A DNA stretch of 32,206 bases from Nitrososphaerales archaeon (lineage in GTDB: Archaea > Thermoproteota > Nitrososphaeria > Nitrososphaerales > Nitrososphaeraceae): assembly GCA_025451315.1 (NCBI GenBank), contig JANWKP010000319.1, positions 1 through 32,206 of the forward strand, in the 5' to 3' direction. Shown in pieces: positions 1 through 32,206 of this stretch (position 1 is its first letter; every line of letters begins with the position of its first letter). The position numbers were made by a program, and so were the translations under genes. The notes beneath the pieces were generated by a model. The model was not told the DNA's origin and made no database searches. It saw only the letters and a program-made list of their open reading frames with translations.

Positions 1-104
1 ATAAAAAATTCTAAATGTTTATTGTTATTATTGTCAATTATAACACGCTCATCTGTATTTTTGGCAGTGTTTGATTTTCTTATCGTCTCAATTACTTTTC
101 TCAT
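1..104 (-). CDS. N-terminus of an unidentified protein, cut by the window edge
   Basis: An open frame starts at an ATG (complement of 102-104) and runs off the left edge, giving 34 codons beginning MRKVIETIRK and containing a run of Asn (DNNNNK). A purine-rich AGGAG lies about 10 nt upstream of the ATG, which supports a real start. The fragment is charged and hydrophilic, with no recognisable domain. The opposite-strand frame over the same bases is hydrophobic and looks like a shadow. The product is unknown and the call rests only on the start signal and composition. Confidence 0.4.
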   Translation of the reverse strand, partial: MRKVIETIRKSNTAKNTDERVIIDNNNNKHLEFF

Positions 105-355
105 AATATATAATCTCCTGATTCTTATAAGAATGTTGGGCTTACTGTTTCATTGGATTTTACACGTATATATAATAATAAGTTATCTTAATGTTCAATT
201 AAAATATGTACATTTTAAAGAGTCATAGTGATTTCAATTAATTGGAAAGAATGTTATCACATAGAGATAAAAGGAACAGAACAAATTGAAATTATCTTTA
301 TAGAAATATATTAGTTATTGTTTTCTATTGTTGGATGATGATGCTTTAATTGGAA

Positions 356-514
356 ATGGAATCAGATACATTTGTTAAATGTTTAAGATGCAAACACCAA
401 AAAATTGATCATGATAAGGATGCTAAAATTGATAAAATGAAATGTCTAATCGAAAATTGTACTTGTAAAAAATTTAAACCAGATAGAAAATATTATAGAT
501 CAAGTAAGAAATAA
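356..514 (+). CDS. Small Cys-rich putative zinc-binding protein (52 aa)
   Basis: The 52-residue frame starts MESDTFVKCLRCKH and ends in a basic tail. Its cysteines follow a regular pattern: C9-x2-C12 with His at 14 and 19, then C30-x4-C35-x-C37 followed by Lys-Lys-Phe. This paired spacing is what a small zinc-coordinating knuckle looks like, and similar Cys/His mini-proteins are common in ammonia-oxidising archaea. High Lys and Asp content suggests a soluble cytoplasmic protein, possibly nucleic-acid associated. No neighbour is close enough to suggest an operon: it is followed by about 1 kb of non-coding DNA. The fold is inferred from Cys spacing and the function is unknown. Confidence 0.6.
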   Translation: MESDTFVKCLRCKHQKIDHDKDAKIDKMKCLIENCTCKKFKPDRKYYRSSKK

Positions 515-1566
515 ACTTGATACTAATCATAATTTTTATCGTTTACTAGGTTTTTTATTTTGAATAACAACGTGATATTTTTATGAAGCTACTTTATACA
601 TTTTTAAAACCTGAATTTGGTTTTTATTTTAGTATACCACAAGAATTATATTTTTCGCTAATAGATAATTAGAAAGTGAAATTTTATTTATAAATGGAAA
701 AGAAGATAATGATTTAATAATCCAATATTATGGTTTTCATATGGGCAGTATTTCATCACTAACACCATTTATTATTATTCCATAGCCTCACATTTTCTTT
801 GATCAGCATTAATCCGTTGATATACATTCCTACTAAATTATCAAGAATATGTATTTAGCTATAAGTAAAAAATTTTTACCTCCATTTTTACAGTCACTCA
901 TCAAGTTATAGGTTTACAAAAATTTTGAAACTGGAATTTTCTCCATTTTTATGAATTCTTTCTATTATTTGACTTCTTATAGATCACCTAAAAAAAGTTT
1001 AAAAAAAAGTCACGTTTTCTAATTATTTACTAATTATTATATTTATAATATTGTAGGAAAGAATTAAAATGGTCAGAAATTAAATTTGTTAGTAGTATGC
1101 TTCAGAATTCTTGTATGTAAATATAAAGTATTTTATGCTGCTGAATTTGTTTTGCTTTCTTGTGCAACGCATAAACTATAGGATTTAAATGTTTAAAGAT
1201 TGATAAACCTATAATAAACTGCAATAATATTATATATGTATATTTATGGGAATCTTTTGGATAAAAAAATAAAATTCATAAACAAGATCAAGTTTATATC
1301 TGAATATGAGAGAATAGGTAGTAATCCCCTGTAATGGCCTAAGTTTTAGATATCTTATAGTCTAACTCACTAGACTAAACCTAATCGTAAAAGAAGATAG
1401 TATACCATTCTATCCAAAATATCAGCATAACCTAGAAGTTAGAATTCATAAAGTTATTATTGATTATTAAATTGGATATTAAATGTATTTTCGACTTTTA
1501 TATTTTTTGAGTTGTGTTTACCAAATCATTAAAAAATGCTTTATCTAGTAATTCAATATAAAGTGT
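515..1566. other. About 1 kb intergenic region, no recognised gene
   Basis: Both strands carry only short open frames, the best under 30 codons, with no recognisable motif. The DNA is very AT-rich with many homopolymer A and T runs. One short perfect inverted repeat (TAGTCTA/TAGACTA, 1358-1377) stands out. The right end must hold the birA promoter, but the sequence is too AT-rich to single out one TATA box. Confidence 0.5.
1358..1377. repeat. Short perfect inverted repeat
   Basis: TAGTCTA at 1358-1364 and TAGACTA at 1371-1377 form a perfect 7-bp inverted repeat around a 6-nt loop. It lies about 190 nt upstream of birA. It could be an operator, a hairpin in a leader RNA, or chance; nothing distinguishes these. 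Confidence 0.3.
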
Positions 1567-2391
1567 ATGGAAGAGATATACAAAAGAATCGAATTAGGCT
1601 TACGAAACCATGTTATTGGTAAACAAATTTATCATTATAAAAAATTAAAATCAACCCAGCTACTCGCTATATCATTAGCGGAAAACAATATTAAGAATGA
1701 AGAGGGAACCGTCATACTAGCTGATCAACAAGATGAAGGAAGAGGACGGGGTAAAAAAAAATGGAGTTCTCCAATAGGCGGGTTATGGATGTCATTAATT
1801 ATTAAACCTAGAATTGAATTTACTAAATTTAACATGATATCTGTAATCTCAGCAATTTCTGTTTGTGAATCAATTAATAGAATTTCCAAGTTAAAAACCT
1901 CTATACGATGGCCTAATGATGTTTTATTCAACAACAAAAAACTCGCAGGAATTTTAATAGATTCAAGTATCAATAATAGTAATCATGACTATGTGGTAAT
2001 CGGAATAGGAATTAATATTGACACTGATATTTCAAAAATTAACTTATCGAATGCTTCTAACAGTATATTGTCTAGGAAAGTAACATCTATTCAAAATGAA
2101 ATTAAAGGAAGAGCAATTGACCGTTTCATGCTTATGAAACAAATATTAGAAAAAATAGAATTTTATTTATCACTACTAGAATATGATAAATATAATTCAA
2201 TAATTATTGGCATTTACAAACAACTTTTTGATACACTAGGGAAAAAAATAATTGTTTACCAAGATGGTTTGAAAAAATATAATGCTACTGTGAAGGATAT
2301 AGATACCTATGGTGGTTTAATACTCGAAAGAGATGATAATTCACTAGAGAAAATATATTCTGGACAAATATCTATAAGAGAGAATAATTGA
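1567..2391 (+). CDS. birA: Biotin-protein ligase (biotin-[acetyl-CoA-carboxylase] ligase)
   Basis: The enzyme activates biotin as biotinyl-AMP and attaches it to the lysine of a biotin carboxyl carrier protein. The signature is clear: the biotinyl-AMP loop GRGRGKKKW at residues 58-66, RWPNDVL at 114-120, the substrate-binding lysine in KKLAGIL (Lys125), and GIGIN at 146-150, followed by a small C-terminal SH3-like domain. At 274 residues it matches the catalytic plus C-terminal core, and there is no N-terminal winged-helix DNA-binding domain, so it should be a monofunctional ligase and not a repressor. No clear Shine-Dalgarno precedes the ATG, so translation may be leaderless. Its likely target is the acetyl/propionyl-CoA carboxylase of the carbon-fixation cycle, which is not encoded here. 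Confidence 0.93.
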   Translation: MEEIYKRIELGLRNHVIGKQIYHYKKLKSTQLLAISLAENNIKNEEGTVILADQQDEGRGRGKKKWSSPIGGLWMSLIIKPRIEFTKFNMISVISAISVCESINRISKLKTSIRWPNDVLFNNKKLAGILIDSSINNSNHDYVVIGIGINIDTDISKINLSNASNSILSRKVTSIQNEIKGRAIDRFMLMKQILEKIEFYLSLLEYDKYNSIIIGIYKQLFDTLGKKIIVYQDGLKKYNATVKDIDTYGGLILERDDNSLEKIYSGQISIRENN

Positions 2392-2559
2392 TATATGAAA
2401 ATTAAATTGTGAATCATTTACTATAAAAATAAGTTTTTGGTGCTCTACTTAAAATATTTTAATAGAAATAATATTATTTACTCTTATTATTTATTTAATT
2501 GAATGATTTAACAGATTTCTTGGATATTAATGCTTATTATTAAGTCGCTAAATAATACG

Positions 2560-4011
2560 TTATATTTTACAAATTATTGCTATATCATTGACATTTGTAC
2601 CAGTTCTACCAGTAATTATACTGGAATTGATTTTTTTGAGTAAAGTTTCACTGTCATGAGTATTTAAGAAGAAATTTATATTAATTTTAGATCTCTTTAT
2701 AGATTCAAGTGTTGAAGGAGATACTAAACCTCCAGCAGATTCAGAATTCCCATCTATTCCATCGGTTCCAGAACAGATTATCGTGAAATCATCTAGATTT
2801 TTAATATCATGAAGATAATTGATAGCTGAAATTATTGCTTCTTGATTTCTTCCCCCTTTTCCCTCTATGTTATGCTTCGGATTACTCGATGAGGAAAGAT
2901 TTACCACAGTCTCTCCTCCCATCACGTATGCAAATGACTGCTTTCCCTCATTATGATTAAAGGGTTTAGTTTGAGGTGAAGTGAGCAATTTTGCTAATTC
3001 CTTTCCAAAAATTTTTGCTTCATAATTTATACAGGAGCCTAAATAACTTGTTTTAATTCCAAATTTGAGTAATTCATTTATCGCGCTTTTACACGCAACT
3101 TCATTATTTCCAATCACAATATTACTTACTTCTTGATAAATTTTATGATGAAGGGGTGGTGTTTCTTCGATAATCCCTTTTTTTCCATCTTTTAATACTT
3201 TCTTAACATTTGAGATCTCTACAACATTTTCATGATTATGTATATTCCAAATTTTATACTTTTTCAGTATGTCTATAGAATTTGAAAATGTTGAATTATC
3301 TCCAACTGTAGGCCCTGAGCCTATAATACTAATGTCATCACCTACAACATCTGACAAAATGAGGGTTACTATTTTCCCTTTCCCATCTACATATTTCGGA
3401 AGTCTACCTCCTTTGATTTTTGATAAATGTTTTCTAACTGTATTAATTTCATTTATCGATGCTCCAGACTTTAACAATAGCTTTGTTATAACTTGTTTTG
3501 ATTTAAGATCTAATCCATCTAACGGAGAACAGAGTAATGAAGAAGACCCTCCAGATATAAGCACAAATATTAAGGATTTACTCTGAATTTTTCTCAGTAG
3601 CTCAATTATTAATTTGGTTCCGCGTAGGCTATTTTCATCAGGAAGTGGATGACCACCTTCTATTACTATTAGTTTTTTAGGCAATATCTTTTCATTATAT
3701 GGTATAACTATCGCTCCAGAAGAGATTTCTATATTTAAGTTTTCCATTAAAGATTTAGCCATTCTTGCTGTTGCTTTGCCTGCACCAAAAATATGAAAAG
3801 ATTCGTAGTCATTTAAATCATAAAAGTATCGGGTATCATTAACATCTTTAATCATTAGTACTTTGTTATCTTTGATATTAACAGCTCTTTTTATTAATAA
3901 ATAGGGATCAACAGATTTTATGGCCTTTTTCAACGCAGATATTGAAATATTAAATGAGCTAAATTGAGCATGATGTAGAAATAAATCTTTTTCATTTTGA
4001 ATAATGTGCAT
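2560..4011 (-). CDS. Glycerate 2-kinase (MOFRL/GckA family)
   Basis: The family phosphorylates D-glycerate with ATP, in archaea to 2-phosphoglycerate, feeding lower glycolysis/gluconeogenesis. The 483-residue product has the two-domain layout. The N-terminal part carries GAGKA (76-80), EGGHPLPDENS (about 118-128) and SGGSSSLL (153-160). The C-terminal MOFRL domain has the GGETVVNL stretch and a CSGTDGIDGNSESAGG motif near residue 423. Length is slightly above the usual 420-460, from a somewhat longer N-terminus. The ATG is preceded by AT-rich DNA without a clear ribosome site. It is not in an operon: the next gene upstream is about 190 nt away. 2-phosphoglycerate as product is assumed from archaeal homologues. 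Confidence 0.9.
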   Translation of the reverse strand: MHIIQNEKDLFLHHAQFSSFNISISALKKAIKSVDPYLLIKRAVNIKDNKVLMIKDVNDTRYFYDLNDYESFHIFGAGKATARMAKSLMENLNIEISSGAIVIPYNEKILPKKLIVIEGGHPLPDENSLRGTKLIIELLRKIQSKSLIFVLISGGSSSLLCSPLDGLDLKSKQVITKLLLKSGASINEINTVRKHLSKIKGGRLPKYVDGKGKIVTLILSDVVGDDISIIGSGPTVGDNSTFSNSIDILKKYKIWNIHNHENVVEISNVKKVLKDGKKGIIEETPPLHHKIYQEVSNIVIGNNEVACKSAINELLKFGIKTSYLGSCINYEAKIFGKELAKLLTSPQTKPFNHNEGKQSFAYVMGGETVVNLSSSSNPKHNIEGKGGRNQEAIISAINYLHDIKNLDDFTIICSGTDGIDGNSESAGGLVSPSTLESIKRSKININFFLNTHDSETLLKKINSSIITGRTGTNVNDIAIICKI

Positions 4012-4202
4012 TGATTGATAAATACTACTCGAAATATTTTATTATATTGAATTGTATATCTATATATGTAAATAAAAATACACTTTAAGATGATATGTTA
4101 TTTACTATATTTTCAAATCATATGTTAATAGCTTTCTTAAATATGCCACAAGTATGTATTTATAAGATGCATTTAAGAGATAAAGATAGTGTTATCCATT
4201 AA

Positions 4203-4625
4203 CTATCTCAAGTCAGCAAAATCATCAACATATTCGAAACCTTCTTGAGGAATAGGTTTTCTACCCATAAACCCCTCCTCCTTTCCATGCCAAAATTTTA
4301 CTTGATTTTCTCCAAATTTCCAACATAACCATATTTCCTCATCATAGCGGATTGATGGAAAATCGAGTAAACCTTCATCTACACTTTTTATCATTACTCC
4401 CATATCTTCTAACTTCTGGATCATGCTATATAGAGATGTAACAGCATGATTAAGTTGTTGTTTTTTTGTTATGAATTTTTCAAATGAACAATTAGAGTCT
4501 GAAAGATTCTGTAACTCCTCTTGAATATCAATTACATTATTTTTACAGAATAATATCTCATCAAATCGTTTTTTCACTTTTGGTAAAATAGTATTTGCTT
4601 GATCTACTGTAAAGAGTATAGACAT
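4203..4625 (-). CDS. DUF2203 family protein
   Basis: The 140-residue product has the family pattern: an N-terminal FTVDQANTILPKVKKRF segment, a helical and probably coiled-coil middle with many Glu, Gln and Leu, and a C-terminal stretch with DFPS, a WLCWKFGE segment, and FWHGKEEGF followed by RKPI. This small cytoplasmic family is of unknown biochemical role and is found in many bacteria and archaea. The gene stands alone between the glycerate kinase and a decayed transposase. The start is the ATG at 4623-4625. There are no membrane segments. Confidence 0.85.
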   Translation of the reverse strand: MSILFTVDQANTILPKVKKRFDEILFCKNNVIDIQEELQNLSDSNCSFEKFITKKQQLNHAVTSLYSMIQKLEDMGVMIKSVDEGLLDFPSIRYDEEIWLCWKFGENQVKFWHGKEEGFMGRKPIPQEGFEYVDDFADLR

Positions 4626-4738
4626 AAATTATGTGTGAGATCGACACAAGATAATTTATATATTTTCACTATTTTTTACATTAACAGCCGCAAGTGAAGT
4701 AATAACCCTCTTTTACTGAGATGGCTCTGTCAATAAGA

Positions 4739-5317
4739 CTATTTCATCTCCAATTTTGAATAGAATTGTATTTCTGATTTTTGCATTATATAAACAAATA
4801 ATTTGATCCAATTGTATATGTGCTGTAGATCACAATTTTGTTTATCACTATTACAAGGATAGTAATCATCAAAAGATTCAGATCTGTATTTAAAATACTA
4901 CATCATTCTTTAAATCATATTTCTCTCTAATAATGACTGTAATCTGTGTTTTAATGTAGAAAAGTACAGGCTTGAGGATACCATCTACCGCCATCTGTGC
5001 ATATAGTATGTTTTCCATATTTATCTACCAAAGATCTAATTAAATTCTCTACTACAAACATATTTCTCTTCAGAAATGTAGATACCAAGTACCGACTTTT
5101 GAACTGGTTCAATTACAATCAATATCTAAACATGTTTGCAACCTGTTTGAACCATAGTCTCATCTATATTAAAGGCAAAAATTCTTTGCCTGTAAAACTG
5201 GCAAGATTCAAATCTTTGAATCCAGTTCCATACAGACACGTATCTTCTTTTCTCATCTCTAAAAATTGTTAGTGCTTTAGATGTATTTCTTACTGAGACC
5301 AAGAAAATACAATACAA
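4739..5317 (-). pseudogene. Decayed DDE-family transposase (insertion sequence remnant)
   Basis: Three successive reading frames on the minus strand together spell one transposase. Frame 1, from the ATG at 5317, reads VSVWNWIQRF then FNIDETMVQTG, which holds the first catalytic Asp. It meets a TAG at 5126 where a Trp codon would be expected (TGG to TAG), then continues IEPVQKSVLGIYISEE. Frame 2 carries VENLIRSLVDKYGKH and CTDGGRWYPQAC, with the second catalytic Asp, and ends at a stop. Frame 3 resumes with SFDDYYPC, then CDLQHIYNWIKLF, and ends at 4739. One nonsense codon and two frameshifts make it inactive. The IDET/TDGG layout suggests an IS6/IS240-like DDE family, but I could not define terminal repeats. 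Confidence 0.82.
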
Positions 5318-5398
5318 AGAGTATATAACTATAATTGTGGATGTTCTATATTATTATTAATATAAACAATTATTAGAAAACTTGATGTTAGCTTTTAG

Positions 5399-6292
5399 AT
5401 GAGAGTTATAGTCTGGCTAAGAATTATAAGAATTAAATTTCTTTTAGCCTCAATTATAGCTATTACCAATGGTATTCTATATAGCTATCTAACTTACAAC
5501 ATTTTCAATATAATTGATGCATTACTAACATATGTTGGCGTTATATTTTTACATGCTAGCGTAGATATATTTAATGATTATTGGGATTATAAAAGAGGAA
5601 TTGATACAATCACTAAAAGAACTAATTTTAGTGGAGGAACAGGAGTACTTCCTGAAAAAAAACTTGACCCGAATATAGTCTATAAAGCAGGGTTTCTTTG
5701 TATGGTAATAGGATTAGCGATAGGTGGATACTTTATTTTCCAAAGTGGATTGCTAATTGCAATTATATTAGCAGTAGCTACTTTATCGATTTATTTTTAT
5801 TCTACTACTATTGTAAATATTGGTCTAGGAGAAACACTGGTTGCAGTTAAAGGTACAATGATTGTAATTGGTACATCTTTCGTACAGTCTGGTATTGTCG
5901 ATTTACCAATTGTTTATCTAGGAATAATAATTGGAATATTATCTTCAATTGTTTTATATATAGCATCTTTCCCCGATTTTGACGCTGACAAAGAAAAAGG
6001 AAGAAAAACGTTAGTTATCTTAATAGGTAAAAATAAATCTGCACAAATATTTCCATTACTCATTATCTTAATTTATTCTTTAATATCGATTGGAATAATA
6101 ATACAATATTTACCCATATATTCGATCTTAACTTTTAGCTCATTAATTTTTGCTATTCGATCGTCTAAAAAATTGAAAAATTACGACAATATAGAAGATT
6201 TAGTCAAAGCAATTTCTTACACAATAACATTCTCTAGAATAGTAGGTATTTGTCTTATTGTAAGTTACTTAATTGCAATAATTAATAAATGA
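5399..6292 (+). CDS. UbiA-family prenyltransferase (MenA-like)
   Basis: This is an integral membrane enzyme of 297 residues with about eight or nine hydrophobic segments. Both Asp-rich Mg-diphosphate motifs of the UbiA superfamily are present: NDYWDYKRGID at 59-69 and DFDADKEKGRKT at 193-204. The sequence after motif 1 (FSGGTGVLP, with the GG and Leu-Pro) resembles MenA-type enzymes that prenylate 1,4-dihydroxy-2-naphthoate for menaquinone synthesis, which would fit a respiring archaeon. Other UbiA enzymes, such as geranylgeranylglyceryl-phosphate transferase or heme O synthase, are possible, and substrate cannot be settled from sequence. The gene stands alone, just after the transposase remnant, with no clear ribosome site. 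Confidence 0.88.
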   Translation: MRVIVWLRIIRIKFLLASIIAITNGILYSYLTYNIFNIIDALLTYVGVIFLHASVDIFNDYWDYKRGIDTITKRTNFSGGTGVLPEKKLDPNIVYKAGFLCMVIGLAIGGYFIFQSGLLIAIILAVATLSIYFYSTTIVNIGLGETLVAVKGTMIVIGTSFVQSGIVDLPIVYLGIIIGILSSIVLYIASFPDFDADKEKGRKTLVILIGKNKSAQIFPLLIILIYSLISIGIIIQYLPIYSILTFSSLIFAIRSSKKLKNYDNIEDLVKAISYTITFSRIVGICLIVSYLIAIINK

Positions 6293-6390
6293 AATCATCA
6301 TGTATTCTTAAAAAGTGTAATATATAAAAAAAAGTTTTTTGATGAGTGATTTTTAGGATAAAATAAATTTTGAGATATCGAAACTAATTG

Positions 6391-6561
6391 TTATTGTTTT
6401 ACAGTATTCAATGAGAAATCAGTTGGGTTTAGTGAAATTCCACATTTATTGCATCTTCCACTGGAAGGACGAATACTATCTCTTATTGATTTTAGATTTA
6501 TCATTCGATTAATGGTGGTCCCGCAATTACCACAAACAACTTCTAAACAAGGATAAGACAT
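6391..6561 (-). CDS. Small zinc-ribbon protein (56 aa)
   Basis: A 56-codon frame starts at an ATG (complement of 6559-6561) and reads MSYPCLEVVCGNCG at the front. It contains two CxxC pairs typical of a zinc ribbon: C10-x2-C13 with Gly, and C37-x2-C40 with Gly (RCNKCGI), separated by 23 residues that include a basic stretch with several Arg and Ser. The regular pairing and the CG that follows each pair strongly suggest a real protein. It is convergent with the UbiA prenyltransferase. Its function is unknown; small ribbons of this size often bind nucleic acid or a partner protein. Confidence 0.65.
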   Translation of the reverse strand: MSYPCLEVVCGNCGTTINRMINLKSIRDSIRPSSGRCNKCGISLNPTDFSLNTVKQ

Positions 6562-7558
6562 TACTCATATCACTTCTATAGTAGAATAATATATTTCTTG
6601 TAAAAGTTTCTTAACAATATTGACAAAATTAATGTTTTTTAGATAGCTTGAAATTTTTCACGAAGCAATTCTAGATCTACTCAAATATACAGGAACAGGG
6701 TTTGTTCGCATTCAACAAATTAAAATAATCTAAAATAACAATTAACTATTGCTAATATGGATTATATGATAAGATAATCATTGAAATTAGATGGAGCTTG
6801 GAATAGAATTGAGTAGACTAATTCTTGAAAAAAAATGAATATAACTCATAATTATTTATCTATTGATATTTACTACCAGTAATTGACATAATTATTAGAT
6901 ATATCATCGGATCACCTTTATTTACTTCATATTTAAAATATTTGCTTTATACCGTCTCTATTTAAAAGGTGATTGTTATACAGTTTAAATTAAAGCCTTA
7001 TTTTTAAGTATCAAATCTATTAATTGATTGATAAATGTCAATCCAAGTATCAATTAAAATATTGATTAAGTACTAAATATAATTTTCACGTTGTAGTGAC
7101 GGATTCTCCCTCTGTAAAATAAGATTAGATGTTGTATATGTAAAAAGTGACTTATTTTAGACATCTATATTACCAAATTAATCGATACGATTTAAAAGCT
7201 ACAGAAGCTAAAAAAAATAATTTTATCCTTAATAATAGATTTATGATATGATCGAGGCTTAAAGTTACAGTGAAAAGAATTTTTTTAAAACGTTTATTAT
7301 TCGCTATATGATGACTCATTAGTTCACACAGATAATAAAATAATGTATTAAAGTAAAACCAAATCTGTTATAATGGGATTAAAATTAATCTCCACTTAAT
7401 AAATATTAAATTAATAATAAATGTGACAAAAATTTTGAATACAAAAATTTAAAAAATTGGATAAAATACTGAATAATATTAATAAATAATAGTAGTCATC
7501 ATGTTATTTAAATAGAGAAATACATAAATAATTATTAAAAAAACATTTGTGTACTAAT
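6562..7558. other. About 1 kb intergenic region, no recognised gene
   Basis: I found no open frame with a recognisable motif on either strand. The DNA is AT-rich with scattered short direct repeats (AAGTATCAA occurs twice near 7006-7050) and a weak ATCAAT/ATTGAT dyad. The right end contains the promoter of the YHS protein: an AT-rich TTTAAATA lies about 50 nt before its ATG. Confidence 0.5.
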
Positions 7559-7702
7559 ATGCCAATTGATCCCGTTTGTGGAATAGAAATGGATGAAGAG
7601 TTAGCCATTTCCTTAGAGTATGATAAGAAAAAATATTATTTTTGTTGTGAAGGATGTAAAGGTATATTCAAAAGAAAACCAAAAAAATATCAGTACAAGT
7701 AA
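7559..7702 (+). CDS. YHS/TRASH-type metal-binding mini-protein (47 aa)
   Basis: The product begins MPIDPVCGIEMDEELA and ends with a Lys-rich tail. It has the YHS/TRASH layout: an N-terminal DPVCG with C7, a central Tyr-rich strand (YDKKKYYFCC), and C29-C30-x2-C33 (CCEGCK). In this family the cysteines bind metal such as copper or zinc, and the domain occurs in P-type ATPases, metal chaperones and heavy-metal regulators. Here it is a stand-alone domain. It sits 34 nt upstream of a zinc-dependent dehydrogenase in the same direction, so the two may be co-transcribed, which could point to metal supply or sensing for that enzyme. The partner link is inference. Confidence 0.75.
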   Translation: MPIDPVCGIEMDEELAISLEYDKKKYYFCCEGCKGIFKRKPKKYQYK

Positions 7703-7736
7703 TATCTTTTATTATCCTTTATAAATAATTGTTTCT

Positions 7737-8783
7737 GTGAAATCAGTAAGAATAGTATCGCAAGGAGTAGTTCAAGTTTACAATCTAAATGAAAACGCAT
7801 TAGAATTCAAATCGGAGGGTGATATTCTCGTAGGAATGAAAGCTTGTGGTATTTGTGGTTCCGATTTAGAAAAGGTCTATGGTAAATACGGAATGGCCTC
7901 TGCGAGGCTAGGTCACGAACCAGCGGGAGAAGTTTTGTCAATTGGAAAAGATGTCAAAGGTATATCTAAAGGAGATCGAGTATTCGTTCATCATCATGTT
8001 AGTTGTAATTCTTGTCATTATTGTAGACATGGAAATAATACTATGTGTGAATATTATCAAAAAAGCAATATCGATCCTTGCGGTTTGGCAGATAAATTTA
8101 TTGTCCCAGCATGGAATGTTGAGCGAGGAGGCGTATTAAAGTTGCCAAATAACCTAACTTATGAGCAGGCGTCCTTAATCGAACCTTTAGCATGTTGTAT
8201 AAGAGCTCTTAATAAGATACCTTTTCAAAAAGGAGACGATTTAGTAATTTTTGGGGCTGGACCAGCAGGAATTATGTTGCTCAATTTAGCCCAACTCTAT
8301 GGAGCAGGTAAGATATTTGTAATCGATATTAATAATTTTAGATTAGAATTTTCTCAAAAGTACACTCCTGATGCAATATTTATCAATTCGTTAAAAGAAA
8401 ATTTTCACAAAATTATTAAAGAGAATACCAAAAATAGAGGAGGAGACATATCTATAATTGCAACCAGCAGCTTAACAGCACTATCTAATGCATTTGAAAT
8501 TACTAGAAAAGGAGGATACATCATTTTGTTTGGAGTACCATCTAAAGATTCACAATTCTCCTTGAAAGCTAGCAAACTTTATTCTAATGAATTTTCTATT
8601 GTACCGAGTTATGCAGCCTCTGAAATTGAAACTAATCAAGCATTGAAATTACTAGCAGATGGAAGACTTAATTTAGATTTTCTTATTACACACAAATATG
8701 CATTAGAGGACTCTCCAAATGCGGTTATTTGTGCACATAAAGCTTTAGATTGTATGAAAGTGATTATTACTACATCCTCATAG
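7737..8783 (+). CDS. Zinc-dependent medium-chain alcohol/sugar dehydrogenase
   Basis: This 348-residue MDR-superfamily dehydrogenase uses a GTG start. Catalytic zinc ligands are C37 (ACGICGSD), H60 and E61 (GHE), with E149 nearby. Structural zinc ligands are the four cysteines at 90, 93, 96 and 104. The Rossmann NAD(P)-binding motif GAGPAG is at 173-178, followed by FVIDINN with an Asp at the end of the second strand, which favours NAD. The overall pattern is closest to sorbitol/threonine/polyol dehydrogenases; the exact substrate cannot be read from the sequence. It follows a YHS mini-protein by 34 nt and precedes an LsrF-like aldolase by 58 nt on the same strand, suggesting one transcript and a shared role in sugar or sugar-phosphate conversion. 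Confidence 0.88.
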   Translation: MKSVRIVSQGVVQVYNLNENALEFKSEGDILVGMKACGICGSDLEKVYGKYGMASARLGHEPAGEVLSIGKDVKGISKGDRVFVHHHVSCNSCHYCRHGNNTMCEYYQKSNIDPCGLADKFIVPAWNVERGGVLKLPNNLTYEQASLIEPLACCIRALNKIPFQKGDDLVIFGAGPAGIMLLNLAQLYGAGKIFVIDINNFRLEFSQKYTPDAIFINSLKENFHKIIKENTKNRGGDISIIATSSLTALSNAFEITRKGGYIILFGVPSKDSQFSLKASKLYSNEFSIVPSYAASEIETNQALKLLADGRLNLDFLITHKYALEDSPNAVICAHKALDCMKVIITTSS

Positions 8784-8841
8784 AAGATGAAAAAAACATA
8801 AATAGATCAAGGAATTTACCAAGTTTTGGTTAATATAAATT

Positions 8842-9657
8842 ATGGATTGGGGTATGAAAAATAGATTATCAAGAATAATAAAACCAAAAAATGGACGTTG
8901 TGTCATGTTAGCTGTTGATCATGGATATTTTTTAGGTCCAACAGAAAAACTCGAAGTGCCTCAAAGGACCATAGAACCATTACTTCCGTATGTTGATTCA
9001 GTTATGCTAACAAGGGGAGTTTTACGCACATCTGTCAACCCTATTTCTAATGTTCCTATTGTTTTGAGAGTCTCAGGAGGGACGAGTATAATTGGAGAAG
9101 ATTTATCAAAAGAAACAATTGTTACATCAATAGAAGATTCAATCAGACTAAACGTGGCATGTTTAGCATTATCTATATTCGTAGGATCTAAGTATGAGCA
9201 TCAAACATTAGCTAATCTCTCAACTTTGGTAGATAATGGAGAAAGGTATGGTATCCCTATTTTAGCTGTAACTGCAGTTGGAAAAGAATTGGTAAGAGAT
9301 GCTCGCTATTTAGGATTAGCATGTAGAATAGCAGGGGAATTGGGTGCTCATGTTGTTAAAACTTATTACTGTGAAAAATTTGAAAAAGTAATTGAAGGAT
9401 GTCCTGTCCCCGTGATTATCGCAGGAGGCAAAAAACTTCAAAAAGAAATAGAAGTATTGGAATTAACTTTTAATGCCATCAGAGATGGTGCTTCTGGTGT
9501 TGATATGGGAAGAAATATTTGGCAATCAGACAATCCAATCGCAATGATAAAGGCTGTCAAATCTATTGTCCACGAAAATTTTTCGATTAAAGAAGCTTCA
9601 GACCTCTTAGAGATGGAGAAAAAAATAGAAGATAAAAGCACTGTTGTTATTAGATAA
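8842..9657 (+). CDS. LsrF-like class I aldolase/thiolase (DeoC/FbaB superfamily)
   Basis: The 271-residue product matches the LsrF branch of class I aldolases along its whole length: DWGMKNRLSRI at the start, VDHGYFLGPT (25-34), LTRGVLR (56-62), VGSKYEHQ (114-121), the Schiff-base lysine in VVKTYY (Lys173), PVIIAGGKK (190-198) and DMGRNIWQSD. In bacteria LsrF is 3-hydroxy-5-phosphonooxypentane-2,4-dione thiolase, the last step of autoinducer-2 breakdown. Related archaeal members act as fructose-bisphosphate aldolase or in 2-amino-3,7-dideoxyheptulosonate (aromatic) synthesis, so those roles remain possible. No lsr transporter, LsrK or LsrR gene is nearby; the partner is the zinc dehydrogenase just upstream. 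It lacks the roughly 30-residue N-terminal extension of enterobacterial LsrF. Confidence 0.82.
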   Translation: MDWGMKNRLSRIIKPKNGRCVMLAVDHGYFLGPTEKLEVPQRTIEPLLPYVDSVMLTRGVLRTSVNPISNVPIVLRVSGGTSIIGEDLSKETIVTSIEDSIRLNVACLALSIFVGSKYEHQTLANLSTLVDNGERYGIPILAVTAVGKELVRDARYLGLACRIAGELGAHVVKTYYCEKFEKVIEGCPVPVIIAGGKKLQKEIEVLELTFNAIRDGASGVDMGRNIWQSDNPIAMIKAVKSIVHENFSIKEASDLLEMEKKIEDKSTVVIR

Positions 9658-9904
9658 AAGAAAATTTTTAATTTTAGTGATTGTCGAATAGTTTCAGCCA
9701 GTCAATTATAGCTCTTCTAAACAAATTTAGTTCAACAAGAAATTTTTTTTTTGAATAATTTAGAAATCCTCTTACATAAGTAGTATTGTCTAACAATTAT
9801 AGCAATTTAGGTACTAAAATTATTAGGCCACACCTTTACGAAAGATGGACGTAAATTCATATGAATATATTTATATTTTTGAATAGATTTTTAGAATGTA
9901 ATAA

Positions 9905-10573
9905 ATGAAAACAAATTTGATTGTTTTTTCTGTAATTGGACTTTCTCTTATTATGGGTTTAATTATTCCTGATAATTTGATACCTGTATTTGCTGCCATT
10001 CTTGTTGGAACAGATGAAGAAGATGAAATAAAAGGAACGAGCAAAAAGGATAGCATGTTTGGGTTGGAAGAAAAGGACAAATTATGGGGGAGAGATGCGG
10101 CAGATTATATTAATGGGGGCGAAGGACGAGATAAGATAGAAGGAAATAGTGGAAAAGATAAACTATATGGTGAATCTGGAAGTGACCGAATAGAGGGAAA
10201 TAAAGGAAGTGATTATATTGACGGATATACAGGCAATGATCTGATTCAAGGAAATTCTGGTAAAGATCAAATATTGGGATATAATGGGGATGATATTATT
10301 CAGGGAAACAAAGATGATGATATAATATATGGTGAAAAACACAATGACAGAATAGAAGGAAATAGTGGTAATGACTGGATCAATGGGGGACAAGGACGAG
10401 ATTTACTCATGGGAGGGTCTGGTGATGACGTTCTCTGGGGAAAATCAGGAAAAGATGTTTTGATTGGTGGAACTGGTGCTGATGAATTTCATTGCGGTCA
10501 AGGATTTGATATTATTTTAGATTTTGATAAGTTTGAAGGAGATACTAAATCAAAAAACTGTGAAATATTTTAA
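9905..10573 (+). CDS. Secreted RTX-like calcium-binding repeat protein
   Basis: The first ~31 residues form a signal peptide: Lys at 3, a hydrophobic core, and a small-residue end (VFAA) before acidic LVGTDEEDE. The rest, to 222 residues, is almost entirely tandem nonapeptide-like repeats of the hemolysin/RTX type, with units such as GGEGRDKIE, GNSGKDKLY, GNKGSDYID, GGSGDDVLW and GGTGADEFH. RTX repeats fold into a parallel beta-roll that binds calcium between turns. No enzymatic domain is attached, and two cysteines (HCGQ and KNCEIF) near the C-terminus could form a disulfide. RTX proteins in bacteria are usually exported by type I secretion, but a Sec signal is seen here. It is followed after about 120 nt by another exported acidic protein. 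Function is unknown; cell-surface or matrix roles are plausible. Confidence 0.85.
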   Translation: MKTNLIVFSVIGLSLIMGLIIPDNLIPVFAAILVGTDEEDEIKGTSKKDSMFGLEEKDKLWGRDAADYINGGEGRDKIEGNSGKDKLYGESGSDRIEGNKGSDYIDGYTGNDLIQGNSGKDQILGYNGDDIIQGNKDDDIIYGEKHNDRIEGNSGNDWINGGQGRDLLMGGSGDDVLWGKSGKDVLIGGTGADEFHCGQGFDIILDFDKFEGDTKSKNCEIF

Positions 10574-10692
10574 TAGAAACTCCGACCTTTTATTGAATTT
10601 TTTATTCTTATAAATTAACTTCTCAGATACTTAATTCATTTCTTCAGGTATTATTTATATTAATGATATGTTTGTTATTGATCAGTTAGACA

Positions 10693-12315
10693 ATGAATAT
10701 GAAATTCTTGCTTATAGCGACAATAATTGCTACATTAATGATACCCTTAAATTTGCAAAGTTTTCCAATTGCTTTTGCTCAAACTTCTGATAAATCTTTC
10801 AAAGGTAACGAGGCACCATTTATACCTCCCCCTGAATCAGAAAGAATACCAAAAGCTCCTCCTAGCGATGCTCTGTCTATAAAAGATAGTCCTTCTGTTG
10901 GGATAACGGACACTGAAGAAGAAGAGGAAGAGGTAGAAACAGATAAAGATAAACTTCCTCCATTAACTGCAGGTGAAATTAAAGAGTTACCATTTGATAC
11001 AATTAATGATTCTGAATTAAAAGACATACAGATTATTTCTAATGAAACATCATCCTCAGATCCTATTAAGAGTATTCTAGAGGAAATAATAAAAAATGAT
11101 AGTATCATTTCAAACGATAATGATATTGATTCATTTAACTTATCTAAGATCAAAAATAAATTTAATGATACACAATTAGAACAAATTTTTATAGCTCAAA
11201 ATATGTCTAGGGATTCAGTTTCCGTAGAAGAAAATAATACTGACATTACATCCAATACAACTGCAGACCAAGACAATGATGACAACATACTGTCTGAGAC
11301 AGATTTACCAAATCTAGATATTTTGAACCTTGTAAATAATACAAAAGTCAATTCTAATGTTACTGAAACAGAAGAACAACCAGCTATAACTGGAGAGCTG
11401 TCAACAGGAGGCAATGTTACTGAAACAGAAGAACAACCAGCTATAACTGAGGAGCTGTCAACAGGAGGCAATGTTACTGAAACAGAAGAACAACCAGCTA
11501 TAACTGAGGAGTTGTCAACAGGAGGCAATGTTACTGAAACAGAAGAACAGAATAATGAAGAACGATCATTACAAGGAGGCAAGTCTATAACAGTGGAGGA
11601 GGTACCTTCAAAATCAACAGACTTCCAAGTTGAAGAGCCAACAGAAGGACATGTAACAATAAAAGGGCAATTAGCAAATAATACTATAAAAGATTCATCA
11701 ATTTCAACATCTTCAGAATTACAAGATGAAGATCAACAACAGCAACAACCATTAGAAGAAGAAGCAACAGGAACACAAGATGAAGATCAACAACAGCAAC
11801 AACCATTAGAAGAAGAAGCAACAGGAACACAAGATGAAGATCAACAACAGCAACAACCATTAGAAGAAGAAGCAACAAAACAACTGACAAAAGATGAAAA
11901 GAAAATAAAAGTTTCTGAAATCTGTAACGATGAACTAGATAATGATCACGATGGAATTATCGATGAGGAACATGATTGTCTTTCTCAAACGTCCGATGGC
12001 ACATCAACTAGTGAAAAAATAGTACCGGAATTATCAACTTTAGGTGACGATCACGATGAGAAAGATGAAGTAAAAGACGAAGCCAACATACAAACTGAAA
12101 AAAATTCTGATGAAGAACAAGTAACTGATGATTCCCAAAATAATAAGAAGAAAAATAATAAGCTAATTGAGGAAGATCGAACATCTTTAGAATCTTTAGA
12201 TCCTGAAATGCAACCTAGTGGAGTTGAAATACTTACTACTACAGAGATTTGTAATGATGAGATGGATAATGACTTAGATGCATCGATAGACGAGAAAGAT
12301 TGTATCAATAAGTAA
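10693..12315 (+). CDS. Exported acidic repeat protein with two MopE-like metal-binding motifs
   Basis: This 540-residue protein opens with a signal peptide (MNMKFLLIATII core, ending near AFAQ at about residue 30). The mature part is very acidic and low in complexity, and holds more than a dozen NxS/T sequons suited to archaeal N-glycosylation. It contains three 19-residue repeats (NVTETEEQPAITGELSTGG type) plus a partial fourth, then three copies of an 18-residue unit (DEDQQQQQPLEEEATGTQ type). Two motifs, EICNDELDNDHDGIIDEE (about 409) and EICNDEMDNDLDASIDEK (about 518), resemble the putative metal-binding EICNGxDNDCDGxxDE motif of MopE-like proteins. There is no C-terminal membrane anchor. 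It is likely a secreted or wall-associated glycoprotein; the metal bound is unknown. Confidence 0.8.
   Translation: MNMKFLLIATIIATLMIPLNLQSFPIAFAQTSDKSFKGNEAPFIPPPESERIPKAPPSDALSIKDSPSVGITDTEEEEEEVETDKDKLPPLTAGEIKELPFDTINDSELKDIQIISNETSSSDPIKSILEEIIKNDSIISNDNDIDSFNLSKIKNKFNDTQLEQIFIAQNMSRDSVSVEENNTDITSNTTADQDNDDNILSETDLPNLDILNLVNNTKVNSNVTETEEQPAITGELSTGGNVTETEEQPAITEELSTGGNVTETEEQPAITEELSTGGNVTETEEQNNEERSLQGGKSITVEEVPSKSTDFQVEEPTEGHVTIKGQLANNTIKDSSISTSSELQDEDQQQQQPLEEEATGTQDEDQQQQQPLEEEATGTQDEDQQQQQPLEEEATKQLTKDEKKIKVSEICNDELDNDHDGIIDEEHDCLSQTSDGTSTSEKIVPELSTLGDDHDEKDEVKDEANIQTEKNSDEEQVTDDSQNNKKKNNKLIEEDRTSLESLDPEMQPSGVEILTTTEICNDEMDNDLDASIDEKDCINK
11356..11550 (+). repeat. 57-bp tandem repeat inside the acidic exported protein
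   Basis: Three 57-bp units start at 11356, 11413 and 11470, followed by a 24-bp partial unit at 11527-11550. The copies are almost identical in DNA as well as protein, with only a few substitutions (for example GGAGAG versus GAGGAG). This points to recent duplication, so copy number may vary between strains. Confidence 0.9.
11722..11877 (+). repeat. 54-bp tandem repeat encoding Gln/Glu-rich units
   Basis: Three 54-bp units start at 11725, 11779 and 11833, the last shortened by the following sequence. Each encodes DEDQQQQQPLEEEAT with a GTQ linker in the first two. The DNA copies look identical over their common length, including the alternating CAA/CAG codons, which suggests very recent expansion by slippage or unequal exchange. 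Confidence 0.9.
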
Positions 12316-12563
12316 AGACGTCATTTTTTAACTTCATCTATTGGTTCAAAAGATAGTGAAAATCTTGATTATTAGGTAAAAATTCATTATGTAGATATTT
12401 ATATAAATTTGTAAATAGCTATATAAATAGAATATTTTTATAATATCTCTATAGTTGGGATCTAAGGTTCGATTTAGGACTATTCTTGAGGTCTAGAATA
12501 TTTTAGTAGTACTTTAGATTAAGTTTTATCCAACTTGTATTATAAGAAAATGGAGAAAAAATT

Positions 12564-14252
12564 ATGGTTGAAATGATTGGGGCAAAGGCATTGATTGCTT
12601 CCCTAGAAAAAGAGGGAGTAGATATTGTTTTTGGCTTGCCTGGTGGTGCTAATTTGCCTATCTATGACGAATTAGTAGACGCAAATTTTAGACATGTCTT
12701 GGTAAGACATGAACAAGCAGCAGCACACATGGCAGATGGTTACGCACGAATTAAACGAAAAGCAGGTGTATGCATCGCTACTTCTGGTCCAGGGGCTACT
12801 AATCTAATAACTGGCATAGCCACAGCGCACGCTGATTCAATACCAATGGTGGCAATTACAGGCCAGGTACCAGTGGCAATGATTGGAAAGGATGCTTTTC
12901 AAGAAACTGACATAATTGGTATATCTAATCCATGTACGAAATACGCATTTCAACCAAGAAAAGCGGTTGAGATTCCAGAAGTAATAAAGAAGGCTTTTTA
13001 TATTACTGAAAGTGGACGTCCCGGCCCTGTATTAGTAGATATTCCAAAGGACGTACAGCAAGAGAAGGCAGAAATAGAGTTTCCGGAGCTGATAAAAGTT
13101 AGAGGATATAAACCTGCTTTTGATCCTGATTTGTCTCAAATCGAAAAAGCTATTGATCTAATTATGAAGGCAGAAAAACCAATAATAATGGCCGGAGGAG
13201 GTGTAATTCTTTCAGGAGCTTTTAATGAATTACAAGCTCTGGCAGAAATATTAATGTGTCCAGTCGTGACCACTTTTAAAGGAAAGGGGGGATTCCCCGA
13301 AAATCATCCTCTTGCTATGGGACCAATTGGGATGCATGGACATGCAGAAGCAAATAAAATAATAATTGAGGCAGATTGTATCATTGCAATTGGTGCTAGA
13401 TTCTCGGATAGGTCAGTGGGAAGATTCGATGAATTTGGTAAAGGTATGAGTATTATTCATTTAGATGTAGATCCAGCAGAAATTGGAAAGAATAAATCCG
13501 TGGATGTGGCCGTCGTCGGTGATGTGAAATCCTCCTTAAGAACATTAGTAAAGATGCTCACCACAAAAGGAATTAGAAAAGATCCTGACAATTCATGGCT
13601 GAAGAGAAGAAAAGAACTTATTGAATATTATACAAGTACAATAAAAGATTATTCTAGGGAAATTACTGCAAAAAAGACACTTAAAAAGTTACGAGAATTA
13701 TTACCTTCTAAAGCAATAGTAACCACTGAAGTAGGTCAATGCCAAATGTGGGCTTCTTTGCATTTTGATGTTATAACTCCAGGAACTTTTTTTAGTTCAA
13801 CAGGTCTAGGAACAATGGGTTTTGGATTCCCTGCTTCAATAGGAGCAAAGGCAGCGAAGCCTGATGTACCAGTGATTGATATAGCAGGGGATGGATCTTT
13901 TAATATGACTGAAAATTCTCTAGCGGTTTCAGTATTAGAAAAACTTCCAGTTATCGTATTTTTACTTAATAACTACATGTTAGGAATGGTTGCTCAGTGG
14001 CAAAGAACTTTTTACAACCGAAGATATAGTGGAGTGGAGCAAAATCGGTGTCCCGATTATGTTAAATTGGCCGAGTCATATGGTGCCCAAGGTATACGAG
14101 TTCAATCTATGAATGATTTGGATAAAGCAATTAAAACTGGATTAAGTTCTGACGTAGCTACAGTAATAGATATTCCAATAGATCCTGAAGAAGACGTTTA
14201 TCCTTTTGTAGCGCCTGGTTCAGGGTTAAAAGATATGATTGTGGGAGGCTAA
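12564..14252 (+). CDS. ilvB: Acetolactate synthase, catalytic subunit
   Basis: This ThDP- and FAD-dependent enzyme joins two pyruvates to 2-acetolactate, or pyruvate and 2-oxobutyrate to acetohydroxybutyrate, the first common step of valine, leucine and isoleucine synthesis. The 562-residue chain shows the N-terminal ThDP domain with GLPGGANLP (24-32) and the catalytic Glu50 in RHEQAAAHMADGYAR. SGPGATNLITGIA follows, then a central FAD domain, and the C-terminal ThDP-Mg motif GDGSFNMTENSLAV ending near LLNN (about 443-472). A GGAG ribosome site lies 8 nt before the ATG, which selects this start. It heads an ilvB-ilvN-leuA operon; the next gene begins 8 nt after its stop. About 250 nt of AT-rich DNA upstream has TATA-like sequences roughly 140-170 nt before the ATG, so a long leader is possible. 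Confidence 0.97.
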   Translation: MVEMIGAKALIASLEKEGVDIVFGLPGGANLPIYDELVDANFRHVLVRHEQAAAHMADGYARIKRKAGVCIATSGPGATNLITGIATAHADSIPMVAITGQVPVAMIGKDAFQETDIIGISNPCTKYAFQPRKAVEIPEVIKKAFYITESGRPGPVLVDIPKDVQQEKAEIEFPELIKVRGYKPAFDPDLSQIEKAIDLIMKAEKPIIMAGGGVILSGAFNELQALAEILMCPVVTTFKGKGGFPENHPLAMGPIGMHGHAEANKIIIEADCIIAIGARFSDRSVGRFDEFGKGMSIIHLDVDPAEIGKNKSVDVAVVGDVKSSLRTLVKMLTTKGIRKDPDNSWLKRRKELIEYYTSTIKDYSREITAKKTLKKLRELLPSKAIVTTEVGQCQMWASLHFDVITPGTFFSSTGLGTMGFGFPASIGAKAAKPDVPVIDIAGDGSFNMTENSLAVSVLEKLPVIVFLLNNYMLGMVAQWQRTFYNRRYSGVEQNRCPDYVKLAESYGAQGIRVQSMNDLDKAIKTGLSSDVATVIDIPIDPEEDVYPFVAPGSGLKDMIVGG

Positions 14253-14260
14253 TAAAAAAG

Positions 14261-14788
14261 ATGTCATCATACAATTCTGAAACTGAGATTATCGAACAGA
14301 AAACATTACCTTATAGAATATTATCTGTTATTGTAGACAATAAACCTGGTGTTCTCTTTAGAGTTACTAATTTGTTTAGGGCAAGGAATTTTAATATTGA
14401 AAGTATTACAGTTGGCACAACAGAACAACATGATATATCAAGAATGACTATTGCAATTCAGAGTGATTCACGAACAACAGATCAATTAGTAAAACAACTC
14501 AGAAAATTAATCGATATTATCGAAGTTAGGATACTTAATACAGAAAATACAGTATTCAGAGAACTTGCACTCATAAAAATGAAGGCTCGTGATCCAACAT
14601 CCAGAATGGAGATTACTCATTTTGCAAATATATTCAGAGCAAAAATTTTAGACGTCAGTAAAGACTCTATGATGGTAGAGATAACAGGAACTCCTGACAA
14701 GATCGATGCTTTTAAGAGTATTGTCGATACATATGGAATTATACAAATTGCAAGAACTGGAATTTCGGCCTTACCGCGGGGAGTTTAA
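14261..14788 (+). CDS. ilvN: Acetolactate synthase, small regulatory subunit
   Basis: This is the partner of IlvB that raises its activity and confers feedback inhibition by valine. The 175-residue protein has an N-terminal ACT domain (roughly 17-92) with the typical NKPGVLFRVTNLF and FNIESITVG strands. A C-terminal domain (about 100-172) of the large-form small subunit carries LALIKMKA and VEITGTPDKID. It begins 8 nt after ilvB and ends 2 nt before leuA, so translation may be coupled. A GGAGG sequence inside the end of ilvB lies about 12 nt before its ATG. Confidence 0.95.
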   Translation: MSSYNSETEIIEQKTLPYRILSVIVDNKPGVLFRVTNLFRARNFNIESITVGTTEQHDISRMTIAIQSDSRTTDQLVKQLRKLIDIIEVRILNTENTVFRELALIKMKARDPTSRMEITHFANIFRAKILDVSKDSMMVEITGTPDKIDAFKSIVDTYGIIQIARTGISALPRGV

Positions 14789-14790
14789 AG

Positions 14791-16332
14791 ATGGATAATA
14801 ATACTAATAAAAATATTAAAAATAATAATCATTCGGAGGAAAAAGTGAGAATTTTTGATACTACATTAAGAGATGGGGAACAGACACCAGGTGTCTCAGT
14901 AAACCCTGAAAAAAAAATTAAAATCGCATATAGACTAGATGAACTGGGAGTTGATGCAATTGAGGCTGGTTTTCCTATTGTTTCAAACGGAGAAAGAGAG
15001 TCTATAAAGACAATTGTTAAACAAGGATTCAAGGCTAATATTTATGGACTTGCAAGAACGGTCAAAACAGATATAGATGCAGCATTAGCATGTGATTTAC
15101 AATATATCCATACTTTTATTGCTACGTCGGAAATTCATATGAAATATAAATTAAATATGAATAAAGAACAAGTTCTAGAACGTGCTATTTGGGCGGTTGA
15201 GTATGCTAAAAAACATGGTCTTGAAGTAGAATTCTCTGCAGAGGATGCAACTCGTTCTGATAGGGATTTTTTGATTAAAGTTTTTAAATCTGTTCAAGAG
15301 GCTGGGGCTAATCGGATAGACATCCCAGATACTGTTGGTTACGCTACTCCTGAATATATAAGTAGTCTAGTAAAAGAAGTCTCAGAGAATCTATCTATAC
15401 CGATAAGCATGCATTGTCATGATGATTTTGGGCAGGCTGTGGCTAATTCACTTGCCGGGATAAATTCAGGAGCAAATTGTGCCCATGTAACTATAAACGG
15501 AATAGGTGAAAGAGCCGGAAATGCATCGCTAGAAGAATTCGTAATGTCATTGCAATGTTTGTATAACAGAAAAACAAATATTAAGACACAATTACTATAC
15601 GAAATATCTAAATTTGTTTCCAATACAATGGGAATAATTGTTCAACCTAATAAAGCAATTATTGGTGAAAATGCATTTGGGCATGAATCAGGAATTCATA
15701 CACATGGGATTATTAATAATCCTTTAACGTACGAGCCCATTAGTCCCGAACTCGTCGGAAGGAAAAGATGGTTACAAGCTGGTAAACATGCTGGAGCTCA
15801 TGGTATCAAAGCAATGCTAAATGAATTCGGCGTAAATCCTACTGATGAAGAGTTGCAAAAAATTGTTGAACAACAAAAAATTGTTGCCGACAAAGGAAAA
15901 TCAATTACTACTGCAGAGTTGTTATCTATTTCGGGACAAGTAATGGGAAATACAAAATTTGAAGAAAAATTTACTTTACATGATTTTCATATTGTAACAG
16001 GTTTGAACATTATCCCAACAGCAGTAATTCAACTAAGTACTCAGGGCAAGGAATATATTGCATCAGAAATAGGAGTTGGGCCAGTAGACTCTGCTCTCAA
16101 AGCGATCCAGAAAATAGCTGTTGAAGTGGCGAAAATAAAAGTAAGAGAATATAGACTGGAATCCATCACGGGTGGCTCAGATGCGTTAGCAGAGGTATCA
16201 GTCAAAGTGGAAGATAATTTTGGAAATGTAGTTTCAGCTAGAAAATCTGGGGCAGATGTAGTCGTTGCTTCTGTTCAGGCAATGATGGATGCTATCAACA
16301 AGGTAATGCTAAGAAAAGTTCTAGAATCTTAA
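14791..16332 (+). CDS. leuA: 2-isopropylmalate synthase
   Basis: The enzyme condenses acetyl-CoA with 2-oxoisovalerate, the committed step of leucine synthesis. The 513-residue product has the DRE-TIM (HMGL-like) barrel: FDTTLRDGEQTPGVS from residue 22 with the catalytic Arg and metal Asp, HCHDDFG (208-214) with the two metal histidines, and NGIGERAGNASLEEF (about 235-249). A C-terminal LeuA allosteric domain (roughly 370-510) is present, as expected for a leucine-inhibited enzyme. A GGGGAG ribosome site is about 6 nt before the ATG, which is 2 nt after ilvN. Homocitrate and citramalate synthases share the fold, but the ilvBN context favours leucine. A short N-terminal Asn/Lys-rich extension (about 18 residues) is unusual. 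Confidence 0.93.
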   Translation: MDNNTNKNIKNNNHSEEKVRIFDTTLRDGEQTPGVSVNPEKKIKIAYRLDELGVDAIEAGFPIVSNGERESIKTIVKQGFKANIYGLARTVKTDIDAALACDLQYIHTFIATSEIHMKYKLNMNKEQVLERAIWAVEYAKKHGLEVEFSAEDATRSDRDFLIKVFKSVQEAGANRIDIPDTVGYATPEYISSLVKEVSENLSIPISMHCHDDFGQAVANSLAGINSGANCAHVTINGIGERAGNASLEEFVMSLQCLYNRKTNIKTQLLYEISKFVSNTMGIIVQPNKAIIGENAFGHESGIHTHGIINNPLTYEPISPELVGRKRWLQAGKHAGAHGIKAMLNEFGVNPTDEELQKIVEQQKIVADKGKSITTAELLSISGQVMGNTKFEEKFTLHDFHIVTGLNIIPTAVIQLSTQGKEYIASEIGVGPVDSALKAIQKIAVEVAKIKVREYRLESITGGSDALAEVSVKVEDNFGNVVSARKSGADVVVASVQAMMDAINKVMLRKVLES

Positions 16333-16927
16333 ATTTCTATTTATTTGAGATCATCTCTATAACCTTGATTTTCCAGTTTTTTATTAGTTTAATTTGAATT
16401 TTCCTTTATATTATTTTGTCTACTCTTGAATTTTAGTGGTAATATTTTCCATATATTTATCAGTAGAAAAATATCTTATCAAATCAAATCAAATTATTAA
16501 TACTAAAACTATTTACAATGAATATTGACTGTATTTAATATATCTACAAAAATTTCCAAATTTCTTATATTTTAATGAAATAATGAAATCAACCAACATT
16601 AGTCTTGAAAGAATATATGTTCATTCAACTGTAGTAGTAATATTCCAGAGCAGTTATTACTTTGAGATTTATTCTTATTCCTCAAACTTAATAAATTCAA
16701 AATCTTACTTTCTTGTGTAAATGATTGAAACTTGCAATTCACTAATGGCATAGCAAGTGGTATGTTATTATATCAACATAAGTATAGTTCATCGGTATTA
16801 CTGTCTCTTTTGTCCATCTGATTACAGCATTATGAAGAAAACAATTTAACTCTCAAAATTTACTCGTTGTTGCTAATATCTAATTAAAAAATTAATATAG
16901 CTATATATCTTTCTTGTTTGATCAGAG
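16333..16927. other. Intergenic region of about 595 bp, no recognised gene
   Basis: No confident gene. Just after leuA, a short dyad GAGATcATCTC (16347-16357) is followed by T-rich sequence and could help end transcription. On the minus strand an open frame of unknown nature spans 16599-16817 but is broken by one in-frame TGA. TATA-like ATATAGCTATATATC lies about 25-40 nt before the epimerase start. Confidence 0.5.
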
Positions 16928-17329
16928 ATGAGAGTAGATCATATAGCTATAGCGGTTAAAAATGTTGAAGTAGCACTAAAAAATTATCAGAATATTCTTA
17001 ACATAGATAAAATAGAAATTGAAGAGATACCCAACGAAAAAGTCCGTGTAGTAATGCTCAATTTGGAAGATACGCGTATAGAACTCCTAGAACCAATGAA
17101 AGATGATAGTCCTATTTCGAAATTTCTAAATGAAAAAGGAGAAGGGATTCATCATATTGCCATAACTGCCGATAATATTGAACAAGATGTAGCAAGAGGA
17201 GAAAAAAATGGTATGAGATTTCTCGGGGGGATAAGAACTGGATCATACGGTCGCAAAATAACATTTATTCATCCTAAATCATTAAATGGTGTATTAACGG
17301 AATTTTGTCAATCGCCTCCCAACAAATAA
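16928..17329 (+). CDS. mce: Methylmalonyl-CoA epimerase
   Basis: The enzyme interconverts (S)- and (R)-methylmalonyl-CoA, feeding the B12-dependent mutase. The 133-residue chain is a pair of glyoxalase/VOC modules: MRVDHIAIAVKNVE with metal His5, an RIELLEP strand (Glu52), the second-module GIHHIAI (His75/76), and a final strand GVLTEFCQ with Glu125. Length and layout match the family. It lies on the strand opposite to leuB and about 1.5 kb from the mutase large subunit, so the carbon-fixation genes are neighbours but not one operon. Other VOC enzymes share the fold; the neighbourhood makes the epimerase assignment strong. Confidence 0.93.
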   Translation: MRVDHIAIAVKNVEVALKNYQNILNIDKIEIEEIPNEKVRVVMLNLEDTRIELLEPMKDDSPISKFLNEKGEGIHHIAITADNIEQDVARGEKNGMRFLGGIRTGSYGRKITFIHPKSLNGVLTEFCQSPPNK

Positions 17330-17436
17330 AATTATTTTCCTTATTTTGATCCATTATATTGAATCTCGTCCTTTGTTGTAAACAATAAATAATCTAAAAT
17401 AATAATTGCAAGGAGCAAATTATAAATGATATTTCA

Positions 17437-18459
17437 TTACAAGTTATCTATCACCATTCTGGTAAATTCAGTAGTGGAAAGGTTCCCTCCAATATCTATC
17501 GTCTTATTATTTTGCTTCAATAAGGTAACTATTGCATTCTCTATTTTGACTGCCTCAGTAAATAATAACGGATCTTTGAATTTTTCTCCTATCCACTCTA
17601 GCATCATTTTTGTACTAAGAAATATAGATGAAGGGTTAGCAATATTTTTTCCTGCAATATCAAAAGCAGCTCCATGTACAGGTTCGAATAACGAAAAATT
17701 TTTACCTATATTAGCTGAAGATCCCATTCCTAATCCTCCAACGACTTGTGCTGCTTCGTCAGAAAGAATATCACCAAAAAGATTAGTGGTCACAATAACA
17801 TCAAAATTCTCAGGGTTTCGTATTAAGTTCATAGCACACGCATCTACATATAGCTCACTATATTCTATCTGAGGAAATTTTGTAGCTACCTCTCTACAAA
17901 CATTCTTAAATAATCCATCACTCTTTCTTAGAACATTGGATTTATGAACCGAAACTACCTTTTTTTTGTCTCCTCGCATTACTGCTGTATTAAAAGCGTA
18001 TTCTGCAATCCTTCTAGAGGCCTTTTCTGATATAACTCTCAGTGCAACAACAGTATCTGAATCAGCATAGAATTCCCAACCTAGGTACACATCTTCTGTA
18101 TTTTCTCGAACTGTAACTAAATCAACATTTTCCGAAATGGATTTAATATTGGGAAACGATTTAGCAGGTCTTACGTTAGCATATAAATCAAAAAGTCGTC
18201 TTAATACTATAATTACGTCCGCAGCGCTTTCGCCTACAGGTGCTTTTAAGCATGCATCACTTTTTTTTATTGTCTCAAGGGTAAAATCAGGTAAAGCTTT
18301 ACCAAACTGGGATAAGGCGTAATCACCAGCATCTACTTCATTAAGACTGAACTTGATTGATGTCTTATCGTTGATAGATTCAAGAAGCATCATAGCACAT
18401 TTCATTAATTCAGGTCCTATTCCATCTCCAGGAATTAATGAAATATTATATCTAGTCAT
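17437..18459 (-). CDS. leuB: 3-isopropylmalate dehydrogenase (leuB-like)
   Basis: A 340-residue beta-decarboxylating dehydrogenase of the isopropylmalate/isocitrate family. Visible motifs are LIPGDGIGPE (8-17), the substrate-binding RPAKSFP segment, RENTEDVY, the catalytic Lys in the VHKSNVLRKSDGLF stretch, the metal Asp cluster in TNLFGDILSDEAA, and FEPVHGAAFDIAGKNIANP for NAD binding. Proximity to leuA and ilvBN supports a leucine-pathway role. The RENTED form and the GLGMGSSANIG loop are not the textbook bacterial LeuB signature, so homoisocitrate or isocitrate activity cannot be excluded. It is a single gene, convergent with the epimerase; no leuC or leuD is in the window. Confidence 0.85.
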   Translation of the reverse strand: MTRYNISLIPGDGIGPELMKCAMMLLESINDKTSIKFSLNEVDAGDYALSQFGKALPDFTLETIKKSDACLKAPVGESAADVIIVLRRLFDLYANVRPAKSFPNIKSISENVDLVTVRENTEDVYLGWEFYADSDTVVALRVISEKASRRIAEYAFNTAVMRGDKKKVVSVHKSNVLRKSDGLFKNVCREVATKFPQIEYSELYVDACAMNLIRNPENFDVIVTTNLFGDILSDEAAQVVGGLGMGSSANIGKNFSLFEPVHGAAFDIAGKNIANPSSIFLSTKMMLEWIGEKFKDPLLFTEAVKIENAIVTLLKQNNKTIDIGGNLSTTEFTRMVIDNL

Positions 18460-18863
18460 CTAATATAAATTAAAAATCTTATTGTTTTAAAAATTGTTTC
18501 CTTATAGATATTTAAATAGTCGTTTTATAAAAAAATTAACACAGAATATAAAAAATCATGTAATATGCTACTTTGAGCAATTTTTGATCTGTTTTCAAAC
18601 ATTATTCTTGTCACAATTTTCTTCAACTTTATTGAATAATGTCTGAAGTTAATTTTTATAATATCACTAAAATTTTATAGTCTATTAATGAATTTTTAAA
18701 CTTGTTTTAACCAAATCCAAAACAACGAAATTAAATATTCGTTAGATATGCATATTGTTTCTGTTTAAGACATTATACTGTAGAACATCTTTGTTTTGTT
18801 CTTTTATAGTATTTTTTAACATTGGATAGTTATGTAAAATGCGATCTGACGTAAAAATAAAAA
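18460..18863. other. Intergenic region of about 400 bp, no recognised gene
   Basis: AT-rich DNA between the start of leuB and the end of the mutase gene, both on the minus strand. TATA-like sequences (for example TTTATAAAACG read on the minus strand near 18510-18520) lie upstream of leuB. I see no open frame with a motif and no strong hairpin. Confidence 0.5.
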
Positions 18864-20453
18864 TCAGAATGAGACCCTCGGTTCATATCTACCAAATACT
18901 GATTGAAAAGCATCACTAATCTCACCAAGTGTAACCCTATTTTTTATAGCATTTATTATATGAGGCATTAAATTTTGATTGTCTTTTTCGGCATTCTTAA
19001 CCAAAAGTTCAATTGAATGCTCGACTTTGTTCTTGTCTCTTTTCATCTTTAGCTCCTTTAATCTTGCGACTTGTTTTTTTTCAATTTCTGGCTCCATGAC
19101 ATTTAGTAAAGGTTCTACATCATGTTGATCTTGGTATTTATTCACTCCAACTATAACTTTTTTTTGTTCGTCTATTTCTTTTTTTAATGAATATGCATTC
19201 TGCCTTATTTCATCCTGGAAAAATCCTTTTTCTACAGCTGAAAGAGCGCCACCCATTCTATCTATTCTCTTCAAGTATTTTTCAACTTCATCCTCTATTT
19301 TATTAGTTAAAAATTCTACATAGTAAGATCCTCCTAATGGATCTACTGTTTTTGTTACCCCTGTTTCGGTAGCTATCATTTGTTGTGTTCTCAAAGCAAT
19401 TTTTACTGATTCTTCTGTTGGTAATGCTAGTGCCTCATCCCTGGAATTTGTATGTAAAGATTGACAACCACCTAATACAGCAGCAAGAGCTTCAGTCGTA
19501 ACTCTTACAATATTGTTGTCAACTTGTTGAGCAGTTAATGACTCTCCACTAGTTTGAACATGAAAACGTAAGGTTATTGATTTACTATCTTTAGCATGAA
19601 ATCTTTCTTTCATTATTTTCGCATATATTCTTCTTGCTGCCCTAAATTTAGCTATCTCTTCGAAAAATTCCATAGTACAACAGAAGAAAAATGAAAGACG
19701 TGGTGCGAAATTATCAATCTTCAGTCCTCGATCAACACAAGTCTGTATATATTCAATTGCATTTGCAAAAGTAAATGCTAATTCTTGAGTAGCATTTGAA
19801 CCAGCTTCTCTGATATGGTATCCAGAAATACTTATAGGATACCATTGAGGAACGTTTTTTGAACAATATTGGATCATATCCCCAATAAGACGAATGGATG
19901 GTTTTGGTGGATAAATATACGTATTTCTAGCGATATATTCCTTCATAATATCATTTTGAGTAGTTCCTCTTATAGAAGATGGACCTGTTCCTTGTGCCTC
20001 TGCTACTGTTATATATAATGACAAAAGAGTAGCAGCAGTAGAATTAATTGTCATAGACGTACTTACCTTGTCTAATGGAATATTATCAAAACAAGCCAGC
20101 ATGTCTTCAATTGAACTGATTGCAACTCCAGTTCTTCCGACTTCGCCTTCAGATTGTGGATTGTCAGAGTCCCTGCCAGTCTGTGTTGGCAAATCAAAAG
20201 CAAGAGACAAGCCTGTTTGACCATGATCTAATAAAAATTTGAACCTGGTATTAGTTTCCTCAGAACTTCCAAAACCGCTATACTGCCTCATAGTCCAAAA
20301 ACGTTGGCGGTACATAGTATCATGAATTCCCCTGGTAAATGGATATTTGCCTGGCTTCTCTCCGTCTACATTCTTCCTAGAAATATCTTTTCTATTGTAA
20401 ACTTCTTTGACTGGAAATCCTGAATCAGTTTTTATTTCTGATTTTTTAGACAT
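18864..20453 (-). CDS. mcmA1: Methylmalonyl-CoA mutase, large (catalytic) subunit
   Basis: The barrel subunit of the adenosylcobalamin-dependent mutase converting (R)-methylmalonyl-CoA to succinyl-CoA. The 529-residue chain has RQYSGFGSSEETN, LAFDLPTQTGRDSDNP, GRTGVAISSIEDM, ARNTYIYPPKPSIRLIGD and SGYHIREAGS. The Tyr in RQYSGFG and the Arg in PSIRLIGD match substrate-carboxylate residues known in true methylmalonyl-CoA mutase, arguing against isobutyryl-CoA mutase. It lacks the B12-binding domain, which is a separate protein here (21619-22047). It is the second gene after meaB, starting 16 nt past its stop. In ammonia-oxidising archaea this step belongs to the 3-hydroxypropionate/4-hydroxybutyrate CO2-fixation cycle. 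Confidence 0.95.
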   Translation of the reverse strand: MSKKSEIKTDSGFPVKEVYNRKDISRKNVDGEKPGKYPFTRGIHDTMYRQRFWTMRQYSGFGSSEETNTRFKFLLDHGQTGLSLAFDLPTQTGRDSDNPQSEGEVGRTGVAISSIEDMLACFDNIPLDKVSTSMTINSTAATLLSLYITVAEAQGTGPSSIRGTTQNDIMKEYIARNTYIYPPKPSIRLIGDMIQYCSKNVPQWYPISISGYHIREAGSNATQELAFTFANAIEYIQTCVDRGLKIDNFAPRLSFFFCCTMEFFEEIAKFRAARRIYAKIMKERFHAKDSKSITLRFHVQTSGESLTAQQVDNNIVRVTTEALAAVLGGCQSLHTNSRDEALALPTEESVKIALRTQQMIATETGVTKTVDPLGGSYYVEFLTNKIEDEVEKYLKRIDRMGGALSAVEKGFFQDEIRQNAYSLKKEIDEQKKVIVGVNKYQDQHDVEPLLNVMEPEIEKKQVARLKELKMKRDKNKVEHSIELLVKNAEKDNQNLMPHIINAIKNRVTLGEISDAFQSVFGRYEPRVSF

Positions 20454-20469
20454 ATTGTTTCAATTCCTA

Positions 20470-21432
20470 TTAAGTTTTATTAAGTTCTTGATACTTACTA
20501 AATGAACTATTTAAAAGATTAGAAGTCAACTCTTCTGCTGCTTGAAATGGATCCATTTTTTTCTTTTGTATTTTGTCAATAAGATTATGAAATGAGGGAT
20601 TATCATTCAACATTGTTAAGATTTTATCTTTAAGGATATTTAAAACCATATCTTTTAATTCAATTTCTAATAATTCATAGTCCTTTTCCCTAATACGTTC
20701 TATACGCTCGGTGAGCAGGTTACGAATCATTTTGGCTACTTCTCTAGTACCAGTACCAGTTTTTGCAGAACATTTTAGTATAATGGGTTTTCTTTCTGTA
20801 TCTCCAATCAAGTCCTTTATAGTATTATAAAGTGTATTGGCTCCTTCAAGATCTGATTTATTGACTATATATATATCCCCGATTTCAGTAATACCAGCTT
20901 TAACTGCCTGGACCTTATCTCCAGTATTAGGAGTAAAAACTACAAGAGTAAGGTTTACTACTTTAGATACCTCAATTTCTAATTGACCAGCACCTACACT
21001 TTCTACTATTATCAAATTGTACCCAGCAGCATCAAGAATTCTGATTATATTTCTCAAGGATCTTGAAATTCCACCAACAGCACCTCTAGAAGCAATACTT
21101 CTCATAAATACTTCTGATTTGTCCATAAGGTTGGCTTGCATTCTCACTCGATCTCCTAAAATCGCACCACCGGTTACAGGGCTAGTAGGATCTACAGCGA
21201 TTATTGCTATTTTATAACCAAATCTTTTAAATTCGTCTATTAATTTACCAATGAGAGAACTCTTTCCAGCGCCTCCTGGGCCGGTCAATCCAATGGTCAT
21301 GGCTCTTCCGGTATTTTTAAAAATCTGACTAATAATCTCTTGATACTTTCCCTCTTCATTATCAATTATAGAAATTGCCCTTGAAAGTGAACGTCTATCT
21401 CCTTTTAAAATTCCTTCAACGATTTTTAGCAA
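20470..21432 (-). CDS. meaB: MeaB/ArgK-type G-protein chaperone of methylmalonyl-CoA mutase
   Basis: This GTPase guards the mutase, gating cofactor loading and protecting the radical enzyme from inactivation. The 320-residue chain has the P-loop GPGGAGKSS (51-59), AVDPTSPVTGGAILGDRVRM (the conserved MeaB segment), VESVGAGQLEIEV, the guanine-specificity NKSD, and a C-terminal helical dimerisation region. It was historically named ArgK (a supposed transport ATPase). It leads the meaB-mcmA operon, which fits its role, and diverges from the B12-binding subunit gene. The promoters of both sides lie in the 186 bp between them. Confidence 0.94.
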   Translation of the reverse strand: MLKIVEGILKGDRRSLSRAISIIDNEEGKYQEIISQIFKNTGRAMTIGLTGPGGAGKSSLIGKLIDEFKRFGYKIAIIAVDPTSPVTGGAILGDRVRMQANLMDKSEVFMRSIASRGAVGGISRSLRNIIRILDAAGYNLIIVESVGAGQLEIEVSKVVNLTLVVFTPNTGDKVQAVKAGITEIGDIYIVNKSDLEGANTLYNTIKDLIGDTERKPIILKCSAKTGTGTREVAKMIRNLLTERIERIREKDYELLEIELKDMVLNILKDKILTMLNDNPSFHNLIDKIQKKKMDPFQAAEELTSNLLNSSFSKYQELNKT

Positions 21433-21618
21433 AGATATTTATCTCAAAATTTAAAGATATTCTTAGTTATAAATAATATTTTAATTAAATTAAATAAATG
21501 ATAGAGGTTTTTATGACTAAACGAAACGAATGTTATTATCGATTATAACTAATATCATTAATAAATGTGAAATAAGATAAAGATTTAAAATCCTATTTAT
21601 TAATAATTATAGTAGTAT
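21433..21618. promoter_or_regulatory. Divergent promoter region between meaB and the B12-binding mutase subunit
   Basis: The 186-bp AT-rich spacer separates the minus-strand meaB-mcmA operon from the plus-strand small subunit. TATA-like elements occur near both starts (for example GATTTAAAATCC at 21583-21594 and TATTTATTAAT just before the plus-strand gene). Divergent control would let both mutase parts be co-regulated. Exact transcription starts cannot be read from the sequence. Confidence 0.45.
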
Positions 21619-22047
21619 ATGTCCATTAACCAGAGTCAGGAAGTCAAACGCACAAGAGTTTTAGTTGCTAAATTGGGTTTAGATGGCCATGACCGTGGAG
21701 CGTTGGTTATTTGTAGAGCGTTAAGGGATGCAGGTATGGAAGTAATTTATTCTGGATTATTTTGTACTCCTGAACAGGTTGCAAAAACTGCAGTTGATGA
21801 GGATGTTGATGTCATAGCGATGAGTTTACTTAATGGAGCGCATTTAACATTATTTCCAAAGGTGGCAAAAATACTAAAAGAACAAGGTATTGATGATATC
21901 TTGATTATTGGCGGAGGTGTGATCCCTACAAAAGATAAAAAGTTATTAGAAAAGCAAGGAATTACAGGTAATTTTGGGCCAGGAACACCACTTCAAATAA
22001 TTATCAATCATATCAATACAAACATAAAGAAAAAAAGAGACCTTTAA
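21619..22047 (+). CDS. mcmA2: Methylmalonyl-CoA mutase, small B12-binding subunit
   Basis: The cobalamin-binding partner of the large subunit. The 142-residue chain is a single B12-binding Rossmann-like domain. KLGLDGHDRGALV (18-30) contains the DxHxxG motif, with His24 as the lower axial cobalt ligand. It is followed by IYSGLFCTPEQVAKTAVDED, AMSLLNGAH and LIIGGGVIP, all typical. The two-polypeptide mutase is standard in archaea; bacterial enzymes usually fuse the domains. The gene diverges from meaB-mcmA and ends against the convergent SPFH gene, with a strong hairpin between them. Confidence 0.96.
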   Translation: MSINQSQEVKRTRVLVAKLGLDGHDRGALVICRALRDAGMEVIYSGLFCTPEQVAKTAVDEDVDVIAMSLLNGAHLTLFPKVAKILKEQGIDDILIIGGGVIPTKDKKLLEKQGITGNFGPGTPLQIIINHINTNIKKKRDL

Positions 22048-22147
22048 CATTAGACAAAGAATAAAAGTTGTAAAATAAAAATTATTAGAAAATAAAAAAT
22101 TTGCTTAGTTCATTGAAAGGGTTACTGGCTAATAAAAAATAGTTTTC

Positions 22148-22184
22148 AAATAATAAAGAAAAATTAGATATTTCTTTATTATTT
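22148..22184. terminator. Hairpin between convergent genes, probable bidirectional terminator
   Basis: A perfect 14-bp inverted repeat (22148-22161 pairing with 22171-22184) surrounds a 9-nt loop, AATTAGATA. It sits between the stops of the plus-strand mutase small subunit and the minus-strand SPFH gene. T-rich sequence follows on the plus strand and A-rich sequence on the other side, so it could serve both directions. Archaeal termination mainly uses U-tracts, so the stem may also act in RNA processing or 3' end stability. Confidence 0.55.
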
Positions 22185-22206
22185 TTCTTTCATGGTGATG
22201 ATTTCA

Positions 22207-23298
22207 TCAACTGGTGGAATTTTGTTCATTTCTAGACGTTGGAATTTCTATGAACGGAGTTAAGCCCTGTCCACCAGCACCTCCACCACCTGTAACCAAT
22301 GGCAATTTACCATCCCATCGTTGTGTTTTAAGCCATTCCAGGTATGATGGACTACTCTTCAATTGTTGGTCAATAATTTTTATGGCTGATGATTCACCTT
22401 CGGCTTTTAAGATATTGGCCCCTTTAAGACCACTAGCTTGTGCTATTGCTGCTTTTTGTTCTCCTATTGCTTTGGCCTCAGTTTGGTTAGCCTCTATTTT
22501 GATTCTCAGCAATTCATTTTGTGCTTGCAAAGCCCTCTGTTGAGCTTCCACTTTAGCTTCTATAGCTTTAGTGAACTGAGTTGAAAATCTAAATTCTGTA
22601 ATTGACAGGGTTTCCAGTACAATATTATAATTTGCAAGTCTAGCTTGTATTTGTTGTTCAATTTGATTCTTAACTGTCTCTCGTTTGGTAATCAATTCTT
22701 CTGCATTGAAACGAGCTGTTACCTGCTTCACAGATTCCTGTATTGCAGGAAGTATAACCCTATTATCAAAGTCAAATCCCAACTGTCTATACAATAATTG
22801 GGCTGCTTCAGGTCGTATGTGAAAATTGAGAGCAACTTCTGTACTAACCTCTTGAAGGTCTTTTGAAGCAGAGGTAGAACTGACGACAACTTTTTGTGTT
22901 CTAACTTCTATTGGTATTACTTGATCTCGAAATGGAACTACAAAATGAAGGCCTTCATCAAGACTAACAGTAGTATCAACTGCGCCAAAATGCAATAAAA
23001 CACCTCTATGTCCCGCTTCAACGGTCTTGACACTTGCAGTTACCAAAACAATTACAATAATCAATCCAATTACTGCAGGAATTATCACTCTAAACAATGA
23101 CTTGTTATATCCAGATGAAGAATATGATTCTAACGGTTCTCCTTCAGGGGTCACTCCTCCACGAGAGTACTGTCTTCCAAAACCACTAAAAGGGCTTTTC
23201 TGTCCTACACCATATCGACGTTTGTAGATCTGATAGGCGATATAGCCTATGATTATAATTGTAAATACAATTCCAATAATCGCACTAATTTCAACCAT
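22207..23298 (-). CDS. SPFH/prohibitin-family membrane protein
   Basis: The 363-residue protein has an N-terminal hydrophobic segment (about 3-23), a Gly/Ser/Tyr-rich linker with an RRYG stretch, and a second membrane helix (about 70-92, IIPAVIGLIIVIVLV). The SPFH/band-7 domain follows: VEAGHRGVLLHFGAVD, VPFRDQVIPIEVRTQKV, then a long helical region rich in Glu, Ala and Gln up to about 310 that should form a coiled coil. The tail is Gly/Pro-rich. Prohibitin-like proteins form large membrane rings or microdomains and regulate membrane proteases. GGAG stands about 8 nt before the ATG, supporting this start. No protease gene is adjacent, so the partner is unknown. Confidence 0.9.
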   Translation of the reverse strand: MVEISAIIGIVFTIIIIGYIAYQIYKRRYGVGQKSPFSGFGRQYSRGGVTPEGEPLESYSSSGYNKSLFRVIIPAVIGLIIVIVLVTASVKTVEAGHRGVLLHFGAVDTTVSLDEGLHFVVPFRDQVIPIEVRTQKVVVSSTSASKDLQEVSTEVALNFHIRPEAAQLLYRQLGFDFDNRVILPAIQESVKQVTARFNAEELITKRETVKNQIEQQIQARLANYNIVLETLSITEFRFSTQFTKAIEAKVEAQQRALQAQNELLRIKIEANQTEAKAIGEQKAAIAQASGLKGANILKAEGESSAIKIIDQQLKSSPSYLEWLKTQRWDGKLPLVTGGGGAGGQGLTPFIEIPTSRNEQNSTS

Positions 23299-23423
23299 TA
23301 TTTGTTCTCCTTAGTAAGGATTATTTATTATTATTTACTTATAAATTAATACAAAACATTCCGATTCTTGTATAAGAAATGCAACTGTAATTGAACATAT
23401 GGATAAGAAAATAAATACGAATT

Positions 23424-24422
23424 TTAACCATTTTCATCCGGCCACATCATTTTTCGCATTTCTTTGCCTACTGTTTCAATCTGGTGACTCTCTATATCTT
23501 GCATATATCCTTGAAATGCATTTTTACCTTTATTTTTATAACTTGATACCCATTCATTTGCAAATTGTCCAGATTGGATTTCAGATAATACTTCTTTCAT
23601 TTTTAATTTGGTAGCATCATCTATCACTCGTGGACCTTTTGTTAATCCCCCATATCTTGCAGTTTCACTCACTCTAGTATACATTCCAGTTAGTCCGTAT
23701 TTTTGAATGAGATCTACTATCAATTTCATTTCATGCAAACATTCAAAATATGCTACTTCAGGCTGATATCCAGCTTCTACTAATGTTTCGAATGCTTTCA
23801 TTATCAGGGAGTGGGCACCTCCACAAAGATCCACCTGTTCTCCGAACCAATCGGTTTCTACCTCTTCCTTAAAATTCGTCTCTAATACGCCTGGTCGAGT
23901 ACTTCCTATTCCTTTTGCTAAAGATAGAACTCTATTTAAGGCAGTCCCAGTGTGATCTTGATAAACTGCAACCAGAGAAGGTGTACCAAATCCCTCTTGA
24001 AAAAGTTCTCGAACTCTTTGTCCAGGTCCTTTTGGGGCAACCATAATAACGTCAACGTTAGATGGAGGCTCTATCCATTTCCAGTGTATAGAAGCTCCAT
24101 GAGAAAAACAAAGTGCTTTATTTTCAGCTAAATATGGAGCAATTTCAGTTTTATAGGTATCTGCTTGTTCCATATCTGGAATTAATATATGAATTATATC
24201 CGCAGCTTTGGCAGCATCTCGTACTTCCATAATTTTGTGCCCATCTGCTTGTGCAATTTTCCTTGAATTACCATCTTTTCGTAATCCTATAACTACATTA
24301 AGACCAGAATCTTTTAGATTATTAGCTTGAGCTCTTCCCTGAATACCGTATCCGATTACGGCAATCATTTGATTCTTTATCGAATCAAGTGTTACATCAT
24401 TATCATTCCACTTTTTAACCAT
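23424..24422 (-). CDS. ilvC: Ketol-acid reductoisomerase
   Basis: The second step of branched-chain amino acid synthesis: NAD(P)H- and Mg-dependent isomerisation and reduction of acetolactate to 2,3-dihydroxyisovalerate. The 332-residue chain is a class I enzyme with the Rossmann motif VIGYGIQGRAQ (22-32), HILIPD, KGPGQRVRELF, ETDWFGEQVDLCGG with metal-binding Asp and Glu, and CLHEMKLIVDL. The cofactor loop after the second strand (GLRKDGNSRK) carries Arg, Lys and Ser, which favours NADPH. It is a single gene, about 9 kb from ilvBN-leuA. A TATA-like element lies about 20-30 nt before the ATG, suggesting a nearly leaderless message. Confidence 0.96.
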   Translation of the reverse strand: MVKKWNDNDVTLDSIKNQMIAVIGYGIQGRAQANNLKDSGLNVVIGLRKDGNSRKIAQADGHKIMEVRDAAKAADIIHILIPDMEQADTYKTEIAPYLAENKALCFSHGASIHWKWIEPPSNVDVIMVAPKGPGQRVRELFQEGFGTPSLVAVYQDHTGTALNRVLSLAKGIGSTRPGVLETNFKEEVETDWFGEQVDLCGGAHSLIMKAFETLVEAGYQPEVAYFECLHEMKLIVDLIQKYGLTGMYTRVSETARYGGLTKGPRVIDDATKLKMKEVLSEIQSGQFANEWVSSYKNKGKNAFQGYMQDIESHQIETVGKEMRKMMWPDENG

Positions 24423-24442
24423 AAAATGATATAAAATCGAGG

Positions 24443-24451
24443 TTTTATAAA
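24443..24451 (-). promoter_or_regulatory. TATA-box candidate for ilvC
   Basis: Read on the minus strand, TTTATAAAACC lies about 20-30 nt upstream of the ilvC ATG. That is the distance expected for an archaeal TATA box serving a leaderless or very short-leader transcript. No Shine-Dalgarno is present between it and the ATG, which agrees with leaderless translation. Confidence 0.45.
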
Positions 24452-24665
24452 TAATAACTGTTATGGAGTGTAAAGATTCAATACTTTAAATATACAAATT
24501 CTCTCTGAGGATCTTAAGTGAGGGTTTATATATTTAGTTGAACCGAAAAAAGTGGAAAAGTCTAAAGCATAATTATGAACTAAGGATGAAAGTGAAATTA
24601 CGTGTAATAATCCAAACAGCTAAATCCATGTCATAATAAAGGATATATAATACAAATAGTTTTGG

Positions 24666-24679
24666 TTTAGGGACCTAAA
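24666..24679. repeat. Perfect palindrome, possible operator
   Basis: TTTAGG-GA-CCTAAA is a perfect 6-bp inverted repeat around 2 nt, about 245 nt upstream of ilvC and about 100 nt past the stop of the small zinc-ribbon gene. Archaeal Lrp/AsnC-type regulators bind dyads of similar size, but the distance from ilvC is large. It may be chance. Confidence 0.3.
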
Positions 24680-24782
24680 ATATTGACTTACACGTCCTTC
24701 GATTACCTTTATTATTCATTTGAAATCAATTTTCCTTAAGTTACCAACAACACAAATTAGTTACAACAATTATAAGTCAATG

Positions 24783-24914
24783 TTAAATCAATGCGATTTT
24801 AAGGCATTGTAAGCATTGAACATTAATAGATCCATCGGTTGTGTTATTTTCAATAACTTTGAACTTCTTAGACCCACAATTGCTACAAATCGGACACTCT
24901 CTTTTCTTTAGCAT
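24783..24914 (-). CDS. Small zinc-ribbon protein (43 aa) downstream of nadM
   Basis: A 43-codon frame starts at an ATG (complement of 24912-24914) only 7 nt after the nadM stop, so it is probably the last gene of the metG-nadM transcript. It has C7-x2-C10-x2-C13 (ECPICSNCGSKK) and a second pair C34-x2-C37 (QCLQC), with strand-like residues between (KFKVIENNTTDGSINV). The spacing and CG fit a small zinc ribbon. Three Cys in the first cluster leave one spare, so the exact ligands are uncertain. Function unknown; a role in translation or nucleic-acid binding is only a guess from the neighbours. Confidence 0.65.
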   Translation of the reverse strand: MLKKRECPICSNCGSKKFKVIENNTTDGSINVQCLQCLKIALI

Positions 24915-24921
24915 AGGATAT

Positions 24922-25461
24922 TTACCATTTTTGTGGATAAGTGTCTGATTTTGCCAACATTCTTATTCGTTCAGTTCCCCCTATATTCTTTATTATCTCT
25001 TTGACAGGAATGGGAACTAAATCATCCCATTTTCCATCGTTTACTATTAACTTCCGAATATTTTCTCCATTGAATTTGGGTTTATTTTTAAAAGTATGTA
25101 CCTTGACGATTATTTTTTTAGCTACCAAATAACGAACATATTCATTTCCTGAATACAAAATATCAAATTGCGGTACCATCGATTTTAAATATTCAAACCA
25201 ACACGCATTATTCTCAAAATTTGCTAAAGGGATTAAAAAAACCCTACTAGGATCTATTCTCTGAGATGAAAGTGAAGCATGGATCATTTCAATTCTCTCT
25301 CCTGCAGTAAATGGGTCTTTTAATAAGTAATTAAATTGGGCGCTTCCTATAGCTAATACCAATTCTTCACATTCATTAAGGATCTCATGGACTAGTTCTA
25401 AATGACCATTATGAAAAGGCTGAAATCTACCAATAACTAGTCCTCGTTTATATTGGATCAT
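24922..25461 (-). CDS. nadM: Nicotinamide-nucleotide adenylyltransferase, archaeal type
   Basis: The enzyme makes NAD from NMN and ATP. The 179-residue chain is the archaeal NadM form of the nucleotidyltransferase fold. GLVIGRFQPFHNGH (7-20) carries the (H/T)xGH motif, followed by a helix, then AIGSAQFNYLLKDPFTAGER with the family SAQ signature. The late NGENIRKLI takes the place of the ISSTxxR-like phosphate motif. It begins 18 nt after metG and is followed 7 nt later by a small zinc-ribbon gene, all minus strand, so the three form an operon. Confidence 0.94.
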   Translation of the reverse strand: MIQYKRGLVIGRFQPFHNGHLELVHEILNECEELVLAIGSAQFNYLLKDPFTAGERIEMIHASLSSQRIDPSRVFLIPLANFENNACWFEYLKSMVPQFDILYSGNEYVRYLVAKKIIVKVHTFKNKPKFNGENIRKLIVNDGKWDDLVPIPVKEIIKNIGGTERIRMLAKSDTYPQKW

Positions 25462-25479
25462 TTTTATTTGTTAAGAATA

Positions 25480-27219
25480 TCAACTAATAGTTCCTAATTT
25501 TGTTTTCTCTTTTTCAATCTCGTTTCTCTCAATTTTTTTGAATAATGGTGAGATTTTACCTATTCTATGACCAGGTTGGACTTTTAATTTAGATAAATCA
25601 TCCCATGATTCTTCGTACAATTTGTTATTATTGTTCAATTGTGACCAGATTTTTTCAACAGAATTTGGTATAAATGGTAATAAGAGTACCGCCAGGACTC
25701 TGACTGCATTAATCGAAATATAAAGAGTAGTAGCAGCTGAAGACTTGTCACTCCATGGTTGCTTTTTTTGAAAGTATTGATTAAAAAAATTAGAGAATTT
25801 CAAAATTGTTTTTAATACTTTATCAGTTTCTGTCTTTTTGAATAACTCTTCAATCTCGCTGGATATAGTCATTATTGTATCAAGCCCTTTTTGGTCTTCG
25901 TCTTGATAAATTCCAGGTTCTGGTACGATACCATCATAATGTTTTTTTGTAAAAGACAATGTTCTATTTATGAAATTTCCAATATTATCTATCAGTTCAT
26001 TATTAATTTTGCTAGAGAAGACATCCCAATCAAAATTAATATCATCTTGGTTTGAAGGACTTATAGAAGCAATATAAAATCTTAAATAGTCAGGGTTAAA
26101 GGTAGAGATAAACTCTCTTAGGCTAATATACCAATTTCGGCTTTTTGATATTTTTCTATTATGAAGCATTAAATGACCTCTAACAGGAATATAATCAGGC
26201 AGTTTATATTCCATATTTATTCCCATTCGAATAGCAGGAAGAAAAAGGAAATGATGATATATTATGTCTTTTCCAATGAAATGATAAATAGTAGAAGTAT
26301 TCCAAACATCTTTTCCATCTTTTCCGAACTGTTCTTTTATAAGAGTATTGAAGGTGGATATATAGCATAAATGGTTATCAAACCAACCATAGAATACCTT
26401 TCCCTTTGCATCGTTTACTGGTATGTTTATTCCCCAATCAAGATCTCTAGTAATGTCCCAATCTTGTAATCCTTCTTCAATCCAATGTAGAACGTAGTTT
26501 TTTATATCTACCTGAAGGTTGTTATTGGTTGTTAGCCATTCTTTTAGATCATCAGAAAAGTTTGATAATTTAAAAAAATAATGATTGCTAGATTTCTTTA
26601 TGGGTGATTTTCCACAAATCCCACATTTTGGATCTAAGATTTCTTCAGGAACTCTTCCACATTTCTCACATAAATCTGAATATTGGTCATTTGACTTACA
26701 ATAAGGACAAGTTCCTATAACATATCTATCAGGTAAAAATTTGTTATCAAAATCACAATAAAATTGAATTACTTCTTTTTCATATATATGACCATTATTT
26801 CTCAATTTATTGAAAACATTTTGTACAAATTCTTGGTTTTCATGAGAGCTTGTCTTATAAAATTTATCGAAAGATATCCCAATCGCATTAAAATCTTCAA
26901 GATCGCGTTTGTTCCAGTACTCAACAAATTCCTTAGGAGTTTTTTTTTCTTGTTCTGCTTTAATTAAAATTGGGGTACCAAAATCATCCGAGGCACAAAC
27001 ATGAAATACTTTCTTTTTTGATATTCGTAAAAATCTGGTAAAAATATCGGCCGGCAGATATGTTGAAGAAATATGTCCTAGATGGATTTCACCATTCGCA
27101 TAGGGAAGTGCTGTCGTAACGACTATTGGTGTATCAGCTTCTACATCTATACTCTTATTATTATAAGATGATAATTCATTAGTAGAGTAAAAATCATTGT
27201 TATTCCTGTTGGAGAGCAT
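25480..27219 (-). CDS. metG: Methionyl-tRNA synthetase
   Basis: Class I synthetase charging tRNA-Met. The 579-residue chain has the HIGH-type motif HLGH at 46-49 after TTALPYANG, a four-cysteine zinc knuckle (CPYC, CEKC and CGIC between about 171 and 207, with more Cys than the minimal site), and the KMSKS-type motif as KISKS near residue 357. An anticodon-binding helical domain follows. It lacks the C-terminal EMAP/OB tRNA-binding domain seen in many bacterial enzymes, which in archaea is often a separate protein. About 30 residues precede the usual start, rich in Asn and Ser; a later start cannot be excluded, but no Met occurs between the first residue and TTALPY. It heads an operon with nadM. 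Confidence 0.95.
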   Translation of the reverse strand: MLSNRNNNDFYSTNELSSYNNKSIDVEADTPIVVTTALPYANGEIHLGHISSTYLPADIFTRFLRISKKKVFHVCASDDFGTPILIKAEQEKKTPKEFVEYWNKRDLEDFNAIGISFDKFYKTSSHENQEFVQNVFNKLRNNGHIYEKEVIQFYCDFDNKFLPDRYVIGTCPYCKSNDQYSDLCEKCGRVPEEILDPKCGICGKSPIKKSSNHYFFKLSNFSDDLKEWLTTNNNLQVDIKNYVLHWIEEGLQDWDITRDLDWGINIPVNDAKGKVFYGWFDNHLCYISTFNTLIKEQFGKDGKDVWNTSTIYHFIGKDIIYHHFLFLPAIRMGINMEYKLPDYIPVRGHLMLHNRKISKSRNWYISLREFISTFNPDYLRFYIASISPSNQDDINFDWDVFSSKINNELIDNIGNFINRTLSFTKKHYDGIVPEPGIYQDEDQKGLDTIMTISSEIEELFKKTETDKVLKTILKFSNFFNQYFQKKQPWSDKSSAATTLYISINAVRVLAVLLLPFIPNSVEKIWSQLNNNNKLYEESWDDLSKLKVQPGHRIGKISPLFKKIERNEIEKEKTKLGTIS

Positions 27220-27499
27220 TCGATGATAGGAATTTTAAATTTCCGTAATAAAATGATATTGGGGTCCTACAATAGTGGCGTAATTTTATAAAGCTGATAG
27301 TTAATGGCAAGAAACATTACTTTTATCCTTTATAACAAAAGTTTATTTGGCAATATTTATGTTATTTTGGTGCTCACAAACGGCCCATTTTATCTGATAG
27401 TTTCTCTTGTTCTGAAGAACATTATATTTATTTACTTATTTTTTGTTGGACAAGATATATGAAACTTTTATTTAACTGGTATTATTAATTAAATAATTT

Positions 27500-28777
27500 T
27501 CAGTAATTAAGATAAGCTTTAGTTTGATAGTCAACTTGATCTCTGGTAAGTTTATCAATTTTTATACCAAATGAAGATAGAGCCAAATGTGCAACTTGGT
27601 CATCTATTTTTTTGGGTACCTGATGAAATTCTCTTCCTAACTTTTTATAGTTTTTTAAAATAAATAATATAGATAATAACTGATTTGAAAAAGATAAATC
27701 CATTACTTCTGGTGAATTTCCCTCTCCCCCTACTAAATTGATAACTCTTCCTTTTGCAATTAGGTTAATTTTTTTTCCTTTAATATTGAAGGATTCTACA
27801 TTTGGTCTCAACTGATTGGGGTGGTTATCTTGACTATACAAGTAGGCAACATCTATTTCTACATCAAAATGTCCAGCGTTAGCAAGAAACGCTCCATTTT
27901 TTATGATATCAAAATCGTATCGGGATATCACATCTTTTTGGCCCGTACAGGTAATGAAACAATCACCTTTTGGTAAGATAGCCTCAAGTCTTTGTACATT
28001 GAAGCCATCCATATGGGCTTCTAACGCTTTTATTGGATCTACTTCGGTAATCGTAACCATTGCTCCTAAACCTCTAAGGCAGGACGATACTCCTCTACCT
28101 ACCCATCCATAGCCACATACCACAAATCGTTTGCCGGCGATCAATATGCCTAAAGTTCTTAATACCCCGTAAACCGTGCTTTGGCCTGTTCCATATCTAT
28201 TATCAAAAAAGGATTTTGATTTGGCATTATTAACACCTATTATAGGATAATCCAAACCAGTTGTGGATTGAAGTGATAATATTCTAAAAATTCCCGAGGT
28301 AGTTTCTTCTGTACCACCATATACTCCTTTTATTTTTCTTTGATGAATAATACTATGTAGTTCTGCCCCATCATCTATAACTACATGTGGATTTGTATTT
28401 GAGACTTTAATAATATTTTCAAAAAACTCTTTTCTATTGGGATCTTTTTTTGCAAATACATTTATCTCATTGTATCGTAAAAATTCGATAATTTCAGCTT
28501 GAATAGATAGAGGATTTGCTGAACAAATGGAAATTTGTGCTCCAAGGGCTTTTGCAGCCATTATTAGCACAGAGGTTTCTTTTGTTATATGTAAACAAAA
28601 CCCTAAATTAAAGTTGGATAACGGTTTTGACCTTTGATATTTTTTTGATATTTTAATAATAACTTTCATTAGACTTGTCGCCCATTCATATTCTAATTTT
28701 CCTCTTTCAACCAAATCTCGAGAAGTATTACTTTTTACTGCAAGAGGTTTTTTAGGTGATGAAGATTGAATTTTCAT
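27500..28777 (-). CDS. ahcY: Adenosylhomocysteinase
   Basis: The enzyme splits S-adenosylhomocysteine to adenosine and homocysteine, clearing the inhibitor made by methyltransferases. The 425-residue chain matches the archaeal/thermophilic length, lacking insertions of the eukaryotic form. Visible are the CLHITKETSVLI and ALGAQI segments near the N-terminus, VIDDGAELH, GGTEETTSGI, the NN-AKSK-FFDNRYGTGQS substrate region, and the NAD motif VVCGYGWVGRG near residue 218-228 with TEVDP at the end of the second strand. The typical C-terminal tail, DQ-DYQTKAYLNY, ends in Tyr as expected. It is a single gene upstream of the metG operon by orientation but separated from it by 280 nt. Confidence 0.95.
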   Translation of the reverse strand: MKIQSSSPKKPLAVKSNTSRDLVERGKLEYEWATSLMKVIIKISKKYQRSKPLSNFNLGFCLHITKETSVLIMAAKALGAQISICSANPLSIQAEIIEFLRYNEINVFAKKDPNRKEFFENIIKVSNTNPHVVIDDGAELHSIIHQRKIKGVYGGTEETTSGIFRILSLQSTTGLDYPIIGVNNAKSKSFFDNRYGTGQSTVYGVLRTLGILIAGKRFVVCGYGWVGRGVSSCLRGLGAMVTITEVDPIKALEAHMDGFNVQRLEAILPKGDCFITCTGQKDVISRYDFDIIKNGAFLANAGHFDVEIDVAYLYSQDNHPNQLRPNVESFNIKGKKINLIAKGRVINLVGGEGNSPEVMDLSFSNQLLSILFILKNYKKLGREFHQVPKKIDDQVAHLALSSFGIKIDKLTRDQVDYQTKAYLNY

Positions 28778-29058
28778 TTAGTATTATTATTAAAGTAGAT
28801 AGATATTTAATGTCAAATATTATTAAGTAGACCTTATGAAGGTTACGGCCAGAATAGATATTTTGGATCAATTTATTTAAGGATAAAGTAATCCTATACT
28901 CTCATTTTTTGCACACAATTTTGATGTATTTAATATTTTATACATGAATATTTCTCAATATAACAGAACCGATACTTTGCTTTAGACAACATTGCATTTA
29001 ATTAACATAAAGAGTGGTAAGAAAATTATAACCGATACTCAATTAAAATTGTAAGTTC

Positions 29059-29364
29059 ATGGCTTGGATAAAAATTGCTCAGACAAGTGACATTCCTAAC
29101 AATAAAGGTAAGGAAGTAAAGGTAGATGGAAATCGAGTAGCAATCTTTCATGCAAATGGAAAATACTACGCTCTAGAAGCATTGTGTCGACACCAAGATG
29201 GGTCACTTGCACCAGGGAAAATTGATGGCGAAGTAGTAGAATGTCCCCTTCATTTTTGGCACTATAACATTAGAACTGGAGAATTACTTGACTATCTTAA
29301 AGATGTAAAATTGGAAACTTATAAGCTAGACATACGGGGAAACGATATTTTTATCGATATTTAG
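29059..29364 (+). CDS. Rieske-type [2Fe-2S] ferredoxin
   Basis: This 101-residue soluble protein is a single Rieske domain. The cluster ligands are clear: C43-R-H45 and C62-PL-H65, with about 16 residues between. The strand pattern around them (YYALEALCRHQDGSLAPGK and VVECPLHFWHYNIRTGELLD) is that of NirD/ferredoxin-component types. There is no membrane helix or catalytic domain, so it should carry electrons to an oxygenase or reductase encoded elsewhere. The Trp-Phe after the second pair is slightly unusual (many have PxHGxxF). It precedes cysS by 54 nt; a functional link is not obvious. Confidence 0.92.
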   Translation: MAWIKIAQTSDIPNNKGKEVKVDGNRVAIFHANGKYYALEALCRHQDGSLAPGKIDGEVVECPLHFWHYNIRTGELLDYLKDVKLETYKLDIRGNDIFIDI

Positions 29365-29418
29365 TGAGTTGCCTTTTCTTCTTTTCTTATATATTTGAAG
29401 CTTGATTAAATAAAAAGA

Positions 29419-30810
29419 TTGATTTTGAAAATATATAATACTCTTTCCACAAAAGTTGATGAATTACAATTTAATAATAATATTAAAATTTATTTATGTG
29501 GAGTAACAGTTTACGACGAATCTCACATTGGACACGCAAGAACTATTATTATATTTGACGTCTTACATAGATATCTTTTATCAAGGCACCATAAAGTAAC
29601 ATTCATTCAGACTATTACCGATATTGATGACAAAATAATAAAAAAAGCTAACTCTCTCAATAAAGACTACAAAGAAATATCTCAAAAATATATTAAGCAA
29701 TATTTGGAGGATGCATCTAAATTAAACGTATTAGAAGGAGTTCATTATCCAAAGGCTACTGATCATATCTCCAATATGATAGAATTAATAGAATATTTGC
29801 TTGAAAAAAATTATGCTTATATTACTTTAAATGGAATTTATTTTGAAGTAAAAAAATTTTCTCAGTATGGAAAATTATCTAAGACAACTACTGAAAGTAT
29901 TAATTCTGGGATGAGAGTAGAGATTGATCCTACAAAAAAAGATCCGCTTGATTTTGCCTTGTGGAAATTTTCATCTGACTCGCCTATATGGGAAAGTCCT
30001 TGGGGAGCAGGTCGTCCAGGATGGCACATAGAATGTTCTGCAATGGCTTTAAGACATCTTGGTAATACAATTGATATTCATGGTGGTGGAAACGATCTTA
30101 TTTTTCCTCACCATGAAAACGAAATAGCCCAGTCTGAATCAAAGACAGGGAAAGAATTTGCAAAGATTTGGATGCATTGCGGTATGGTAAATATTAATTC
30201 TGAAAAGATGTCAAAATCCCTAGGCAATATAATTTCTATACGAAATGCTATTGACAAATGGGGAGCAAATGCCATAAGAATTTTGTGTATATCTACACAA
30301 TATTCGAAACCTTTAGAATATACCGTTTCCAATCTTATCGAATCTCAGTCTAAATGGAGAATGATTGAGCATTGTTTTTATGAATTACAGTTTCCTATCG
30401 TAGATGAAGAAGAAACTTTTGATGCCTTAATATTATCAGAGAATACTCTAAATTCTGTAAGAATTTATATAGAAAATGATTTTAATACTCCTTTAGCACT
30501 TAGTGAATTTTTGAAATTTGTTTCTGAATTGAATAATTATGCGACTATGGAAAAGATAACAAAAAAAATTTCAAATATTGTATTTCCAATCTTTAATGAA
30601 ATTTTGTATATTTTCGGACTTAGAGTGTTAGAATTGTCGGGCAAAGAGGTAGATGAAATAAATCACCAAATACTTGAGAGGAATAAATTTAGAAAAAATA
30701 AAGAATTTGAAAAGGCCGACACCATTCGCATCAAATTAAAAGAAAAGTATGGAATAGAATTAATCGATCATAAAAATTACAGAACTATTTGGAAAAAAAT
30801 TGAGAAATAA
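29419..30810 (+). CDS. cysS: Cysteinyl-tRNA synthetase
   Basis: Class I synthetase charging tRNA-Cys. The 463-residue chain has the zinc ligand C27 in YLCGVTVYD, the HIGH motif exactly at 36-39, GWHIECSAMA and HHENEIAQSE with the further zinc ligands, and KMSKSLGN near residue 264. A C-terminal DALR-type helical domain ends in IDHKNYRTIWKKI. The frame has no ATG at its front: TTG at 29419 or the TTG at 29425 (LKIYNT, where bacterial homologues begin) are both plausible. The preceding AAAAAG has only weak ribosome-site character. It may share a transcript with the Rieske gene. Confidence 0.95.
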   Translation: MILKIYNTLSTKVDELQFNNNIKIYLCGVTVYDESHIGHARTIIIFDVLHRYLLSRHHKVTFIQTITDIDDKIIKKANSLNKDYKEISQKYIKQYLEDASKLNVLEGVHYPKATDHISNMIELIEYLLEKNYAYITLNGIYFEVKKFSQYGKLSKTTTESINSGMRVEIDPTKKDPLDFALWKFSSDSPIWESPWGAGRPGWHIECSAMALRHLGNTIDIHGGGNDLIFPHHENEIAQSESKTGKEFAKIWMHCGMVNINSEKMSKSLGNIISIRNAIDKWGANAIRILCISTQYSKPLEYTVSNLIESQSKWRMIEHCFYELQFPIVDEEETFDALILSENTLNSVRIYIENDFNTPLALSEFLKFVSELNNYATMEKITKKISNIVFPIFNEILYIFGLRVLELSGKEVDEINHQILERNKFRKNKEFEKADTIRIKLKEKYGIELIDHKNYRTIWKKIEK

Positions 30811-31682
30811 TGTCCTAGAAAAAGCCAAAAACAAGAATTCAATTAAAACTCTAAATAATTTTAATATTTATATATAACTTTAAGGTATTTTCAATGCTTA
30901 AGTAATTTTTTATGTATCTTAATGATGACATATTAATTGGATATATTTAGCCCTACCTTACATCAAATTTATAAAAAACCAACTTGTTTAATAATCTAAG
31001 ATTCTAAAGACAAATTTTGTTGATGGTAACTCAATAATTCTTTTATTTTTTTGAATTTGATTTGATTATTTGAAACAAAGGAAATGAACAATTATGCAAG
31101 ATTGAATACAATTCTCTTAAAAGATGAATTAACTCTCTATATCTTTTTGGCCAAATTAAAGGAATTATGACATTTAATAATGTAATTTTACCTAGTTGTT
31201 AATCGGACATAGCAGGATGATGGGAAGTTATATCTACATCAAAATGTGATTATTCTTGATCCTGGAAAACTTCTAGTTTGAATTATTTTCTTCGACTTAT
31301 AGCGTGGATAAAATAGAAAATATTTTATAGAGTATGTTATCATTTTCGGTAAGGATAAAGCATTCTCTAAATCTTAGAATATGACGGTTAGATTGTAGTA
31401 AATTCTATTATAGCAATAGCATTTTTACAATAATCGGTCTATATTACGAATAATATTACAGTTGATGAAGTAATGTTGGACAAAAATGAAAAATAGAATC
31501 AGAATAACAGAGGCAATAACTGTACCATTTTTAATAACATCTAAAACACCTACTACTTTTGGAGTAATAATCGTCAGCTCTGACTTATTAATTTCTTCAA
31601 TAAAATCTTATAAAGTATAATGGTATTCAGATGAATATATAACCAATACCTTTGTTCAAGATTATTATAAAAACCTAAATAT
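30811..31682. other. About 870 bp with no confident gene
   Basis: AT-rich DNA after cysS. A minus-strand open frame without an ATG, GTG or TTG start (31425-31607) encodes a stretch with a membrane-helix look; a plus-strand 44-codon frame (31486-31620) overlaps it on the other strand. Neither can be called a gene with confidence. The remainder has no motif-bearing frame. Confidence 0.5.
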
Positions 31683-31868
31683 TTAATCTGCAGCGCCGCC
31701 ACTACATGCACAATATCCGAACTCATCAATTCGAGTATTACAAAGGATGCAGTATCCAAACCTATTATAATCCACATCGACAGCATACTTTCCAAAAATT
31801 TTAAGATGATCATCATCCTCATCTGAATCATCATCTAATGAAATAAAATTTCGAACAATATCGAACAT
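31683..31868 (-). CDS. Acidic small protein with C-terminal CxxC...CxC motif (61 aa)
   Basis: The chosen start (MFDIVRNFIS) gives 61 residues. A long acidic run (LDDDSDEDDDHLKIF) is followed by AVDVDYNRFGYC and a Cys cluster: C-x2-C (YCILCN), then C-x-C (YCACSGG), ending GGAAD. The paired cysteines look like a zinc site. The frame stays open to another ATG at 31955 (90 residues), but the extra N-terminal part is AT-rich and lacks clear protein character, while GGA stands 3 nt before the ATG used here. An intermediate ATG at 31907 is also possible. The protein is probably cytoplasmic and its function is unknown. No close neighbour is on the same strand. Confidence 0.6.
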   Translation of the reverse strand: MFDIVRNFISLDDDSDEDDDHLKIFGKYAVDVDYNRFGYCILCNTRIDEFGYCACSGGAAD

Positions 31869-32100
31869 ATTTCCTACTATTACATGGTAAGCAGAGGTTA
31901 AAAACATTATGATAATTTTAGAGAATTGAATAGATCTATGTACTCGTTCATTCAAAATAATAGGCTTGACAATTATTTTAATTATGAAATGTTCCCTTGT
32001 TACATATTAAAAATTATGATTCGGTTATATATAATAACTAGATAATTTTGCTGTGTAACTAAAAATAAAAAAAAGTGATAATGTTACCAATTACTACATC

Positions 32101-32206
32101 TTATTGGTATTGTGGCTTTCCTTGTGGGTATTTTGGTTTATCATATGGGTCAGATTGGTATTGTGGCTTTCCTTGTGGGTATTTTGGTTTATCATATGGG
32201 TCAGAT
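32101..32206 (-). CDS. C-terminus of a 17-residue tandem-repeat protein, cut by the window edge
   Basis: Read on the minus strand, the frame enters from the right edge and ends at TAA (complement of 32101-32103). The 34 codons are exactly two copies of a 17-residue unit, DPYDKPKYPQGKPQYQS, the last ending at Gln before the stop. The unit is rich in Pro, Lys, Tyr and Gln with no hydrophobic core, so this part is disordered. Such repeats recall mussel-type or wall-associated low-complexity tails, though the N-terminal part, which would tell whether it is secreted, lies outside the window. The frame is supported by the in-frame repeat length (51 bp) and absence of stops. Confidence 0.6.
   Translation of the reverse strand, partial: SDPYDKPKYPQGKPQYQSDPYDKPKYPQGKPQYQ
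32105..32206. repeat. 51-bp tandem repeat, two units visible
   Basis: Two identical 51-bp units occupy 32105-32155 and 32156-32206, and the array continues past the window. Perfect DNA identity suggests recent expansion. The unit length is a multiple of three, in keeping with a coding repeat on the minus strand. Confidence 0.95.

What the first reader, a model, noticed from the sequence alone, without database searches (positions are those of the whole stretch)
10693..12315. Recently expanding tandem repeats in a heavily sequon-bearing acidic protein
Two unrelated tandem arrays (57 bp x 3 plus a partial copy, and 54 bp x 3) lie in one gene, both almost identical at DNA level. More than a dozen NxS/T sequons occur, and each 19-residue repeat starts with one (NVT). 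Repeat expansion would therefore add glycosylation sites in steps, suggesting a variable surface protein.
Basis: partly seen in the sequence, partly recalled or inferred. Interest (0 to 1): 0.5.

Follow-up and report, generated by a model that had tools for sequence, protein, structure and literature searches.

The report
Repeat-bearing secreted acidic archaeal glycoprotein candidate
A soil-type ammonia-oxidising archaeon carries a gene for a secreted, acidic, possibly sugar-coated protein whose internal repeats, each adding one potential sugar-attachment site, differ in number between related species, and which lies next to a calcium-binding partner gene.

Summary
Window 10693-12315 is a 540-aa open gene with two unrelated tandem arrays (57 bp x 3.4, 97% matches; 54 bp x 2.9, 100%) and 14 N-x-S/T sequons. 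The genome has AmoA and an STT3/AglB-type enzyme. The gene's family was found in 6 of 400 genomes drawn from its order, own genome included. In the 5 of 7 loci where the upstream side is held, the next gene upstream is a small RTX calcium-binding gene (one pair decayed). At the same place in the protein, relatives carry one, two or about three copies of their own sequon-bearing unit, so stepwise gain of sequons between species is real. Sequons exceed composition (14 vs 7.0), and four sequon positions persist while the middle residue changes. Array 2 has no sequon, and five of nine sequons compared are not conserved. Glycosylation, cell attachment and variation within a population are not shown. 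Most likely: a disordered acidic matrix or linker protein, probably glycosylated, working with a Ca2+-binding RTX partner, its length, charge and glycan sites retuned by repeat slippage.

The parts
10693..12315 (+). acidic repeat protein, 540 aa
   Evidence: open frame; mature pI 4.05 and no hydrophobic 19-residue window after the signal peptide; no Pfam match; family in 6 of 400 genomes drawn from the order
10693..10779 (+). probable Sec signal peptide (aa 1-29, AFA|Q; cleavage site judged by eye)
   Evidence: hydrophobic N-terminus; the following Q is invariant in 5 of 5 aligned proteins, the window's included
10780..10830 (+). conserved N-terminus of the mature protein, Q..(D/E)(K/R)SF.G...P..P
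   Evidence: alignment A5; in 6 genomes of the genus it matched this family's loci only, apart from one match at E 1.54
11095..11103 (+). conserved sequon N135 (NDS)
   Evidence: sequon in 5 of 5 aligned proteins: NDS, NET, NET, NWT, NLT
11233..11241 (+). conserved sequon N181 (NNT)
   Evidence: 5 of 6 aligned proteins
11254..11262 (+). conserved sequon N188 (NTT)
   Evidence: 5 of 6 aligned proteins
11335..11343 (+). conserved sequon N215 (NNT)
   Evidence: 6 of 6 aligned proteins: NNT, NET, NET, NQT, NNT, NET
11356..11549 (+). tandem array 1, 57 bp x 3.4, one NVT sequon per unit, no K/R
11721..11877 (+). tandem array 2, 54 bp x 2.9, Gln/Glu-rich, no sequon, no K/R
11914..11991 (+). acidic disulfide-type repeat 1 (EICNDELDNDHDGIIDEEHDC), possible Ca2+ loop by eye
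   Evidence: NF033662 E 0.001, 18.7 bits, below its cut-off of 41
12244..12303 (+). acidic disulfide-type repeat 2 (EICNDEMDNDLDASIDEKDC)
   Evidence: by eye, Cys 520 and 537; one search counted two stretches for NF033662 in the protein but printed only the best
9905..10573 (+). neighbour and likely partner gene: RTX nonapeptide-repeat protein with signal-peptide-like N-terminus, 222 aa
   Evidence: PF00353 E 2.4e-58; hydrophobic N-terminus; 0 sequons
8842..9657 (+). left flank of the pair (aldolase-type gene by eye)
   Evidence: homologue lies beside the right-flank homologue without the pair in G004, G011 and G006
12564..14252 (+). right flank of the pair (acetolactate synthase large subunit by eye)

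Best explanation
The gene makes an exported, very acidic, largely disordered protein that is probably N-glycosylated and works outside the cell together with the Ca2+-binding RTX protein encoded just upstream, as a two-part, calcium-dependent matrix or linker of this group of soil-type ammonia-oxidising archaea. Slippage or unequal recombination at one place in its middle duplicates a unit of about 20 residues (acidic, one N-x-T), so lineages differ in linker length, negative charge and number of potential glycan sites. Shown: arrays, family, adjacency to the RTX gene, copy-number differences between assembled species genomes, sequon excess, four conserved sequon positions, AglB-type enzyme in the genome. 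Inferred: export, disorder, glycosylation, calcium binding, joint action of the two proteins, matrix role.
For: Array-1 unit counts at the same place: G002 one (by eye), G005:C54 2.0 (60 bp, 100%), G001 2.7 (72 bp, 95%; three by eye), G003 2.9 (63 bp, 100%), G000 3.4 (57 bp, 97%), the decayed G005:C71 copy about 1.4 (by eye), none seen in G011. Sequon counts against shuffles: G000 14 vs 7.0, G002 5 vs 1.3, G003 9 vs 3.6, G011 9 vs 2.4, G001 8 vs 3.8, G005:C54 7 vs 3.9 (fractions of shuffles reaching the count 0.0045, 0.0042, 0.0051, 0.0001, 0.018, 0.075; G001, G002 and G011 are incomplete proteins). In residues 31-220, N in sequons kept in 17 of 38 comparisons, other N in 3 of 49 (Fisher p 2.5e-5, comparisons not independent; by site 4 of 9 vs 0 of 11, p 0.026). 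STT3 family hit over cut-off in the own genome. Nitrososphaera viennensis N-glycosylates N-X-S/T sites of surface proteins (PMC12153357: abstract, section 11 and passages). RTX gene next upstream in 5 of 5 loci where that side is held. The biofilm study PMC12448741 (passages) mentions a putative Ca2+-binding protein in an adhesion region induced in N. viennensis biofilm.
Against: No glycan, expression or localisation data. Only six proteins, three of them close, so conservation is weak at site level, and five of the nine sequons compared are kept in none of the relatives. Nitrosopumilus piranensis has aglB but showed no N-glycosylation (PMC12153357, passages), so the enzyme gene is not proof. 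The AlphaFold model is poor (mean pLDDT 41.2, six-row alignment): consistent with disorder but not proof. MAG assemblies can collapse or miscount repeats. The RTX gene belongs to a multicopy group (40 of 70 family genomes match at E <= 1e-20), so adjacency may say less than it seems.
Confidence: 0.5

Rival explanations
1. The repeats are near-neutral slippage in a disordered acidic linker; only length and negative charge matter, and sequons are passengers.
For: Array 2 of the window and the second array of G005:C54 expand acidic units with no sequon; both window arrays have no K/R; the array-1 units of G001, G002 and G005:C54 are alike between species, so one old sequon explains all their copies; five of nine window sequons compared are not conserved.
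Against: Sequon excess and four conserved positions outside the arrays; an N-x-T stands in every array-1 unit of the open genes while its middle residue varies (NVT, NKT, NET).
Confidence: 0.3
2. Variable surface protein: copy number flips within populations and changes recognition by viruses or grazers.
For: Copies 95-100% alike at DNA level; different unit numbers in different species.
Against: No membrane anchor found; no within-species data available; TRF listed no short-unit array in the gene at its score limit of 50; a DNA comparison with phage records gave no match, which says little.
Confidence: 0.12
3. A loosely kept or moving two-gene unit with no stable role, retained by chance in a few lineages.
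For: Patchy: 6 of 400 genomes; flanks without the pair in G004, G011 and G006, another ORF there in G008; at least 4 different neighbourhoods; the G005:C71 pair is decayed, and G003 may hold a decayed RTX remnant at that site.
Against: Six acidic genes are open as far as held, with conserved N-terminus and sequon positions; G005 keeps an open second acidic gene while the first pair decays; no mobility gene lies within the pair.
Confidence: 0.08

Closest known systems
Surface and extracellular proteins with intragenic tandem repeats (yeast adhesins, bacterial repeat adhesins; recalled, from no call)
   Same: Near-identical in-frame repeats in an exported protein, copy number differing between lineages
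   Different: No adhesive domain or anchor recognised in the window protein; archaeal; variation seen only between species here
N-glycosylated surface proteins of Nitrososphaera viennensis (PMC12153357; abstract, section 11 and passages read)
   Same: N-X-S/T sequons and an AglB/STT3-type enzyme in the genome
   Different: [quoted passage not shown] this is an acidic repeat protein with no glycan evidence yet
RTX nonapeptide-repeat proteins (PF00353)
   Same: The upstream gene 9905-10573 is made of these repeats
   Different: 222 aa with an N-terminal signal-peptide-like stretch; Pfam gave no other domain over cut-off; the acidic protein itself has no RTX match
acid_disulf_rpt, NF033662
   Same: Two CND..DNDxDxxIDE..DC-like segments at the C-terminus
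   Different: 18.7 bits, below the cut-off of 41; relatives G001, G003 and G005:C54 have a Big_9/cadherin-like domain instead

Membership tests
N-glycoprotein | glycan on N-x-S/T | not testable with these tools
   sequons only; needs mass spectrometry
N-glycoprotein | export signal and an oligosaccharyltransferase in the genome | tested here: met
   hydrophobic N-terminus (no signal-peptide program was run, cleavage judged by eye); PF02516 over cut-off, E 5.1e-30
N-glycoprotein | sequon number above composition and conserved positions | tested here: met
   4 of 9 sites conserved, by site p 0.026
Copy-variable repeat surface protein | near-identical in-frame tandem units | tested here: met
Copy-variable repeat surface protein | copy number differs between related species | tested here: met
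   one (by eye), 2.0, 2.7, 2.9 and 3.4 units; MAG assemblies
Copy-variable repeat surface protein | copy number varies within a species or population | not testable with these tools
Copy-variable repeat surface protein | membrane anchor | tested here: not met
   no hydrophobic window after the signal peptide; other attachment not excluded
RTX protein (upstream gene) | PF00353 repeats over cut-off | tested here: met
   194 bits, cut-off 23, 10 stretches
RTX protein (upstream gene) | calcium binding | not testable with these tools
   inferred from the family
acid_disulf_rpt NF033662 | score over curated cut-off | tested here: not met
   18.7 of 41 bits

The most novel reading that the evidence does not exclude
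A lineage-restricted two-gene extracellular module in ammonia-oxidising archaea: a Ca2+-loaded RTX protein plus an acidic glycoprotein whose internal repeats work as a dial for the number of (in N. viennensis, nitrogen-rich) N-glycans per molecule, reset repeatedly and independently at the same spot by repeat expansion, in a pair that is gained, lost and found at several genomic sites.
Probability: 0.15. Interest if true: 0.7.

Novelty: new variant of a known kind. Interest (0 to 1): 0.4.

Why it matters
The glycobiology of ammonia-oxidising archaea is described as largely unexplored (PMC12153357, abstract), and the proteins of their extracellular matrix are poorly known. A gene family in which related species hold one, two and about three copies of a unit with one sequon each is a natural dose series for asking what glycan number does, and its RTX neighbour gives a concrete pair to test for calcium-dependent assembly.

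Tried and rejected
Pfam and NCBIfam on the window protein: nothing over cut-off. Phage records, DNA level: no match. One genome-contig scan with the RTX alignment: 46 loci, three of them (L046-L048) with the contig lengths of the known loci of G002, G003 and G011 and public names; the other 43 are RTX matches, mostly bacterial by their titles. Of these I read the neighbours of one (L056, Nitrososphaerales archaeon TH5894) and saw no acidic relative. The many weak hits of alignment A1 lie in the Ig/cadherin-like part; alignment A4, without that part, gave only the family. AlphaFold gave a poor model, so no fold search was made. The sigma-70 scan found 14 promoter-like sites (14.2 in shuffles) and 3 terminator-like sites (1.1 in shuffles), all on the minus strand; it does not cover archaeal promoters. 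Genome-wide count of NF033662 in 13 genomes was no help: the window's own segments did not pass in that search, four genomes had matches elsewhere.

I first took the 2-kb filler in G003 between the same flanks to be unrelated. Protein searches found nothing (best E 0.65), but a nucleotide match of 46.8 bits (58% over 393 columns) to the end of the RTX gene exceeds the best of 200 local shuffles (44.0), so a decayed RTX remnant is possible; the match of 58.3 bits there is the leader of the right-flank gene.

Literature: five searches (listings only: 20 of 88, 20 of 267, 10 of 13, 10 of 710 and 2 of 2 papers shown) listed no paper on this pair by title or abstract start; passages searched in PMC7603488 had nothing on it.

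Full report
What is there. The window is one whole contig (G000:C319, 32,206 bases) of a 398-contig assembly. The genome has archaeal AmoA and one STT3/AglB-type hit. Contigs of its genus mates G002 and G003 appear, by equal length, under public names as Nitrososphaeraceae MAGs, so this is an ammonia-oxidising archaeon of that family. The ORF 10693-12315 encodes 540 aa: hydrophobic signal-peptide-like start, a conserved N-terminal part, array 1, array 2, and two cysteine-bearing acidic segments near the end. Mature pI is 4.05 and no hydrophobic window follows the signal peptide.

The arrays. TRF gives 57 bp x 3.4 at 11356-11549 (97% matches) and 54 bp x 2.9 at 11721-11877 (100%). Copies 1 and 2 of array 1 differ at two bases in one codon, copies 2 and 3 at one synonymous base. 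The array segments contain no K or R (17 D/E among 65 residues for aa 222-286; 17 D/E and 17 Q among 50 for aa 346-395). None of 500 codon shuffles of the gene produced a TRF row with period 30 or more.

Sequons. Residues 30-540 have 14 against 7.03 expected by shuffling (0.45% of 10,000 shuffles reach it); three of the 14 are repeat copies. The five relatives also show more than expected, one of them weakly (G005:C54, 7.5% of shuffles); three of the five are incomplete proteins. The RTX neighbour has 0, and 17 other window proteins have 39 against 44.6 expected. In residues 31-220, nine sequon N and eleven other N can be compared: sequon N are kept in 17 of 38 comparisons, other N in 3 of 49. 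Four sequons (N135, N181, N188, N215) are present in 5 of 5, 5 of 6, 5 of 6 and 6 of 6 proteins although the middle residue varies. The other five of the nine are kept in none of the relatives. Comparisons are not independent; by site the contrast is 4 of 9 against 0 of 11, p 0.026.

Relatives and copy number. With the N-terminal alignment, 6 of 400 genomes drawn from the order match, the own genome included (5 of the 6 genomes of the genus, plus G011 of another genus of the family). They hold seven loci, because G005 has two. Array-1 units at the same place: G002 one (by eye), G005:C54 2.0 (60 bp, 100%), G001 2.7 (72 bp, 95%), G003 2.9 (63 bp, 100%), window 3.4; none seen in G011. The G005:C71 copy, between the same flanking genes as the window pair, has about 1.4 units by eye and one much shortened equivalent of array 2. 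It is interrupted by stops and frame changes and lacks part of its 5' region, and its RTX neighbour is broken too. In every array-1 unit of the open genes an N-x-T stands (NVT, NKT, NET), so each unit gained is one sequon gained. Array 2 here and the second array of G005:C54 (51 bp x 2.1) carry none. MAG assemblies may miscount repeats, so exact numbers are provisional.

The neighbour gene. Upstream (9905-10573) lies a 222-aa protein of RTX nonapeptide repeats with a hydrophobic N-terminus (PF00353, 194 bits). A relative, 50-63% identical, is the next gene upstream in G002, G003 and G011, and broken in G005:C71: with the window, five of the seven loci. In the other two the contig ends inside the acidic gene (G001) or 57 bases before it (G005:C54), so nothing can be said. 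RTX matches as such are widespread (40 of 70 genomes of the family at E <= 1e-20); the four open neighbours score best there, partly by construction, since the model was made from them.

Gain, loss and sites. In G004, G011 and G006 the homologues of the flanking genes lie side by side without the pair; in G008 a different 139-codon ORF on the other strand lies between them. In G003 about 2 kb lie between them without an ORF of 100 codons; a weak nucleotide match to the end of the RTX gene (46.8 bits; best of 200 shuffles 44.0) suggests a decayed remnant there. So the site may have held the pair in G000, G005 and perhaps G003, and G004 may have lost it. Comparing ORFs of 100 aa or more, the neighbourhoods of the window/G005:C71 site, of G003, G005:C54 and G001 share nothing but the pair, giving at least four sites. 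G002 and G011 show only the upstream side and could coincide with the G005:C54 or G001 sites. G011 shares one further gene with the window (homologue of 5399-6292) at about 3.6 kb from the pair, but in other orientation and with other genes between. Local rearrangement rather than movement of the pair is not excluded.

C-terminal exchange. The window type ends with two weak acid_disulf_rpt-like segments (E 0.001, below cut-off), of which the first reads like an acidic Ca2+ loop (by eye). G001, G003 and G005:C54 have a Big_9/cadherin-like domain over cut-off instead; G011 had no Pfam match. G011 and G002 are cut by their contig ends, and G002 was not scanned.

Interpretation. [quoted passage not shown] abstract, section 11 and passages). 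So an aglB gene alone does not prove glycosylation here. A biofilm study (PMC12448741; passages only) mentions a putative Ca2+-binding protein in an adhesion region induced in N. viennensis biofilm. Put together, the best reading is a disordered, acidic, probably glycosylated linker or matrix protein that works with the Ca2+-binding RTX protein.

Noticed in passing
32103-32206: The contig ends inside a perfect 51-bp x 2 tandem repeat; G002, G005 and G001 each show two overlapping matches to it, so another repeat region is shared in the genus and may have broken the assembly here.
   Followed up: partly
L013:5964-6076: An 11-bp unit repeated 10.3 times without change lies about 2 kb downstream of the pair in G003.
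   Followed up: no
G003:C12:37699-40836: Four of the 19 RTX matches counted in this genome lie in one open frame of 1048 residues.
   Followed up: no
G024:C1:2380197-2382383: Eight matches to the Ig/cadherin-like part in one open frame of 1240 residues, six of them with the same score and 279-bp spacing: near-identical Ig-like repeats in a single-contig genome of another genus.
   Followed up: no
L010:4657-6440: In G005 both genes of the pair are broken between open flanking genes, while an open acidic paralogue sits on another contig.
   Followed up: partly
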